Below, piece by piece: positions 1 to 64,000 of a stretch of DNA of 64,000 bases. The DNA comes from Pseudomonadota bacterium. GTDB lineage: Bacteria; Pseudomonadota; Gammaproteobacteria; Competibacterales; Competibacteraceae. The stretch lies in NCBI GenBank assembly GCA_022709365.1, contig JAKLIY010000021.1, positions 1 through 64,000 on the forward strand, read 5' to 3'. Under the pieces are notes generated by a model that saw only the letters and a program-made list of their open reading frames with translations, did not search any database and was not told the origin of the DNA. The translations under genes and the position numbers were made by a program. The number at the start of each line of letters is the position of its first letter. Position 1 is the first letter of the stretch.

Positions 1-98
1 TGAAGACAACCCTCTACCAAGTTAAAAACAACCTCTGGAGTGAGTATTTACGTCATGAGTTACGTAATCCGCGTATTCCAGTGTATCAACCCGCTTGA
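1..98 (+). CDS. 3' end of an unidentified gene (partial)
   Basis: An open frame enters from the left edge and stops at TGA 96-98, encoding about 31 residues that end in RIPVYQPA. It is in the same frame as the TTG-started ORF that begins at 108, so the two could once have been one gene split by this stop. Too little is present to recognise a family. A short competing frame at 55-111 (ATG start, 18 codons) also exists. Coding status is uncertain. Confidence 0.25.
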   Translation, partial: KTTLYQVKNNLWSEYLRHELRNPRIPVYQPA

Positions 99-107
99 TC
101 GAGAAGA

Positions 108-1235
108 TTGAGCGAAAGTCCTGTTTTAGACGAAACATCAATTGGACAATACAAAAGAATATGTGATTACGTCATTGAATCAATTCATAAATCAAAATTA
201 TGGGAAAAAAACTCAAAAGTTGCACAGTCAATTTTGTTCGGATATGTAAAATTTAAACCTATTTACAAAAATATTGTTGCCGAAAAAAGAAAAGAAATTG
301 GTTGGGGGCGAATTTCTAAAAAGTCTATTTTAGAAGAATTAGAGAAGAAAAATGCTGATTTCGCTTTTGAAAATATATTATTTGACATCAATGATATTAC
401 TTCACTTGATATTCATGACTTGGAAATAGTTCTTCGATTAATTCCTTCTGACACAAAAGATAATATTCACCTAGAAATCTATGCGAAATCGTTACCTTTA
501 TTGGCTTCACAGTTGCTAAAAGATAGAAGAAGTTACAAAGCCGATTCGGAAGATGACTCTAACATTTACTTGTTACGTCAACACATTTTTGAAAATATTG
601 CTTATTTCCTTTTGAAAAGGGAACTAAGTGAAATTGATGAGTTTTTAAAACCATTTGTTGATTTATTTTGTGCAACAGAAGAAACAGCTTCATTTATTGA
701 AAAATTAGTATTTGCAGAAGATTACCTAAACAGGTATGACCAATTTTGGTATATTTGGGACAACCTATATCCGAAAATAAAAGCGCTATGTGCAAATCCT
801 CATGGCTATCATTTAAACGAAATCATAATAAATTACTTGCTAGCATGGCGGTGGTGGCGTGAAGGAATCGAAGAGTGGCGTAGCTTAAAGAAGGAAAATT
901 TGTCTCTATATGCTACTGTGTCTAAGGAAATAGGAAATATTCCTTCTGTACTGTATTCTATAGTCAGAGTTTTGAATTCAATCGGAAGCAATTTTAAAGA
1001 CGATGGGATTGAGTGGATTTATACAATTGTATCGAATAACAAGTCTTTAGATTTCGCCGATTTAGAATCAAATACCTTATACTACTTAGAGAAGTTTATG
1101 AGAAAATATATATTCATTAGCAGACAAAAAATAAAAGAAGAAATAAGATTAAAAAACAAAATTATTCCGATTCTTGATTTCATGATTGAACGCGGATCTA
1201 TTCATGGTTATTTATTAAGAGAAAGTATTCTTTAA
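108..1235 (+). CDS. Hypothetical protein, AT-rich foreign gene
   Basis: This frame of 375 codons starts at TTG 108 and is strikingly AT-rich and lysine/isoleucine/asparagine-rich compared with the GC-rich genes that follow, which points to recent transfer. I do not recognise the family. The protein looks soluble and mostly helical, with no signal peptide or membrane segment. Its end, with RKYIFISRQKIK and GYLLRE motifs, reads like the C-terminal helical part of a larger protein, so it may be a truncated remnant. The frame upstream is closed by TGA at 96-98, and no ATG with a ribosome site is evident, so the true start is uncertain. About 20 bp downstream lies an attC-like palindrome, so it may have travelled as an integron cassette. 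Confidence 0.55.
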   Translation: MSESPVLDETSIGQYKRICDYVIESIHKSKLWEKNSKVAQSILFGYVKFKPIYKNIVAEKRKEIGWGRISKKSILEELEKKNADFAFENILFDINDITSLDIHDLEIVLRLIPSDTKDNIHLEIYAKSLPLLASQLLKDRRSYKADSEDDSNIYLLRQHIFENIAYFLLKRELSEIDEFLKPFVDLFCATEETASFIEKLVFAEDYLNRYDQFWYIWDNLYPKIKALCANPHGYHLNEIIINYLLAWRWWREGIEEWRSLKKENLSLYATVSKEIGNIPSVLYSIVRVLNSIGSNFKDDGIEWIYTIVSNNKSLDFADLESNTLYYLEKFMRKYIFISRQKIKEEIRLKNKIIPILDFMIERGSIHGYLLRESIL

Positions 1236-1257
1236 TTTGACTAGCAAAATGAAAAGC

Positions 1258-1539
1258 GCCCAACAACTGCTTCAACCTGACAAAAACTTCGTTTTTGCAG
1301 GTTAAGCAAATGTTCGTCGGCGCAAAGCGCCGACGAACGGGGCGCGAGTTGAGTCCAACGTCGGGTTCTCGGCGCTTTGCGCCGTCGAACCCTCGTTGGA
1401 ACGTCACCCCTTCGGGGCGACTTCGTCGTCCCGTACTCGCATCCCAGCCGCCCACCACGACTCGTGGAACTTGACAGTTCCTCGTCGGGCGGCAGGTCCG
1501 CTCCGTGCGGGATGACGTTCAACTCGCGCCCCGTTAGCC
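1258..1539 (+). other. attC-like nested palindromes
   Basis: The stretch between the AT-rich gene and the GNAT relic holds no gene but is densely palindromic. It opens with GCCCAAC (1258-1264), an attC R''-type box, and an imperfect hairpin 1262-1314 with an unpaired base. A perfect 11-bp stem with AAA loop follows (1313-1337). A 17-bp perfect inverted repeat pairs 1336-1352 with 1519-1535 and ends in GTTAGCC, close to the R' consensus GTTRRRY. Smaller hairpins fill the middle. This organisation, between two small genes in the same direction, resembles one or two attC sites. The final box is not an exact consensus and the span is long for one attC. Confidence 0.4.
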
Positions 1540-1552
1540 GTCGAAAGCATCC

Positions 1553-2011
1553 ATGCCCGTAGTCCGCGAATACCTGCCGAATGATTCAGCACAAGTCAAT
1601 GCTCTGGCGTTGCTGGCCTTTGAGGAGTTCAAAGACTTGTACCACGATTGTCCAGCGTTTAGGGCAAAGATCGGAAACATGTCTGCGCTTGCCGATGTTG
1701 GAGAAGTCATTGTTGCTGAAGTAGAAGGCCAGATCGTTGGTGCTGTCGCGTAGGTTGGCCCCGGTGTACCCAAAGCGGAATTCTTTCGGTCTGAGTGGCC
1801 GATTATGCGAATGGTAACCGTTCACTCCCCCAGGCTGGCGGGGGCCGGCAGAGGTGAGAGTGGACGGTTATGTCCGTTCTACATCGGTGCGGCGCAGTTT
1901 GCATATTGGCAACACACGCAGTTGATTATTGATGTCGTGCCGGGGCGCGGCGGAATGTTTTCCCTGGAAGGGCCAGAAGGCAAGCGCTTTCTGACCCGAT
2001 CGCGGTTGTAA
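1553..2011 (+). pseudogene. GNAT N-acetyltransferase relic
   Basis: From ATG 1553 the frame reads as the N-terminal part of a GNAT acyl-CoA-dependent acetyltransferase (VVREYLPNDSAQVNAL, then a VAEVEGQIVGAVA strand pair). It is cut by TAG at 1751-1753, but the same frame continues and shows the characteristic MRMVTVH strand that precedes the acetyl-CoA loop. The expected Q/RxxGxG/A loop is scrambled (AGAGRGESG) and downstream sequence to the stop at 2011 no longer resembles a GNAT. I infer a nonsense mutation plus further decay. The substrate cannot be told. It starts 13 bp after the attC-like element, the position expected for a cassette gene. Confidence 0.6.
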
Positions 2012-2033
2012 AGCGATGAGGAATGGGCGATTA

Positions 2034-2063
2034 TTAGGGTTATCTAATATACTGAAACCCTAA
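2034..2063. promoter_or_regulatory. Inverted repeat upstream of RND efflux operon
   Basis: TTAGGGTT (2034-2041) and AACCCTAA (2056-2063) form a perfect 8-bp inverted repeat with a 14-bp AT-rich spacer, 26 bp before the efflux adaptor start. Spacing and position suit an operator for a dimeric repressor such as a TetR or MarR type, none of which is encoded nearby. A purine-rich AAGGGGG ribosome site follows at about 2078-2084. No T-tract follows, so a terminator is unlikely. Confidence 0.4.
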
Positions 2064-2089
2064 ACCCATCCGGCTCAAGGGGGACCGCC

Positions 2090-3112
2090 ATGCCCAAACC
2101 CATCTATCCATTGTTACTGGTCTTGTATAGCCTGCTGGCCGCCGCTGAACTGCCCTTTCCAGTCGCCGCAGTCCAGCAGCAAACCCTGCCTGATGAACAG
2201 GTGCTTGACGGGGTGATCGAGGCGGTCAACAAAAGCACCGTCTCCGCGCAGACCGCCGGCCAGGTTGAAGAGATCATGGTCGATGTCAATGATGTCGTAG
2301 CGCAGGGGGCGCCCATCGTCCGTATCCGCAACATCGAACAGCGTGCGGGTCTGGAGCAGGCACAGGCCAGCTTGCGCGAAGCGCAGGCTCGCTTCATCGA
2401 AGCCGAGGCGGAATACCAGCGCATTCACAGCGTCTATGAACGACAACTGGTCGCCAAGGCGCAAATGGATTCAGCGACTGCCGCTTTCAACGCCGCCAAG
2501 GCCCGTCTGGAAGCCGCGCAAGCCGGCGTCGCTCAGGCCAGGGAGTCGCTGGGCTATACCGTGATCAATGCGCCCTACAGCGGGATTGTGCTGGAGCGCC
2601 ATGTGGAACTGGGCGAGAGCGTCCAGCCCGGCAAGCCGCTGATGACCGGCTTTTCGCTCGATGCACTGCGAGTCGTCGTCAACGTGCCGCAACGGCTGAT
2701 CGGACCCGTTCGCCAATACAGTCAGGCGCGGGTGCTGCCGCCGAACGGTGGACCCGGCATCGCCGCCGAAAAGCTGACCTTTTTCCCCTACGCCGATCCG
2801 CAAAGCAATGTCTTCAAGATTCGCGTTGACCTGCCGAAAAAGACCCAGGGCTTGTATCCCGGCATGTTCGTCAAAACTGCTTTCCGGGTTGGTGAGGATC
2901 AGCGGTTGACCGTCCCCCGCTCCGCCCTGGTGCAGCGCGGCGAAGTGAGCGCGGTTTATGTCGTCAAGGACCGTCAAGTCAGTCTGCGGCAGGTGCGGCC
3001 TGGTCGGGTTGAAGGCGATCCGGTGGAAATATTGGCCGGGCTAGACGCCGGTGAACAGGTCGCGCTGGACCCGATTCAGGCGGGCGTCTATCTCAAGGAA
3101 CAGAGGCCATAA
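2090..3112 (+). CDS. RND efflux periplasmic adaptor (membrane fusion protein)
   Basis: Periplasmic adaptor linking an inner-membrane RND pump to an outer-membrane channel. The 340-aa protein starts at ATG 2090 behind AAGGGGG. Residues 1-27 form a signal peptide. A barrel-sandwich half follows (STVSAQTAGQVEEI), then an alpha-helical hairpin with alanine/glutamate/arginine heptads (about 75-145), the second lipoyl half (VINAPYSGIVLERHV), and a beta-barrel and membrane-proximal domain. This is the HlyD/AcrA order, at slightly less than the usual 370-400 residues. The permease starts 2 bp after the stop, so the two are co-translated. No outer-membrane channel gene is linked, so a TolC-type protein elsewhere is presumably used. 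The substrate is unknown. Confidence 0.9.
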   Translation: MPKPIYPLLLVLYSLLAAAELPFPVAAVQQQTLPDEQVLDGVIEAVNKSTVSAQTAGQVEEIMVDVNDVVAQGAPIVRIRNIEQRAGLEQAQASLREAQARFIEAEAEYQRIHSVYERQLVAKAQMDSATAAFNAAKARLEAAQAGVAQARESLGYTVINAPYSGIVLERHVELGESVQPGKPLMTGFSLDALRVVVNVPQRLIGPVRQYSQARVLPPNGGPGIAAEKLTFFPYADPQSNVFKIRVDLPKKTQGLYPGMFVKTAFRVGEDQRLTVPRSALVQRGEVSAVYVVKDRQVSLRQVRPGRVEGDPVEILAGLDAGEQVALDPIQAGVYLKEQRP

Positions 3113-3114
3113 CA

Positions 3115-6100
3115 ATGAGCGCTGCCGCTGAACCCCGCCTTGGCCTGTCCGGGGCCATTGCCAAGAAATTCCTGCTCAACGAAATCACGCCCTTGTTGGC
3201 GCTGGTGGGATTGCTGATGGGCCTGTTTGCGGTGCTGGTGACGCCCCGTGAGGAAGAGCCGCAGATCAACGTGACTTTCGCCAATGTGTTCATCCCCTTC
3301 CCCGGCGCTACCGCTCAGGAAGTGGAAAAACTGGTCAGCAGTCCAGCGGAACAGGTTTTGGCGGAAATCGAAGGGGTGGAACATGTCTACTCGGTTTCCC
3401 GGCCCGGTCTGGCGGTTTTGACCGCACAGTTCTTCGTCGGCGAGCCGCGTACCGATGCCATCGTTCGGCTGTATAACAAGCTGTACTCTAACGCCGATTG
3501 GCTGCCGACGAACCTGGGTGTCGGTCAACCCATCGTCAAACCCAAGGGCATTGACGATGTGCCGATTGTCAGTCTGACCCTGTGGACTGAAGACCCGCAG
3601 CGCAGCGCCGATGATCTGGCGCGAGTGGCGCACACTCTGGAAAGTGAGTTGAAGCGGGTCGCCGGCACCCGCGATCTCTACACCATCGGCGCGCCGGATC
3701 GAGTAGTCAGAGTGTTGTTCGATCCGGCCAAACTGTCCGGTTACGGGCTGTCGCTGGCGGAGTTGCGCCAGTCGCTGCAAGCCGCGAATGCCTCAACGGA
3801 CGCCGGCGCGCTGGTCGGCGATAACCGGGAAATTCCGGTACAGGCCGGCAGCTTCCTGGTCAATGCGGAAGACATCGGCCAACTGGTGGTCGGGCTGCAT
3901 CAGGGAACGCCCGTTTATTTAGCCGATGTCGCTGAAATCCAACTGGGACCGGATACCCCGGAACGCTATGTCTGGCTGGGCACGGGACCGGCAGCGGCAG
4001 CGAAGGGCGTCACCGTCAAAGGCGAGTTTCCCGCCGTCACGCTGGCGATTGCCAAAAAGCCCGGCGAAAACGCCGTGCAAATTGCTGATCAATTATTACA
4101 GCGAGTGGAACAGCTCAAGGGCACTTTCATCCCGGAAGGCGTGAATCTGACTGTGACCCGCAACTACGGCGTCACCGCCAACGATAAGGCGATGACGCTC
4201 ATCGCTAAATTGATGTTTGCTACCGGGCTGGTGATCGTGCTGGTGCTGCTCGCGCTCGGCTGGCGTGAAGCGTTCATCGTCGGCGCGGCGGTGATTTTGA
4301 CCCTGACGATGACCTTGTTCGCGTCCTGGGCTTGGGGCTTCACCCTGAACCGGGTGTCGCTGTTCGCGCTGATCTTCTCCATCGGCATTCTGGTGGACGA
4401 CGCTATTGTGGTGGTGGAGAACATTCACCGGCATCTGCACTTGGGCGGGCGTTCGCTGGTCGAGGCAATTCCCGTCGCGGTGGATGAAGTGGGCGGACCG
4501 ACCATTCTGGCGACGTTCACGGTGATCGCCGCGCTGCTGCCGATGGCTTTCGTCTCCGGGTTGATGGGGCCGTACATGAGTCCGATTCCAATCAATTCCA
4601 GCATGGGCATGTTGATCTCACTGGCGGTGGCGTTCGTCTTCACCCCGTGGCTGACCTACAAGGTTTTGAAGGGGCGGGGAGAGAAACAAAGTACAAACCA
4701 CTCCGGCGCTGACGCGCCACCCCTCCTTATCCAAGGAGGGGATCACGCATCAACTCCCTCCCCCCTCGCGGGGAAGAGTGGGGGGGAAGCCGAGGAAGAT
4801 TTCTCCCACCGCCTGTTCCGCCGGGTGATTGGTCCCTTCCTGCGTGGGCGACAGGGCAGACCGCTGCGTTGGCTGTTAGGGCTATCCGTACTGGTGATGA
4901 TCGGCGGCTCGGTCAGCTTGGCCTATTTCCAGCTCGTTGTGCTGAAGATGCTGCCCTTCGACAACAAGTCGGAATTTCAGGTGATCGTCGACATGCCGGA
5001 AGGCACGACGCTGGAGCAGACCACACGGGTGCTGGGGGAACTGGGCCGCTACCTATCGACCGTCCCGGAAGTGACCGACTATCAAGCCTATGCCGGAACT
5101 GCCGCGCCGATCAATTTCAACGGTCTGGTGCGGCAGTACTACCTGCGGGCCGGGGCGAATGTGGGCGATCTTCAGGTCAATCTGGTGGACAAGAAACACC
5201 GCGACCGGCAGAGCCATGCCATTGCGCTGGCCGTGCGCGGTCCCTTGCAGGAGATTGGCGCGAAGTACCAGGCCAACGTCAAAGTCGTGGAAGTGCCGCC
5301 TGGACCGCCGGTGATGTCGCCCTTGGTGGCGGAGGTGTATGGGCTGAATTATCCCGGACAGATTCAGGCCGCTCAGCAGGTGCGGGAGGTGTTCAGCGCC
5401 ACCCCGGATATTATCGATGTCGATGACACCGTTGAAACCCCGTCCGAACGGTTGATTACGCATGTCGACCGGGCCAAGGCGGCGTTGCTGGGCGTGTCGC
5501 AGCAAGCGGTCGCGGCGGATATTAATACGGCGCTGCGCGGTGAGGATGTGAGCTATCTGCATTCCGCGACGGCGAAATATCCCATTCCATTGCGGTTAGA
5601 GTTACCCATAGCTGACAAGGCCCATATCGCCTCGGTGCTGGATTTGAAAACCCGCAGTCAGGCCGGTCCGCTGGTGCCGCTGTCGGAAATCGTCGAGATC
5701 GAGACGACCCAACGCGAGAACGCCATTTATCACAAGGATCTGTTGCCGGTCGTGTTCGTGTTCGGCGACATGGCCGGCCCACTGGACAGCCCGTTATATG
5801 GCCTGTTTGAAATCTTCGCCAAACTGCGGGATTTGCCGATTGGCGGCGAGCCGTTGGCGCAGTTCTTCATCCGCCAGCCGGACAATCCCTACAGCTACAG
5901 CCTGAAATGGGACGGCGAATGGCAGATTACCTACGAAACCTTCCGCGACATGGGCATTGCCTATGGAGTCGGCATGATTTTGATCTACCTGCTGGTGGTG
6001 GCCCAGTTCCGTTCCTATCTGGCCCCGCTGATCATCATGGCGCCGATTCCACTCACCATTATCGGCGTCATGCCGGGTCATGCATTGCTGCACGCCCAAT

Positions 6101-6426
6101 TCACCGCAACGTCGATGATCGGCATGATCGCCCTGGCCGGGATCATCGTCCGCAACTCGATTCTGTTAGTGGATTTCATCAACCTGGAGGCGGAAAACGG
6201 CGTCCCATTTCAGGAGGCGGTGATCCGTTCCAGCGCGGTGCGGGCCAAGCCGATTATCTTGACCGCGCTGGCAGCGATGCTGGGAGCGTTGTTCATTCTC
6301 GATGATCCGATCTTCCGGGGCCTGGCGATCTCATTGATCTTCGGCATCATGGTGTCCACTCTGCTGACGCTGATCTTTATCCCCGTGCTGTATTACGCGG
6401 CGTTTCGGCGGCGATGGGAGAAGTAG
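3115..6426 (+). CDS. RND family efflux permease (HAE type)
   Basis: Proton-driven inner-membrane exporter of 1103 residues, partner of the adaptor upstream. It shows the RND plan: TM1 (LLALVGLLMGLFAVLV), a large periplasmic loop, TM2-6, a central cytoplasmic loop, TM7, a second periplasmic loop and TM8-12. The proton-relay pair Asp428-Asp429 lies in TM4 (GILVDDAIVVVEN), as in drug and lipophile exporters. TM10-11 contains GIIVRNSILLVDF. It is about 60 residues longer than typical members because residues about 522-563, in the loop between TM6 and TM7, are encoded by an inserted palindromic repeat that keeps the frame open. Substrate specificity cannot be read from sequence. Confidence 0.92.
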   Translation: MSAAAEPRLGLSGAIAKKFLLNEITPLLALVGLLMGLFAVLVTPREEEPQINVTFANVFIPFPGATAQEVEKLVSSPAEQVLAEIEGVEHVYSVSRPGLAVLTAQFFVGEPRTDAIVRLYNKLYSNADWLPTNLGVGQPIVKPKGIDDVPIVSLTLWTEDPQRSADDLARVAHTLESELKRVAGTRDLYTIGAPDRVVRVLFDPAKLSGYGLSLAELRQSLQAANASTDAGALVGDNREIPVQAGSFLVNAEDIGQLVVGLHQGTPVYLADVAEIQLGPDTPERYVWLGTGPAAAAKGVTVKGEFPAVTLAIAKKPGENAVQIADQLLQRVEQLKGTFIPEGVNLTVTRNYGVTANDKAMTLIAKLMFATGLVIVLVLLALGWREAFIVGAAVILTLTMTLFASWAWGFTLNRVSLFALIFSIGILVDDAIVVVENIHRHLHLGGRSLVEAIPVAVDEVGGPTILATFTVIAALLPMAFVSGLMGPYMSPIPINSSMGMLISLAVAFVFTPWLTYKVLKGRGEKQSTNHSGADAPPLLIQGGDHASTPSPLAGKSGGEAEEDFSHRLFRRVIGPFLRGRQGRPLRWLLGLSVLVMIGGSVSLAYFQLVVLKMLPFDNKSEFQVIVDMPEGTTLEQTTRVLGELGRYLSTVPEVTDYQAYAGTAAPINFNGLVRQYYLRAGANVGDLQVNLVDKKHRDRQSHAIALAVRGPLQEIGAKYQANVKVVEVPPGPPVMSPLVAEVYGLNYPGQIQAAQQVREVFSATPDIIDVDDTVETPSERLITHVDRAKAALLGVSQQAVAADINTALRGEDVSYLHSATAKYPIPLRLELPIADKAHIASVLDLKTRSQAGPLVPLSEIVEIETTQRENAIYHKDLLPVVFVFGDMAGPLDSPLYGLFEIFAKLRDLPIGGEPLAQFFIRQPDNPYSYSLKWDGEWQITYETFRDMGIAYGVGMILIYLLVVAQFRSYLAPLIIMAPIPLTIIGVMPGHALLHAQFTATSMIGMIALAGIIVRNSILLVDFINLEAENGVPFQEAVIRSSAVRAKPIILTALAAMLGALFILDDPIFRGLAISLIFGIMVSTLLTLIFIPVLYYAAFRRRWEK
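4700..4795. repeat. Palindromic repeat inserted in frame in the RND permease gene
   Basis: A C/G-rich element with hairpin CCCCTCCTT-at-CCAAGGAGGGG, followed by a second CCTCCCCCC/GGGGGG arm. It shares a block of about 40 bp (ccggcgct...ccacccctcctt) with the element inside the restriction-modification gene at 38386-38492. It adds roughly 40 low-complexity residues without breaking the frame, in a cytoplasmic loop where extra residues can be tolerated. Confidence 0.75.
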
Positions 6427-6504
6427 ATCGGTAGTGTCCCAGACATGGATTTTATACCCCTTCGCTCCATCCCCCTGCTGCGCCCAGGGGGATACCAACT
6501 CCGC

Positions 6505-7329
6505 TTAACCCGCTGCGCCAACCCACGGATGGTAGTGGAAATACGCCAGCAACAGTCCCCCGAAGACAATCCGATACCAGGCGAACGGCGCAAAGCTGTT
6601 CTGGCCGACGTAAGCTAACAGAAAGCGCACGACGACCAGTCCACCCAAGAAAGCCGCCACGAAGCCGACCGCAAACACCGGGATATCGGCGACGGTGAGC
6701 AAATGCCATTCCTTATAAAGGCTATAGAACGTGGCAGCAAACATGGTGGGAATCGCTAAAAAGAACGAAAACTCGGTGGCGGCGAACCGCGACATGCCGC
6801 TTAACATCCCGCCCATGATGGTCGCCCCGGAACGCGACACGCCGGGAAACAGCGCCACACTTTGTGCGATGCCCACCACCAGCGCATCTTTCCAGTTCAT
6901 GTCGTCCACCGCCTGCACCCGTCCAGTTAGCGCATAGCGTTCAATCAGCAGAATGGCGATGCCGCCCACCACCAGCGCGCCGGCAACTGTCACCGGATTA
7001 AACAAATAATGGGTAATGTGCTTGTGCAACAATAGACCCAGAATCGCGGCGGGAATGAAAGCAATCGCCAGATTCAACACCAGGCATTGCGCCTTGCGAT
7101 CCCAGTCCAGGTTCAAGGCGATGTCCAGCAACCGTTCCCGGTAGATCCAGACTACGGCTAAAATCGCGCCAAGTTGGATGAAAATTTCAAAGACCTCGGC
7201 GCGCGGCCCGGTAAAATTCAGAAAATCTCCTACAATAATCAAATGTCCCGTACTGGAAATCGGCAGGAATTCCGAGGCGGCTTCCACTAAGCCGAGAATT
7301 AATGCCTTGATAATTAAAAAGATGTCCAA
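6505..7329 (-). CDS. uppP: Undecaprenyl-diphosphatase UppP (BacA)
   Basis: Integral membrane enzyme that dephosphorylates undecaprenyl pyrophosphate and so recycles the lipid carrier for peptidoglycan and other envelope polymers; its overproduction gives bacitracin resistance. The 274-aa length matches the family. The N-terminal signature GLVEAASEFLPISSTGHL and the second signature PGVSRSGATI, which build the active site, are intact, and about eight hydrophobic helices are visible. It is transcribed alone, convergent with the RND operon and divergent from the DUF4124 gene. About 78 bp between its stop and the RND stop contain no clear terminator. Confidence 0.95.
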   Translation of the reverse strand: MDIFLIIKALILGLVEAASEFLPISSTGHLIIVGDFLNFTGPRAEVFEIFIQLGAILAVVWIYRERLLDIALNLDWDRKAQCLVLNLAIAFIPAAILGLLLHKHITHYLFNPVTVAGALVVGGIAILLIERYALTGRVQAVDDMNWKDALVVGIAQSVALFPGVSRSGATIMGGMLSGMSRFAATEFSFFLAIPTMFAATFYSLYKEWHLLTVADIPVFAVGFVAAFLGGLVVVRFLLAYVGQNSFAPFAWYRIVFGGLLLAYFHYHPWVGAAG

Positions 7330-7373
7330 GAGTATTCCTTCAGATTGTGGTCAAAAATTTGAGCAATTTTAGC

Positions 7374-7988
7374 ATGAGCCTTAAGCAACTATTTCCCCTG
7401 CTGGCGGTATCCGTAGCGCTGTGCGGTATCGCGCAAGCCCAGCAGGTCTACAAATGGACCGACGCCAGCGGCCAGGTGCATTACAGCCAGAAAAAGCCGG
7501 AGGACACGGCGGGCGTGCAGGCGCTCGACATTGCGCCCCCCCCGCTGGCCAGCCCGTCTAACGCCGCTACCGATGCTGATGCTGAAATTGCCCGGATCAA
7601 CGCCCTGTCCGAGCAAATGGCCCGCGAGCGCCAGGCGGCGGAGCAAGCTCGTCAAGAACAGGCAATTCGCGATCTGGAACAGCAGAATAAGGCATTGGAA
7701 AATACCCTGCTCAACCAGCAGGTCCAGCAGCAGCAACAACAGAACGATGACAGCGACCGCATTATCACCGGTTATCCCCCCATTTACCCGTACCCGCCGT
7801 ACCCACCGTACCCGCCGTACCCACCTGGGCCACCCTGTCAGCCCTGGCCGGATTGCCGCAAACCCATGCCGCCCCCGCCCTTGCCAGCGCCACGACCGCC
7901 CGAGCCACTGGCTAAACCTAATCCACCTTTCAGACCGGCCCCGGCAGGCATTGCCCCGGAAACTCAAGGCGTGTTTCGGGGACGGTGA
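7374..7988 (+). CDS. DUF4124 periplasmic protein with Pro/Tyr repeats
   Basis: A secreted protein of about 204 residues. I prefer ATG 7374 over the in-frame GTG at 7347 because the signal peptide (LKQLFPLLAVSVALCGIAQAQ) then begins at the N-terminus. After cleavage the mature protein starts QVYKWTDASGQVHYSQKKP, the hallmark of the DUF4124 domain common in gammaproteobacteria. A glutamine-rich coiled coil follows (about residues 65-125). Then comes a tandem proline-tyrosine segment, four repeats of PYP or PYPP encoded by a tandem nucleotide repeat, and a proline-rich end. Function is unknown. Its stop overlaps the alternative GTG start of the next gene. Confidence 0.8.
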   Translation: MSLKQLFPLLAVSVALCGIAQAQQVYKWTDASGQVHYSQKKPEDTAGVQALDIAPPPLASPSNAATDADAEIARINALSEQMARERQAAEQARQEQAIRDLEQQNKALENTLLNQQVQQQQQQNDDSDRIITGYPPIYPYPPYPPYPPYPPGPPCQPWPDCRKPMPPPPLPAPRPPEPLAKPNPPFRPAPAGIAPETQGVFRGR

Positions 7989-8002
7989 ATTTAAGAATCG
8001 TA

Positions 8003-8707
8003 ATGACAACGGAGTTCACTGTGGAAAAAACTTACGCTTTAGGATTCGATGTTTACGGCACACTGGTTGATCCGCTGGCGCTAGCCGAGCCGTTGCGCAC
8101 GCTGGTCGGCGAGCAGGCCATTCCGTTTGCTGCGCTGTGGCGGAACAAACAACTGGAATATTCGTTTCGACGCGGCCTGATGCGGCGGTATGTCGATTTC
8201 GATATCTGCACCCGCCAAGCCTTGCTCTATACCCAGAAGGCGCTGGGTTGTGAGTTGCCGGAATCTGATCAGGACCGATTGCTGGAAACCTATCTGTACC
8301 TGCCGATGTTTGCGGAAGTTACTGCGGCGCTGGACGCGCTCAAGGCACAGGGTCATCAGCGGGTCGCTTTCTCCAATGGCGTGGAAACCAGTATTCGGGC
8401 GCTGTTGACCAATGCCGGCGCCTTGTCGTTGCTGGAGGATGTCGTCAGCGTAGATGACTTGCGCACCTTCAAGCCCAATCCAGAGGTCTATGCCTATCTG
8501 GCGCGGCGAACTAAACGCCTGCCGAGCGAAACCTGGCTGGTATCCAGCAACGCCTGGGACGTGATCGGCGCCAAGGCTGCGGGCTTGCGGGCCGCCTGGG
8601 TCAAGCGCCAACCGGATGCGGTGTTTGATCCCTGGGATGTGGAGCCGGATGTCGTGGTCAGCCGACTTGATGAATTGCCGGCCTGGTTTGCCGGGCAGAC
8701 GGATTGA
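8003..8707 (+). CDS. Haloacid dehalogenase, type II
   Basis: HAD-superfamily hydrolase resembling L-2-haloacid dehalogenases, which hydrolyse 2-halo acids to hydroxy acids with inversion. Motif I is FDVYGTLVD with the nucleophilic Asp; motif II is the Ser in FSNGVE; motif III is the Lys in FKPNPEVY; the C-terminal SSNAWDVIGAKAAGL segment is typical of the type II group. Starts are possible at GTG 7985, ATG 8003 and GTG 8021. The last has the best ribosome site (ACGGAG, six bases upstream) and puts motif I near residue 7, as usual, so the protein may really begin at 8021. Many family members act on other substrates, so the reaction is not certain. Confidence 0.85.
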   Translation: MTTEFTVEKTYALGFDVYGTLVDPLALAEPLRTLVGEQAIPFAALWRNKQLEYSFRRGLMRRYVDFDICTRQALLYTQKALGCELPESDQDRLLETYLYLPMFAEVTAALDALKAQGHQRVAFSNGVETSIRALLTNAGALSLLEDVVSVDDLRTFKPNPEVYAYLARRTKRLPSETWLVSSNAWDVIGAKAAGLRAAWVKRQPDAVFDPWDVEPDVVVSRLDELPAWFAGQTD

Positions 8708-8726
8708 TAACCGGCTACACGGGTCA

Positions 8727-8761
8727 CAAAAAAGCCTCGGCGGATAACGCGCCAAGGCTTT
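8727..8761 (-). terminator. Rho-independent terminator of tRNA-Phe
   Basis: On the - strand, just after the tRNA 3' end, AAAGCCTTGGCG and CGCCGAGGCTTT form a hairpin followed by a run of six T. The T-run lies on the - strand side, so it serves the tRNA. The hairpin could also stop + strand transcription from the dehalogenase gene, since that side ends in TTT. Confidence 0.8.
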
Positions 8762-8768
8762 GATATCC

Positions 8769-8844
<76 letters not shown>

Positions 8845-8907
8845 AAATTAGGGGGTACAAAAGAGACGCGCATTTAACCAGCTTGCGCCTTCAGCGTCAA
8901 GACCCTC

Positions 8908-9180
8908 TCATGCCGGCGGCGGCACATAACCCTCGGGCGGCGCCGTGCCTTCGCCAAAGAAAAACTGCTCCATCTGCTGCTCCAAAAACTGACGCGCCTT
9001 CGGTTCAAATGGCGTCAACCGGTACTCATTGATCAACATGGTCTGTTGCCGCAGCCACTGCTGCCAAGCCGACTTGGACACATTCACGAAAATTCGCTGG
9101 CCCAACTCGCCTGGATAGGGCAGCCGGTCCAGACCTTCCGCCTCGACGCCCAGCTTGATGCACTTCACCATTCGAGCCAT
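8908..9180 (-). CDS. yggX: Fe(2+)-trafficking protein YggX
   Basis: A small cytoplasmic protein of about 90 residues implicated in iron handling and protection of Fe-S clusters from oxidants. Family landmarks are the N-terminal MVKCIKLG with its conserved Cys, the block YPGELGQRI, and [19 protein letters not shown] chose ATG 9180, which has GGGAA six bases upstream, over TTG 9186. It follows mutY by about 18 bp, the same mutY-yggX order as in enterobacteria, so the two are probably co-transcribed. MutY carries an Fe-S cluster, which makes the pairing sensible. Confidence 0.95.
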
Positions 9181-9198
9181 TGCCAATTCCCGTATTTT

Positions 9199-10260
9199 TC
9201 AAAGTTCACTCACCAACGCCGCCAACAATCTTTGCACGGGCGCCGCCATTCCCCGACTGGCGGGATCGCGGTTGTTATACCAGACAAACCGCTCACCTTC
9301 CATCACTACAACACCGCTCTGCTCAATGACTCGCACCAGCGTCGGCGTAATGTCCAGATGAAAATGGCTGAAACTGTGCCGCAACACACCCCAGGGTGGT
9401 TCGACCATCACCGTCAATCCCCACCGCTCCCGACACCAGTCGGCGACATTCACGTCCAGCGGACATTCGGGAAAACTCCACAATCCGCCCCAAATACCCA
9501 CCGGCGGGCGGCGCTCCAGCAGCACCTCGCCATTCTCGGCCCGCAACAATAACATCCGAACGGCGCGCACCGGCGCCTCTCGGCGTGGCTTCGGCGCTGG
9601 AAAATCCATTTCCCGCCCCAAGGCATGGGCAGCGCAATTCCCCGCCAAGGGACACGCCTCACAGCGGGGTCGGCGCGGCGTACAGATCATCGCCCCCAGA
9701 TCCATCACCGCCTGCGTATAATCAGCCACTCGTTCAACGGGCGTATACCGTTCCGCCAATTCCCACAGCGCCGCCTGCACCCGAGCTTGGCCGGGCCAGC
9801 CTTCGACTGCGCCGAATCGCGCCAGTAGCCGTTTGACATTGCCATCCAAAATCGGCTGACGCTGGCCGACCGCCAAGGCCAGAATCGCCCCCGCCGTCGA
9901 CCGACCAATGCCCGGCAGTTCCTGCAGAATGGCTATATCCAGCGGCATCTTGCTACCGTGCTGGTCGCGCAAAATCTGCGCGGCCTGATGTAAATGGCGG
10001 GCGCGGGCGTAATAACCCAGCCCCGCCCAAAGCCGCAACACTTCATCCAGTTCGGCATCGGCCAGCGCCTGGATATCGGGAAATCGCGCCATGAAGCGCT
10101 CATAATAGGAAATGACGGTCGCCACCTGGGTCTGCTGGAGCATGATCTCCGAGATCCAAACCCGGTACGGTGTGGGATGGTTCTGCCAAGGCAATTGTTT
10201 ACGACCGTGGGTATCGAACCAGTCCAACACTGGCCGGGCGAATTCCATGGAATCCATCAT
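9199..10260 (-). CDS. mutY: A/G-specific adenine DNA glycosylase MutY
   Basis: Base-excision repair enzyme that removes adenine mispaired with 8-oxoguanine. The 353-aa length matches MutY. The N-terminal catalytic domain has the Glu in EIMLQQTQV, the helix-hairpin-helix LPGIGRSTAGAI and the catalytic Asp in ILDGNVKRLLAR. The iron-sulfur loop is intact (C-x6-C-x2-C-x5-C in CTPRRPRCEACPLAGNC), and a NUDIX-like C-terminal domain that recognises 8-oxoG follows (from about residue 230). ATG codons at 10260 and 10257 are both possible. Divergent from the epimerase gene, with about 33 bp between starts. Confidence 0.96.
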   Translation of the reverse strand: MMDSMEFARPVLDWFDTHGRKQLPWQNHPTPYRVWISEIMLQQTQVATVISYYERFMARFPDIQALADAELDEVLRLWAGLGYYARARHLHQAAQILRDQHGSKMPLDIAILQELPGIGRSTAGAILALAVGQRQPILDGNVKRLLARFGAVEGWPGQARVQAALWELAERYTPVERVADYTQAVMDLGAMICTPRRPRCEACPLAGNCAAHALGREMDFPAPKPRREAPVRAVRMLLLRAENGEVLLERRPPVGIWGGLWSFPECPLDVNVADWCRERWGLTVMVEPPWGVLRHSFSHFHLDITPTLVRVIEQSGVVVMEGERFVWYNNRDPASRGMAAPVQRLLAALVSEL

Positions 10261-10293
10261 TATTCACTTTTACCCATTCGGAGAATTTCAACT

Positions 10294-11172
10294 ATGGCGC
10301 GCATTCTGATCGCCGGTTGCGGCGATGTTGGAACCACGCTGGGACAAGCGCTCGGCGCAGCCGGGCATAAGGTCTGGGGCTTGAAACGCCATCCCGCCGA
10401 TCTGCCGTCATCCATCCAGCCGCTGGCCGCCGATCTCACTGATCCGGCAACCCTGACCGTGTTGCCGCCGAAGGTGGATGCCGTGGTCTACAGCGCCGCG
10501 GCTGCCGGTTTCAGCGAGGCGCACTATCAAGCGGCCTATGTCGAGGGCGTCCACAACCTGTTAAATGCGCTGCGTCAGGCCGGACAACACCCGCAAAGGT
10601 TGCTGTTTACCTCCAGCACCTCGGTCTACGCCCAACATCAGGGAGAATGGGTTGATGAAGACTCGCCCGCCAAAGCAGACGGTTTCAGCGGCCGCTGCCT
10701 TCGCGAAGGCGAACGGCTGATGTGGAATAGCGGCTGGCCGGCCGTAGCGGTGCGCTTTGGCGGTATTTACGGTCCAGGCCGCACCCGACTAATCGATAAC
10801 GTCCGCGTGGGCAGCGCGACTTGTTCCGACGGTCCACCGATTTACACCAACCGTATTCACCGCGATGATTGCGCCCGGGTCTTGGAGCATCTACTGAAAC
10901 ACCCCAAACCGGAACCGCTCTACATTGCCGTAGATGACGATCCAGCGTCGCTGGATGAGGTGCTCAACTGGCTGGCCGACCAACTCGGTGTTCCGCAACC
11001 ACCACGAGTTCCGCAACCGCCCTTAAAACCCGGCGCGGAAACCCGCCGAGACCCTGCTACACGGATGAGAGCCAGTAAACGCTGCCGCAACGTCCGGCTC
11101 CGCGCCAGCGGCTTCCAGTTTCGCTACCCCAGCTACCGGGAGGGCTATGCGGCGCTGATCCCGAAATCCTAA
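10294..11172 (+). CDS. NAD-dependent epimerase/dehydratase (YeeZ-like)
   Basis: An atypical short-chain dehydrogenase of 292 residues. The ATG at 10294 follows GGAG and puts the dinucleotide-binding motif GCGDVGTTLG at residues 8-17; the frame is open further upstream but lies over mutY. Rossmann strands (VDAVVYSAAAAG, LLFTSSTSVYAQ) and FGGIYGPGRTRL follow. The catalytic YxxxK pair of classical SDRs is not preserved, as is usual in the YeeZ group, whose substrate is not established. It overlaps the 3' end of the convergent GGDEF/EAL gene by 4 bp. Confidence 0.85.
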   Translation: MARILIAGCGDVGTTLGQALGAAGHKVWGLKRHPADLPSSIQPLAADLTDPATLTVLPPKVDAVVYSAAAAGFSEAHYQAAYVEGVHNLLNALRQAGQHPQRLLFTSSTSVYAQHQGEWVDEDSPAKADGFSGRCLREGERLMWNSGWPAVAVRFGGIYGPGRTRLIDNVRVGSATCSDGPPIYTNRIHRDDCARVLEHLLKHPKPEPLYIAVDDDPASLDEVLNWLADQLGVPQPPRVPQPPLKPGAETRRDPATRMRASKRCRNVRLRASGFQFRYPSYREGYAALIPKS

Positions 11173-13574
11173 AAAGCCCCGCCGGCAAAGTCGTAGCTCA
11201 TTTCACGGTAGGGATGTTGCAGGAAAAAGCCCTGAATCAGATCGACGCCCAGCGACCAAAGAATCGGCATGGTCTGCACATCTTCGACCCCACCGACGAT
11301 CGTGGCGGCGCCCAACGACTCCAGACTCTGCACCAACTCTTTGAGTTGGGCCTGCTTCTTGGAATCCTTGGCGAGATTGTTGACGAAGTGTATGTCCAAT
11401 TTGACGTAATCTGCACCCAAGTTTTTCAACAGGTTCAGCGAATCCGCACCCCGACCAAAGCGGTCCAGGCAAAACCCGCAACCGAGCAACTTAATACCAC
11501 TCAGAAAGGCAAACATGTCGCGCAGGCTGCGTTCAGCAGTCGATTCAGCCACCTCGAACACCAGGCGCTGTGCCTCAACGTGATTTTGCTCCAACTGCTC
11601 GCGCAACCAGGCGCTCAGCGTTTTATCCTGCAACGTCACCGGCAACACCTTAATAAACAGGGTCGTGGCTTGCTGCCGTTGCTGCAGCATTTCCAGCGCG
11701 TGCGCGATCACCCAGCGATCCAGCGCCAATCCCAGTTCATGATTGTAGACCACGCCAAATACGCTGCCTGGCACCAGATCCTGCCCCTGACGGTCGCGCA
11801 AGCGCAGCAACGCCTCATAGCGCTCATTGGTATCGCCACGCATGCTGGCCACCGGCTGAAACACCAGCCAAAGCCATTCATGCTCGACAATTTCGCGCAC
11901 CTGATCGAGGACCCGCGCCCGCGAGGAAATTTCCTGGTCACGTTGCACCTGAGGGGCGTTTTGCTGGAGGTAAATACGTTCGCCCTTGGCTTCCCGCGCC
12001 AGCCCACAAGCGGAATCCGCTCGCTGGATCAGCATCAGGTGGTCCTGGCTGCGGTCATTGGTGAAAGCGATGCCGATGCTGGTCCGTAACAGCAACGCCT
12101 GATCACCCACCTTGTAAAACCCGGTCTCCAGGGCGTCGCGGATACGCCGAGCCAACTTGAGCGGCGCTTCGCCGAACAGATTCGGCGCCAGCACCGTGAG
12201 AATGGAATCGCTAAACCGCGCAGCAAGCTGGTCGGCGCTCAACACACTCCGTAACCGGGTCGCCGCCTGGCCGACTACTTCATCGGCGGTCGCCACTCCG
12301 GCCGAATCGCGGATGGTTCGCAGATTGTCCAACATGATGAAAATTAAGGTCAGAGTCTGCCGGCGCAGTCCCATTGCTTCCAATTCCCGCTCCAGCAACA
12401 TCATGAACCGTCGACGGTTGTACAAGCCGCTGATGGCGTCGTTGTCGCTCAGTTGGCTCATCTTCACCCGCAGGGTGCGCGCCCGACGCAGTCGTTGTTT
12501 GACTTCCCAACACAAATAGCTGATAGGCGCGGGTTTAGTCAGCAAACTGGCCCCTGGCGCATCCAGATTCATCAGGTAGTGCGCCACATCCGCTGGGAAA
12601 CACATCAAAATCATCGGCAGCGTATCGAAGTCACGGTGTTGAGCGATCACCCGCGCCAGTTCCGGTCCGCCAACTTCCTTCAGATCGAGATCAATCAGCA
12701 ATAAATCTGGATGGAATCGGTGGATATCCTGTAGAACTTGCAACGGCTGAATCACCACTCGGGGAGTAATCCCCTGCTCCTCCAGCGCCCCGGCCATCTC
12801 CCAAGCCTCAGTCGGTCGGTCATTGACAATCAGCACCCGATAGTAGCTTTCCGAGGTTTGCGGCAATAGCAACTCGCGCAACATCCCCACGACTTCATCA
12901 GTATCGAACGGCTTACTGAAATAGGCGGCGCCACCCGCCTGCACGGCATCCACCCGCGCCGCCATATCATTGCGTTCAGCCAGAAACAGCACCGGTGCCC
13001 GTAAATTAGTCTCAGCGCGCAGGGTCGCGATCATCGACAGTGCGGCTTCCGCACCTTCGGGAAAATCTACGTCAACCACCACCGCCCCGGGCATTCGTTC
13101 CTGCAACCGCTGCTCCGCCTCGTCCAAACTAGCGAAATGTCGCACCCGGTATCCGGAATCTTCGAGTTTGGTCAACAATGGCGGTTTCTCACCGGGGACA
13201 ATGACAAAGATTTCCGGCTGGGCCGCCAGCAATGGGCGGGTTCGGGGTTCATCGTTCGTGCTGCCGCCCGTCGTCAGAATGAAACGCAGCGCATCGATCA
13301 ACGCAGTCAACCGCTGCCGTTCAGCTTCGGCCGGCATTTCGCCAGTGGCTGCGCTACTTTTGACATGCTGCTCCAATTGCGTGACCAGATCGAGCAAACG
13401 CTCATCACCTCGACCCTGGGCGTTTTGCACCATATCCTGCGCCAGGCGGGCCAGCATCGCGAATGATTTGGGATTCCACTTGACATAATACAGTTTCTCC
13501 CACAAATCTTCGATCAATTTCAAGTGATTAGCCAACTTGAGGCGCTGGCTGTCTTGACCTTTCGCCTGGCTCAT
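11169..13574 (-). CDS. FimX-like two-receiver protein with degenerate GGDEF and EAL domains
   Basis: An 801-aa cytoplasmic signalling protein. A helical N-terminus (about 1-100) is followed by two receiver-like domains (about 116-235 and 245-365; VDVDFPEG, LIDLDLKE), a GGDEF domain (375-545) and an EAL domain (550-795). The GGDEF motif has decayed to SDSIL, so cyclase activity is not expected. EAL keeps EALLR, a Glu (FEVAEST), the Lys in YVKLD and QGF, but the metal-binding DDFG is DRFG and AEGVE is GGVE. Catalysis therefore looks lost and a c-di-GMP-binding effector role is likely. Loss of both motifs and the QGFFLQ...YDF ending resemble FimX of type IV pilus control; that link is an inference. 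GGAG precedes the start. Confidence 0.85.
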   Translation of the reverse strand: MSQAKGQDSQRLKLANHLKLIEDLWEKLYYVKWNPKSFAMLARLAQDMVQNAQGRGDERLLDLVTQLEQHVKSSAATGEMPAEAERQRLTALIDALRFILTTGGSTNDEPRTRPLLAAQPEIFVIVPGEKPPLLTKLEDSGYRVRHFASLDEAEQRLQERMPGAVVVDVDFPEGAEAALSMIATLRAETNLRAPVLFLAERNDMAARVDAVQAGGAAYFSKPFDTDEVVGMLRELLLPQTSESYYRVLIVNDRPTEAWEMAGALEEQGITPRVVIQPLQVLQDIHRFHPDLLLIDLDLKEVGGPELARVIAQHRDFDTLPMILMCFPADVAHYLMNLDAPGASLLTKPAPISYLCWEVKQRLRRARTLRVKMSQLSDNDAISGLYNRRRFMMLLERELEAMGLRRQTLTLIFIMLDNLRTIRDSAGVATADEVVGQAATRLRSVLSADQLAARFSDSILTVLAPNLFGEAPLKLARRIRDALETGFYKVGDQALLLRTSIGIAFTNDRSQDHLMLIQRADSACGLAREAKGERIYLQQNAPQVQRDQEISSRARVLDQVREIVEHEWLWLVFQPVASMRGDTNERYEALLRLRDRQGQDLVPGSVFGVVYNHELGLALDRWVIAHALEMLQQRQQATTLFIKVLPVTLQDKTLSAWLREQLEQNHVEAQRLVFEVAESTAERSLRDMFAFLSGIKLLGCGFCLDRFGRGADSLNLLKNLGADYVKLDIHFVNNLAKDSKKQAQLKELVQSLESLGAATIVGGVEDVQTMPILWSLGVDLIQGFFLQHPYREMSYDFAGGAF

Positions 13575-13615
13575 GGCGTATCTCCGGGTAATTTTAATTA
13601 AATTTAAGGCTATAT

Positions 13616-13646
13616 ATTATAAGATTTTTTTGACCTCATCGTTCAA
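13616..13646 (-). promoter_or_regulatory. Sigma-70-type promoter for the FimX-like gene
   Basis: On the - strand a perfect -10 box TATAAT (13616-13621) follows TTGAAC (13641-13646) with a 19-bp spacer, slightly long. The -10 lies in an AT-rich leader about 40 bp before the start codon. The -35 falls inside the last codons of ilvD. Confidence 0.5.
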
Positions 13647-15489
13647 CCTGGCGGACATCGCGCACTGCGCCACGGGCGGCGCTGGTGGTCATGGCGGCGT
13701 AGGCGCGCAGGGCCGCGGAAACGGGGCGTTGCCGGTTGGCTGGCTTCCAGGCCGCTGCTCCCTGTGCGACCCTAGCCGCCCGCCGCTGTTGCAACACATC
13801 ATCGCTCACGGCCAGATGAATACGGCGTTGAGGAATGTCAATCGCGATAAGGTCCCCCTCTTCCACCAGGGCGATCATCCCGCCCTCCGCCGCTTCCGGC
13901 GAAACGTGGCCAATGGACAGGCCGGAAGTGCCGCCGGAGAAACGGCCATCGGTGATCAGGGCGCAAACTTTGCCCAAACCTTTGGATTTGAGATAGCTGG
14001 TCGGATAAAGCATTTCCTGCATTCCCGGTCCGCCGCGCGGTCCTTCATAGCGAATCAGCATCACGTCACCGGCTTGAATGCGTCCGGCGAGAATCGCACT
14101 GACGGCCTCTTCCTGACTTTCCATGATCTGTGCGGGGCCTTGAAAAGTCAGATTGTTTTCATCAACGCCCGCGGTCTTGACGATGCAGCCTTCTTCGGCC
14201 AAATTGCCGTAAAGCACTGCCAGGCCACCGTCCTGGGAATAGGCATAACTTTGGGCGCGGATGCAGCCGTTTTCCCGATCCAGGTCCAAACTCGGCCAAC
14301 GGGTGTTCTGGCTGAACGCTTCCTGGGTAGGGATGCCCGCTGGACCTGCAGAATAGCGCAGTCGAGCTTCATCCCACGCAGTCGACCGGGCAATGTCCCA
14401 CTGATCCAGCGCCGCACCCAGCGTTTTGCTGTGGACAGTATGTGCTTGGCGGTGCAGCAATCCGGCTCGATCCAGTTCGCCGAGAATGGCGATCACCCCG
14501 CCCGCCCGATGTACGTCTTCCATATGATATTTCTGCGTCGCCGGGGCAACCTTGCACAGATTGGGCGTCTGCCGCGACAACCGATCGATATCGTGCATGG
14601 TGAAGTTGACGCCACCTTCCTGAGCCGCCGCCAGCAGGTGCAACACCGTGTTGGTGGAGCCGCCCATGGCGATGTCGAGGCGCATGGCGTTCTCGAAAGC
14701 TTCAAACGTGGCGATGCCGCGCGGCAAGGCTGACGCATCGCCCTGTTCGTAGTAACGTCGGGTCAGCTCAACGATGCGCCGCCCCGCTTCCAAGAACAGT
14801 TCCCGGCGGTCAGCGTGAGTGGCCAGCAACGAGCCATTGCCCGGCAGACTCAGCCCCAGCGCCTCGGTCAGGCAGTTCATGGAATTGGCGGTGAACATAC
14901 CTGAACAGGAACCGCAAGTCGGACAGGCCGAACGTTCGACCTGCGCCACGTCCTCATCGCTGACCTGATCATCAGCGGCGGTCACCATAGCGTCCACCAA
15001 GTCCAGCTTCATGTCCTTACCCGCCAGCCGGGTCTTGCCGGCTTCCATCGGCCCGCCCGAAACGAAGATAGCGGGGATGTTAAGGCGCATCGCAGCCATT
15101 AACATGCCGGGAGTGATCTTGTCACAATTGGAAATGCAGACCAAGGCGTCGGCGCAATGGGCGTTGACCATGTACTCCACGGCATCGGCGATCAGTTCCC
15201 GCGAGGGCAGCGAGTACAGCATCCCGCCGTGGCCCATGGCAATGCCGTCATCGACCGCAATCGTGTTGAATTCCTTGGCGATACCGCCCGACTGCTCAAT
15301 CTCGCGTGCGACCAGTTGCCCCAAGTCCTTCAGATGGACATGGCCGGGGACGAACTGGGTAAAGGAGTTGGCGATAGCGATGATCGGCTTGCCAAAATCG
15401 CCATCCTTGACGCCAGTGGCCCGCCACAGAGCGCGAGCGCCGGCCATGTTGCGGCCGTGGGTGGTAGTGCGGGAACGGTAATAGGGCAT
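13636..15489 (-). CDS. ilvD: Dihydroxy-acid dehydratase IlvD
   Basis: Catalyses dehydration of 2,3-dihydroxy-isovalerate and 2,3-dihydroxy-3-methylvalerate to the 2-oxo acids, the third step shared by valine, isoleucine and leucine synthesis. The 617 residues equal the enterobacterial length. Fe-S ligands sit in [12 protein letters not shown] and [24 protein letters not shown]-like and PEAAEGG blocks near the C-terminus are present ([28 protein letters not shown] region). It stands alone rather than in an ilv cluster. The ATG at 15489 has GGAG eight bases upstream, and that GGAG lies inside a long RNA stem described separately. WrbA lies upstream in the same direction. Confidence 0.97.
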
Positions 15490-15497
15490 GAAGGGAA

Positions 15498-15586
15498 CTC
15501 CACGAAGGCTGGAAACGAGGCCGGCGTACTGGGGAAAAAAGTCCGGCCTTTAGGAAATTCTACGGCAATTTCCAGCACTCGTGGAG
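15498..15586 (-). promoter_or_regulatory. Structured ilvD leader that can hide the ribosome-binding site
   Basis: In the 5' leader of ilvD, positions 15586-15569 pair with 15515-15498 over 18 positions with one mismatch and one G-U pair. The 3' strand of this stem contains the ilvD GGAG. Inside lie a 7-bp hairpin AGGCCGG/CCGGCCT (15518-15524 with 15543-15549) and a competing 7-bp hairpin GGAAATT/AATTTCC (15553-15559 with 15567-15573). The latter shares bases with the inner end of the long stem, so the two are mutually exclusive. This is what a translation-controlling switch looks like. A small palindromic transposable element is the main alternative. No Rfam family is claimed. Confidence 0.5.
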
Positions 15587-15614
15587 TGAATCTGTAAGAG
15601 GGGTCGGGCGTGAA

Positions 15615-16235
15615 TTATCTCCCGGCCAAGCGTTGGGCAATGGTCGCCACATGCTTGCCCTGGAATCGGGCGATATCCAATTCATTCTCACTTGGATGGC
15701 GTGAACCGTCACCGCCGGTGATGGTGGACGCACCGTAGGGACTGCCGCCGCTGATCTCGACCAGCGTCATTTGCCGCTGTTCGGAATAAGGTACACCGAC
15801 GATCACCATCCCGTGATGCAACAGCGTGGTGTGGAAACTGGTCAGGGTGGTTTCCTGCCCGCCGTGCTGGGTAGCGGTGCTGGTGAATACGCTGCCTACC
15901 TTACCGATCAATCCCCCCTTCACCCATAGCCCGCCGGTTTGATCCAGGAAGTTGCGCATTTGCGCACACATGTTACCGAAGCGGGTCGGCGTACCGAAAA
16001 TGATGGCGTCGGCCTCGGCCAGTTGGTCAGGGGTTATGATCGGAACGTGGGCAAAAGTGGCGCGCGCCGCTTTGGCCCCGCTTTTCTCCAGCGCTTCTTC
16101 CGGCATCAGTTCGGGTACCTGATACAGGGTCACTTCACTGCCTTCGACCTGGCGTGCGCCTTCAGCAACCGCCTCGGCTAACTGGTAGATATGGCTATAC
16201 ATGCTGTAAAATACCACCTGAATTTTGGTAGCCAT
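15615..16235 (-). CDS. wrbA: NAD(P)H:quinone oxidoreductase WrbA
   Basis: A flavodoxin-like FMN protein of 206 residues that reduces quinones by two electrons, thought to protect against redox-cycling quinones. The start at ATG 16235 has AGAGG eight bases upstream and puts [20 protein letters not shown], the FMN phosphate loop, at the N-terminus; the frame is open further upstream. [38 protein letters not shown] and the C-terminal GASTI block identify WrbA rather than flavodoxin. It is followed by about 125 bp of structured leader and then ilvD. Confidence 0.95.
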
Positions 16236-16576
16236 GCGCTCAACCTCTGGTTTTTGGAAATACCGTTGATCCAAGGAAATTTGGGTAGCGTACCATCCAC
16301 ATCCCGATGCAGCGACACCGAACCGTCTCGCCCGTCGCGGGAAGCGACCAGACATAACCGTCCACGCTTCTCCGCTGTGCCGAAATATTTTTGTGCATAC
16401 CCAGGAGAATAATAGCCGGTTCGGTCCGACCCGGAATCAAAATGCTGCTGCTATCAATTGAACAAACCCGATGCGGTGGAGAAAAATACGGGAACTGAGC
16501 ATCAATGATTGATACTCGCCGGTCAGTGGACTAGTTTTAAAGGCTCCCGGACCAAAGACTTTGCGCGAGGACCTTC
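16236..16576. other. Divergent intergenic region, no gene seen
   Basis: About 340 bp separates wrbA from the cytochrome gene. No credible coding frame is present. A 6-bp palindrome ATCAAT-g-ATTGAT occurs at 16501-16513, about 65 bp before the cytochrome start, and could be part of a regulator site. It must hold promoters for both genes, but I cannot place them with confidence. Confidence 0.5.
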
Positions 16577-17191
16577 ATGATCCGATCCGTACCGTGGTTA
16601 TCCGTGGCGTTGATGATCAGCGCTGCCCTGACCCACGCCGCCTTAGCCGCTGGCGATCCCAACGCCGGCAAGATCAAGTTCGCCACCTGCGCGGGCTGCC
16701 ACGCGATTCCTGGCTATAACAACGTCTATCCCACTTACCATGTCCCCCGCTTGGGCGGTCAGCATCCCGACTATGTGGCGGCGGCGCTGAAGGACTATCA
16801 GGCGGGCGTGCGCCAGCACCCGACCATGCATGCCAACGCTTTCTCGCTCAGCGAACAGGATATACAGGACATTGCCGCCTACGTAGCCCATTTCAAACCG
16901 ACCACCCAACCCCAGCCGATCCGGGGCAACGCCGCCGCCGGCCAAGCCAAGAGTGCGACCTGCGTCGCCTGTCATAGTCCGGACGGCAACAGCGTGATTA
17001 CCATTTATCCGCGCCTGGCCGGTCAATACGAAGACTACTTACGTAAGGCCCTGACGGATTATCAACAGGGCACGCGCCATAACCCTATCATGCAGGGCAT
17101 GGCCACCCCGCTGTCCGCCCAGGATATCGCCGACCTGTCAGCTTGGTTCGCCAGCCAGCCTGGCGGACTGATCACGGTACAGCCGGATTGA
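16577..17191 (+). CDS. Di-haem cytochrome c, c4-like
   Basis: A periplasmic electron carrier of 204 residues. A signal peptide (residues 1-25, ending AALAAG) is followed by two homologous cytochrome c domains. Haem attachment motifs are C38-AG-CH42 and C129-VA-CH133. Each domain has a Pro-x-Met segment (HPTMHA, NPIMQG) that can supply the axial Met, and repeated LSxQDIxDxxAY/SAWF helices. This is the layout of cytochrome c4, which passes electrons to cbb3-type oxidases or to nitrogen-oxide reductases. No terminal oxidase gene is linked, so its partner here is unknown. Confidence 0.88.
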   Translation: MIRSVPWLSVALMISAALTHAALAAGDPNAGKIKFATCAGCHAIPGYNNVYPTYHVPRLGGQHPDYVAAALKDYQAGVRQHPTMHANAFSLSEQDIQDIAAYVAHFKPTTQPQPIRGNAAAGQAKSATCVACHSPDGNSVITIYPRLAGQYEDYLRKALTDYQQGTRHNPIMQGMATPLSAQDIADLSAWFASQPGGLITVQPD

Positions 17192-17247
17192 ACCTAATCG
17201 ATTCTCGCCCAATCCAGGCTGCTGGCTCGCAAATCAGGGTATCCATC

Positions 17248-17823
17248 ATGCGATGGCTTCCCACCCTCATACCTCTGCTCTTGACGTTGCTGATCATCGC
17301 GGGCTGCGCCACGCCACCGCCAGCGCCATCCGCCGCCCCGGTGACCGATCCGCTGCGGCTCGGCAATCCCAAGGCCGGGTTTAACGTCACGCTCCGCTCC
17401 GAGCGCGTACCTCTGCACATCGGCGACCGGCTGCAACTCGATCTGCAAGCCGCCGCCGACAGTTACCTGAATCTGTATTTCATCAGTTCTTCCGGCAAAA
17501 CCGGCCAACTGCTGACCAACTATCCGGTGCGCGCTAACGAAGCGGTGTCCTTTCCGCCGGCGGGCGGGAAAAAGCTCCAGTACGCCCCGGCTCCTCCGAC
17601 AGGCATAGAAACCTTTGTCCTCGCCGCTACCCGCCAGCCATTGAACCTGCTGGGTCGTACCGACATCAAAAATGTCGAGAAACCACGCACTCCAGTCGCA
17701 GAACTCAATTTGAACGGCCCACAATTGCTCAACCGACTGCGCGGCGCACTGCAACGACGACCACCGCCCGATTGGAACGCCTACAGCGTTCAAATACCGC
17801 TAATGCCGCCAACAGTCCCTTGA
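17248..17823 (+). CDS. DUF4384 lipoprotein
   Basis: A probable lipoprotein of 191 residues from ATG 17248. The signal peptide ends in the lipobox LIIAGC, with Cys about residue 20 as the lipidation site; the frame upstream is open but overlaps the cytochrome gene. The mature part has the DUF4384 beta-sandwich pattern (IGDRLQLDLQAAADSYLNLYFISSSGKTGQLLTNY region), a domain often found on surface or secretion-associated lipoproteins. It stops at TGA 17821-17823, but the same frame stays open for another 128 codons of coiled coil, so the gene may be prematurely terminated (see next entry). Confidence 0.75.
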   Translation: MRWLPTLIPLLLTLLIIAGCATPPPAPSAAPVTDPLRLGNPKAGFNVTLRSERVPLHIGDRLQLDLQAAADSYLNLYFISSSGKTGQLLTNYPVRANEAVSFPPAGGKKLQYAPAPPTGIETFVLAATRQPLNLLGRTDIKNVEKPRTPVAELNLNGPQLLNRLRGALQRRPPPDWNAYSVQIPLMPPTVP

Positions 17824-18210
17824 CCCATCATCCAAGAAGCCGATACCCAAAATCGTCAACTCTACGAGGAAATCGCCCGACTGGACCGCGAATCGCAGCG
17901 GCTGACCCAGGAATACCAGACCGGTCAAATTTCGCGCGACGCCCTGACCCAACAAAAGGCGAGCATGGAAAAACAACTAGCCCAGGCTAAGCAGGTCAAC
18001 TCGTTGGTTGAGAAACAATTGGTCAGCACCACCGAGGTTCATCAGGAATCGCAGCAAAAGCGCGGGCCGGAGGATCAGTACACCCGGCAACTGGAAACCA
18101 ACCTGGTCAACTCAAGGCGACTCGTGAGCAATCCGGCCAGAGTAGTCTTGCAGATTGATTGTAGTGAACCGTCACGCAGCAGCGATAGGCAGGGTTTTGT
18201 GGCTCTTTAG
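17824..18210 (+). pseudogene. In-frame coiled-coil extension cut off from the lipoprotein gene
   Basis: Directly after the lipoprotein stop the same frame continues without ATG, GTG or ribosome site until an internal ATG at 17965. It encodes a charged coiled coil (IARLDRESQRLTQEY, ALTQQKASMEKQLAQAK). The last 30 residues, from about 18120, look non-native. The simplest reading is that the lipoprotein once had a C-terminal coiled coil and a TGA plus 3' damage removed it. Restart at 17965 could give a short 81-residue protein. TGA readthrough cannot be excluded from sequence. Confidence 0.45.
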
Positions 18211-18230
18211 GTATCTTGCGGAACAATAAA

Positions 18231-18380
18231 ATTCCTCCTGTAAATTTTCCTGTGATGGCGAGGGCTGGCAACGCGGGGCTAGGGCGTCAGCCGCATCCAA
18301 CCCCTTGATCCTGCTAAGCGATTTTCGCTTCACCTGCCCACCCCATCGTTCGGATCACAGGAAAATGTACAGGAGGAAAT
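18231..18380. mobile_element. 150-bp MITE-like element
   Basis: Terminal inverted repeats of 26 and 27 bp (18231-18256 and 18354-18380) differ by one insertion and one substitution; each begins ATTCCTCC or ATTTCCTCC and ends CCTGTGAT. The 97 bp between them have no coding frame. The size, near-perfect ends and lack of transposase fit a non-autonomous insertion element. I see no unambiguous target-site duplication. It sits next to the last attC of the cassette array. Confidence 0.65.
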
Positions 18381-18447
18381 TCTGCCAAGGACATACAATT
18401 GAGAGCGGTGAGCGATTAGCACATCTCCGGTGCAGTTCCAGTTAGGC
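18381..18447 (-). other. attC site after the toxin gene (5' half clear)
   Basis: Read on the - strand it starts with GCCTAAC (18447-18441), then TGGAACTGCACCGGAG, matching the first half of the other attC sites in this array (TGCACCGGAGA is shared). The distal half is not recognisable and runs into the MITE at 18380, which probably inserted at or near its R' end. It follows the toxin stop by about 12 bp, as expected in a cassette. Confidence 0.55.
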
Positions 18448-18458
18448 TTTGTCAACTG

Positions 18459-18719
18459 TTAGCCAATAATTTGGTCATATTCCGCATGGCTTCCAATCCA
18501 AAACCATTGGACACCTTCGGGAACAGGAACACCCGGCGCTCGATAATGCAAACCTACTCGGACGCTTTTGAACCGTCCCGAACAAACAAGCTTGAATTGA
18601 AGTGATGGATGTGCAGGATTCTTCTTGAGCAAATCGTAATTGCAATGCGCAAGTTGCCTCACTTCATGTGGTAATGCCTGAAAGCATTGCCAAAATTTTC
18701 GAGAAGCAAAATGCCTCAC
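18459..18719 (-). CDS. ParE/RelE-like toxin
   Basis: An 86-residue basic protein with the ParE/RelE layout: helices (KFWQCFQALPHEVRQLAHCNYDLLKK) followed by a beta-sheet (LQFKLVCSGRFKSVRVGLHYRAPG) and a final strand ending WIGSHAEYDQII. Such toxins cleave ribosome-bound mRNA or poison gyrase; the sequence does not say which. Its start overlaps the antitoxin stop by 4 bp (ATGA), so the two are translationally coupled. The stop lies just before an attC site, so it is the second gene of a cassette in the integron relic. Toxin-antitoxin cassettes are known to stabilise such arrays. Confidence 0.75.
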   Translation of the reverse strand: MRHFASRKFWQCFQALPHEVRQLAHCNYDLLKKNPAHPSLQFKLVCSGRFKSVRVGLHYRAPGVPVPEGVQWFWIGSHAEYDQIIG

Positions 18720-18916
18720 AATTCCCGTGCCTGACCATTGTGGTATTCAGCCAGTGCTTCTGCGGCAAGCGCATCGAGTTTGCCCGCAGCGGCATCCGCT
18801 TCAATCTGCGCGTCCCAAGCATCAGCGTCGAATCGGGCATACCAGCGACGAAACTTGGCAAGCTCTGCGGGTGGTAGTTGTTCTACAGACTGTTCAACGA
18901 ATTCTGCTGTAAGCAT
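18716..18916 (-). CDS. Antitoxin of the ParE/RelE-like pair
   Basis: A 66-residue acidic protein preceding the toxin and overlapping it by 4 bp. It has the short alanine/glutamate-rich build of small antitoxins that often lie before HigB/ParE-like toxins (LPPAELAKFRRWYARFDADAWDAQIEADAAAGKL). No DNA-binding ribbon-helix-helix or HTH motif is obvious, so autoregulation is uncertain. The functional call rests mainly on gene order, size and overlap. The upstream DNA holds an attC site. Confidence 0.7.
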   Translation of the reverse strand: MLTAEFVEQSVEQLPPAELAKFRRWYARFDADAWDAQIEADAAAGKLDALAAEALAEYHNGQAREL

Positions 18917-18954
18917 TTTATCTCCAATGTTATCAAATTTGACCTAAAAACCGC

Positions 18955-19022
18955 GTCTTATTGTTTTTTACATCACCCACCACAGTCAATGGCGCGGTCT
19001 CCGGTGCAGCAGCTAGTTGGGC
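18955..19022 (-). other. attC site, divergent copy
   Basis: A 68-bp imperfect palindrome read on the - strand, from GCCCAAC (19022-19016) through CTGCTGCACCGGAGAC to ATAAGAC (18961-18955). It is a diverged copy of the sites at 19050-19115 and 20721-20788. The R' box departs from GTTRRRY, so recombination activity may be lost. No gene lies between it and the next site. Confidence 0.6.
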
Positions 19023-19050
19023 GGGTTACGCTCCACTAACCCGCCCTACC
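19020..19050. repeat. REP-like palindrome between two attC copies
   Basis: GGCGGGTTA and TAACCCGCC flank a short loop, followed by CTACC. A near copy lies at 19113-19140 beside the next attC, followed by two CCGCCCTACC units. The core resembles widespread bacterial palindromes of the type GGGTTA...TAACCC. Confidence 0.7.
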
Positions 19051-19115
19051 GTGCTGTTCTTTGCATCACCAGCATCAGTTAATAGCGCGGTCTCCGGTGC
19101 AGCAGCCAGTTAGGC
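19050..19115 (-). other. attC site downstream of the Crp-family gene
   Basis: Read on the - strand it starts GCCTAAC (19115-19109) and then follows the 20721-20788 site almost base for base (TGGCTGCTGCACCGGAGA, CTGATGCTGGTGATGC, AAAGAACAG) until the R' end, where the palindrome has replaced the last bases. Two nearly identical sites flanking unrelated cassettes support a shared integron origin. Confidence 0.65.
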
Positions 19116-19152
19116 GGGTTACGCTGCGCTAACCCGCCCTACCGCCCTACCG
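19113..19152. repeat. REP-like palindrome at the attC edge
   Basis: GGCGGGTTAcgctgcgcTAACCCGCC followed by two tandem CCGCCCTACC units. It abuts the attC R'' box and is a second copy of the element at 19020-19050. The 140 bp from here to the end of the Crp-family gene contain nothing recognisable. Confidence 0.65.
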
Positions 19153-19290
19153 TGCTGCGAAGTGACCGAGGCCGAGAAAACTGGAATGAAGCTGGAAGAT
19201 CACAACGGTCCTCGCCGCCGATGTGCCTGACTCCTTCAGTTGTTCGAGCGAACTCTTGAAGACAACCAGAGGGTTCGCCAAGCACCGTTT

Positions 19291-20085
19291 TTATTGATGT
19301 GTCACCACCTCCTGCATTGGGAGCGTCACAGTCGGAATCGAGTCGGTATTCGTGATCACGCTGCGCTGCGGCAGGTAAGGGAGCAGCAGTTCTGTTTCCT
19401 TCTTGACCACCTCGTAGCACTCGCAACTCAGCGTTTCGAGTTTCGACCGGTCAAGCACCTTGATTAATCCGCGCGAATATGAAATCACGCCTAGCTGCTG
19501 CAATTTCAACGCCGCCTGGGTGACGCCCTCGCGGCGAACGCCAAGCATGTTGCTGATGAATTCCTGTGTCATGGTCAAGTGATTGTGCGACAGGCGATCC
19601 ATGGAAAGCAGGAGCCAGCGGCAGAGCTGCTGGTCGATCGAATGATGCCGGTTGCAAACAGCGGTCTGGGCTACTTGAGTGATCAGGGCCTGCGTGTAGC
19701 GCAGCATGAGTACCAGCAACTGGCCGTGACGGTTGAACTCTTCTTTCACCCGCAGTCTGGGGAGGCGATAGGCGTAGCCGGCGCTCTGCACCAGCGACCG
19801 GCTCGGCGTACTCTCCCCGCCCATGAACAAAGTGATGCCCACTAATCCCTCGTTACCCACCACCAGGATCGCGGTCGATGCTCCGTTCTCCATCACGTAT
19901 TGCAGCGAGACGATGGAGTCCGTTGGAAAGTAGACATGGCGCATCGGGCGCCTGGATTCATACATGAGCGCACGCAGCGGCAGCGGCACAAGTTCCAGAT
20001 ATGGGAATAAACAGCCTTGAACTTCAGGCGACAAGGCTGCCAGAAGATGATTCTGCTGGGGTTGGGGTTGGGGCTTGACAGGCAT
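19291..20085 (-). CDS. Crp/Fnr-family transcriptional regulator
   Basis: A 264-residue regulator with an N-terminal cyclic-nucleotide-binding-type beta-roll (about 30-150; RHVYFPTDSIVSL, GNEGLVGITLFMGG) and a C-terminal winged helix (about 165-240; LTMTQEFISNMLGVRREGVTQAALKLQQLG, recognition helix at RREGVT). It lacks the cysteine set of FNR and the cAMP-contact residues of Crp, so the signal is unknown. This HTH_Crp group is common in environmental proteobacteria. It lies between two attC sites, in cassette orientation and with a long non-coding leader, so it may be a captured cassette gene. Confidence 0.85.
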   Translation of the reverse strand: MPVKPQPQPQQNHLLAALSPEVQGCLFPYLELVPLPLRALMYESRRPMRHVYFPTDSIVSLQYVMENGASTAILVVGNEGLVGITLFMGGESTPSRSLVQSAGYAYRLPRLRVKEEFNRHGQLLVLMLRYTQALITQVAQTAVCNRHHSIDQQLCRWLLLSMDRLSHNHLTMTQEFISNMLGVRREGVTQAALKLQQLGVISYSRGLIKVLDRSKLETLSCECYEVVKKETELLLPYLPQRSVITNTDSIPTVTLPMQEVVTHQ

Positions 20086-20223
20086 TTTGGGACTCTCGGA
20101 ATTGAAGCGTTTGAGATTATCCGCTCAAAGCGGCTTGGCTGTATTTTCCGTGTCGCGCCACTTCGATGCAGTGGCCCGCAGATGGGGAGGGTTTTGAGAA
20201 TACAGCATAAGCATGAGCTTAGC

Positions 20224-20284
20224 GCCCTAACGTCTTGCTTCACCTGCCGTGCGTAGCACGGTCAGATGCAAGCCCCAGTTAGGC
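20224..20284 (-). other. attC site downstream of hicA
   Basis: A 61-bp site read on the - strand: GCCTAAC (20284-20278), then TGGGGCTTGCATCTGAC, a CCGTGCTACGCACGG stem-loop, GGTGAAGCAAGAC and GTTAGGG. The two halves are imperfectly complementary with unpaired bases, the hallmark of attC. The hicA stop codon TAA is part of the first box, as in many integron cassettes. This is the clearest site in the array. Confidence 0.8.
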
Positions 20285-20500
20285 TCTGAGTGCATCGATA
20301 AAATCATCGACGGAAATACCGCCCTGTTTAAGCAGACCTGCGAGAGTACCAGTCTTAATTTGATGATGATTAGGTACAACGCAACCTTGAGAGCCTTTGC
20401 GAAGAACAATATGACTGCCTCGCTGGCGTACAACAACAAAGCCTAGACGTTGCAAGGCACGAACGGTCTCAGAACCAGAGACAACGGGTAAACTAGGCAT
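20279..20500 (-). CDS. hicA: HicA mRNA interferase toxin
   Basis: A 73-residue double-stranded-RNA-binding-fold toxin that cleaves mRNA. The HicA signature is clear: the N-terminal helix VRALQRLGFVVVRQRGSH with the catalytic His in GSHIVLRK, then VVPNHHQIKTGTLAGLLKQ and a last helix. It overlaps hicB by 8 bp and lies downstream of it, the antitoxin-first order. Its TAA is embedded in the attC R'' box, so the pair is a mobile cassette. Confidence 0.93.
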   Translation of the reverse strand: MPSLPVVSGSETVRALQRLGFVVVRQRGSHIVLRKGSQGCVVPNHHQIKTGTLAGLLKQGGISVDDFIDALRA

Positions 20501-20699
20501 GTGCAGGAACTTGGAACGTCGTCAATAACACACGACCCGTGGTAGTCAGCGGGAATTCTTCTAAGTAGAGTTCAGTAGCCTCCTTTAGATTGGCAATCGC
20601 TTCTTCAATACTTTCACCCTGAGTAGTAGTGCCCGTTTCAGGGTTCAAAGCAACATATCCGCCTTCAATAGCGGGAGTTAATACAGCAGAAAGTTCCAT
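20493..20699 (-). CDS. hicB: HicB antitoxin
   Basis: A 68-residue partially degraded RNase H-fold antitoxin that binds HicA. The pattern YVALNPETGTTTQGESIEEAIANLKEATELYLEE is the standard HicB core. It has no C-terminal DNA-binding domain, so it belongs to the short HicB type and probably does not repress its own promoter by itself. The ATG at 20699 has GGAGAAACT just upstream. An attC site lies immediately before it. Confidence 0.92.
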   Translation of the reverse strand: MELSAVLTPAIEGGYVALNPETGTTTQGESIEEAIANLKEATELYLEEFPLTTTGRVLLTTFQVPAHA

Positions 20700-20720
20700 A
20701 GTTTCTCCATTAAGTTTTAT

Positions 20721-20788
20721 GCCTTACTGTTCTTTGCATCACCAGCATCAGTTAATAGCGCGGTCTCCGGTGCAGCAGCCAGTTAGGC
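20721..20788 (-). other. attC site downstream of the TPR gene
   Basis: A 68-bp site read on the - strand from GCCTAAC (20788-20782) through TGGCTGCTGCACCGGAGA and CTGATGCTGGTGATGC to GTAAGGC (20727-20721). The ends are complementary except at one base. The R' box reads GTAAGGC instead of GTTAGGC. It separates the TPR cassette from the hicBA cassette. Confidence 0.7.
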
Positions 20789-20820
20789 TGATTATATAAG
20801 CAATATAAATTAAGCTTGGA

Positions 20821-21303
20821 TCATTTGCATAATCCTTTTTGACTACTTATAGTAATTTTTTCGCAACTCCCTAAACTACAAGCTTTTTTGAAATCACTAC
20901 ACATACCTTCATAGTCCTTTAAAAACATGTAAGCTACTCCCCTGTTATTGTAAGCTTCGAAATAATTTGGGTCTAAACTGATTGCTTTGCTATAGTTTTG
21001 AATTGCTTTATCAAACTGATTCATGTTTCTATAAGCTATTCCTAATCCATTGTATGGCTCTTTATAATACGTGTTTATTTGAATGGCTTTAGTAAAATCC
21101 TGAATAGCTTTATCATAATTTTTCGACATTAAATAATTATTCCCACGAATATTGTATAAATCAGCATTATTTGGTTCTGATTTAATAGCTGCATCTATGT
21201 TATCAGGTCTAGGCACACCTCTCCCTATAACTATATCTGCATAAGCAATATCAAAGAATAATATTGCTATTACTATCGCTGTTACTACTTTAAAATTGAT
21301 CAT
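20821..21303 (-). CDS. Secreted TPR-repeat protein, AT-rich cassette gene
   Basis: A 160-residue protein with an N-terminal signal peptide (hydrophobic INFKVVTAIVIAILFFDIAYA) and about three tetratricopeptide repeats (NADLYNIRGNNYLMSKNYDKAIQDFTKAI, KEPYNGLGIAYRNM, PNYFEAYNNRGVAYMF segments). It ends in CSDFKKACSLGSCEK, whose cysteines may form disulfides. TPRs mediate protein binding; no specific role can be named. The gene is far more AT-rich than its surroundings and is followed by an attC site, so it is a foreign cassette. AGAGGA lies seven bases before the ATG. A small ORF overlaps its start. Confidence 0.8.
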   Translation of the reverse strand: MINFKVVTAIVIAILFFDIAYADIVIGRGVPRPDNIDAAIKSEPNNADLYNIRGNNYLMSKNYDKAIQDFTKAIQINTYYKEPYNGLGIAYRNMNQFDKAIQNYSKAISLDPNYFEAYNNRGVAYMFLKDYEGMCSDFKKACSLGSCEKITISSQKGLCK

Positions 21304-21370
21304 CGTATATTCCTCTAAGAGCTAAGGACGCGAGAACTGCGACGGAGATTAACGTAAATACGGTTTTCAT
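21290..21370 (-). CDS. Small ORF with strong ribosome-binding site (26 aa)
   Basis: ATG 21370 is preceded by AAGGAG at ideal spacing and opens a 26-codon frame for a hydrophobic peptide (MKTVFTLISVAVLASLALR then GIYDDQF). It overlaps the start of the TPR gene by 14 bp in another frame, so it may be a leader that couples translation, a small membrane peptide, or a degraded signal peptide. The excellent ribosome site is the main evidence. Confidence 0.45.
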   Translation of the reverse strand: MKTVFTLISVAVLASLALRGIYDDQF

Positions 21371-21403
21371 TCGATGCTCCTTATCCGGTTAAAGTGAGGC
21401 GAG

Positions 21404-21637
21404 TTATGCGTACTGCTCGATGAATGCATCCATTCGCTTCTTTACGTCTTCCCACACTCGCCAAGTTTTCTCAAATTCCGAAAGCTCGCTATCCATGGGA
21501 TTGGCGCACGATGCTCCGTAAGGGACTGCGGCAAACTTATGGTTGACCATGGTGAAAGCCTGCAAATAGGCGGCATGGACTGCCTCATGTTCGTCGCAGA
21601 GTTTTTGCCATTCGGCAGATATATCGATTTGTGTCAT
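21404..21637 (-). CDS. Hypothetical protein, first cassette
   Basis: A 77-residue soluble helical protein. I chose ATG 21637, which has GGAAG seven bases upstream, instead of the upstream start that lies within the recombination site. Sequence such as SAEWQKLCDEHEAVHAAYLQAFTMV and FEKTWRVWEDVKKRMDAFIEQY suggests a helical bundle; I do not recognise a family. Its stop overlaps a GCATAAC box similar to an attC R'' box, but no full attC follows. It is the cassette nearest the intI relic, the place of the most recent insertion. Confidence 0.6.
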   Translation of the reverse strand: MTQIDISAEWQKLCDEHEAVHAAYLQAFTMVNHKFAAVPYGASCANPMDSELSEFEKTWRVWEDVKKRMDAFIEQYA

Positions 21638-21676
21638 GGTGTTTCTTCCCTCGTGATTGGAGCCAAAATCGGCATA

Positions 21677-21908
21677 GCCTAACATGAAGTAGGCTTCATA
21701 AATGACGCCTTAATCTTGCGTCAAATTTGACATCTAATCCGGTGAGCTTCAATCAACCTATTGATTAAGCTAAGCTGTTGTGCGATAACAACAGCACTAA
21801 CACGCCGAGCATTAGCGTCAACACCTTCATGGTCCTTCGATCCATGCTGTTTCCAGGAAGCAGCACGTTTTTGAAGAACCTATAAGCAAAGTATGATTGA
21901 GAAGAGTT
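21677..21908 (-). other. Probable attI region of the integron
   Basis: Between the intI relic and the first cassette. On the - strand a perfect core site GTTAGGC (21683-21677) marks the junction with the first cassette. The DNA from there to the intI start should hold attI and the promoters for intI and the cassettes. Apart from a possible small ORF, nothing else is recognised. Confidence 0.5.
21765..21845 (-). CDS. Possible small hydrophobic ORF in the attI region
   Basis: ATG 21845 (with GGAA upstream) or ATG 21830 opens a frame of 26 or 21 codons for a hydrophobic peptide (VLTLMLGVLVLLLSHNSLA). A short ORF at this position is reminiscent of ORF-11 in attI1 of class 1 integrons, which aids translation of the first cassette. 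The evidence is slight and it may be chance. Confidence 0.25.
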   Translation of the reverse strand: MDRRTMKVLTLMLGVLVLLLSHNSLA

Positions 21909-22145
21909 ATGGATGTCAAACCCAGGTTGCTTGATCAAATACGTCAAAAAATCCGCTTCAAGCATTACAGCATTCGTATCGAACAAGCCTACGTTGACTG
22001 GATAAGGCGCTACATCTTGTATCATCAGAAGCGCCACCCACAAGATATGGGAAAACCTGAAAAGGATGTGAGCACCACGATGATCTACACCCATGTCCTC
22101 AATCGAGGCGGGCGGGGCGTCGCCAGTCCGCTGGATCAATTGTAA
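21909..22145 (+). pseudogene. intI: Integron integrase relic with internal deletion
   Basis: Integron integrases are tyrosine recombinases of about 320 residues. Here 78 codons remain. The first 48 or so match the N-terminal core-binding domain (KPRLLDQIRQKIRFKHYSIRIEQ, then AYVDWIRRYILYHQKRHPQDMG). After a joint near KPEK the frame jumps to the extreme C-terminus (DVSTTMIYTHVLNRGGRGV, SPLDQL), which keeps the nucleophilic Tyr but not the catalytic Arg/His residues or the integron-specific patch. The deletion is in frame, yet the product cannot be an active recombinase. Orientation opposite to the cassette array is the canonical intI-attI arrangement. Its 3' end overlaps the end of mobA by 47 bp. 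Confidence 0.9.
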
Positions 22146-22746
22146 GTTCCGCATCCAACTGCGCCAATTCCTCTGGCGTATTCACATTGCGAAACATGGC
22201 TGGCCAGTCGGCAAATTCCACCCGTGCGGGCTGATGCCGTTGCAACCAGCGACCCACGCCGCCTTGACCTTCAGCGATCCATTGACGCAGATCATCCCGC
22301 AACGCGACCGGTAATAACGCGAACACCGGTTGCCAGCAATCCTCACCAAACGCCACGCTAATCAACGCGCTTTCCCGCCCCAATGCCGCCCACATCCGCT
22401 GCGCGTAATCCGGCGATAACAACGGTGAATCACAGGGCGCAGTCAGTAAATACGGCGTCTCAACTGCCTCCATCGCCGCCAGCATTCCCGCCAGCGGTCC
22501 CCGAAATTGCGTCTCTGAATCATCTCCCACGACTCGACAGCCGAACGTCCGGTAAATATCCTGATGACGATTGGCGCTGATCAGCAGCTCTGCGACCTGT
22601 GGCCGCAAGCGGCGGACGCCATGGGCAATCAATGGTTCACCCGCCAACGGCAGCAAACCCTTATCCCTCCCGCCCATGCGTTCAGCGCGCCCGCCAGCTA
22701 AAAGAACGCCGGTGACTGGCCCAGGCTCAGGTTGTCTTGTCGCCAT
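22099..22746 (-). CDS. mobA: Molybdenum cofactor guanylyltransferase MobA
   Basis: Transfers GMP from GTP to molybdopterin, forming the MGD cofactor used by DMSO-reductase-family enzymes such as the NarG encoded next door. About 215 residues from ATG 22746, with GGAGGT nine bases upstream. The nucleotide-binding loop GVLLAGGRAERMGGRDKGLLPLAG is at the N-terminus, and the metal-binding TAPCDSPLL and GEDCWQPVFALL blocks follow. The last residues (about DPADWRRPARLD) are encoded in DNA antisense to the intI relic, so the natural C-terminus has probably been replaced at that junction. Divergent from narK. Confidence 0.93.
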   Translation of the reverse strand: MATRQPEPGPVTGVLLAGGRAERMGGRDKGLLPLAGEPLIAHGVRRLRPQVAELLISANRHQDIYRTFGCRVVGDDSETQFRGPLAGMLAAMEAVETPYLLTAPCDSPLLSPDYAQRMWAALGRESALISVAFGEDCWQPVFALLPVALRDDLRQWIAEGQGGVGRWLQRHQPARVEFADWPAMFRNVNTPEELAQLDAELTIDPADWRRPARLD

Positions 22747-22838
22747 GTTCTGAATACCTCCGGTTTTTCGAGTTACCCCGATGGAGTCATTCCAGCCTGA
22801 ATCCATCGGGACCCGTAAAACCTAAATTTCATTAAAAT

Positions 22839-22852
22839 TTGATAATAAACAA
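22839..22852 (+). promoter_or_regulatory. Candidate FNR site upstream of narK
   Basis: TTGAT-AATA-AACAA matches the FNR consensus TTGAT-N4-ATCAA at nine of ten positions. It lies about 140 bp before narK in the mobA-narK intergenic region, where anaerobic activation of nitrate respiration genes would be expected. An FNR-like regulator with an ExxSR recognition helix is encoded at 45494-46204. Confidence 0.5.
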
Positions 22853-22875
22853 TGAGATATTGGCTCTGCGCGCAA

Positions 22876-22891
22876 TACCTCCAAAGAGGTA
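22876..22891 (+). promoter_or_regulatory. Candidate NarL/NarP 7-2-7 site
   Basis: TACCTCC-AA-AGAGGTA is an inverted pair of heptamers with the 7-2-7 spacing bound by nitrate-response regulators of the NarL/NarP type. It differs from TACYYMT in the last base of the first heptamer. It lies about 24 bp downstream of the FNR-like site and 100 bp before narK, so both anaerobiosis and nitrate may control the operon. No narXL genes are in the window. Confidence 0.5.
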
Positions 22892-22991
22892 GTCCAGGCC
22901 GCAAACCGGCCCGCAGACGTCAATAACCCTGATTTTTCTGCGCATGAACAGGATGTAGCATCGCACATGCAGCATAAAAACGGGGTTCGCC

Positions 22992-25685
22992 ATGGCTAAA
23001 ACACTTCAACAAAAACAAATCTCAGTATTGACCATGAGCACCATGGCCTTTGCGGTGAATTTCGCCGTGTGGACCATGTTTTCCATCCTCGGTATCCGCA
23101 TCAAGGCCGAATTGAATCTCAGTGAAACCGAATTTGGCCTGCTGGTCGCGACACCGATCCTCACCGGTTCGCTGATCCGACTGCCGCTCGGCATCCTGAC
23201 CGACCGTTTCGGCGGGCGCATCGTCTTCTTCATCCAGATGCTCATCGTCGCCATCCCGATCTACGGGCTGGCGTTTGCCACCGAATATTGGCAATACCTG
23301 ACGCTGGGCCTGTTCGTCGGTCTGGCCGGCGGCTCGTTCGCGACCGGCATCGCCTACACCTCAGCGTGGTTCAGCAAGCAACGCCAGGGCACGGCAATGG
23401 GCATTTTCGGCGCAGGCAACGCCGGTTCCGCGATCACCAATTTAGTCGCCCCCTTGCTGGTCGTGGCCTATGGCTGGCGCATGGTGCCGCAGGTCTATTC
23501 CATCGCCATGCTGGTGATGGCCGTGCTGTTCTGGCTGTTTACCTACCCCGATCCCAAGACCGAGGAACGCAAAAAGTCCGGAACCCGGATCAGCTTGGGC
23601 CAACAGCTCGCGCCCCTGATGGACGCCCGCGTTTGGCGCTTCGGGCTGTCCTACTACTTCGTCTTCGGCGCTTTCGTGGCGCTGGCGCTGTGGCTGCCGA
23701 AATACTACGTCAACGAATACGGCCTCGATCTTAAAACGGCCTCCTTCATCACCATTCTGTTTACCCTGCCTTCCGGGACAATCCGCGCTCTGGGCGGCTG
23801 GATTTCCGACCGCTTCGGCGGCGCGCAAACCACCTGGTGGGTGTTCTGGGTGTCGCTGGTCTGCCTGTTCTTCCTCTGCTACCCGCAAACCACGATGACC
23901 GTCCATACCATCCGTGGGGATGTGGCGGTCAGTCTCGGCGTGGGCGTGGTCACCTTCACCGTGCTGATCTTTATCGTCGGCATCGCGCAGGGTATCGGCA
24001 AAGCCAGCGTTTACCGCAGTCTGGCCGACCATTTCCCTAACAACATGGGTGTGGTCGGCGGCATGGTCGGCGTCATCGGCGGGCTGGGCGGTTTCACCAT
24101 GCCGATTATCTTCGGAGTTGCGGTAGACGCACTTGGGGTGCGCAGCAGCGCCTACATGGTGATTTTCCTGGTGCTGATCGCGTCGATGATCTGGACCTGG
24201 CTGGCCGAACGGGACGAGCGCGAAGACATTCTGGAACGGCACGCCGACGCCCGCGCCGAAATGGTCGATGCCGAACTGATCGAACCGACCCGTCCGCGCC
24301 GGCGGCATTTGCTGATCGACTGGCGACCGGACGATGACGCTTTCTGGGAGAACGTCGGACGGCGCATCGCCAACCGCAATCTGTGGCTGTCCATGCCGGC
24401 GCTATTACTGGCCTTCGCGGTGTGGGTGGTGTGGAGTGTGATCGTGGTCAAGCTGCCCTTGGTCGGCTTCCAGTTCACCCCGAATCAGTTGTTCTGGCTG
24501 GCAGCGTTGCCGGGCCTGTCCGGCGCGTTGTTCCGGGCGTTGTATTCCTTCGTCGTGCCGATTTTCGGCGGGCGCAACTGGACGGTGTTCAGCACCGCGC
24601 TGCTGTTGCTGCCGACGTTGTGGATCGGCGTGGCGGTGCAAGACCCCAATACCCAATACGCGGTGTTTGTCGCCATTGCACTGCTGTGCGGGCTGGGCGC
24701 AGGCAACTTCTCGTCCAGCATGGCCAACATCAGCTTTTTCTACCCGCAGCGGATGCAGGGCACCGCGCTGGGTCTGAACGCCGGGGTCGGCAATCTGGGC
24801 GTGGGCTTGGCGCAATTGATCACCCCGATTGCCGTTTATGGCGGGGCGTTGCTGATTCTCGGCGGCGAAGCGCAAACCCTCAGCGACCAGGCGGGGACGG
24901 CCACTCGTATTTGGTTGCAAAACGCAGGCTTTATCTGGGTGCCCTTCATCCTAGTTGCCGCCATCGCGGCTTACTTTGGCATGGACAACATCGCTACGGT
25001 CAAGGCGGGTTTCGCCGAGCAGGTGGCGATCTTCAAGCACAAACACCAATGGCTGATGAGCTGGCTCTACACCGGCACGTTTGGCTCCTTCATTGGCTTG
25101 GCTGCGAGTTTCCCGATGCTGGTCAACACCGAATTTCCGGCAGTGGACGCCTTCAAATTCGCCTTTATCGGCCCGTTGCTAGCGGCATTGGTGCGACCGA
25201 TTGGCGGCTGGCTGGCGGATCGGCAGGGTGGGGCGATGATCACCTTCTGGAGTTTCCTGGTCATGGCGGTCGCGGCGGTCGCGGCGATCCCGTTCTTGCC
25301 AGGCGCAGACGGCGGCGGCAGCGTAGTCGGGTTTGTGCTGATGTTCCTGATCCTGTTTCTGGCCGCCGGCGTCGGCAACGGCTCAACCTTCCGCATGATC
25401 CCGACCATTTTCCGCACCTTGCGCGAGCGGCAGGCGGCAGGGCAGGGCGAGGCGGCACTCGATCAAGCACGGCGCGAAGGCGTGACGGAAGCCGCTGCGA
25501 CGTTGGGTTTCAGTTCGGCGGTCGCGGCCTTCGGCGGGTTCTTTATCCCCATCGCCTACGGTGCGTCCATCGAACTGACCGGCGGTTTCCAGGGCGCGCT
25601 GATCTTCTTTGGCCTGTTCTATCTGAGCTGCCTGTGGATCACTTGGCAGTGGTACGCCCGCAAGAGTGCGACGGTGCCGTGTTGA
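22992..25685 (+). CDS. narK: NarK1-NarK2 fusion nitrate/nitrite transporter
   Basis: A double major-facilitator protein of 897 residues with about 24 membrane helices. The first module (about 1-405) resembles NarK1-type nitrate/proton symporters (ILGIRIKAELNLSETEFGLL, RLPLGILTDRFGGR). The second (about 455-890) resembles NarK2-type nitrate/nitrite antiporters (GFQFTPNQLFWLAALPG, the nitrate signature GLGAGNFSSSMANISFFYP). A charged cytoplasmic linker joins them. Such fusions are known in denitrifiers; together the modules start uptake with protons and continue by exchange with nitrite. It is the first gene of the nar operon, downstream of candidate FNR and NarL sites. Confidence 0.95.
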   Translation: MAKTLQQKQISVLTMSTMAFAVNFAVWTMFSILGIRIKAELNLSETEFGLLVATPILTGSLIRLPLGILTDRFGGRIVFFIQMLIVAIPIYGLAFATEYWQYLTLGLFVGLAGGSFATGIAYTSAWFSKQRQGTAMGIFGAGNAGSAITNLVAPLLVVAYGWRMVPQVYSIAMLVMAVLFWLFTYPDPKTEERKKSGTRISLGQQLAPLMDARVWRFGLSYYFVFGAFVALALWLPKYYVNEYGLDLKTASFITILFTLPSGTIRALGGWISDRFGGAQTTWWVFWVSLVCLFFLCYPQTTMTVHTIRGDVAVSLGVGVVTFTVLIFIVGIAQGIGKASVYRSLADHFPNNMGVVGGMVGVIGGLGGFTMPIIFGVAVDALGVRSSAYMVIFLVLIASMIWTWLAERDEREDILERHADARAEMVDAELIEPTRPRRRHLLIDWRPDDDAFWENVGRRIANRNLWLSMPALLLAFAVWVVWSVIVVKLPLVGFQFTPNQLFWLAALPGLSGALFRALYSFVVPIFGGRNWTVFSTALLLLPTLWIGVAVQDPNTQYAVFVAIALLCGLGAGNFSSSMANISFFYPQRMQGTALGLNAGVGNLGVGLAQLITPIAVYGGALLILGGEAQTLSDQAGTATRIWLQNAGFIWVPFILVAAIAAYFGMDNIATVKAGFAEQVAIFKHKHQWLMSWLYTGTFGSFIGLAASFPMLVNTEFPAVDAFKFAFIGPLLAALVRPIGGWLADRQGGAMITFWSFLVMAVAAVAAIPFLPGADGGGSVVGFVLMFLILFLAAGVGNGSTFRMIPTIFRTLRERQAAGQGEAALDQARREGVTEAAATLGFSSAVAAFGGFFIPIAYGASIELTGGFQGALIFFGLFYLSCLWITWQWYARKSATVPC

Positions 25686-25686
25686 A

Positions 25687-25778
25687 ATCCCCCTCTCCCC
25701 AACCCCTCTCCTGCAAGGGACGAGGGGCTTTCCTTCCTCCCCTCGCCCTTTCAAGGAGAGGGGCCGGGGGTGAGGGAA
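25687..25778. repeat. C/G-rich palindromic repeat between narK genes
   Basis: Two nested arms (CCCCTCTCC...CAAGGG and CCCCTCGCCCTTTCAAGGAGAGGGG region) fill the gap between the fusion gene and the second narK. It belongs to the same family as elements at 31071, 33408 and 53489 (shared CCCTCTCC...AAGG...GAGGGG...GGGTGAGGG). No gene is contained. Confidence 0.75.
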
Positions 25779-25824
25779 TGACTTGCAAAGCCTACTTAAT
25801 TTCCGTGACTGGAGCATCCATTCA

Positions 25825-27177
25825 ATGACCGAACATAATCCCCGCACTTGGTTGAGCACCTGGACCCCGGAAGACCCGGGGTTCTGGGAATCCAAGGGTA
25901 AGAGTCTGGCCTGGAAAACGCTGACTATCACCACCCTGAATTTGATGATGGCGTTTATTGTCTGGTTCATGGTCAGCGCCCTGGTCGTGCGCCTGCCCAA
26001 CATCGGCTTCAAGCTGACGCCAACCCAGTTGTTCTGGTTGGCGGCTATGCCGGGGCTGGCCGCCGGTATCCTGCGCGCCATCCACACCTTCCTGATTCCG
26101 CTGTACGGCACCCGCCATGTCGTGGCTTTCTCTACCCTGTCGTTGCTGATTCCGGCGCTGGGCTGGTTCTTTGCGATTCAGGACCCGACCACGCCTTACT
26201 GGGTGTTGTTACTGCTGTCGTTCCTGGCGGGGCTGGGCGGCGGCAATTTCAGTTCCTTCATGCCCTCGACCAGTCTGTTTTTCCCGAAGCGCCTGCAAGG
26301 CACCGCGCTGGCGATTCAGGCGGGCATCGGCAATTTCGGTGTCAGCGTGGTGCAGTTCGTCACGCCGTGGATCATCGGTTTTGCGCTGTTCGGTACGCTG
26401 GCCGGCGTGTCTCAAACCTTCGTTCCTTCCGCGCCGGGCGCTGCTACCAAGCCGATGTGGTTGCAAAATGCGGCGTTAATTTATGTGCCGTTCATCGTGG
26501 TGTTCGCTATCGCCGCCTGGACGATGCTGAAGTCGGTGCCGGTGCGGGCCAACTTCCGGGAACAGCTCGACATCTTCCACTTCAGCAACCTGCACGGCTT
26601 CTGGATGACGTCGCTCTACATCATGACTTTCGGCTCGTTCTCCGGCTTCGCCGCCACTTTCCCGTTGATGATCAAGCAGATGTACACGGTACTGCCGGGG
26701 GGTCCCGATCCGCTAACCTGGGCCTTTCTTGGCCCGCTGGTCGGCGCCACCGCCCGGGTGATCGCTGGCCCGATCTCCGATAAGTTGGGCGGTGCCATTG
26801 TCACCCATTGGTCCGGCATCGGCCTGCTGGCCTGCGCCATCGGCGTGACCTTCTACACCCATCCCACTTCGATGGCTGACTTCCCACTGTTCGTCGGGCT
26901 GATGCTGGGTGTGTTTTTCTTCAGCGGCATCGGCAACGCCAGCACCTTCAAGCAGATGCCGATGATTTTCGAGCCGCGCCAAGCGGGCGGCATCATCGGC
27001 TGGACTTCGGCGATGGCCTCGTTCGGTCCGTTCATTTTCGGAATGCTGATTGGCTGGTCGTTCGCCGCGACCGGTTCGCCCAACGCCTTCTTCTACGGCG
27101 TGGCGGTTTTCTACCTGTTCAACATCGCCATCAACTGGTGGTTTTACGCCCGTAAAGGGGCGGAGAAACCTTGTTAA
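25825..27177 (+). CDS. Nitrate/nitrite transporter, NarK2 type
   Basis: A single major-facilitator transporter of 450 residues with about 12 helices, close in sequence to the second half of the upstream fusion. The shared motif FKLTPTQLFWLAAMPGLAAGILR and nitrate signature GLGGGNFSSFMPSTSLFFP are present, as is a second signature GIGNASTFKQMP. The start is ATG 25825 with GGAG ten bases upstream; the open frame further upstream lies over the repeat. Together with the fusion this gives three NarK modules in one operon. It probably exchanges periplasmic nitrate for cytoplasmic nitrite. Confidence 0.93.
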   Translation: MTEHNPRTWLSTWTPEDPGFWESKGKSLAWKTLTITTLNLMMAFIVWFMVSALVVRLPNIGFKLTPTQLFWLAAMPGLAAGILRAIHTFLIPLYGTRHVVAFSTLSLLIPALGWFFAIQDPTTPYWVLLLLSFLAGLGGGNFSSFMPSTSLFFPKRLQGTALAIQAGIGNFGVSVVQFVTPWIIGFALFGTLAGVSQTFVPSAPGAATKPMWLQNAALIYVPFIVVFAIAAWTMLKSVPVRANFREQLDIFHFSNLHGFWMTSLYIMTFGSFSGFAATFPLMIKQMYTVLPGGPDPLTWAFLGPLVGATARVIAGPISDKLGGAIVTHWSGIGLLACAIGVTFYTHPTSMADFPLFVGLMLGVFFFSGIGNASTFKQMPMIFEPRQAGGIIGWTSAMASFGPFIFGMLIGWSFAATGSPNAFFYGVAVFYLFNIAINWWFYARKGAEKPC

Positions 27178-27191
27178 TCAGTGATTAATGA

Positions 27192-27284
27192 GTAGGTTGG
27201 GTTAGCGCACCGTGCGTAACCCAACATGGGGACGCATCACGACAACCCTGTTGGGTTACGGCCTGGTGGCCTAACCCAACCTAC
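27192..27284. repeat. Palindromic repeat between narK2 and narG
   Basis: A perfect 14-bp outer inverted repeat GTAGGTTGGGTTAG / CTAACCCAACCTAC (27192-27205 and 27271-27284). Each outer arm also forms its own hairpin with an inner GTAACCCAAC or GTTGGGTTAC. The GGTTGGGTTA core is a common bacterial palindrome type. It ends 22 bp before the narG start and leaves GAGGT free as ribosome site. Confidence 0.8.
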
Positions 27285-27306
27285 GTTTCATCCGAGGTCT
27301 ATCATC

Positions 27307-30300
27307 ATGAGTCATTTTCTCGACCGGCTGAATTTCTTCAAGAAAGTCACCGATACCTTTTCCGGCGATCATGGCATCGTCACGAATGAGGATCGCGGCT
27401 GGGAGGACGCCTACCGCGCCCGCTGGCAGCATGACAAGATCGTGCGCTCGACCCACGGGGTGAATTGCACCGGCTCCTGTAGCTGGAAGATTTATGTCAA
27501 GAACGGGCTGGTGACTTGGGAAACCCAGCAGACCGACTATCCGCGCACCCGTGATGATTTGCCGAATCATGAGCCGCGTGGTTGTCAGCGCGGCGCGTCG
27601 TATAGCTGGTATCTGTACAGCGCCAATCGCCTGAAATATCCGATGGTGCGCGGACGGTTGTTAAAACTGTGGCGGGAGGCGCTGGCGCTTAAAAAAGACC
27701 CGGTAGACGCCTGGGCGTCCATTGTCGAAGACCCGGTGAAAGCAGCGGAATATAAAACCAAACGCGGTCTGGGCGGTTTTGTCCGCGCCACTTGGGAAGA
27801 AGTCAATCCGTTGATTGCCGCCGCCAATGTGTACACCGCCAAGAAATACGGCCCGGATCGCATTTACGGCTTCTCGCCCATTCCAGCGATGTCTATGGTG
27901 TCCTACGCTGCCGGTTCCCGTTATTTATCGCTGATTGGCGGCGCGTGCGGTTCGTTTTATGACTGGTATTGCGATTTACCGCCGGCCAGTCCGATGGTTT
28001 GGGGCGAACAAACCGACGTGCCGGAATCAGCGGACTGGTATAACTCGACGTTCCTGATGATGTGGGGTTCCAACGTCCCACAGACCCGCACCCCGGACGC
28101 GCATTTCATGACCGAGGTGCGCTACAAGGGCACTAAGACCGTCGTGGTTTGCCCGGATTATTCGGAAGCCTCCAAGTTCGCTGATCTCTGGTTGCATCCT
28201 AAACAAGGCACTGATGCCGCTGTCGCCATGGCGATGGGCCATGTGATTCTGCGTGAATTTTATGTCGATGGGAAATCTGACTATTTCACTGATTACGCCC
28301 GGACTAAAACCGACTTCCCGATGCTGGTTTTTCTGGACAAGGGTAAAGATGGCGCTTACGTCAATGGTCGTTTTCTGCGCGCTTCCGATCTGGCCGACAG
28401 CGCTGGGCAGGCGAATAACCCGGAATGGAAGACGCTGGCTTTTGACGAAAAGAGTGGGAATTTGATCGTTCCCAATGGCTCCAACGGTTTCCGCTGGGGC
28501 GAGAAAGACGGCATGATCGGCAAGTGGAATCTGGAGCCGAAAGAGTCGCTGACCGGTACTGAAACGCAGTTGCGCTTGTCGGTTGCGGAAATCAATGATG
28601 CCATCGTCCCGGTGGCGTTTCCCTATTTCGGCGCGACCGAGCATCCGCATTTCGCCTGCACCAGCCATAACCCGATCCAGGTGCGCAATGTGCCAGCCAA
28701 GAAAGTGAAATTGGCCAATGGTTCCGAAGCGCTGGTGGCTACTGTTTATGACCTGACTTTGGCCCAGTACGGTCTGGATCGCGGGATGGGCGGAGAAAAT
28801 GTCGCCAAGACCTTTGACGACGACGTGCCTTACACCCCGGCCTGGCAGGAAAAAATCACTGGCGTGCCCCGCGCCCAGATCATCACCGTCGCCCGCCAAT
28901 TCGCTGAGAATGCGGATAAAACGCACGGCAAGTCGATGATTATTATCGGCGCGGCGATGAACCACTGGTATCACATGGACATGAATTACCGGGGAGTCAT
29001 CAACATGCTGATGATGTGCGGCTGCGTCGGCCAGAGTGGCGGCGGCTGGTCGCATTACGTCGGTCAGGAGAAGCTGCGTCCGCAGACGGGCTGGACCGCG
29101 CTGGCATTTGCGCTGGACTGGCACCGTCCGCCCCGGCACATGAATTCCACCTCGTTCTGGTACGTCCACAGCAGCCAGTGGCGGCATGAAAAGCTGGCGA
29201 TGACCGAGATTCTCTCGCCGTTGGTTGATCCTCAACAATGGCAGGGCACGCAGATTGACTACAACGTGCGGGCCGCCCGGATGGGCTGGCTGCCGACCGC
29301 GCCGCATTTCGATGTCAATCCGCTGGGCGTCACCAAAGCTGCTGAAGCCGCTGGACAGACGCCCGCCGCGTATCTGGCGGATAATCTGAAAGCCGGCAAG
29401 ATCGACTTCGCATTCGCCGATCCTGATAACCCGGTCAACTTCCCGCGCAACCTGTTTGTCTGGCGCTCCAACCTGCTCGGCTCCTCCGGCAAGGGCCATG
29501 AGTATTTCCTGAAATACCTGCTGGGCACGACCCACGGCGTGCAGGGCAAGGATTTGGGCGAGGAAGGTGGCGAGAAGCCGATGGAAGTCAAATGGCGCGA
29601 AGGCGCGCAAGGCAAGCTCGATCTGCTGGTGACCCTGGACTTCCGCATGTCCACCACCTGCATGTATTCCGACATCGTGCTGCCAACCGCCACCTGGTAT
29701 GAGAAGAACGATCTCAACACCAGCGATATGCACCCGTTCATTCACCCGTTGTCCGCAGCAGTCGATCCGGCCTGGGAGTCGCGCACCGACTGGGACATCT
29801 TCAAGGGCCTCGCCAGGACCTTCTCAGAAGTGTGCGTCGGTCATCTCGGCGTGGAGAAAGATCTCATCGCCCTGCCGACCCAGCACGACACCCCGTCCGA
29901 ACTGGCGATGCCGGACGTGAAGGACTGGAAGAAGGGCGAATGCGACTTGATTCCCGGCAAGACCGCGCCGAGCCTGATCGTCGTTGAACGCGATTATCCC
30001 AACACGTACAAGAAGTTCACCTCGGTCGGCCCTCTGCTGGACAAACTGGGCAACGGCGGCAAGGGCATCAGTTGGAATACCGAGCATGAGGTTGAGGCAC
30101 TGGCGACGCTGAATTACACCGTCCTGGAGGAAGGCGTCTCCCAAGGTCGGCCCCGGATTGAAACCGATATCGACGCAGCCGAAATGGTCATGATGCTGGC
30201 CCCGGAAACCAACGGCCATGTTGCGGTGAAAGCCTGGGAGGCGTTGGGCAAGATCACCGGTCGTGACCATACCCATCTGGCCCTGCCCAAGGAACACGAA

Positions 30301-31065
30301 AAAATCCGTTTCCGCGACATTCAGGCCCAGCCGCGCAAGATCATCTCCTCACCCACTTGGTCCGGGCTGGAAGATGAAAAGGTCAGCTACAACGCCGGCT
30401 ACACCAACGTCCATGAACTGATTCCGTGGCGCACCGTGACCGGTCGCCAGCAGTTCTATCAGGATCATGCCTGGATGCTCGGCTTTGGCGAAGCGATGTG
30501 CGCTTACCGCCCGCCGGTGGATATGAAGACCGTCGCGCCGATCATCGGCAAACGGCCGAATGGCAACAAGGAAATCGTGCTGAACTTCATCACCCCGCAT
30601 CAGAAGTGGGGCATTCACAGCACCTACACCGACAACCTGCTGATGCTCACCCTGTCGCGCGGCGGCCCGATCATCTGGATTTCCGAGAAGGACGCCCGCC
30701 AGGCCGGCATCGAGGATAACGACTGGATCGAAGCCTACAACGTCAACGGGGCGATTGCGGCGCGGGCAGTGGTCAGCCAGCGCGTGCCGGAAGGCATGTC
30801 GATGATGTACCACGCCCAGGAAAAGATCACGAATACGCCCGGCTCGGAAATTACCGGCACCCGTGGCGGCATTCACAACTCGGTCACCCGCACCATCCTG
30901 AAGCCCACCCACATGATCGGCAGTTATGCTCAGCAGAGCTACGGCTTCAACTATTACGGCACGGTCGGGGCTAACCGCGACGAATTTATCATCGTCCGCA
31001 AGATGGCCAAGATCGACTGGATGGACGACGAACAGCCGGCTGAGACCGAAGCGGCGGGACATTAA
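27307..31065 (+). CDS. narG: Respiratory nitrate reductase alpha subunit NarG
   Basis: Molybdenum catalytic subunit that reduces nitrate to nitrite at the cytoplasmic face of the membrane. It has 1252 residues, close to E. coli NarG. The start ATG 27307 follows GAGGT. The FS0 cluster motif with its His ligand is intact near residue 50 (HGVNCTGSC and a later CQRG). The MGD-binding and Asp Mo-ligand region reads WGSNVPQTRTPDAHF. There is no Tat signal peptide apart from the short N-terminal helix typical of NarG. It needs bis-MGD (MobA is encoded nearby) and the chaperone NarJ. It is third in the narK-narK2-narGHJI order. Confidence 0.98.
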   Translation: MSHFLDRLNFFKKVTDTFSGDHGIVTNEDRGWEDAYRARWQHDKIVRSTHGVNCTGSCSWKIYVKNGLVTWETQQTDYPRTRDDLPNHEPRGCQRGASYSWYLYSANRLKYPMVRGRLLKLWREALALKKDPVDAWASIVEDPVKAAEYKTKRGLGGFVRATWEEVNPLIAAANVYTAKKYGPDRIYGFSPIPAMSMVSYAAGSRYLSLIGGACGSFYDWYCDLPPASPMVWGEQTDVPESADWYNSTFLMMWGSNVPQTRTPDAHFMTEVRYKGTKTVVVCPDYSEASKFADLWLHPKQGTDAAVAMAMGHVILREFYVDGKSDYFTDYARTKTDFPMLVFLDKGKDGAYVNGRFLRASDLADSAGQANNPEWKTLAFDEKSGNLIVPNGSNGFRWGEKDGMIGKWNLEPKESLTGTETQLRLSVAEINDAIVPVAFPYFGATEHPHFACTSHNPIQVRNVPAKKVKLANGSEALVATVYDLTLAQYGLDRGMGGENVAKTFDDDVPYTPAWQEKITGVPRAQIITVARQFAENADKTHGKSMIIIGAAMNHWYHMDMNYRGVINMLMMCGCVGQSGGGWSHYVGQEKLRPQTGWTALAFALDWHRPPRHMNSTSFWYVHSSQWRHEKLAMTEILSPLVDPQQWQGTQIDYNVRAARMGWLPTAPHFDVNPLGVTKAAEAAGQTPAAYLADNLKAGKIDFAFADPDNPVNFPRNLFVWRSNLLGSSGKGHEYFLKYLLGTTHGVQGKDLGEEGGEKPMEVKWREGAQGKLDLLVTLDFRMSTTCMYSDIVLPTATWYEKNDLNTSDMHPFIHPLSAAVDPAWESRTDWDIFKGLARTFSEVCVGHLGVEKDLIALPTQHDTPSELAMPDVKDWKKGECDLIPGKTAPSLIVVERDYPNTYKKFTSVGPLLDKLGNGGKGISWNTEHEVEALATLNYTVLEEGVSQGRPRIETDIDAAEMVMMLAPETNGHVAVKAWEALGKITGRDHTHLALPKEHEKIRFRDIQAQPRKIISSPTWSGLEDEKVSYNAGYTNVHELIPWRTVTGRQQFYQDHAWMLGFGEAMCAYRPPVDMKTVAPIIGKRPNGNKEIVLNFITPHQKWGIHSTYTDNLLMLTLSRGGPIIWISEKDARQAGIEDNDWIEAYNVNGAIAARAVVSQRVPEGMSMMYHAQEKITNTPGSEITGTRGGIHNSVTRTILKPTHMIGSYAQQSYGFNYYGTVGANRDEFIIVRKMAKIDWMDDEQPAETEAAGH

Positions 31066-31070
31066 TTTCA

Positions 31071-31120
31071 GCCCCCTCACCCCTGGCCCCTCTCCCACAA
31101 GGGGAGAGGGGAGTGAAGGG
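31071..31120. repeat. Palindromic repeat between narG and narH
   Basis: CCCCTCTCCC (31087-31096) and GGGAGAGGGG (31102-31111) form a strong hairpin in the 82-bp gap. It has no T-tract, so it should not act as a simple terminator. It is of the same family as 25687-25778. Confidence 0.8.
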
Positions 31121-31147
31121 TTTTGAATTGATTATGAGGATCGCTCC

Positions 31148-32695
31148 ATGAAAGTACGCGCACAAATCGCCATGGTCCTGAACCTGGACAAGTGCATTGG
31201 CTGCCACACCTGTTCCGTGACCTGCAAGAACGTCTGGACCTCCCGTGACGGGATGGAATACGCCTGGTTCAACAACGTCGAGACCAAGCCCGGCATCGGT
31301 TATCCGAAGGAATGGGAGAATCAACAGAAATGGAACGGCGGCTGGAAGCGGCGCAAGGACGGCCAGATCGAGCCAAAACAGGGTAGTAAGTGGCGCATTC
31401 TGGCCAACATTTTCGCCAATCCCGACCTGCCGGCGATTGATGACTATTACGAGCCGTGGGATTACGACTACGCGCATTTGCAAAATGCGCCGGAGTCGAA
31501 AGCCATGCCGGTCGCCCGACCCCGTTCCGCCATTAGCGGCGAGCGGATGCAGAAAATTCACTGGGGGCCGAACTGGGAAGAAATTCTCGGCACCGAATTC
31601 GCCAAGCGCTCGAAGGACACCAACTTCGAGGGCATACAGAAGGAAATGTACGGCGAATTTGAAAATAGCTTCATGATGTATCTGCCGCGCCTGTGCGAGC
31701 ACTGCCTGAATCCGGCCTGCGTCGCTTCGTGTCCATCGGGTGCAATCTACAAGCGCGAGGAAGACGGCATCGTGCTGATCGATCAGGACAAATGCCGGGG
31801 CTGGCGGATGTGCGTATCGGGTTGCCCGTACAAGAAGATTTACTACAACTGGAATACCGGCAAGTCCGAAAAGTGCATCTTCTGCTACCCGCGCATTGAA
31901 TCCGGCCAGCCGACGGTGTGTTCGGAAACCTGCGTCGGGCGCATTCGCTATCTCGGTGTGTTGCTGTACGACGCTGACAAGATCGAAGCTGCCGCCAGCG
32001 TCGCCGATGAGCACAGTCTCTATCAGGCGCAACTGGATATGTTCCTCGACCCGTTCAGCCCGACCGTGCAGGCCGAGGCTCGTAAGGCCGGCATTCCCGA
32101 AGCCTGGCTGGATGCGGCGCAGAAATCGCCGATCTACAAGATGGCGATTGATTGGAAGATTGCCTTCCCGCTGCATCCTGAATACCGCACCTTACCAATG
32201 GTTTGGTATGTACCGGCGCTGTCACCGATTCAATCTCGCGCGGAAGCCGGGCAAATCGGCATGAACGGCATCATTCCTGATGTCGGCTCGCTGCGGATTC
32301 CGTTGAAATATCTGGCGAACCTGCTGACCGCTGGCGATGAAAAGCCGGTCAAGCTGGCGCTGGAGCGGATGCTGGCCATGCGCGCCTACATGCGGGCTAA
32401 AACCGTCGATGGCGAAATCCATGAAGAGGCATTGAAGGCAGTCAATTTGCGCATCGATCAGGTCGAATCCATGTATCGCTATCTGGCGATTGCGAACTAT
32501 GAAGATCGCTTCGTCATTCCGACTTCGCACCGGGAATACGCCAGCGCCACTTATGACGCTTTTGGCGAACGCGGCGGCTGCGGGTTCAGCTTCGGCAATG
32601 GCTGCTCGCCGGGGACGGATAAGACCAACCTGTTCGGCGGCAAGAAGATCAACGTGCGCCGGGCAACTCCGATTCGGGTGGAGAAAGCCGAATGA
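31148..32695 (+). CDS. narH: Respiratory nitrate reductase beta subunit NarH
   Basis: Iron-sulfur subunit that conducts electrons from NarI to NarG. The 515 residues match the family. Four cysteine groups are seen: CIGCHTCSVTC near residue 16, CEHCLNPACVASC about 184, CRGWRMCVSGCP about 217, and CIFCYPRIESGQPTVCSETC about 244. In the third group a Trp replaces a Cys (CRGW), as required for the [3Fe-4S] cluster FS4. The C-terminal part includes ERGGCGFSFGNGC. It overlaps narJ by 4 bp. Confidence 0.98.
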   Translation: MKVRAQIAMVLNLDKCIGCHTCSVTCKNVWTSRDGMEYAWFNNVETKPGIGYPKEWENQQKWNGGWKRRKDGQIEPKQGSKWRILANIFANPDLPAIDDYYEPWDYDYAHLQNAPESKAMPVARPRSAISGERMQKIHWGPNWEEILGTEFAKRSKDTNFEGIQKEMYGEFENSFMMYLPRLCEHCLNPACVASCPSGAIYKREEDGIVLIDQDKCRGWRMCVSGCPYKKIYYNWNTGKSEKCIFCYPRIESGQPTVCSETCVGRIRYLGVLLYDADKIEAAASVADEHSLYQAQLDMFLDPFSPTVQAEARKAGIPEAWLDAAQKSPIYKMAIDWKIAFPLHPEYRTLPMVWYVPALSPIQSRAEAGQIGMNGIIPDVGSLRIPLKYLANLLTAGDEKPVKLALERMLAMRAYMRAKTVDGEIHEEALKAVNLRIDQVESMYRYLAIANYEDRFVIPTSHREYASATYDAFGERGGCGFSFGNGCSPGTDKTNLFGGKKINVRRATPIRVEKAE

Positions 32696-33405
32696 AAACC
32701 CTGAAAGTCCTCTCCGCCTTGCTGTGCTATCCGCAAGCGGAGATACAGGCGGCGCTGGGTGAAATGGCTGACGTGCTAGATCGGGAGCGCCTGTTGCCGG
32801 AACGGGAACATCAGGCGTTATTGGCGCTCATGCGGCAAATGGCGCAGACCGACCTGATGGAGTTGCAGGAGCGGTATATCCGGCTGTTTGACCGGGGCCG
32901 GGCGCTGTCGCTGCATCTGTTTGAACACGTTCACGGCGAATCACGGGATCGCGGCCAGGCGATGGTCGATCTGTTGGCGGTCTATCACCAGCACGGTTTC
33001 GAACTGAACGCCCGCGAATTGCCCGACTACATCCCGCTGTTCCTGGAATATCTGGCGCAACGACCGGATGGAGAAGCCTTGGATATGTTAGCCGATGCAC
33101 TGCACGTCATTGCGTTGCTGGGTGCCCGGCTGGCGGAACGCGGCAGCGATTATCACGTCGTGTTCGAGGCGCTCTCCGCGCTGGTCGGTGAGCCTGCGGA
33201 CATTGCGGATATTCGCCGCCAGGTCGCCAATGAGGGACCGGATCAGACGGTGGTGAATATGGACAAGATTTGGGAAGAAGAGGCGGTGACGTTTCTGGCG
33301 AATCAGGAAGGCTGCGGGATGCATCGACCGATGACCGGTTCGACGCAGCCAGTGCAATGGGTTCCCCGATCTTCACCGTCACAACCGCCCGCTTATTCCC
33401 GGTAA
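32692..33405 (+). CDS. narJ: Nitrate reductase assembly chaperone NarJ
   Basis: System-specific chaperone that binds NarG during insertion of the molybdenum cofactor and is not part of the final complex. The 237-residue helical protein belongs to the TorD/NarJ family: MKTLKVLSALLCYPQ, then YIRLFDRGRALSLHLFEHVHGESRDRGQAM and LPDYIPLFLEYL, which are its most conserved blocks. It overlaps narH by ATGA, so translation is coupled. The C-terminus is proline/serine-rich. Confidence 0.96.
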   Translation: MKTLKVLSALLCYPQAEIQAALGEMADVLDRERLLPEREHQALLALMRQMAQTDLMELQERYIRLFDRGRALSLHLFEHVHGESRDRGQAMVDLLAVYHQHGFELNARELPDYIPLFLEYLAQRPDGEALDMLADALHVIALLGARLAERGSDYHVVFEALSALVGEPADIADIRRQVANEGPDQTVVNMDKIWEEEAVTFLANQEGCGMHRPMTGSTQPVQWVPRSSPSQPPAYSR

Positions 33406-33407
33406 AA

Positions 33408-33450
33408 CCTCCCCTTTCCCGCCAGCGGGAGAGGGGTCGGGGGTGAGGGC
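33408..33450. repeat. Palindromic repeat between narJ and narI
   Basis: CTCCCCTTTCCCGC / GCGGGAGAGGGG with a short loop, followed by GGGGGTGAGGGC. It fills most of the 73-bp gap between narJ and narI. Same family as the other C/G-rich elements. Confidence 0.75.
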
Positions 33451-33478
33451 CGTTTTCGATTATGCGAGGCAAACGATC

Positions 33479-34159
33479 ATGAGTTACCTGGATACCCTGT
33501 TTTTTGGCGTCTATCCCTACTTGGCCGGCGCGGTGTTCCTGTTCGGCAGTCTGGTGCGATTTGACCGTGACCAGTTCACCTGGAAAGCCCATTCCAGCCA
33601 GATTTTGAACAAGAAGGACATGCGGCTGGCCAGCAACCTGTTCCATGTCGGCATCATCCTGCTGTTCTTCGGCCACTTCTTCGGGATGTTGACACCGCCG
33701 GAAATTTTGCACGCCATCGGCGTTTCCGCCAGCGCCAAGCAAGTGCTGGCGGTCGTCGCCGGCACGATCTTCGGCCTGATGTGCTTTGTCGGCTTAACGA
33801 TGTTGGTGAAGCGGCGGCTGACCGATCCACGGGTGCGGGCGACCAGCACCAAGATGGACATCTTTATTCTGTTGTTGCTATACGTGCAGTTGATTCTCGG
33901 CCTGCTGACCGTGCCGCTGTCGCTGATGCACATGGACGGCGGCAATATGCTGCTGTTGATGCAGTGGGCGCGGAATGTTGTGACCTTCGATCCCGCAGAA
34001 GCCGTGGCGGCGATCACGCCGATTGGCTTCCTGTTCAAGCTGCACATGGTCCTCGGCATGACGGTGTTCCTGGTGTTTCCGTTCAGCCGCCTGGTGCATA
34101 TCTGGAGCGCGCCGGTCACTTATCCGGTTCGGCCCTATCAGGTAGTGCGCCAGCGTTAA
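33479..34159 (+). CDS. narI: Respiratory nitrate reductase gamma subunit NarI
   Basis: Di-haem b membrane subunit that oxidises quinol and anchors NarGH. The 226 residues equal the usual length. Five membrane helices are apparent. Candidate haem-ligand His residues lie in LFHVGIILLFFGHFFGML and near the C-terminus in FKLHMVLGM and FSRLVHIWSAP. The start ATG 33479 (MSYLDTLFFGVYPYLAG) is preceded by GAGG; the open frame further upstream runs through the repeat. Last gene of the operon. Confidence 0.97.
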   Translation: MSYLDTLFFGVYPYLAGAVFLFGSLVRFDRDQFTWKAHSSQILNKKDMRLASNLFHVGIILLFFGHFFGMLTPPEILHAIGVSASAKQVLAVVAGTIFGLMCFVGLTMLVKRRLTDPRVRATSTKMDIFILLLLYVQLILGLLTVPLSLMHMDGGNMLLLMQWARNVVTFDPAEAVAAITPIGFLFKLHMVLGMTVFLVFPFSRLVHIWSAPVTYPVRPYQVVRQR

Positions 34160-34170
34160 TCCGCCGCGAT

Positions 34171-34270
34171 GCCTTCCCTCGGTCTTCCCCTGCCAGGGAG
34201 AGGGCTTCTGGCGAAACAGTGACTTGTGGTACTCCCCCTCCCCTCGTGGAAGGGGTTGGGGGAGGGGGAA
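34171..34270. repeat. Composite palindromic repeat after narI
   Basis: Two C/G-rich hairpins (CCCTC...CAGGGAGAGGG and CCCCCTCCCC...GGGGGAGGGGG) joined by a spacer containing CGAAACAGT. The element at 60475-60563 has the same two-hairpin plan and the same CGAAACAGT spacer. It separates the convergent narI and flavoprotein genes and may help end transcription from either side. Confidence 0.75.
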
Positions 34271-34278
34271 CGCTTACG

Positions 34279-35796
34279 TCAGGCGGCCTTTTGATCCAGC
34301 ACCGGAACCCGGTAATACAGTTCGTTCAGCGATGCCGAGCGTCCGGGACCAAGGACGATCCGGCAATGCTCGCGCCGCAGTTGTCGGGGATCCGCCGCCC
34401 CGCAGGAATGCGCGATGATCGCCACTTCATGCCGCACATTTTCCACGTAATGTCGCACCCGTCCGGCCTTGTCTTCGGGGTCCAGACCCCGTTGCAAGCG
34501 GGGATTGTGGGTGGTGATGCCCGCCGGACAGGTGTTTTTATCGCACTGCATGGACTGCACACAGCCGAGCGCGAACAGAAAACCCCGTGCTGAGTTGACA
34601 AAATCCGCTCCCACACACAGCGCCCAGGCCACTTCACCCGGATTAATCAGCTTGCCGGAGGCAATCACCCGAATGCGTTCGCGCAAGCCATACTCGATCA
34701 GCTTGTCCACGACCAGCGGCAAGCTTTCCTGCAACGGCAGGCCCACGTAATCCATCAGGCTCATGGGCGCAGCGCCCGTACCGCCATCGGCGCTGTCCAC
34801 CGTGATGAAGTCCGGGGCACGGTCCAGCCCTTGGCGGACGATGGCCTGACAGAGATCGTCTAACCCGCGTGGATCGCCGATCACCCACTTAAAGCCGGTC
34901 GGTTTACCGGTCAGGGTTCTCACCCGGTGGATAAAATCCAGCAACGCCGTGGCATCCGCGATGTCGAGATGACGATTGGGGCTGCGGGAATCCTGACCGA
35001 CGGGAATCCCGCGAATCGCGGCAATCTCCGGCGTGACCTTGGTCGCTGGCAGGATGCCCCCTTTCCCCGGCTTCGCGCCCTGACTCAGCTTGATCTCGAA
35101 CAGCTTGACCTGGGGATGGGCGGCCACTTCGCGCAAGCGGGTTTCATCCAGGCCGCCTTGTCCATCACCGACGCCGTATTTCGCCGTGCCGATTTGAAAT
35201 ACTAAATCAGCGCCGCCGGCTAGATGATATGGCGACAAGCCGCCCTCGCCGGTGTTCAACCAGCAACCGGCTAATCGCGCCCCGTTCGACAGCGCCCGCA
35301 CCGCCGACTGGGAAATTGCGCCATAACTCATCGCCGAGATATTGAAAAAACTGCCCGCCGCATAGGGTTGAGCGCAGTCCGGGCCGATGACCAATGGCGG
35401 GACGGTTTCCGCCGCAGTATCCAGGGCTGGAAAAGCGGTGTTGGCGAACAGCAAGGTGCCGGGTGGACGTAAATCGCGGGTTGAGCCGAAGGGCTGAGTG
35501 TTGTCCAGATTCTTCGCCGCCCGATAGACCCATCCGCGCTGGGCGCGGTTGAACGGCATCTCTTCCCGATCCATGGCATAAAAATATTGGCGAAAGAACA
35601 CGCCCAAATGTTCCATCTGGTAGCGCAATCGCCCGATGACCGGGAAATTGCGGCGAATGGCGTGTTGGGTCTGGGTGATGTCGATGAAGTAGAGAATGGT
35701 GATCAGCAAGACGCCCACGCCGACGGCAAAAACAAATAACGCCGCCATGACCGCCAGAAAGGTTGTAACGAAGCCGGATAGATCGAGAAAATTCAT
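34279..35796 (-). CDS. Glutamate synthase-like FMN-binding membrane protein
   Basis: 505 residues with an N-terminal membrane helix (about 8-38) followed by a domain homologous to the FMN/Fe-S synthase domain of glutamate synthase. Landmarks are FNISAMSYGAISQSAVRALS, LNTGEGGLSPYHL, KLSQGAKPGKGGILPATKV, the FMN phosphate loop VDSADGGTGAAP and the cluster motif CVQSMQCDKNTCPAG. It lacks the glutaminase domain, so it does not itself release ammonia from glutamine. Such stand-alone proteins are common, and their physiological reaction is not established. No partner gene is adjacent. Confidence 0.88.
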   Translation of the reverse strand: MNFLDLSGFVTTFLAVMAALFVFAVGVGVLLITILYFIDITQTQHAIRRNFPVIGRLRYQMEHLGVFFRQYFYAMDREEMPFNRAQRGWVYRAAKNLDNTQPFGSTRDLRPPGTLLFANTAFPALDTAAETVPPLVIGPDCAQPYAAGSFFNISAMSYGAISQSAVRALSNGARLAGCWLNTGEGGLSPYHLAGGADLVFQIGTAKYGVGDGQGGLDETRLREVAAHPQVKLFEIKLSQGAKPGKGGILPATKVTPEIAAIRGIPVGQDSRSPNRHLDIADATALLDFIHRVRTLTGKPTGFKWVIGDPRGLDDLCQAIVRQGLDRAPDFITVDSADGGTGAAPMSLMDYVGLPLQESLPLVVDKLIEYGLRERIRVIASGKLINPGEVAWALCVGADFVNSARGFLFALGCVQSMQCDKNTCPAGITTHNPRLQRGLDPEDKAGRVRHYVENVRHEVAIIAHSCGAADPRQLRREHCRIVLGPGRSASLNELYYRVPVLDQKAA

Positions 35797-35895
35797 GATC
35801 AGCCTCCATTTAAAAAAGAGTCGTGACTACTCAGCACCTCTTTGAATCTCGTTCCCACACCGGAGCTTGGGAATCCGACAGGAATGGTTCATGTC

Positions 35896-35980
35896 TGAAT
35901 CACGGATTCACCGGATGGCGCGGATTTCACGGATAAAACCCTTCCGTGCAATCTGTTAATCCATTAATCCGTGATTCAGA
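35896..35980. repeat. Inverted repeat in the 227-bp gap
   Basis: A perfect 14-bp inverted repeat CTGAATCACGGATT / AATCCGTGATTCAG (35896-35909 and 35967-35980), with further repeated GGATT and CGGATxxAC words between. The GAATCACGGATTAACGGATT type is a known dispersed repeat style. No gene is present between the flavoprotein start and the exporter stop. Confidence 0.7.
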
Positions 35981-36023
35981 TAGTCATCCAATTTAGGATT
36001 AACTCGCTCGGCGGTGACGCCGG

Positions 36024-36845
36024 CTAAACCAAAAGCCGCATCAGCATATAGATCGCCACGCCGACCATGGCCGTAGCAAACAGTTTTTGTAACTGCGGCC
36101 CGGCGAGACGGCGACTTAAACGCCCGCCCAATATCATACCGCCCAGCCCACCGAGGGCGAACAGAGTGGTCACTGTCCATGCCAGAGGGCGTCCCGCCAA
36201 CAGATAGGATACGCTACCTGCCGCGCTGATGATCGCGATAATTAACAGTGAAGTAGCGACCGCACGCTGCATCGGCAGAGACGCGATCAACACCAGGGCT
36301 GGAACGATGAGGAATCCGCCGCCGACGCCGAACAGGCCGGACAGGAAGCCGGTGAAAACGCCACTCAGCGCCAGTACGACAGCGCAACGGGAGGTCAGAG
36401 CCAAACCGCCAGCCGGATTGATCCGGCAGGCCGGGCCGGAAGTCGTGTCGAGAGCCTTATCGCCCGCACGCACAATGCGAGCGTCAGCGGGACGGCGGAC
36501 GGCTTGAAGCCACATCCGCGCCGCCACTAGCAGCATCAACAGGGCAAAGCCGCCCAGCAGGAATTGTGCTGGCAGCTTCGCACCCAGAACTGTACCCAAC
36601 GGCGCGCCGACGATGCCCGCCATCCCAAACAGAAGCGCGGCTTTGAGTTCCACTTCACGCCGCCGCAAACGAACTATCGCCCCGCCCAGGGCGGTAGCTC
36701 CTACCGCTATTAATGAGACACCAACCGCCTCATGCGCTGGCATGGCCAGACCGTAAACCAACAGCGGTACGGCGAAAATGGAACCACCGCCGCCAGTCAG
36801 TCCCAGAGAAAAGCCGATGATCAGTCCGAACAACAGGTTTAACAT
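36024..36845 (-). CDS. TauE/SafE (TSUP) family membrane exporter
   Basis: A 273-residue polytopic protein with about eight membrane helices in two homologous halves. Each half opens with the family glycine motif (GFSLGLTGGGGSIFAVPLLVYG near residue 11 and FLSGLFGVGGGFLIVPALVL near 162). The family moves sulfite, sulfoacetate or other organosulfur anions across the inner membrane; which one here is unknown. A hydrophilic stretch of about 25 residues links the halves. It is transcribed alone. Confidence 0.9.
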   Translation of the reverse strand: MLNLLFGLIIGFSLGLTGGGGSIFAVPLLVYGLAMPAHEAVGVSLIAVGATALGGAIVRLRRREVELKAALLFGMAGIVGAPLGTVLGAKLPAQFLLGGFALLMLLVAARMWLQAVRRPADARIVRAGDKALDTTSGPACRINPAGGLALTSRCAVVLALSGVFTGFLSGLFGVGGGFLIVPALVLIASLPMQRAVATSLLIIAIISAAGSVSYLLAGRPLAWTVTTLFALGGLGGMILGGRLSRRLAGPQLQKLFATAMVGVAIYMLMRLLV

Positions 36846-36972
36846 ATCGGTGCTTTATCCCTGATTCTGCCGACACATCGGATATACGTTGACCGCATTG
36901 TTGATTGCCTTATTCATTAAAATGCATTATCGCAATCTGGTTAAAAAATAGCTCTGTCAAAGGTTATAACCC

Positions 36973-39909
36973 GTGACTACGCCTGCTGAAGTTGCTGAAT
37001 TTATCCGGATTTGCCGCGAGAGTACGCTGACCGAGCGCAGCGGTTCCCAGAGTCATTTCATCGCCTTGTGTCGGTTGCTAGGGGTCAAGCCTCCGATGGA
37101 GGAAGACCCGCACGGTGAATGGTTCACCTTCGAGAAGGGCGCGAAGAAGACCGGCGGCGGCGATGGGTGGGCCGATGTCTGGCGACGGCATTGCTTCGCC
37201 TGGGAATACAAGGGCAAGCACAAGGATTTAGCGGCGGCGCTGCGCCAGTTGCAGCAGTACGCGCTGGCCCTGGATAACCCCCCGCTGTTGATCGTTTCCG
37301 ACATGGAGACGATTGAGATTCACACGAATTTCCCGAATACGGTCAACGTTGTCCACCGGCTGACTTTGGAGGACCTGGCCAATCCCGCCAGGCTGGACTT
37401 GTTGCGCTGGGCGTTCCTGGAACCCGACCGCTTGCAGCCGAGCCGGACACGGGAGGCGGTCACGCAAGACGCGGCGATGTTGCTGGGCGGGTTGGCGCAA
37501 CGGTTACGCCAGCGGGGCCACGATCCGCAACCGGTGGCGCATTTCATGACCCGGTTGCTGTTTTGTTTGTTCGCTGAGGATATTGGGCTGTTACCCGACC
37601 GGTTGTTCAGCACGCTGGTGGATGAATCGCGGCGGTCGCCGACGGATTTTCCCGGATTGGCCGGTGATCTGTTTCGGGCGATGCATCAGGGCGGGCGGTT
37701 CGGGTTTGAACGGATCGCCTGGTTTAACGGCGGGTTGTTCGATGACGACCGCTGCCTGCCGTTGGAAAAAGCCGATTTGGATACGCTGCATTCCGCGACC
37801 GTGTTGGACTGGTCAGCGATTGAACCGGCAATCTTCGGGACGCTGTTTGAACGCGGGCTGGACCCGGACAAGCGCAGTCAACTGGGCGCGCATTACACCG
37901 ATGCTGAGTCCATCCGCCGGTTGATTGAACCGGTGATTCGGGAGCCGTTGCTGGCGGAATGGGCGACGGTGAAGGCGGTGATGGACGGGGACTTGCGTAA
38001 GGCCGGGGCGAAATCCCGGCAGCAGGCGACCCATCGGCTGCATGGGTTTCTGGAACGATTGCGGACCTTCCGGGTTCTCGATCCGGCCTGTGGTTCGGGC
38101 AACTTTCTCTATCTGGCGTTGCGGACGCTGAAAGATATTGAGCATCAGGTGATGCTGGAGGCCGAAACGCTGGGCCTGCAACGCGGTTTTCCCACGGTCG
38201 GCCCGGAAGCGGTGATCGGCATTGAGATCAATCCCTATGCGGCGGAACTGGCGCGGCTGACAGTATGGATTGGTGAGATTCAATGGATGCTGGGACATGG
38301 TTACAGTTTGAATGATCAGCCGATTTTGAAACCGTTGAATTCCATTGAATGCCGGGATGCGTTGCTGGATATCCCTCCTGAATTCCCCCCCTGCCAAGGG
38401 GGGGTGTCCCAAAGGGACGGGGGGGTCTTGCCGAACGTGTCGAACCACCCCGGCGCTGCGCGCCACCCCTCCTTGTCCAAGGAGGGGAATTCGGTCAGCG
38501 AAGCCGCTTGGCCGGTTGCCGAGGTGATTGTCGGCAACCCGCCGTTTTTGGGTGGCGGGAAGTTACTCCGGGAACTGGGCGATGAGTATGTCGGAACTCT
38601 GCGCCAGACCTACGCCGGTCGGGTTCCGGGCGGTGCTGATCTCGTCTGCTACTGGTTTGAAAAGGCGCGGGCGCAGATTGAAGCGGGGCAAGCGCAACGA
38701 GCGGGACTGGTGGCGACCAATTCGATCCGGGGCGGTCAGAATCGCAAGGTGCTGGAGCGAATCAGGGAGACTGGCGCGATCTTCAACGCTTGGTCTGATT
38801 TAGAATGGGTTAATGAAGGCGCGGCGGTGCGGGTTTCTCTGGTGGGGTTTGGGACAGCCACCAGCCCGATGATCTTGGATGGTCAACCGGTAATGGCTAT
38901 TTATGCCGATCTAACCGGGCAATCCTTCGACGACGGGGTGGATTTGACTCAGGCACTATCTCTGACGGAAAACGCGGGTGTGTCCTGTTACGGATCACAG
39001 CAGAAAGGTCAGTTTGAAATCGAGGGAGGAGATGCGCGGCGTCTGTTGGCTTACCCAAATCCGCATGGCAAACCAAATTCAGAGGTTATTAAACGAGCGA
39101 TTAACGCTAAGCAGGTCATGGATCGTCCTCATGATGATTGGGTTATCGACTTTGGCCTTTTTATGCCTGAAGACCAAGCAATGCTTTATGAAGGACCCTA
39201 TGAAATTATTACTACACAAGTAAAGCCAGCCCGTCTTGCTGGACGGGATCAAAGCCAAAAACGCCGCTGGTGGCTTCATGCCCGTCCGTCACCGGTCTAT
39301 CGGCGAGCGCAACAGGGACTTTCCCGCTGCATCGCTACGCCGGCTGTTGCTAAATATCGCCTTTTCATCTGGCTAGACTCCAACATACTCGCCGACCATG
39401 CGCTAATCGTCTTCGCCCGCTCCGACGACACCACTTTCGGCATCCTGCATTCCCGCTTCCACGAACTTTGGGCATTGCGAACTTGTACTTGGTTAGGTAA
39501 AGGCAACGATCCCCGCTACACGCCCACCACCTGTTTCGAGACTTTCCCTTTCCCGAAAGGCGCTTCGTTTGAAGCTCACGCCCAAGCGATTGCCGTCGCC
39601 GCCCGCAAGCTGAACGAGTTGCGCGAGAACTGGCTGAATCCCCCGCAATGGGTAGATCGGGTTCCCGAAGTCGTGCCGGGTTATCCCGACCGCTTGATTC
39701 CCAAGCCTGAACACGCCGCTGAGTTGAAAAAGCGCACACTGACGAATCTCTACAATCAGCGCCCGACTTGGTTGGATCACGCCCACCGCACGCTCGATCA
39801 AGCGGTTGCTGCGGCTTACGGCTGGCCCGCTGATTTGAGCGATGATGAAGTCTTGCGCCGGCTGCTGGCGCTGAATCGGGAGCGAACACTGACGGGAGAA
39901 ATTCAATGA
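36973..39909 (+). CDS. MmeI-type (type IIL) restriction-modification enzyme
   Basis: A single 978-residue chain that combines nuclease, helical spacer, N6-adenine methyltransferase and target recognition, as in MmeI. The nuclease motif Asp68-x9-Glu78-Tyr-Lys80 has the exact D-x9-ExK spacing of MmeI. Methyltransferase motif I is DPACGSGNFLYLAL (Asp370) and motif IV is NPPF (522-525). The target recognition and C-terminal parts follow (about 620-978). Translation starts at GTG 36973. Between motif I and motif IV a palindromic repeat adds about 45 residues in frame. A type IIL enzyme uses one recognition domain for both activities and protects its host by one-strand methylation. Whether the inserted form is active is unknown. 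Confidence 0.88.
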   Translation: MTTPAEVAEFIRICRESTLTERSGSQSHFIALCRLLGVKPPMEEDPHGEWFTFEKGAKKTGGGDGWADVWRRHCFAWEYKGKHKDLAAALRQLQQYALALDNPPLLIVSDMETIEIHTNFPNTVNVVHRLTLEDLANPARLDLLRWAFLEPDRLQPSRTREAVTQDAAMLLGGLAQRLRQRGHDPQPVAHFMTRLLFCLFAEDIGLLPDRLFSTLVDESRRSPTDFPGLAGDLFRAMHQGGRFGFERIAWFNGGLFDDDRCLPLEKADLDTLHSATVLDWSAIEPAIFGTLFERGLDPDKRSQLGAHYTDAESIRRLIEPVIREPLLAEWATVKAVMDGDLRKAGAKSRQQATHRLHGFLERLRTFRVLDPACGSGNFLYLALRTLKDIEHQVMLEAETLGLQRGFPTVGPEAVIGIEINPYAAELARLTVWIGEIQWMLGHGYSLNDQPILKPLNSIECRDALLDIPPEFPPCQGGVSQRDGGVLPNVSNHPGAARHPSLSKEGNSVSEAAWPVAEVIVGNPPFLGGGKLLRELGDEYVGTLRQTYAGRVPGGADLVCYWFEKARAQIEAGQAQRAGLVATNSIRGGQNRKVLERIRETGAIFNAWSDLEWVNEGAAVRVSLVGFGTATSPMILDGQPVMAIYADLTGQSFDDGVDLTQALSLTENAGVSCYGSQQKGQFEIEGGDARRLLAYPNPHGKPNSEVIKRAINAKQVMDRPHDDWVIDFGLFMPEDQAMLYEGPYEIITTQVKPARLAGRDQSQKRRWWLHARPSPVYRRAQQGLSRCIATPAVAKYRLFIWLDSNILADHALIVFARSDDTTFGILHSRFHELWALRTCTWLGKGNDPRYTPTTCFETFPFPKGASFEAHAQAIAVAARKLNELRENWLNPPQWVDRVPEVVPGYPDRLIPKPEHAAELKKRTLTNLYNQRPTWLDHAHRTLDQAVAAAYGWPADLSDDEVLRRLLALNRERTLTGEIQ
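38386..38492. repeat. Palindromic repeat inserted in frame in the restriction-modification gene
   Basis: Contains CCCCCCCTGCC/AAGGGGGGG and CACCCCTCCTT-gt-CCAAGGAGGGG arms. It shares the block ccggcgct..gcgccacccctcctt with the RND element at 4700-4795. It is translated as PPEFPPCQGG and a run of Gly, Pro, Arg and Ser residues, a low-complexity loop just before catalytic motif IV. Confidence 0.8.
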
Positions 39910-39927
39910 CCTTACCGGAGATCCACC

Positions 39928-41502
39928 ATGCGTTTTTTCACCACTGAAGGACCGGTCAAAAAGGACCTGCATTACCGCCTCCCCCCCTTGCAGCGCTGGG
40001 ACCTGGAAGAAATCCTGAACCTGATTGATCAGCAGAAATACTTCCTGCTCCATGCGCCCCGGCAGACCGGCAAGACGACTTGCCTGCTGGCGCTGGCCGA
40101 TGATTTGAACCGGGAAGGCCGCTACCGGGCGGTGTACGCCAATATTGAAAGCGCCCAAGCCTATCGGGAGAATGTGGACAAGGGCATGGCCGTCGTCGTG
40201 GAACAGATTTCCCGTGGCGCCCGCGACCAGATCGGAGATGCTGCGGCTACCGTGCTGGGCCGGGACGTAATCGCTACATCTACTGGCGGCACAATCGTTG
40301 AGGAATTTCTGACGCGCTGGTGTGAAGTCTCGCCGTTACCCGTAGTCTTGCTGCTCGATGAAGTCGATGCCCTGGTTGGCGACACCTTAATTTCCCTGCT
40401 CCGGCAATTACGCGCCGGCTATCCCAAACGCCCTAATCAATTCCCGCAGACGGTGATTCTCTGCGGGGTGCGGGATTTGCAGGATTACCGAATTCATGCG
40501 AGTTCGGAAAAGACTGCGATCACCGGCGGCAGCGCCTTTAACATCAAGGCCGAATCGCTGCGCTTGGGCGATTTTAACGCAGCGGAAGTCAAGGCATTAC
40601 TCCAGCAACATACCGCCGAAACCGGGCAAATCTTCACGCCCGAGGCGCTGGATGCAGTATGGATGTTGACCTTGGGCCAGCCTTGGCTGATCAATGCCCT
40701 GGCCTATGAGGTGTGTTTCCGGATGCGCGACGGTCGCGACCGCAGCCAGCCGATTACCGTCGAAAGGATTCAGCAAGCCAAAGAGAATTTGATCCTGCGG
40801 CGGGTGACGCATTTGGATCAGTTGGCCGACAAGTTGCGCGAGGAGCGGGTACGGCGGGTGATTGAACCGATGCTCGCCGGCGTGGCGCTGGGGGAGGTAG
40901 CTGAAGATGACCGGCAATACCTGGTGGATTTGGGCCTGCTGCGCCGGGAAGGTAGCGGCGGTTTGGCGGTCGCTAATCCGATCTATCGGGAAGTCCTGCC
41001 GCGCGCCTTGGCGAGCGGACCGCAAGATTCCCTGCCCCAGATCACGCCAACGTGGCTCAATACCGACGGTAGCCTGAACCCGGAGCAATTGCTGGATGCC
41101 TTTCTCAAATTCTGGCGGCAGCATGGGCAACCGTTACTCGGTAGCGCCCCGTACCATGAAATCGCCCCGCATCTGGTGCTGATGGCCTTTCTGCATCGGG
41201 TGGTCAATGGCGACGGGACGTTGGAACGGGAATACGCCATTGGCCGGGGACGGATGGATTTGTGCCTGCGCTACGGCGTGGTGACGCTGGGCATTGAACT
41301 CAAGGTCTGGCGAGATCGGGAACCGGATCCACTGGCCGAAGGCTTGGAGCAACTCGATGGCTATCTGGCCGGACTGGGACTGGATAGCGGCTGGCTGGTC
41401 ATTTTCGACCGGCGCAGCGGACAACCGCCGATCCGGGAACGCACCTCCAGCGAGGCGAAGCAAAGTCCCCAGGGACGGCGGATGACCGTGGTGAGGGCAT
41501 GA
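39928..41502 (+). CDS. AAA ATPase with C-terminal PD-(D/E)XK nuclease-like domain
   Basis: A 524-residue protein with N-terminal NTPase: Walker A APRQTGKT (43-50), Walker B VVLLLDEVDAL (about 139-149) and an arginine-containing sensor region (ILCGVRDLQDYR). A winged-helix-like linker follows (about 330-360). The C-terminus (about 420-510) has EREYAIGRGRMDLCLRYG and IELKVW, the Glu-Asp-ExK arrangement of the PD-(D/E)XK fold. It starts 18 bp after the restriction-modification gene, behind GGAG, so the two are probably co-expressed. Related AAA-nuclease-like proteins are numerous in environmental bacteria and have no proven function. An antiviral role is suggested only by the neighbour. Confidence 0.8.
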   Translation: MRFFTTEGPVKKDLHYRLPPLQRWDLEEILNLIDQQKYFLLHAPRQTGKTTCLLALADDLNREGRYRAVYANIESAQAYRENVDKGMAVVVEQISRGARDQIGDAAATVLGRDVIATSTGGTIVEEFLTRWCEVSPLPVVLLLDEVDALVGDTLISLLRQLRAGYPKRPNQFPQTVILCGVRDLQDYRIHASSEKTAITGGSAFNIKAESLRLGDFNAAEVKALLQQHTAETGQIFTPEALDAVWMLTLGQPWLINALAYEVCFRMRDGRDRSQPITVERIQQAKENLILRRVTHLDQLADKLREERVRRVIEPMLAGVALGEVAEDDRQYLVDLGLLRREGSGGLAVANPIYREVLPRALASGPQDSLPQITPTWLNTDGSLNPEQLLDAFLKFWRQHGQPLLGSAPYHEIAPHLVLMAFLHRVVNGDGTLEREYAIGRGRMDLCLRYGVVTLGIELKVWRDREPDPLAEGLEQLDGYLAGLGLDSGWLVIFDRRSGQPPIRERTSSEAKQSPQGRRMTVVRA

Positions 41503-41568
41503 GCCTAATTTGGAATCCGCTACGGTCGGGTTGCAGCCGCCAGAAACAGCGGGTATTCCCGCATTCAG

Positions 41569-42501
41569 TCACCCCAGTTCCAGGACATCGCCATTGCCCA
41601 CGAATAGATTCGTCTGCGAACCATTCCGGGCATTTCCGCGCATGACCGGTATCCCGATCTCCAGCATTTTTTCAACCGCAGTGCGTCCGGTGCAGTGGTT
41701 GCAGGCGACCTTGTCAATCCCATACTGGCTTAGCGCGTTGACGATCTGATCCCGCGCTTCATCCCAGTCTTCCAGCGGCGAAATATGCAGCCCGCCGTAG
41801 ATCGCATGGATGCGCTCGCCGCCGGTGAACGTCTGACGGGCATAGTTCAGCAGATTCAACACCCCGCCGTGACCGCAACCGGTGACCATCGCCATGCCCC
41901 GACCAGCGAGGTTGGCGTACAGCACATTTTCGCCATCGACTTTCAACAGGGTATGCATCGGGAAATTGACCAGCGCCAGACCGGCAAACAGCACCAGCGG
42001 CTGATCGGCGGGAACCGTCACCACCGTCCCGGTATGGCCCTGCCGCCGGATCAGGTCAAACCCGGCAGGATGGAAGCCTTCGGGAACGTAGATGGTAATG
42101 CCGGGACAATGCTTGAGGGTCGAGCCGATCCCCCAGAAGTGATCAAAATGCTCATGGCTGATGATCAGCGCTTCGATCTGGCCCTGTTGCAACAACCGGT
42201 CAATGCCTTCCTCAGCGAAACGCCGATCCATCCAGGCCGGATTCCAGCCGGTGTCGAACAGCAGACGGCACACCGCGCCATCGGTCGCCTCCGCCTCCAG
42301 CAACGCCGAAAAACCGGCGGCGTTGTCGACGTGCAGCGGCCCGAAGGGCGGCCAGGGAATGGTGTATTGATCGGTTTCCGCGCCGCCAGCCGCCTTGATG
42401 TCGTCAAAGACCGTGGCGGTGTCAACCCATCCGGTTTCAGAAATGCAGCGAATTTTCAACCGTTGCAGGACGCCAATATCGAGGGTTTGGGGAGTTGACA
42501 T
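41569..42501 (-). CDS. Metallo-beta-lactamase-fold hydrolase
   Basis: A 310-residue cytoplasmic protein with the dinuclear metal motif HxHxDH (ISHEHFDHFWG, near residue 115) and later His ligands (VTGCGHGGVLN; YGGLH). The architecture with CxHCTGR near the C-terminus matches the group related to 7,8-dihydropterin-6-methyl-beta-ribofuranosylaminobenzene-phosphate synthase of methanogens, though in bacteria the substrate is not known. It is convergent with the AAA-nuclease gene and lies about 80 bp after ahpF in the same direction. Confidence 0.85.
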   Translation of the reverse strand: MSTPQTLDIGVLQRLKIRCISETGWVDTATVFDDIKAAGGAETDQYTIPWPPFGPLHVDNAAGFSALLEAEATDGAVCRLLFDTGWNPAWMDRRFAEEGIDRLLQQGQIEALIISHEHFDHFWGIGSTLKHCPGITIYVPEGFHPAGFDLIRRQGHTGTVVTVPADQPLVLFAGLALVNFPMHTLLKVDGENVLYANLAGRGMAMVTGCGHGGVLNLLNYARQTFTGGERIHAIYGGLHISPLEDWDEARDQIVNALSQYGIDKVACNHCTGRTAVEKMLEIGIPVMRGNARNGSQTNLFVGNGDVLELG

Positions 42502-42580
42502 AGCGATAACCTCCTTCGGTTGAAAATCAATGCTGACTTGGAGACAGGGCTGGGAGATGGGCCGAATCCTCGGTCGGGGT

Positions 42581-44134
42581 TCAGTCCGGCGCTGACGTGC
42601 GAATCAGGTGATCAAAGGCCGATAGCGACGCCTTCGCCCCTTCGCCCATGGCGATGATGATCTGCTTGTAAGGCACTGTGGTGCAGTCGCCCGCCGCGAA
42701 CACGCCCGGTGCAGAAGTGTGGCCCTTGGGATCGATGACGACTTCGCCAAACCGGGTCAGTTCAACCGTACCCTTGAGGAAATCGGTGTTCGGCAACAGG
42801 CCGATCTGCACGAAAATACCTTCAAGTTCGAGCCAGTGCGTCTCACCCGAAGCTCGATCCTTGTACATCAGACCGCTCACCTTATCATCGCCGGTCACTT
42901 CCGTAGTCTGCGCGCTTTTGATCACCGTGGCGTTGGGCAGGCTGTAGAGCTTCTTTTGCAGCACGGCGTCGGCGCGCAGCTCATCAGCGAATTCCAGCAG
43001 CGTGACGTGACTCACAATGCCCGCGAGGTCGATAGCAGCTTCCACGCCCGAGTTGCCGCCGCCGATCACCGCCACGCGCTTGCCCTTGAACAGCGGGCCG
43101 TCGCAATGCGGGCAGTAGGCCACGCCCTTGCCGTTGAACTCTTTTTCGCCGGGCACGTTCATGTTGCGCCAGCGCGCGCCGGTCGCGATGATCACCGTCT
43201 TCGCTTTCAGCGCGGCGCCGTTCTCCAACTGCACTTCGGCCAGGTCGCCCGGCACGATGTTCACGGCGCGCTGATGATTCATGACATCGACTTCATACTG
43301 CTTGACGTGTTCTTCGAGCGCCATCACCAGCTTGGGGCCTTCGGTCTCCTTGATCGAAATGAAGTTTTCAATGCCCAGCGTGTCCATGACCTGACCGCCA
43401 AACCGCTCCGCGACAATGCCGGTATGAATACCCTTGCGCGCCGCATAGATCGCCGCTGCCGCGCCCGCCGGACCACCACCGATCACCAGCACATCAAACG
43501 GTTCCTTGGCTGACAATTTCCTTGCATCGCGCGCTGCTGCTCCGGTGTCAGCTTTCGCCAGAATTTCGCCCAGTTCCATGCGGCCCTGGCCGAAGAGCTG
43601 GCCATTCAGGAACACCATCGGCACCGCCATGACCTGGCGTTCTTCGACTTCCCGCTGGAACAGCGCGCCGTCGATCATGGTGTGGCGGATATTAGGGTTG
43701 ACCACCGCCATCAGGTTCAGCGCCTGCACCACTTCCGGGCAGTTGTGGCAGGACAGCGAAACGTAGGTCTCGAAGTGAAATTCGCCTTCAAGCTGGCGGA
43801 TTTGCTCGATGACCTCGGGTTCGGCCTTGGGCGGATGACCGCCGACCTGCAACAGCGCGAGAATCAGCGAGGTGAATTCGTGGCCCATGGGCAGGCCGGC
43901 AAAGCGCACGCCCAGGTTGGCCCCTTTGCGATTGAGCGAGAACGACGGCTTGCGCTGGGCGTCGTCGCGGACTTCGGTCAGGGTGATTTTGTCGGTCAGA
44001 CTCACGAGGTCATTGAGCAGGGCCTGTAATTCATGCGACTTGTCGCTATCGTCCAGCGAGGCGACGATCTCAATGGGCTGCGAGACTTTTTCCAGATAGG
44101 CTTTCAGTTGCGTTTTGATGTTGGCGTCGAGCAT
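42581..44134 (-). CDS. ahpF: Alkyl hydroperoxide reductase flavoprotein subunit AhpF
   Basis: Uses NADH to reduce AhpC through FAD and two dithiol centres. The 517 residues from ATG 44134 (AAGGAA five bases upstream) match AhpF. The N-terminal glutaredoxin-like tandem has CHNC (about residue 127), the FAD motif [17 protein letters not shown] comes next, then the thioredoxin reductase-type CPHC (about 343), the NAD motif [10 protein letters not shown] and the C-terminal FAD motif GVFAAGDC. It lies 124 bp downstream of ahpC with a terminator-like hairpin between them. Confidence 0.97.
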
Positions 44135-44188
44135 GGCGGTTCCTTCTGAGAAAGGGGCTGTGCCCGCAGCAACGCGGCGCACATAAAA

Positions 44189-44213
44189 CACAGCCGGCAT
44201 GGAGCCGGCTGTG
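44189..44213 (-). terminator. Terminator-like hairpin between ahpC and ahpF
   Basis: On the - strand CACAGCCGGC and GCCGGCTGTG form a perfect 10-bp stem with a 5-nt loop, followed by TTTTAT. It lies 45 bp after the ahpC stop and 55 bp before the ahpF start. A leaky terminator here would give more AhpC than AhpF, the ratio that the pathway needs. Confidence 0.7.
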
Positions 44214-44258
44214 GAATCAGCGGCCCGGGCGGATGGCGTCCGGGCGGATGGTGACGGC

Positions 44259-44822
44259 TTAGATCTTGCCGACCAGATCCAGCGACGGCTTCAGGGTGGC
44301 TTCGCCTTCTTTCCACTTGGCGGGGCAGACTTCGCCCGGATGAGAAGCGACGTACTGGGCGGCCTTGACCTTGCGCAGCAGTTCGGCGGCGTCACGGCCA
44401 ATGCCCAGATCGTGGATTTCGGCGACCTTGATGACGCCTTCCGGGTTGACCACGAAGGTACCGCGCAGCGCCAGACCTTCTTCCTCGATCATCACGTCGA
44501 AAGCACGGGTGATCGCGCCGGTCGGGTCGCCGATCATCGGATACTTGATCTTCTTGATCGTGTCCGAAGCGTCGTGCCAGGCTTTGTGGGTGAAATGGGT
44601 GTCGGTCGAGACGGAGTAGACTTCGACGCCCAGCTTCTGGTACTCGGCGTACAGATCAGCCATGTCGCCCAGTTCGGTCGGGCAGACGAAGGTGAAGTCG
44701 GCCGGATAGAAGAAGAATACGGACCACTTGCCCTTCACACTGGCTTCGGTGACCTCGACGAACTTGCCGTTGTGGTAAGCCTGAGCTTTGAACGGTTTGA
44801 TTTCGCTGTTGATGATGGACAT
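44259..44822 (-). CDS. ahpC: Alkyl hydroperoxide reductase peroxiredoxin AhpC
   Basis: Typical 2-Cys peroxiredoxin that scavenges hydrogen and organic peroxides and peroxynitrite. It has 187 residues from ATG 44822 with GGAG eight bases upstream. The peroxidatic Cys sits in [17 protein letters not shown] (about residue 47) and the resolving Cys in [11 protein letters not shown] (about 166). GGLG and YF motifs of the eukaryotic-like sensitive form are absent. First gene of ahpCF; a candidate OxyR site lies upstream. Confidence 0.97.
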
Positions 44823-44903
44823 TTCATATTCTCCGGGGGTTGGTGGAACAACTAGGTGAAGCTCGATGGGATGAAGTCTAGGCATGAGCGCCAGATTAAT
44901 CTA

Positions 44904-44940
44904 ATTGATTATACGAATACTGCCGATTGTATAACCCTAT
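44904..44940 (-). promoter_or_regulatory. Candidate OxyR-binding site upstream of ahpC
   Basis: On the - strand the tetranucleotides ATAG, CAAT, ATTC, CAAT are spaced by exactly seven bases each. They match 12 of 16 positions of the OxyR pattern ATAG-N7-CTAT-N7-ATAG-N7-CTAT. It lies 82-118 bp before the ahpC start. A TATAAT (-10 type) overlaps the last spacer. No oxyR gene is in the window. Confidence 0.4.
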
Positions 44941-45010
44941 CAGACCCACATAGCGCATACCTGACTCCAGGCAAGGCATAATAAGCGTCATTGTAACGAT
45001 TTACCGATGT

Positions 45011-45379
45011 TCATGCATGATGATGGTGGTGATCGGAGCCGTGATCGCAGGAACCTGTGCCGCTGGACAGCGTCCCTTGCAGATAAGCAGCAACCGCCTG
45101 GTCGGGGTCGGTTTCCGAAGTCATCAGGGCCGTGATGCCCTTGGCGGCGAGACGTTGATGTAATCCCGGCCCCATGCTGGCCGCAATCAGCACCTGTACG
45201 TCGTCCAGCGGATGGGGTTCATGCGGTGAACTTTCATGAAAGGACTGCTCAAGCGGCAACTCCAGCAGGGTCTTGCCAGTGACTTGGCCCTGTTCGGTAT
45301 CGTAAATCCAGAATTTGCGGCACTTGCCCGCATGTTCGGTGACGGTGCGGCGATTTTGGCTGGTGACAGCGATTTTCAT
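45011..45379 (-). CDS. NifX/NafY-type (dinitrogenase Fe-Mo cofactor biosynthesis family) protein
   Basis: A small protein of about 122 residues with the fold of NifX, NafY and the C-terminus of NifB (MKIAVTSQNRRTVTEHAGKC, then an alpha/beta core with VLIAASMGPGLHQRLAAKGI and VAAYLQGTL). I favour ATG 45379, nine bases after GAGGGA; the upstream in-frame ATG at 45388 abuts that ribosome site. The tail is His-rich (CDHGSDHHHHHA), suggesting metal binding. No nif genes are visible, and stand-alone members occur in non-fixing bacteria, so a role in metal-cluster handling is only an inference. Divergent from the FNR-like gene. Confidence 0.8.
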   Translation of the reverse strand: MKIAVTSQNRRTVTEHAGKCRKFWIYDTEQGQVTGKTLLELPLEQSFHESSPHEPHPLDDVQVLIAASMGPGLHQRLAAKGITALMTSETDPDQAVAAYLQGTLSSGTGSCDHGSDHHHHHA

Positions 45380-45493
45380 ATTGATCATTCCCTCGCGAAT
45401 ACTCGCGAAACATTAGCGCCCTACGGCGCTCTCAAGTCAAATAGACTGATAGTTTCCCAAAACATGACCGTAGCGCATGACTGTGGATGATCG

Positions 45494-46204
45494 ATGAAGC
45501 CGATTTCATTACAGGCGATTTGGTTGAGCGAAACCAAGTGCCGCTCCTGCGCGGTGCGCAATTCAGCGCTGTTCTCCGGGCTGGAAGAGGCGGACTTCCG
45601 TCATATCCACCCGCCGATCAAGGATCTGGCTCTGGTGCCTCCGGATGCGCTGTACCGCATGAGCCAACGGGGCAGCACGTTGTTCACTCTGCGGGGCGGG
45701 GTGATGAAACTGGTGCAGTACTTGCCCGATGGCAGCCAGCGTATCGTGCGCCTGCTGCGAGATGGCGATGCCCTGGGGCTGGAGGCGCTGGTCGGCCAAC
45801 CTTATCAACAGGATGCCATCGCCCTCACCGACTGCGAGATCTGCGCGATCCCGGTCGAGGTCATTGAACAGTTGGGCCGCGAGCAACCGCGCCTGTACCG
45901 GGAACTGATGACGCGCTGGCAGCAGGCGTTAAGTGATGCCGATGCCTGGTTAACTGAGTTCACCACCGGCACTGCCCGCCAGCGGGTTGCCCGGTTGTTG
46001 CTGCGCCTGGCCTGTCCCGAACAGGACAGCCACCTACCGCTGTTTGGGCGCGAGGACATCGGCGCCATGGTCGGATTGACCACTGAAACCGTCAGCCGCA
46101 CTATCGCTGAACTGCGGCGGCAAGGATTGCTGCGCGATCGCGGCGCTAACGTCCAGGAATGCAACCGCGAAATGCTGCGGCGCATCGCCGACGGTGAGGA
46201 ATGA
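45494..46204 (+). CDS. FNR-like Crp-family regulator
   Basis: A 236-residue regulator. The effector domain (about 20-150) has the beta-roll GDALGLEALVG. The C-terminal HTH has recognition helix TTETVSRTIAELR, preserving the ExxSR set that contacts TTGAT half-sites in FNR. Cysteines at 16, 19, 114 and 117 resemble the FNR cluster ligands, but the third N-terminal Cys (E. coli C29) is absent and C114/C117 lie where FNR has one. It could hold an atypical oxygen- or NO-sensing Fe-S cluster. It may act on the candidate FNR site before narK. The DUF72 gene follows after 12 bp. Confidence 0.82.
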   Translation: MKPISLQAIWLSETKCRSCAVRNSALFSGLEEADFRHIHPPIKDLALVPPDALYRMSQRGSTLFTLRGGVMKLVQYLPDGSQRIVRLLRDGDALGLEALVGQPYQQDAIALTDCEICAIPVEVIEQLGREQPRLYRELMTRWQQALSDADAWLTEFTTGTARQRVARLLLRLACPEQDSHLPLFGREDIGAMVGLTTETVSRTIAELRRQGLLRDRGANVQECNREMLRRIADGEE

Positions 46205-46216
46205 GGCTGACCGATC

Positions 46217-47053
46217 ATGGCGCTGGCTCGCTGTTACCTGGGCTGTCCAGTCTGGAGCAATCGCGACTGGATCGGCGAACTTTTCACTGCCGGTTCCAAA
46301 CCTGATGATTTTCTACGTCAGTATTCGGCGGCGTTCAACACGGTCGAGGGCAATAACTGTTTCTACGGCCTGCCCAAGCCGGAAACTGTCCTGCGCTGGC
46401 GGGAAGATGCCGCGCCGGGCTTCCGGTTCTGTTTCAAATTCCCACGCGCCATCAGCCATGAGCGGCGGTTGCGCCACTGTGCGGCGGAGACGACCGAGTT
46501 TTTGAACCGGCTGACGCCACTGGCCGAGGCTGACCGGATGGGTCCGAGTTTTCTGCAATTGCCGCCCAGTTTCGGCCCTAGCGATCTGCTGGCGCTGCGC
46601 GATTATCTCACGACGCTTCCGCAGGGATTTCAATACGCCGTAGAAGTGCGGCATCGCGCCTTTTTCGCCAAGGGTGAGGATGAGCGCCAGTTAAACCGAC
46701 TGCTGCTGGATCTGGGCATTGACCGCGTCATGCTGGACAGTCGCGCCCTGTTCAGCGCCGACCCCGTTGATTCCGATACCCGAATCGCTCAGAGCAAAAA
46801 GCCGCGTTTACCAGTTCACGCTATCAGCCTGGGGCCGCGTCCGTTCATTCGCTACATCGGTCATCCTGACCTGGAAGCGAACCGGCCGTTTCTGGAGCCG
46901 TGGCTGGACAAACTGGCGCTGTGGCTGAGCGAGGGGCGGGAACCCCATGTTTTTATCCACACCCCTAACAATCGGCTGGCTCCGCATTTGGCCCGACGAT
47001 TTCATGAGATGTTGCAGGCGCGCTGTCCCGAAGTGGGCGCGTTGCCGTCCTGA
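46217..47053 (+). CDS. DUF72 family protein (YecE-like)
   Basis: A 278-residue TIM-barrel-like cytoplasmic protein. Family markers are YLGCPVWSNRDW near the N-terminus, FNTVEGNNCFYGLP, FCFKFPRAISHERRL, the Glu in YAVEVRHRAFF and VFIHTPNN near the end. The function of DUF72 is not established. It follows the FNR-like gene by 12 bp and is probably co-transcribed with it. It is convergent with the kinase gene. Confidence 0.88.
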   Translation: MALARCYLGCPVWSNRDWIGELFTAGSKPDDFLRQYSAAFNTVEGNNCFYGLPKPETVLRWREDAAPGFRFCFKFPRAISHERRLRHCAAETTEFLNRLTPLAEADRMGPSFLQLPPSFGPSDLLALRDYLTTLPQGFQYAVEVRHRAFFAKGEDERQLNRLLLDLGIDRVMLDSRALFSADPVDSDTRIAQSKKPRLPVHAISLGPRPFIRYIGHPDLEANRPFLEPWLDKLALWLSEGREPHVFIHTPNNRLAPHLARRFHEMLQARCPEVGALPS

Positions 47054-47070
47054 TCAGGGTGTGGGGAGGC

Positions 47071-49485
47071 TTACGGACGACGGGTTTGATCGCCATGCCG
47101 CTCAGACCAGCGATCCCGACGCTCGACCTGGGTTCCGTTGCCCTGGGTCCAGCGAGTCACCGCCTGATCCGCATCGTTCAGACCCCGCTGAATTTCTGTG
47201 CCGACTGACGCGCCGGTTCGGCCCATCCAACTCGTGAGCGCCTCGACATCGCGGCGGATGCCCGCCGAAGCGCGAGCGGCGTCTTCCTGGAACTGGGTGA
47301 CGGGATCGATGGGGCGGGGCGCAGGTGGTTTCGGCGGGGCCGCGGCGGGAGTTATGGATTTAGGTGTGTTCGTTGGTTGCGCCGGACGAACGGGGGTGGT
47401 AGTCGGCGCAGGCGCAGTGCGGCTGACCAGATTGATCGGTGGAAGGGCCGGCGGCGTTGGTTTAGGTTGCGGACGCGATTCCAGCCGGATCGGTGGGAGG
47501 GTTGGTGGCGTTGGTTCAGGTTGCGGACGCGACTCCAGCCGGATCGGCGGGAAGGTCGGCGACGTTGTTTGTAGACGCGGTTCAGCACGGGCGACTGGGC
47601 TGGCAGGCGCAACCGTAGCGGGCCGAGTCGTTGCTGGAGGCAACGAAGGCGTCGTTTTGACCGTGCGCTGGGTACGAACCGGTGCTGCGGATTTATCCCG
47701 GTGCAGCGGAGGGGTGACCTTGACGGTGCGCGGCGGTGCGCGGCGAGAGATTTCTGGTCCCGGCGCGGCGGGAATTTTCGGTTCAGGTTTGGCCACTGAA
47801 GGAGCGACAGGTGCTTTCGGTTCGGGTTTAGCTACGGGGCGAGCAACAAACGGTGGTACGACAGGTGCTTTCGGTTCGGGTTTGGCCACCGGAGGAGCAG
47901 CCGGCAGTGCGGCGGGTGATTTCGGTTCGGGTTTGGCTACTGGGGAAGCGACAGGCGGCGCGGCAGGCGGTTCCGCGATTTCGACAGCGACTGGCTTGCT
48001 GTCCAGTTGGCTTCCGGAGTCTACGACTGGCGCAATCTCTGGTTCGATAGCGGGTTTGGAGACTGCGACTGGCGCAATCTCTGATTCGATAGCGGGTTTG
48101 GAGACTGCGACTGGCGCAGTCTCTGGTTCGATAGCAGGTGCGATTTTGGAATCTGCGACGGGTTGTTCCGGAACGACGGGCGATTCAGGCGCTGGCGAGG
48201 GGGCGTCTATCGGGGCGATCGGAGCGGGTTCCACAGCGACGGGCGCGGTCGTGATCACGGCATCCGGTACGATGGGATGATTCTGCGGCAGTTCACTCAT
48301 CGGTCGGATGACGATGGCCCAAGCCAGCGTACCGGCCAATCCCATCATGCCAACCAGCGCTGCAGCCCGGCGCAGCCCGGGCGAGCGGCTCGCGGTTCCG
48401 ACTTGGCGGCGATGCCGGTTGGGCGGCAGGGGCGGGGGCGGCGGCAGATCCCAGTCCGCGACGATGGCTGGCGTATCCGGGGTCGGCGCGAGGGTCAGCG
48501 GTTCGGCTTGCCCTAAACGCACCGTGTTCAAAACTGTGCGGATTTCGGCGCTGTCCTGGGGGCGTTCGGCAGGATCGCGGGCCAGCAGGCGGTCGATGAA
48601 TGCAGTCAGCCGCGCCGCAGCGCCGTTACCGGGCAAGGTTAATACGGGAACCGTCCAGAATTCAATGGATTGCCGCAGCAGTTCCCGCTCCTCGTCGTTT
48701 AACCCTCCGAGCTGTTCGCCATGCTGGGCGGCGCCTTCCTGGCCGTGTTGAGCCAGCAGTTGACCCAGCCGGCGCTGCGCGGCAGTGGCGGGCTGACGGG
48801 TGAACAGGCCAAACAGCAGCAGACCTAAAGCATAATAGTCGGCGCGGTAGTCCACGGCGTATTCGCCGCCTTCGGGGCCAAAACGCACGGGGAGCGCCTG
48901 CTCCGGAGCCATGGTGGCGGGGGTGCCGATGAAGGAACGGGTGCTGTCGCCATTCTCACGCTTGAGCGAGCCGAAATCAGCCAGTTTGAGCTGCTCACCC
49001 CGTTGATCAACCAGGATGTTGCTGAATTTCAGATCACGGTAAACGAAACCGGCATGATGAATCACCTCCAGACCGGCCAGGATTTGCCCGGCCCAGTCGA
49101 GAATCCGCTCCAGATCGGGGGGCGGCGCATTGTCCCGTCGTTGCTGCGCCAGCCACTGGCCGAGATTGGCCACCAGCCGTTCCAGGACCAGCACCGGTTG
49201 CCCATCCATCTGGCCGTGGTCGAGCAGGGTGACGATGTGGCGGGACTGCTCGGCGCTCAAACTCGCCAGGAAGGCGATTTCCCGCTCCAGATGCGCTCGC
49301 CAGTGACCGCGCAGACTGGGATCGGCCTGGGACATCGCTTCGGTGTTGATAAATTTGAGGGCGACCGCATGACCCGCATCATCTGTCGCCGCCCAAACCT
49401 GACCATAGCTGCCCACACCCGTGGACAGCACGGCATCCAGTTGGTATTCCCGGCTGTCAATGACAATCCATTCGCCGTTTTTCAT
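47071..49485 (-). CDS. Membrane-anchored Ser/Thr protein kinase with Pro/Ala-rich tail
   Basis: A Hanks-type kinase of 804 residues from ATG 49485 (GGAG eight bases upstream). The kinase domain (about 14-290) has STGVGSYGQVW, Lys44 in VALKFI, catalytic Asp151 and Asn156 in YRDLKFSNIL (Tyr for the usual His), Asp170 in ADFGS and an APE-like MAPEQ. One membrane helix (LVGMMGLAGTLAWAIVI) follows at about 375-395. The outer part is long and low-complexity: repeats of VAKPEPKxP, AVSKPAIExEIAPV and PPIRLESRPQP, then a final amphipathic helix. No PASTA domains are present. It is divergent from FHA and SEDS genes, its likely partners. Confidence 0.9.
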   Translation of the reverse strand: MKNGEWIVIDSREYQLDAVLSTGVGSYGQVWAATDDAGHAVALKFINTEAMSQADPSLRGHWRAHLEREIAFLASLSAEQSRHIVTLLDHGQMDGQPVLVLERLVANLGQWLAQQRRDNAPPPDLERILDWAGQILAGLEVIHHAGFVYRDLKFSNILVDQRGEQLKLADFGSLKRENGDSTRSFIGTPATMAPEQALPVRFGPEGGEYAVDYRADYYALGLLLFGLFTRQPATAAQRRLGQLLAQHGQEGAAQHGEQLGGLNDEERELLRQSIEFWTVPVLTLPGNGAAARLTAFIDRLLARDPAERPQDSAEIRTVLNTVRLGQAEPLTLAPTPDTPAIVADWDLPPPPPLPPNRHRRQVGTASRSPGLRRAAALVGMMGLAGTLAWAIVIRPMSELPQNHPIVPDAVITTAPVAVEPAPIAPIDAPSPAPESPVVPEQPVADSKIAPAIEPETAPVAVSKPAIESEIAPVAVSKPAIEPEIAPVVDSGSQLDSKPVAVEIAEPPAAPPVASPVAKPEPKSPAALPAAPPVAKPEPKAPVVPPFVARPVAKPEPKAPVAPSVAKPEPKIPAAPGPEISRRAPPRTVKVTPPLHRDKSAAPVRTQRTVKTTPSLPPATTRPATVAPASPVARAEPRLQTTSPTFPPIRLESRPQPEPTPPTLPPIRLESRPQPKPTPPALPPINLVSRTAPAPTTTPVRPAQPTNTPKSITPAAAPPKPPAPRPIDPVTQFQEDAARASAGIRRDVEALTSWMGRTGASVGTEIQRGLNDADQAVTRWTQGNGTQVERRDRWSERHGDQTRRP

Positions 49486-49582
49486 GGGACATTCTCCGGA
49501 TTCCATGACTCGGTAAGAGTCTAATATTCAGTAAACTCACCGGCTATGACTGATCAAGATACTCCACTTTTCATGATTGCGC

Positions 49583-50089
49583 ATGGAACCCAAATCCAGA
49601 CTGAATCAACCCAATGGGATATTTTCCCTCCTGTTGGCGGCTGTGAGCATCGGGCTTTTATACGGGCGGCTGGCGGTGCTTTACGCGCCAGCGCTGCCAG
49701 CCACCCAGCCAGAAACCGCTGATAAAACCAGCCCCACTGAAAAAACAGCCAGGCGGCGCGAGGACGCTGAGCTGTTTGACCAGGCGCTGAATGCAGGTCT
49801 GTTGCGGCCCGATAGCGGGGGGCGGATTGCGGTGGCGCCGGCTGATTTGCCCGTGCGTCAGCGTTGGGCCAGCGACCATCCTGATCTACTCGCGCCGCAA
49901 AGCGACGACGAGCCGGACTGGCTGGATGGTGCCTGGGATGATGAGGTCAGTCGTTTGCACCGAGCGCTGCATTTCAGCGCCTCCGGCCGCTATGTGCGTC
50001 AACAAATCGAGGACTTCAACGTCCGGCGACCGGAGTTTCCGCACATCCAGCGGCGGGATGGGCGGCTGGTCTGGCGCGACCGGCTTTAA
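49583..50089 (+). CDS. Hypothetical single-pass membrane protein
   Basis: About 168 residues from ATG 49583. One membrane segment (GIFSLLLAAVSIGLLYGRLAVLYA, about 11-34) is followed by a charged soluble part, with RREDAELFDQALNAGLLRPDSGGRI and a conserved-looking SASGRYVRQQIEDFNVRRPEFPHIQ end. I do not recognise a family. It lies between the divergent kinase and the SEDS/FHA genes, in the direction of the latter and 52 bp before them, so it probably belongs to the same system. Confidence 0.65.
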   Translation: MEPKSRLNQPNGIFSLLLAAVSIGLLYGRLAVLYAPALPATQPETADKTSPTEKTARRREDAELFDQALNAGLLRPDSGGRIAVAPADLPVRQRWASDHPDLLAPQSDDEPDWLDGAWDDEVSRLHRALHFSASGRYVRQQIEDFNVRRPEFPHIQRRDGRLVWRDRL

Positions 50090-50141
50090 GAAGTTGTACA
50101 AGACCGCTCCTGAAAAATGACGGGGAAGAGGGTAAGAATTG

Positions 50142-52460
50142 ATGCCATTATTCGTGGTCAGCCATCGGAGATGGCTATTGCTGATCTGGCTGTTGCCGGT
50201 GCTGGGCGTAGGGTGGACGGTAGCGCAGGCGCCGGCCTGGCGGGAGCCGCGTAGTCTGACCGTGGCGCTGGAGCCGGGTCAGAGCGTCGTGCTAGGTCGG
50301 GAGGCGCTGGCGGCTTTGCAGGCGGACAGCGAACATCTACGGGTGAGCCGCGATCAGGATGGCAACTGGCGGTTGGCGAATCTCTCTCCCGGCAAGCAGG
50401 TGGTGTGGCAACCGGACGGAGGCTGGAATGATCGGTCGACCCGGGAATGGCCGTTGACGCCCGGCGCTGCGTTTGTCATCGGCACCCAATTGTTCGAGGT
50501 GCTGATAGTGAAGCCGGACCGGCTGGTCATGCAAAGCGCTGGCCGGCGCTGGGAATATGATGGCTTCAGCCTGCGATTGGAGGAGCGGCAACTGCCGGAG
50601 TGCTATGAAAATTGGCGAACCGTTTTCCGCGAACGCCTGGGCGGTTGGCCCGGTTTGCGCCGCTGGCTGCAGCGCCCGCTACGGTTGGGCGGCGGAGTTT
50701 ATTGCGCTGACCGACTGGGCTTGGCGGGCGCGCCAGTCGATACTGCGATGCTGGCATCGGACCGAGTCGGTTTTGTATTACGTCCCGGCCTCGCCGCTGG
50801 GCGACCCGATAGCCCGCCGGTGATTATTGCAGCAGGTACGCCGGAAGCGGAAGCGCTATGGCTGCGTTCCATTCCGCTGGTCGTGGGCGATGGCTTGATC
50901 ATTGGCCGTACCAGGTATCGAGTGGCGCAAACAGCGCCGACGCTGAAGTTGACCGTGCTGACTCGCGCCTGGCGCTGGCTGGACGGTGCGGAGCCACCGG
51001 CGACTTCGTCAGCGATATCTGTTCAATGGCGGACAGTGACGTGGTGGCGGCCACTGAACGTTGCGGGTTTGGCATGGCCGCTCGGGCTGGGACTGGCCGC
51101 ACTGGCGCTGGGGTGGGTAGGTTTGCGTGGGGGCTGGCGGATAACGGTGGCGCTGGCGCTGGCCGGCGTGAGCCTGGGCTTGCATTTGAGCAGTCTGGTG
51201 ACGCCGATGCTATGGTCATATGGGCTGGCTTGGTCAATCCTGGGTCTTTGGTTAATCACGGTGCGTTCGCGGTGGAGCGCCCGGTTGTTGGCGGCGCTCA
51301 CTCTGTTGCTCGGTATCGGACTGGTCGCTGGGTTGCAATTGGCAGTCGGCGCTGGGGAATCAGGCTGGTCGCATTATGGCGGCAGCAGCGCGGCGCTGGC
51401 CGGGGCCTTCGGTTGGCTGGCCTGGGCCGGGTGGAACTATGGACAGCAACAGCGCTCAGGATGGCCAAAATTGTGTCGGGTGCGAGGGGGGTTGCGACTG
51501 CTGGGCGGTGCGGCGATGGGATTGTTGATTATGCAGGTCATGTGGGGTGACGAGGGCGGCTGGGGCGGGTTTCAACCCTTTGAGCTGATCAAACTGGCGC
51601 TGGTGACCACGGCAGCCTATGGTTTGGCGTCGCGCAGGCATCGGTGGGAATCGTCCGGAAGCTTTGGCAAACTCTTACAGGGGTGGCGTTATTTGAGGCC
51701 CGTCGTGTTACTGGCGATGGTGAGCGGTTTCGCGCTGGCATTTCTGCGCGATTTTTCACCCCTGCTGTTGCTGGCATTTTGGATCATCGCGTTGATCTGG
51801 AGTTGGGCGCGTGTTCATCCCCAACCGGCTTGGCGCGGGCTAGGCCGGTTGACCGCCTTAGCGCTGGTCTTGTCCGCGATAGCCGGACTAGCGTGGCTGC
51901 GCGAGCAGCCGGAGAATTTTCCGCTGGATTTTCAAGCTGATCGCATTCGAGTGTGGGCAGGGCCGGAGCAATATCCTCATGCGGGCTATCAATTGCGGCG
52001 GGCGCTGGAGGCGATCCGCGCCGGCGGTTGGCAGGGGACGGTCTGGAACGAGCCGATCAATGGCCGGATCATGACCCTGCCGGCAGTGGAGAATGATTTC
52101 ATGCCAGCCTTCTTGCTGAACCGCTATGGTGGACTGGCGGCGCTGATTTTGGTCGGGATTCAGGCGGCGTTTATCGGCCTCCTGCTCACTATTGGGGATC
52201 GCGCGGCATACCGGGCTGGATGCAACGATGACCCCTTGACCGCGCCGGGTGGGTTCATCTATTTCACCCTTTATGGCGGCGCGGCTCTGCTGGTTGCGCA
52301 TTTTATGGTTTCATGGGGCGCCAATTTGGGATTTCTGCCGGTAATGGGTCAACCGATGTCGTTGCTGTCAACCGCTGGCAGTCATCTGACGCTGTTCGTA
52401 CTGCCGATCGTGGCGCTGGCCGTTGCGGTTGAGGAAAAAGAAGATGACAACCCATCCTGA
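50142..52460 (+). CDS. SEDS-family (FtsW/RodA-like) protein with FHA-like N-terminus
   Basis: A protein of about 772 residues from ATG 50142. After an N-terminal signal-anchor (WLLLIWLLPVLGVGWTVA), residues about 35-300 form two beta-rich regions; the first reads like an FHA domain (VVLGREALAALQ, LRVSRDQDGNWRLANLSPG). Residues about 310-770 are polytopic and match SEDS glycosyltransferases: Asp652 in VENDFMPAFLLNRYGG corresponds to the essential Asp of RodA/FtsW, and HFMVSWGANLGFLPVMGQPMSLLSTAGSHL is the family end. It probably polymerises glycan from lipid II, with an input from phosphoprotein recognition. The FHA gene overlaps its 3' end by 17 bp. No cognate class B PBP is adjacent. Confidence 0.82.
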   Translation: MPLFVVSHRRWLLLIWLLPVLGVGWTVAQAPAWREPRSLTVALEPGQSVVLGREALAALQADSEHLRVSRDQDGNWRLANLSPGKQVVWQPDGGWNDRSTREWPLTPGAAFVIGTQLFEVLIVKPDRLVMQSAGRRWEYDGFSLRLEERQLPECYENWRTVFRERLGGWPGLRRWLQRPLRLGGGVYCADRLGLAGAPVDTAMLASDRVGFVLRPGLAAGRPDSPPVIIAAGTPEAEALWLRSIPLVVGDGLIIGRTRYRVAQTAPTLKLTVLTRAWRWLDGAEPPATSSAISVQWRTVTWWRPLNVAGLAWPLGLGLAALALGWVGLRGGWRITVALALAGVSLGLHLSSLVTPMLWSYGLAWSILGLWLITVRSRWSARLLAALTLLLGIGLVAGLQLAVGAGESGWSHYGGSSAALAGAFGWLAWAGWNYGQQQRSGWPKLCRVRGGLRLLGGAAMGLLIMQVMWGDEGGWGGFQPFELIKLALVTTAAYGLASRRHRWESSGSFGKLLQGWRYLRPVVLLAMVSGFALAFLRDFSPLLLLAFWIIALIWSWARVHPQPAWRGLGRLTALALVLSAIAGLAWLREQPENFPLDFQADRIRVWAGPEQYPHAGYQLRRALEAIRAGGWQGTVWNEPINGRIMTLPAVENDFMPAFLLNRYGGLAALILVGIQAAFIGLLLTIGDRAAYRAGCNDDPLTAPGGFIYFTLYGGAALLVAHFMVSWGANLGFLPVMGQPMSLLSTAGSHLTLFVLPIVALAVAVEEKEDDNPS

Positions 52461-54267
52461 TGCGCTGGTCGCATCTGACTATGTAGTTTGCGCGACCTTG
52501 CGCAAAATCCCGGACGTATTCAACGTCGAGTTACTCTGGGAGCGGGTTCGGGGTGGTCAGGAAGGCGTGTTTTTGCTGGAGGCGCTCAAGCGTTATCCCC
52601 GCGCGCCCCGCGCCCGCCAGCGCCGGGAGATGTACTACAGCCAGGTCATCGTAAGGATTCCGGAGCGCGACTATATCCGCGATGATCGGTTGGAGGATAG
52701 TCTTGGGCGGCGTACCCTGATACGGGAACTGCAACGCCTGCATGAACAGGAATTGGGCCGCTTTCTGACTGAGAACGCGGTGATTCGCTATCGCGTGGAA
52801 CCAGATTCGGCGCTGCGGCCCGGCGAAGCGCAATTTTTGTTTGGTCGGGCAATTTATGTGCCGGCTGAGGGCGAGACCGCCCTGTTCCGGATAGAAGCAG
52901 CCGCGGAGGGACATGGCGAGTGGCGGGATTTGGGGCCGATCTATCCCGGCCAGCGGCTGACGCTGTTGAATAGCGACCGGCGAGCCAGTAGCTTTGCCGT
53001 GATGGCCTGGCCGTTCATCGGCGGCGAGTCGGTGTTGCTAATGCTGCGCTCGGGTCCGTCAGAGATCGTGGATGTGGTGGCCGAACCGCCCGGGTGCCTG
53101 ACCCTGACCGGCGATGAGGCGGGCGGGTTTCTGGCGCGTGATCGCCGGAACCGGGGATTGCGACTGCGGGTTATGGCGCCAGCCGCTGATGTGGAGTCGT
53201 TAGTGGCGCAGGAGTCGTCAGCGGATGTTGCAACGCCCGTTGCCTCACTGGTCAGAGTACCCGCTGTTGTTCCGTTGGCAGGATCGCCGGAACTGGTGCG
53301 GCAATCCGCACCGTTGCGGGAATCTGAGCCATCGTTGATGTCGCTGGATGAGGATTATCCGCAGGTCGATCCCTGGGGTCGGCGTGAACCCGTGCTGGGC
53401 ATTTCCATTGATTTCGATGATCCACCGCCGCCCCTGGAGTCTGATGTCCTGGCCTCCAAGCCCACTCCCAAGCCGGTTTCCCCAAGACCCTTACCCTCAG
53501 CCCCTCTCCCGCTCAAGGAGAGTGCGAGTTTGGAGGTGGATACTCCGCTACCGGTGCCTGCTGTGCTGGGGATGGATCAGGGGACCTGGATTCCCCGACG
53601 GTCACCGGCCTGCCTGAAGGTGATGGGGGTGGCTCTGCAACGGTTATCGACCTATGCGCCTGCAGGCATTAGTGACTGGCGGCTGAGTTTCGACCGTGCC
53701 GGAGGATTGGTGCTGGATGCGAACCCCGAGGCCGCAGCCTGGTTGCGAATTGATAGCGCCGATCGGGTGTTTGGTGAAGTGGCAGGGCAGTCAGCACCAT
53801 TGGAAATACCCGGAGTATGGCAACCGTTTCCGGAGCTGGAACTGAAGCTTTATGCGGTTCCCGAACCCATGGCGGGACATTATCTGGGCTGGATGCGCTT
53901 ACCGACGCCGCTGGAGTTGCCCGTGCCGCGTGGACGGGTGGTGAGTTTCGGGCGCGGCGCGGAAGCGGATATTGCCCCCAAGTTGCTCGCTGATCCGCGG
54001 TCGTTGCGCTGGGAGGGCAATCCAGCCCAGGCGGTGGGTATTAGTGCGGAATATCTGGGTTTGTCGCGCCGCCATCTGTGCTTGCAGGCGCGTCGCGATG
54101 ACTGGTGGGTGCAACTGGGGAGTCAGAACATGCCGGCCTATCGGCTGACGCCGTCCGGGGATCTGCTGGACGTGCTGACGCCGGGGGTCAATACCGCCAC
54201 CGAGGTAAAGCCGGGAGAACTGTTGGTGGCGGGCGGTTACGTGCTGGCGCTCGGAGCGGTGGGATAG
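52444..54267 (+). CDS. FHA-domain protein
   Basis: 607 residues from ATG 52444, inside the end of the SEDS gene. The N-terminal 200 residues form an unrecognised domain (YVVCATLRKIPDVFNVELLWERVRGG). A long Pro/Ser/Glu-rich linker (about 260-385) contains a palindrome-derived stretch. The C-terminal part (about 485-600) is FHA-like: RVVSFGRGAEADI, SRRHLCLQ and a final strand LVAGGYVLALG. FHA domains bind phosphothreonine, so it is a likely reader of the divergent kinase's phosphorylation. No signal peptide or membrane helix is seen, so it is cytoplasmic. Confidence 0.8.
   Translation: MTTHPDALVASDYVVCATLRKIPDVFNVELLWERVRGGQEGVFLLEALKRYPRAPRARQRREMYYSQVIVRIPERDYIRDDRLEDSLGRRTLIRELQRLHEQELGRFLTENAVIRYRVEPDSALRPGEAQFLFGRAIYVPAEGETALFRIEAAAEGHGEWRDLGPIYPGQRLTLLNSDRRASSFAVMAWPFIGGESVLLMLRSGPSEIVDVVAEPPGCLTLTGDEAGGFLARDRRNRGLRLRVMAPAADVESLVAQESSADVATPVASLVRVPAVVPLAGSPELVRQSAPLRESEPSLMSLDEDYPQVDPWGRREPVLGISIDFDDPPPPLESDVLASKPTPKPVSPRPLPSAPLPLKESASLEVDTPLPVPAVLGMDQGTWIPRRSPACLKVMGVALQRLSTYAPAGISDWRLSFDRAGGLVLDANPEAAAWLRIDSADRVFGEVAGQSAPLEIPGVWQPFPELELKLYAVPEPMAGHYLGWMRLPTPLELPVPRGRVVSFGRGAEADIAPKLLADPRSLRWEGNPAQAVGISAEYLGLSRRHLCLQARRDDWWVQLGSQNMPAYRLTPSGDLLDVLTPGVNTATEVKPGELLVAGGYVLALGAVG
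53489..53525. repeat. Palindromic repeat in frame in the FHA gene linker
   Basis: CCTCAGCCCCTCTCCCGCTCAAGGAGAG resembles one arm of the C/G-rich repeat family seen in the nar operon. It is translated as part of PRPLPSAPLPLKESAS in the low-complexity linker, where extra residues should be harmless. Confidence 0.55.
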
Positions 54268-54346
54268 GCTGACAACACCAAAGACGTAACCCAGGAAGAC
54301 GCGCTTTATTGGCCCTTGGGGGCTGGCTTTTCGGGCGGGCTGGATC

Positions 54347-54682
54347 GAAGAAACCGGCGGCAATCGCTCCAACGGCCGCGATAGCGAAATTGAGATTCTG
54401 ACCAACCTTGGCGCCCATGGTGGCGATGCCGATGACGGTTCCATCCCCCAGGATGACTGGACCGCCGCTGTTACCCGGGCTGGTCGGCGCGGAAATCTGG
54501 ATGTAACGTACCCCGTCGATTTCGCGCAATCCACTGATGATATCGTTGGAAAATGCCTCCAACAACGCCAGACCAGGCTTGTTACTCCGCTGGCGGATCC
54601 GGGCGACTGATTCCTGGTCGCCGCAGCGCACCGCCAGGTTGCCGGCTTTCTCGATAACGTGAGCGTTGGTGAGGGTAAGCGG
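54347..54682 (-). pseudogene. Trypsin-like (HtrA-type) serine protease relic
   Basis: On the - strand, in the same frame as and directly after the bioC stop, the DNA reads LTLTNAHVIEKAGNLAVRCG, the catalytic-His segment of S1C proteases. Later comes GVRYIQISAPTSPGNSGGP, the catalytic-Ser segment, then VIGIATMGAKVGQNLNFAI. The signal peptide, the catalytic-Asp region and any PDZ domain are missing, and there is no start codon. It is the remnant of a periplasmic protease gene after N-terminal and internal deletion. HtrA-like proteases often accompany kinase-FHA loci, so it may once have belonged to the neighbouring cluster. Confidence 0.75.
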
Positions 54683-55570
54683 CTACCGCCGCAGCCGCGA
54701 TAATGGAAAAACCGCTGGCTCTTCGTGGCGGGAGCGGGCGGGATTCGGCAATAGCCCCCAAGCGTGGCCATAGACCACTTCACAACTGACCGGCAGCAAC
54801 CCATCCGGGCGGCGATATCGCTCGTAAGCGTCCTGCATCGCTCGCCAGCGCCCCTTGCCGGTCAAACCTGCAGGCCGACCCAGCGTCACATTGCGGGCAC
54901 CCAACCGACCCAAATCACGCGCCAGGCGATCCACTTCCGTGTAAGTGAGGGTCAGCCGTTCAACATCCATAACCGGCTCGGCCAGCCGCGCCCGCAACAG
55001 AGCATCTCCAATGTCGTGCATGTCCAGAAAGGCGTTGACATGGTTGCAGCCATCGCCAGCAACCGCCCAACTGCGGCGCAGTTCCAGCAAGGTGTCGGGA
55101 CCCAGCGTACTGAACAACAGCGCGCCGCCCGGTTTGAGCAATCGGCGAAATTCAGCCAGCGTTTGATCCAGATCGACCGTCCAGGGCAGGGCCAGATTGG
55201 AGAAGATCAGGTCGAAGCGGGCATCGGCCAGCGGTATGGCCTCCGGTTCCGCACACAGTCCATGCAGTGTCCGCAACCACGGCGCACGTTGACGGGCTTT
55301 CGCCACCATCGCCGGCGCCCGCTCTAAACCGATCACCCGCGCTTTGCGGTATTTCTTCATCAATTGCGCGGTGATGACGCCGGTTCCACAGCCGACATCG
55401 AGGATGACCTCCGGTTGCAATTTGAGCAGATCCAGTCGTTCCAGCAATCGTCCGCCAATTTCGCGGAGCAGAAACGCTGCATCGTCGTCATGCCCCGCCG
55501 CCCGTTCGAAAGCGCGCCGCAACCGGTTCTGATCAGGGGCGAACGGTAAGCCCTCACGGTCATCATGCAT
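54683..55570 (-). CDS. bioC: Malonyl-ACP O-methyltransferase BioC
   Basis: Methylates malonyl-ACP to let it enter fatty acid synthesis as the precursor of pimeloyl-ACP in biotin synthesis. About 295 residues from ATG 55570. The class I methyltransferase motif I is ILDVGCGTGVIT, followed by VIGLERAPAMVAKAR and the FDLIFSNLALPW block seen in BioC. It overlaps bioH by 8 bp. The C-terminal RHEEPAVFPLSRLRR ends exactly at the boundary with the protease relic, so the original 3' end may have been altered by the deletion. Confidence 0.92.
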   Translation of the reverse strand: MHDDREGLPFAPDQNRLRRAFERAAGHDDDAAFLLREIGGRLLERLDLLKLQPEVILDVGCGTGVITAQLMKKYRKARVIGLERAPAMVAKARQRAPWLRTLHGLCAEPEAIPLADARFDLIFSNLALPWTVDLDQTLAEFRRLLKPGGALLFSTLGPDTLLELRRSWAVAGDGCNHVNAFLDMHDIGDALLRARLAEPVMDVERLTLTYTEVDRLARDLGRLGARNVTLGRPAGLTGKGRWRAMQDAYERYRRPDGLLPVSCEVVYGHAWGLLPNPARSRHEEPAVFPLSRLRR

Positions 55571-56330
55571 CGAGAAACGCTCTAAGTTGCGCCACGAATT
55601 CTGGCAAATGAGAGAAGAACGGCGCGTGGCCTGCACGGGGAAAGATGTGCAACCGGGCATCCGGCAACCGGTGCAACATCGCTTCCCCTGCTCCCGCCGG
55701 AACCAGTTGATCGCGCTGCCCCATCAACAGCAGGGTTGGACATTGAATCCGCGACCACTCCGCACGCAGATCGGTCGTTTCCAGCATCGCCAGCCCCTCC
55801 TCCAAGGCCGCCACGTCCGGCTCGCCATGTTGGAACAGCATGGCCTTCAACTGTTTTAACTGAGCGCTGGCGTGTTCGCTGCCATGCACCTCCAGCGCAA
55901 TGAAGCGTTTCAGCACGGCCCGGTAGTCCTGGTGCAACTCCTCGGCAAAACGATGCAGGACCGATAAAGCAACGCCGTGCGGCCAGTCAGGGCGCTGGAC
56001 GAAACAGGGGGTACTATTGACCAATACCAGGCGACTCACCCGTTCTGGAGCCATCAACAGGGCCTGCTGCGCCACCAGCCCGCCTAATGACCAGCCGATC
56101 CAGGCCGCTGGAGCTGGAGTCGCCGCCAACACGGCCGTCGCCCAATCGTTCAACGTGCGCCCTGCTTCCGGCCCCCGGCTGTAACCATGACCGGGTAAAT
56201 CCAGCACCGTGATCCGGTGATGGTCGAGCAGTCCTTCCACGACCTCCTCCCAGACGCCCGAGTGCATTCCCCAGCCATGCGCCAGCACCACGTCCGATCC
56301 TTCGCCGAGGGTGTGGGTGTACAGCGGCAT
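55563..56330 (-). CDS. bioH: Pimeloyl-ACP methyl ester carboxylesterase BioH
   Basis: An alpha/beta hydrolase of 255 residues that removes the methyl group added by BioC and so ends pimelate chain extension. Oxyanion region LAHGWGMHSGVW, nucleophile Ser in GWSLGGLVAQ (about residue 80), Asp in GQRDQLVPA (about 205) and His in RAGHAPFFSHL (about 233) form the catalytic triad. The ATG follows the stop of the diguanylate cyclase gene without a gap and the gene overlaps bioC, so the three are translated together. Confidence 0.94.
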   Translation of the reverse strand: MPLYTHTLGEGSDVVLAHGWGMHSGVWEEVVEGLLDHHRITVLDLPGHGYSRGPEAGRTLNDWATAVLAATPAPAAWIGWSLGGLVAQQALLMAPERVSRLVLVNSTPCFVQRPDWPHGVALSVLHRFAEELHQDYRAVLKRFIALEVHGSEHASAQLKQLKAMLFQHGEPDVAALEEGLAMLETTDLRAEWSRIQCPTLLLMGQRDQLVPAGAGEAMLHRLPDARLHIFPRAGHAPFFSHLPEFVAQLRAFLDA

Positions 56331-57332
56331 TTAGCAACACCCCGTATTGGGTGCGGCACTCTGACCGGGAGCAATCGACTGGGTGACCCGATTGCGGCCC
56401 TCCTTCTTGGAGCGGTACAGCGCCTGATCAGCCCGCCGCAGCAGATCTCCGCCCTCCTCGTTACGGGACAGCATCGCCACGCCAAAGCTGGCGGTCACCC
56501 GTCCAACCTGCGGTGCCAACGGCTGCGATTCCAACCGTTGGCGGATCCGCTCAGCACAAGCTACCGCACTTTCCAAATGAGCATCGGGCAGCAACAATAC
56601 GAACTCTTCACCCCCGAAGCGGGCGACCAGATCGCTCTGCCGACAATGATCACGTAGCAACGCCGCAAACCGTTTCAATACCTCATCGCCTACAGCGTGA
56701 CTGTGGCGGTCGTTGACCTCCTTGAAGTGATCCAGATCGGCGATCAACAGGCAGAGCGCGTCGCCATATTGCCAGCTCCGCTCAACTGCGGACGCCAACG
56801 CTTCGTCCAGTCGCCGGCGGTTACCGACCCCGGTCAACGGATCCGTATGCATCAACTCCTGGATCGTCGCTTCATTGCGCTTCAGCTCCCGGTTGGCGCG
56901 CAATAACTGCTGCTGGGTCTCAGCCAACTCCTCGTTAAGCTGCATCACCGTCGCGCCCAGCATTTCCAGACCTTCTACATCATATTCAGCCGCTACCAGC
57001 AACCGCCCCTGCTGCCAACGGTAGATATGTCCCTGCAAGGAACGGCAGGGCTGATCGTCGTGGGCGACGTTCAAAATGCCCCGATAGAGTAGTAATGCGC
57101 CGCCATGGTAGGGTCCCAGCGACTGCACATCTTCCAGACGGGGATTGACAAACAGCGAGCGGACATCCCACGGTCCGCCAGCGGTTTCCGGCGGCTGCAC
57201 CATGCGCAGAAAACCCTGGTTGGCGGCCAATACATGGCCGTTCTCATCTAATAAAGCGATCACTACGCTACTCAGTTCCTGCAGGAACGGCGGCAATCCC
57301 AAATTTTCCAGAGAACGGGTCAGATCGTTCAT
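56331..57332 (-). CDS. Diguanylate cyclase with PAS-like sensor
   Basis: A 333-residue protein from ATG 57332 (GAGG five bases upstream). Residues about 15-130 form a PAS-like sensor (VVIALLDENGHVLAANQGFLRM), a coiled linker follows (about 130-165), then a GGDEF domain (about 170-330: HTDPLTGVGNRRRLDEAL, ADLDHFKEVND). The catalytic motif is intact GGEEF, with an inhibitory RxxD site (RQSD) five residues before it, so product-inhibited c-di-GMP synthesis is expected. It is soluble. It is joined to a small ORF upstream by ATGA and to bioH by zero spacing, an unexpected position inside a biotin operon. Confidence 0.93.
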   Translation of the reverse strand: MNDLTRSLENLGLPPFLQELSSVVIALLDENGHVLAANQGFLRMVQPPETAGGPWDVRSLFVNPRLEDVQSLGPYHGGALLLYRGILNVAHDDQPCRSLQGHIYRWQQGRLLVAAEYDVEGLEMLGATVMQLNEELAETQQQLLRANRELKRNEATIQELMHTDPLTGVGNRRRLDEALASAVERSWQYGDALCLLIADLDHFKEVNDRHSHAVGDEVLKRFAALLRDHCRQSDLVARFGGEEFVLLLPDAHLESAVACAERIRQRLESQPLAPQVGRVTASFGVAMLSRNEEGGDLLRRADQALYRSKKEGRNRVTQSIAPGQSAAPNTGCC

Positions 57333-57523
57333 AGGACCTCGTGTTGGGCGATCCGCGCATCGGGACGCCAGGTATCGGCCTCGACGCGCTGCCAAAGCTC
57401 ATCCACACTGTTCATCGTCAATCGCCCGACCATCAGCGGCGGACACCGTTCACTCAGTTCGAGCCGGCACATCCGGATCAATTCACGCTCATTGAGCCAT
57501 GGATAATGGATGCCCCTGGTCAT
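57329..57523 (-). CDS. Small conserved-looking ORF before the cyclase gene
   Basis: A 64-codon frame from ATG 57523 encoding a charged protein (YPWLNERELIRMCRLELSERCPPLMVG, then TMNSVDELWQRVEADTWRPDAR). It overlaps the end of the DUF4870 gene by 35 bp and its TGA overlaps the cyclase ATG (ATGA), which argues for real, coupled translation. No family recognised. Confidence 0.5.
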   Translation of the reverse strand: MTRGIHYPWLNERELIRMCRLELSERCPPLMVGRLTMNSVDELWQRVEADTWRPDARIAQHEVL

Positions 57524-57920
57524 CGAGCGGAATATCCACCCATTCATCCCGGTAAATCCGCCGTAGATCGATAATGGACCAGGGGATCAGGATCAGCGCT
57601 GCCACAATCCAGGCCAGCAGGTGCCAGATCCAGCCGCCGCCGGGAATGAAAGTTGCCGCAACGACGAAGAATCCCGTGATTCCGTAGAAACGATAGGCGG
57701 CCTGTTGCGTATAGTGGCCCACCTTGGGATTGGGGTGATGACGATTCATGGCATATACCAGCATTGACGCGCCAAACCAGAAGATGAGCAGCGGAAACGG
57801 AATGAGAATCGCAATTAGATTGCCATAATTCATCAGGGCTGCGGCCTGTTTGGCGGACGAACCGCGCGCTACCTTGCCAATCACCGTGTCTTCGCTTTGC
57901 TCCAGCATGTGCATCTGCAT
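57489..57920 (-). CDS. DUF4870-like membrane protein
   Basis: A 143-residue protein with about three membrane helices: one in NLIAILIPFPLLIFWFGASMLVYAM and two in YGITGFFVVAATFIPGG and WHLLAWIVAALILIPWSIIDLRRIY. The pattern with a Tyr/Arg-rich helix before the second segment fits DUF4870/Tic20-like small proteins of unknown role. The ATG at 57920 has AAGGA eight bases upstream. It is first in the run leading to the cyclase, bioH and bioC. Confidence 0.75.
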   Translation of the reverse strand: MQMHMLEQSEDTVIGKVARGSSAKQAAALMNYGNLIAILIPFPLLIFWFGASMLVYAMNRHHPNPKVGHYTQQAAYRFYGITGFFVVAATFIPGGGWIWHLLAWIVAALILIPWSIIDLRRIYRDEWVDIPLDDQGHPLSMAQ

Positions 57921-58020
57921 GATTTCAATCCTTAATGTATAGAAATAAGCTCAGTATTCACTGTCAGCGGTCATCTTCGGAAACCGTCTTGGCCTTGTCA
58001 ATCATCAGGCGCGCACCGTC

Positions 58021-60449
<2,429 letters not shown>

Positions 60450-60474
60450 TCATTCTACTTTCGTAACCGTTCAG

Positions 60475-60563
60475 ACCCCTACCCCAGCCCTCCCCACCAA
60501 GGGGGAGGGAGTTTTACGAAACAGTCGGTTATCTGGCTCCCCCTCCCCAACGTGGGAGGGGGT
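60475..60563. repeat. Composite palindromic repeat after pgm
   Basis: Two C/G-rich hairpins (CCCTCCCC-accaa-GGGGGAGGG and CCCCCTCCCC-aacgt-GGGAGGGGG) joined by a spacer with CGAAACAGT. It has the same plan as 34171-34270. It separates the convergent pgm and ispDF genes. Confidence 0.8.
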
Positions 60564-60605
60564 GAACGCATACCCGCCAGCGACAGCGAACGTAGACGAT
60601 CCTTC

Positions 60606-61784
60606 TCAAACCAGCAGCGCCACGGCATGGACGGCGATGCCTTCGCCGCGCCCGACGTAACCGAGCCACTCGGTCGTCGTCGCTTTGACATTCACCTGAT
60701 CCAGAGCGACGTTCAAATCAGCCGCCAGGCATTCGCGCATGGCGGCGATATGCGGGGCCATGCGCGGGGCTTGCGCGATGATCGTGGCGTCCACATTGCC
60801 GACCGTGAGTCGCCGTTCCTGCAACAACCAGACGACCCGCCGCAGCAGAATACGGCTGTCGATGTTTCTGAATTCCGCGCTGGAATCGGGGAAGTGCTGA
60901 CCGATATCGCCCAATCCCGCCGCGCCGAGCAGCGCATCGCACAGCGCATGTAACAGCACATCGCCGTCGGAATGAGCGATCAGCCCCTGAGTATGCGGAA
61001 TGCGCACGCCGCCCAGCGTAATGAATTCACCGGGGCCAAAAGCGTGAACATCGAAACCGTGACCGATGCGCATCTTTCTATCCTGTCCACGAGTCAGATA
61101 AAACTCCGCCAAGGCTAAATCTTCTGGCCGGGTGATTTTCAGATTATCTGCCCGTCCCTCGATCAGCCGGGGGGTAAAACCCGCTGCTTCCATCGCCGCC
61201 GCCTCATCAGTGACCATCAGTCTACGGGTCAGCGCCTTTCGCAAAGCATCGCGCAACAGTCCCAACCGGAACATTTGCGGGGTCAGGGCGTGCCAGAGTG
61301 ACGAGCGATCCACGGTCACTGCGACTCGCCCGGCGGCATCGGCCCGCTTCAACGTGTCGCGCACTGGAACCGCCAGCAGTCCGCCGACCGGATCGTCGGC
61401 CAGTTCCGTCAATAGCCTCTCCAGGTCAGCGACGCGCAGACAGGGCCGGGCCGCGTCGTGAACCAGCACCCAGTCATCAGGATGCGCTCGTTCCGACAAC
61501 GCATCCAAACCATTCAGCACAGAATGGCTACGTTCCACGCCGCCGGTCACGACCAGCAAGGGTTTATCAGTCACTCGTCCAGCAGCGATCTCCGGCCACC
61601 ACTCGTCGTCAGCGCTGATGGCGACGACCACCCCGGCTAAACGGGGATGGTGCAGCAGCGTGTCGAGCGTGTGGGCGATGACTGACTGGCCCGCCAACGG
61701 AAGATACTGCTTGGGAATAGCCGAACCCATGCGTCGGCCAGCGCCAGCGGCGGGGACAATCGCCCAATAACGGATCGCGGACAT
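60606..61784 (-). CDS. ispDF: Bifunctional IspD-IspF (MEP isoprenoid pathway)
   Basis: One 392-residue chain carrying two steps of isoprenoid precursor synthesis. Residues 1-232 are IspD, the CTP-dependent cytidylyltransferase ([44 protein letters not shown]). Residues 237-392 are IspF, the cyclodiphosphate synthase ([63 protein letters not shown]). The joint [14 protein letters not shown] is short and in frame. Most gammaproteobacteria have two separate overlapping genes, whereas fusions are common in alpha- and epsilon-proteobacteria. It lies downstream of ftsB in the usual order. Confidence 0.95.
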
Positions 61785-61799
61785 GGCCGGTTTTGCCGA

Positions 61800-62504
61800 T
61801 TAACGGGGTTGCGCTGGATTCGGTGACGGCTTGGCGATGCGCGGCGGGGACGACGCTGGAAGCGCAGACGGCCGGGTGGCAGGCGGCTTGGCAGGTGCTG
61901 CCGCTGGCTTAACCGGCAGGAGCAACGCTGGAGGTGCAGACGGCTTGGCGAGTGCTGCCGCTGGCTTAACCGGCAGGAGCAACGCTGGAGGTGCAGACGG
62001 CCTGATTGCTGGCGGTTTGACGATGGCTGCTGCTGACTTAACCGGCGGGGGCGACTTGTGGACCGGCGCAGCGGGTTTGGCAGGAATCGCCGCCGGTTTC
62101 GGCTGTGGCAAAGGCTGATCAAGAATCCGATAGAAGGTTTCATCAGGGCGAATCATGCCCATTTCGGAACGCGCCCGCTCCTCAATGGCCATCAGCCCAT
62201 TTTTCAGATCGATAACATCCGCTTCCAAAGCCCGGTTACGTTCATTCAGCGCCGCATTTTCCTCAGTTTGTGCCTGATTAGCGATACGCAGCGCATAGGT
62301 TTGCCGTACCCCGTCCTCGGCGAGCCAGAGCAGGTATTGCAGCGTCACCAACACGGCAAGCAATGCCGCAACCAGCGCTTGCCATTTCACTCCCGACTTG
62401 GCGGGATCAGCAGCGGACGACAAAGATAACCTGCGCCTTTCCGCCGTTTCCTCCGCCACAGGGGCAGCAGAACGGGGAGGCGCAGGTGACAGAGATCCGG
62501 CCAT
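61800..62504 (-). CDS. ftsB: Cell division protein FtsB with long Ala/Pro tail
   Basis: Bitopic divisome protein that joins FtsL and FtsQ. The core (about residues 40-135) is standard: a membrane helix (WQALVAALLAVLVTLQYLLWL), a periplasmic coiled coil (NQAQTEENAALNERNRALEADVIDLK) and the MGMIRPDETFYRIL motif. E. coli FtsB has about 103 residues, whereas this has 234. There is a 38-residue cytoplasmic N-terminus and a 95-residue Ala/Pro/Lys tail with two exact tandem repeats of PSAPPALLLPVKPAAA. Order eno-ftsB-ispDF is the normal one. Confidence 0.92.
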   Translation of the reverse strand: MAGSLSPAPPRSAAPVAEETAERRRLSLSSAADPAKSGVKWQALVAALLAVLVTLQYLLWLAEDGVRQTYALRIANQAQTEENAALNERNRALEADVIDLKNGLMAIEERARSEMGMIRPDETFYRILDQPLPQPKPAAIPAKPAAPVHKSPPPVKSAAAIVKPPAIRPSAPPALLLPVKPAAALAKPSAPPALLLPVKPAAAPAKPPATRPSALPASSPPRIAKPSPNPAQPR

Positions 62505-62551
62505 TCGCCCCCGGACAAACCGGGCGCGGATGGCGGTGAAGGCAGCCTCGT

Positions 62552-64000
<1,449 letters not shown>

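Follow-up and report, generated by a model that had tools for sequence, protein, structure and literature searches.

A putative accessory SEDS glycan polymerase of a third lineage, linked to a Ser/Thr kinase, an FhaA-like protein and a class-B-like PBP remnant in Competibacteraceae

Four genes within the window (the whole 64,000-nucleotide stretch of DNA analysed here, from a Competibacteraceae member described as a wastewater-type bacterium) probably specify, on a modest balance of the evidence, an accessory SEDS glycan polymerase of a third lineage that is controlled by Ser/Thr phosphorylation and whose PBP now serves as an activator only, through a mechanism that we infer below. The wider reading, that in this third SEDS lineage the PBP has repeatedly been turned into an activator-only protein of an anchor and a ∼95-residue module, under kinase/PP2C/FHA control in Gram-negative bacteria, is put forward more tentatively. 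All four genes were confirmed as real, and the genome also encodes the two standard cell-wall glycan polymerases besides this third SEDS protein.

The kinase/FHA/SEDS cluster reported in the initial annotation is upheld, and its gene order, proposed there for checking, is kept in two families, the Competibacteraceae and the Oxalobacteraceae. In Competibacteraceae the kinase gene faces opposite to the PBP/SEDS/FHA operon and adjoins it in 21 loci; exceptions are L064, L072, L086 and L095, with L072 retaining SEDS but having neither kinase nor PBP remnant adjoining. The 17-bp overlap of the SEDS and FHA genes first noticed in the window recurs, identical in length, at almost every Competibacteraceae locus. 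The Oxalobacteraceae (Massilia, Duganella, Telluria) have kinase, SEDS and FHA genes in a collinear arrangement, with a PP2C phosphatase gene after them; the first three lie side by side in 34 of the 36 Oxalobacteraceae-type loci, contig ends interrupting the remaining two. The window cluster starts at 47071, as originally annotated, but ends at 54267 and not at 54682; past this point lies a truncated trypsin-like protease on the opposite strand.

The SEDS protein (50142..52460, forward strand, with a start at TTG 50139 or ATG 50142) has 14 predicted membrane helices and scores 72.4 bits against PF01098 (cut-off 26.4), the match covering residues 478–760 only, which places it in the SEDS family (PF01098 / CAZy GT119). 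In its structure model (pLDDT 81, pTM 0.80), residues 379–772 superpose on Pseudomonas aeruginosa FtsW with a Z-score of 23.3, indicating the 10-helix SEDS fold with a long extracellular loop 4 (residues 590–664), and the match to RodA of the RodA-PBP2 complex (6pl6) is similar (Z 22.6). Scores against the NCBIfam models are far below the cut-offs (72.5 versus 337.5 for ftsW, 64.6 versus 336.7 for rodA), and in the phylogeny suggested by the initial annotation, run without actinobacterial sequences, the protein falls in a separate clade (100/100 support) outside RodA and FtsW. By sequence, it is therefore assigned to a third lineage, neither RodA nor FtsW. Asp653 (codon 52095..52097, forward strand), invariant in 44 of 44 sequences, is the positional equivalent of D297 in Escherichia coli FtsW, an Asp that is essential there and lies in extracellular loop 4 (PMC8765783), and is putatively catalytic.

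The N-terminal part of the SEDS protein (residues ∼34–300; 50238..51038, forward strand) was originally described as FHA-like and taken to belong to a possible phospho-controlled wall synthase. Structure prediction bears out the first description: residues 34–267 match the MDC1 FHA domain (Z 9.3, rmsd 2.2, 88 aligned residues, in the predicted model), and Foldseek returns 3gqs with a probability of 0.80. A domain of this fold that retains Arg54 in 33 of 44 sequences might be thought to bind phosphothreonine made by the kinase and so gate the synthase. The pThr pocket did not hold up, since the column three residues before His66, where FHA domains carry their canonical Ser, is occupied by Asp, Ala or Gly in the SEDS proteins, and 10 of 23 Oxalobacteraceae no longer have Arg54 itself. 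In addition, with 14 helices, parity puts the domain on the periplasmic side, the loops assigned to the inside are ∼2.5–3 times denser in Lys/Arg in both families, and TM1 of RodA/FtsW aligns only after three additional helices. The number of helices, the superposed folds and the charge distribution thus predict a periplasmic domain; given this location and the lack of the conserved Ser, a role in reading signals from the kinase is unlikely, and phosphothreonine gating through it, now very improbable, was dropped on topology and pocket residues.

The likely phospho-reader of the locus, judged from its sequence, is instead the downstream FhaA-like cytoplasmic protein (52444..54267, forward strand), which comprises an N-terminal α/β domain, a disordered linker and a C-terminal FHA domain. 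It has no Pfam matches, but its model matches FHA folds, the best chains giving Z-scores of 12–13 (maximum 12.9) over model residues 385–607 (53596..54264, forward strand), and mycobacterial FhaA FHA (3oun) giving 11.8. Arg504, Ser541 and Arg542 are invariant in 45 of 45 sequences, so that the C-terminal FHA domain retains the phosphate-contacting Arg and Ser (Arg504, Ser541) expected of an FhaA-type protein; pocket residues His544 and Asn562 are not retained in Oxalobacteraceae. Immediately N-terminal to this domain lies a candidate phospho-site, Thr381 (codon 53584..53586, forward strand), which is Thr in 44 of 45 sequences from two families, mostly within a T-[WYF]-x-P motif, in a linker that is otherwise unconserved. 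No conserved Thr of the SEDS loops was established as a kinase target. The second FHA protein of Massilia was not found in Competibacteraceae in a search run without a positive control.

The Hanks-type Ser/Thr kinase (47071..49506, reverse strand; PF00069 (Pkinase), 115 bits) has a cytoplasmic kinase domain at residues ∼30–317, one hydrophobic segment at ∼377–397 (near residue 385), in agreement with its first description as a transmembrane kinase, and a Pro/Ala-rich C-terminal half. Its orthologs (61–82% identity) and the FHA protein are found in the same genomes. The phosphatase thought to be missing is absent from the window only: a PP2C ortholog (45% identical) is encoded elsewhere in the same genome (G000:C1:96014-96934), unlinked to the cluster, and Oxalobacteraceae-type loci have a linked PP2C in 34 cases out of 36. 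PP2C largely co-occurs with the FHA protein; among Competibacteraceae genomes at least 93% complete, 16 have both, five neither, one FHA only and none PP2C only, and the corresponding numbers in a wider family sample are 28, 101, 4 and 12. In four genomes that encode the FHA protein SEDS was undetected, and three of these (G001, G006, G019) are at least 93% complete with a full FHA gene; SEDS is broken in G007. FHA-bearing genomes lacking a detectable SEDS imply that the kinase and FHA protein also have another role.

The small ORF between kinase and SEDS (49577–50089, forward strand; conserved start at ATG 49583, MEPxxxLN among relatives), first listed as an unknown membrane protein, represents a class-B-like PBP remnant. 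The 168-residue product (49583..50089) consists of a membrane anchor and a ∼95-residue module that corresponds to residues 294–390 of the intact ∼1080-residue PBP of relatives, together with a short piece resembling PBP ∼535–550. With its transpeptidase domain absent it does not qualify as a class B PBP, so the earlier statement that the PBP is missing is right for an intact protein and wrong for the remnant. In relatives such as L067, L070 and L086 the transpeptidase scores above the Pfam cut-off with SxxK, SxN and KTG; this PBP scores 52 bits against NCBIfam pbp2_mrdA (cut-off 455). The transpeptidase motifs are intact in six loci, broken in six others in which the protein is full-length or nearly so (S-x-x-E or A-x-x-S replacing S-x-x-K, among other changes), and the domain is deleted in 11. 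A single clade for the deleted loci was rejected (p-AU 0.00037) in a test that took in the 10 of 11 present in the tree plus the PBP-less L072. From these sequences, the transpeptidase has been inactivated or lost separately along several lineages, and the anchor and module, with pn/ps of 0.13–0.41 for the module, persist under purifying selection.

The graded truncation of the PBP, together with the broken SEDS of G007 and its non-detection in G001, G006 and G019, could also describe a decaying cluster, in which an unneeded synthase loses first its PBP and then SEDS, the small ORF being an outgoing pseudogene. We consider this unlikely, though the most probable of the alternatives, as pn/ps of the module stays well below 1 long after transpeptidase loss, the same portion is retained by lineages with separate losses, the SEDS Asp is invariant (44/44) and the operon overlap is kept. 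Somewhat less likely still, the SEDS protein may polymerise a different Und-PP-linked glycan without peptide cross-links, which would make a transpeptidase useless. This would fit its deep separation from RodA/FtsW, the dispensable transpeptidase and a weaker fold match to the WaaL ligase (Z 11.7); however, the intact PBP active site in some relatives points to peptidoglycan substrates at least in those, and a small protein encoded at Oxalobacteraceae loci resembles SH3_3, scoring slightly below the Pfam cut-off.

The actinobacterial locus has the order fhaA-fhaB-pstP-rodA-pbpA-pknA-pknB. The resemblance to such pknB loci seen in the initial annotation is supported and increases when relatives are considered, a PBP being present in those from Competibacteraceae and a linked PP2C in those from Oxalobacteraceae: kinase, SEDS, PBP (in relatives), PP2C and a C-terminal-FHA protein with a long disordered linker are shared. 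Horizontal acquisition of that locus from Actinobacteria (transfer was one of the two origins considered there) would account for the pooled gene set, the FhaA FHA match (Z 11.8) and a weak match of the N-terminal domain to the FhaA N-terminal structure 2lc0 (probability 0.98, TM 0.40, 81 columns, in a fold search filled by C-terminal FHA matches that scarcely sampled this domain). Such a transfer is nonetheless improbable and was not supported. FhaA_N (PF12401) has no match in the genome and none above the cut-off across 20 genomes, the FHA-protein profile, searched against PDB sequences, returned nothing relevant, FhaB is absent, and the kinase has no PASTA repeats in a Pfam scan and scores 77 bits against NCBIfam PknB_PASTA_kin (cut-off 450), so that it is not a PknB-type PASTA kinase. 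The SEDS protein also scores far below the NCBIfam RodA/FtsW cut-offs. Other differences from the actinobacterial locus are the divergence of this SEDS protein and its periplasmic FHA-like domain, the eroded PBP, and the phosphatase, unlinked in Competibacteraceae. The other proteobacterial kinase/FHA circuit is the T6SS-type Fha/PpkA; the four window genes, scanned against Pfam and NCBIfam, yielded no T6SS family, and this candidate was set aside.

The locus shares with RodA-PBP2 and FtsW-FtsI the 10-helix SEDS fold, the loop-4 Asp and, in Competibacteraceae, a PBP partner with a single anchor helix, but differs in four additional helices, the ∼270-residue periplasmic domain, its own clade and a partner that is absent or losing its transpeptidase. 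Precedent exists for SEDS activation through contact of the bPBP pedestal with ECL4, and for division PBPs whose transpeptidase is dispensable while the protein itself is essential (PMC8078798). As for Bacillus subtilis PBP2B and Staphylococcus aureus PBP1 (PMC8078798), the partner would here be important beyond transpeptidation, except that those proteins keep the domain, inactivated only in the laboratory, whereas here it has been naturally inactivated or removed. With OdhI/GarA the FHA protein shares a conserved Thr shortly N-terminal to the FHA domain and the presence of kinase and phosphatase; it differs in its N-terminal region and in being linked to a synthase, and intramolecular binding is hypothetical.

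Under phosphorylation control of the SEDS enzyme, the kinase would phosphorylate Thr381 or another target, opposed by PP2C, and the FHA domain would bind phosphothreonine, either its own Thr381, as in an OdhI/GarA-like switch, or that of a partner. The phosphorylated state may then recruit the FHA protein to the SEDS complex or release it, switching glycan polymerisation on or off. In the periplasm, the PBP or its remnant would act as an allosteric SEDS activator through anchor and module, with cross-linking, if any, carried out by other enzymes, and the periplasmic FHA-like domain would be a structural or docking module. PBP homologs were not detected at Oxalobacteraceae loci, so that the activator role would not be universal.

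We found no report of an FHA-bearing or kinase-linked SEDS protein from Proteobacteria in the open-access literature. How class B PBPs activate SEDS proteins, cross-linking aside, is an open question in the field, and a partner worn to a membrane-anchored stub independently in several relatives offers a natural test of what the partner is for; the trimmed protein may represent the minimal activating unit. The locus also links a Gram-negative kinase/phosphatase/FHA circuit to a SEDS enzyme, a circuit that can be compared with mycobacterial PknB/FhaA and is carried by genera with strains in cultivation, Massilia among them.

The four-gene layout described in the initial annotation is confirmed: a kinase gene (47071–49506, reverse strand) lies opposite a small open reading frame (49583–50089, forward), followed on that strand by the SEDS gene (50142–52460) and the FHA gene (52444–54267), which overlap by 17 bp. 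A truncated trypsin-like serine protease fragment (54188–54631, reverse) is convergent with the FHA gene and overlaps its end; protease-homologous pieces also lie beside this gene in several relatives. The window corresponds to contig C56 of the host genome (G000; 4.16 Mb, 100% complete), which has three SEDS genes: two ordinary copies on contigs C62 and C66 (352–364 bits) and that of the window (73.5 bits).

Gene order is conserved, as the kinase adjoins the PBP, SEDS and FHA genes in 21 Competibacteraceae loci. The relatives in the FHA-protein search belong to Candidatus Competibacter, Contendobacter and other Competibacteraceae. Of 144 relatives, 26 encode the SEDS protein and 31 the FHA protein, and every one of these genomes is from this single family. 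Scanning species genomes with an FHA profile revealed 36 further Oxalobacteraceae-type loci (L127–L162; mostly Massilia, with some Duganella, Pseudoduganella and Telluria and one unassigned Pseudomonadota MAG), where kinase, SEDS and FHA genes are collinear in 34, the other two being cut by contig ends. After these three genes the loci continue with a small SH3_3-like protein (scoring slightly below the Pfam cut-off), in many cases a transporter, and then genes for a PP2C phosphatase and an additional FHA-like protein. The system is rare, since only 2/398 genomes of a phylum-wide draw match; the majority of genomes compared are MAGs. In four genomes of the Oxalobacteraceae-containing family that are otherwise complete (G601, G648, G668, G672), the FHA-protein match is interrupted by a single in-frame stop; these genes are possibly broken or misjoined.

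All structures discussed here are predictions. The SEDS model (from 44 homologs; pLDDT 81, pTM 0.80) has 14 membrane helices and superposes on P. aeruginosa FtsW (residues 379–772, Z 23.3) and RodA (residues 374–770, Z 22.6), and the invariant Asp653 aligns with the position of the essential loop-4 Asp of SEDS proteins. In a careful tree, the family and the paralogs of L084 (region 10085–13311, G029:C63) and L085 (region 8856–11171, G025:C62), diverged to ∼30% identity, form a 100/100 clade separate from the RodA and FtsW of the class. In L084 the paralog is followed by a YkuD L,D-transpeptidase gene (12595–13311), with which it is apparently paired in place of a PBP; upstream of the paralog is a combined kinase + FGE-sulfatase protein similar to proteins near the G000 PP2C.

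An FHA fold had been proposed for the SEDS N-terminal region, and the model bears this out at residues 34–267 (Z 9.3, rmsd 2.2, 88 aligned). The domain is predicted to be periplasmic, because one helix precedes it and three separate it from SEDS helix 1, with the N-terminus of the SEDS part cytoplasmic as in RodA/FtsW. Lys/Arg densities inside versus outside agree with this placement in Competibacteraceae (0.166 vs 0.056) and Oxalobacteraceae (0.141 vs 0.057). The expected FHA Ser column holds Asp, Ala or Gly and one Thr, and Arg54 is lost in 10/23 Oxalobacteraceae. The proposal that this domain is the phospho-controlled module is therefore rejected as improbable, and action of a cytoplasmic kinase through it cannot be expected.

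In other genomes the position of the small gene is occupied by a ∼1080-residue protein with a C-terminal penicillin-binding transpeptidase domain (Pfam 48 bits), and by sequence the window gene is a remnant of this PBP. In a joint alignment, the SxxK/SxN/KTG motifs are intact in L067, L068, L070, L086, L094 and L095, and broken in full or nearly full-length proteins in L069, L073, L076, L081, L093 and L080; the transpeptidase is removed in L065 and L077–L079 (333–393 residues), and the window, L064, L066, L071, L074, L075 and L083 fall in a 170–223-residue class. Every truncated copy keeps the membrane anchor and a stretch matching PBP residues ∼294–390; in L072 no PBP or remnant adjoins the SEDS gene. 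On the SEDS+FHA tree, L066, a deleted row, clusters with four active copies, and the active L070 lies among deleted ones; a single clade of deleted rows (ten truncated copies plus L072) is rejected (p-AU 0.00037). The tree requires at least three transpeptidase changes, or four losses when regain of the domain is disallowed, with further inactivations in the dead clade L093/L069/L073/L076/L081 and in L080. The retained module has pn/ps of 0.13–0.41, like full-length copies, which rules out a free-drifting pseudogene.

The downstream FHA protein comprises an N-terminal domain joined by a disordered linker to an FHA domain (predicted fold match Z 12.9; Z 11.8 to the FhaA FHA domain). Its N-terminal domain weakly matches the FhaA N-terminal structure 2lc0 and was not found by an FhaA_N model search. 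All 45 sequences share Arg504, Ser541 and Arg542. Thr381, ∼10 residues ahead of the FHA domain and mostly within T-[WYF]-x-P, is present in 44/45, in a linker otherwise dissimilar between the two families; this placement recalls OdhI/GarA, where a phosphorylated Thr ahead of the FHA domain is bound by that domain. In the sole exception, L082/L123 (G007:C2), stop codons and frame changes break the SEDS gene, and the adjoining kinase and FHA genes are intact.

The phosphatase, initially annotated as missing, is indeed absent from the window, but the genome encodes a PP2C ortholog (G000:C1:96014–96934). Beside it (L209, 7993–14111) are kinase-like proteins with C-terminal sulfatase-modifying-factor-like regions. 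Orthologs of the Massilia PP2C (42–47% identity) occur in 21 Competibacteraceae genomes, a raw count that does not account for kinship, and none was found in the FHA-less relatives G008, G011, G012 and G018. Ten genomes of genus g329 (G539, G569, G588, G603, G617, G630, G641, G650, G660, G670) have a PP2C ortholog (∼55% identity) and no FHA-protein match; there, either the system was lost or the FHA protein is very diverged.

What the sequences and models establish is the linkage of the genes, their conservation, the predicted folds, the state of the active sites and the selection acting on the module; the mechanism built on these is inferred. The kinase and PP2C would set the phosphorylation state of the FHA protein, whose FHA domain may bind phosphothreonine and so couple to the SEDS complex, and the PBP or its remnant would activate SEDS from the periplasmic side. 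The last step has literature precedent of a similar kind: SEDS is activated via loop 4 by the bPBP pedestal, and certain division PBPs remain necessary independently of their transpeptidase (PMC8078798). The retained module may be a pedestal equivalent. The actinobacterial comparison, in operon content and FhaA architecture, is drawn from PMC11898655. Kinase orthologs accompany the FHA protein even when unlinked (G001, G004, G009, G019). In L090 (G006:C295) the kinase and FHA genes are directly divergent, the intervening PBP and SEDS genes both gone, which suggests that the pair functions without the synthase. As the FHA protein is present without detectable SEDS in G006, G001 and G019, the kinase and FHA protein must have some role besides SEDS.
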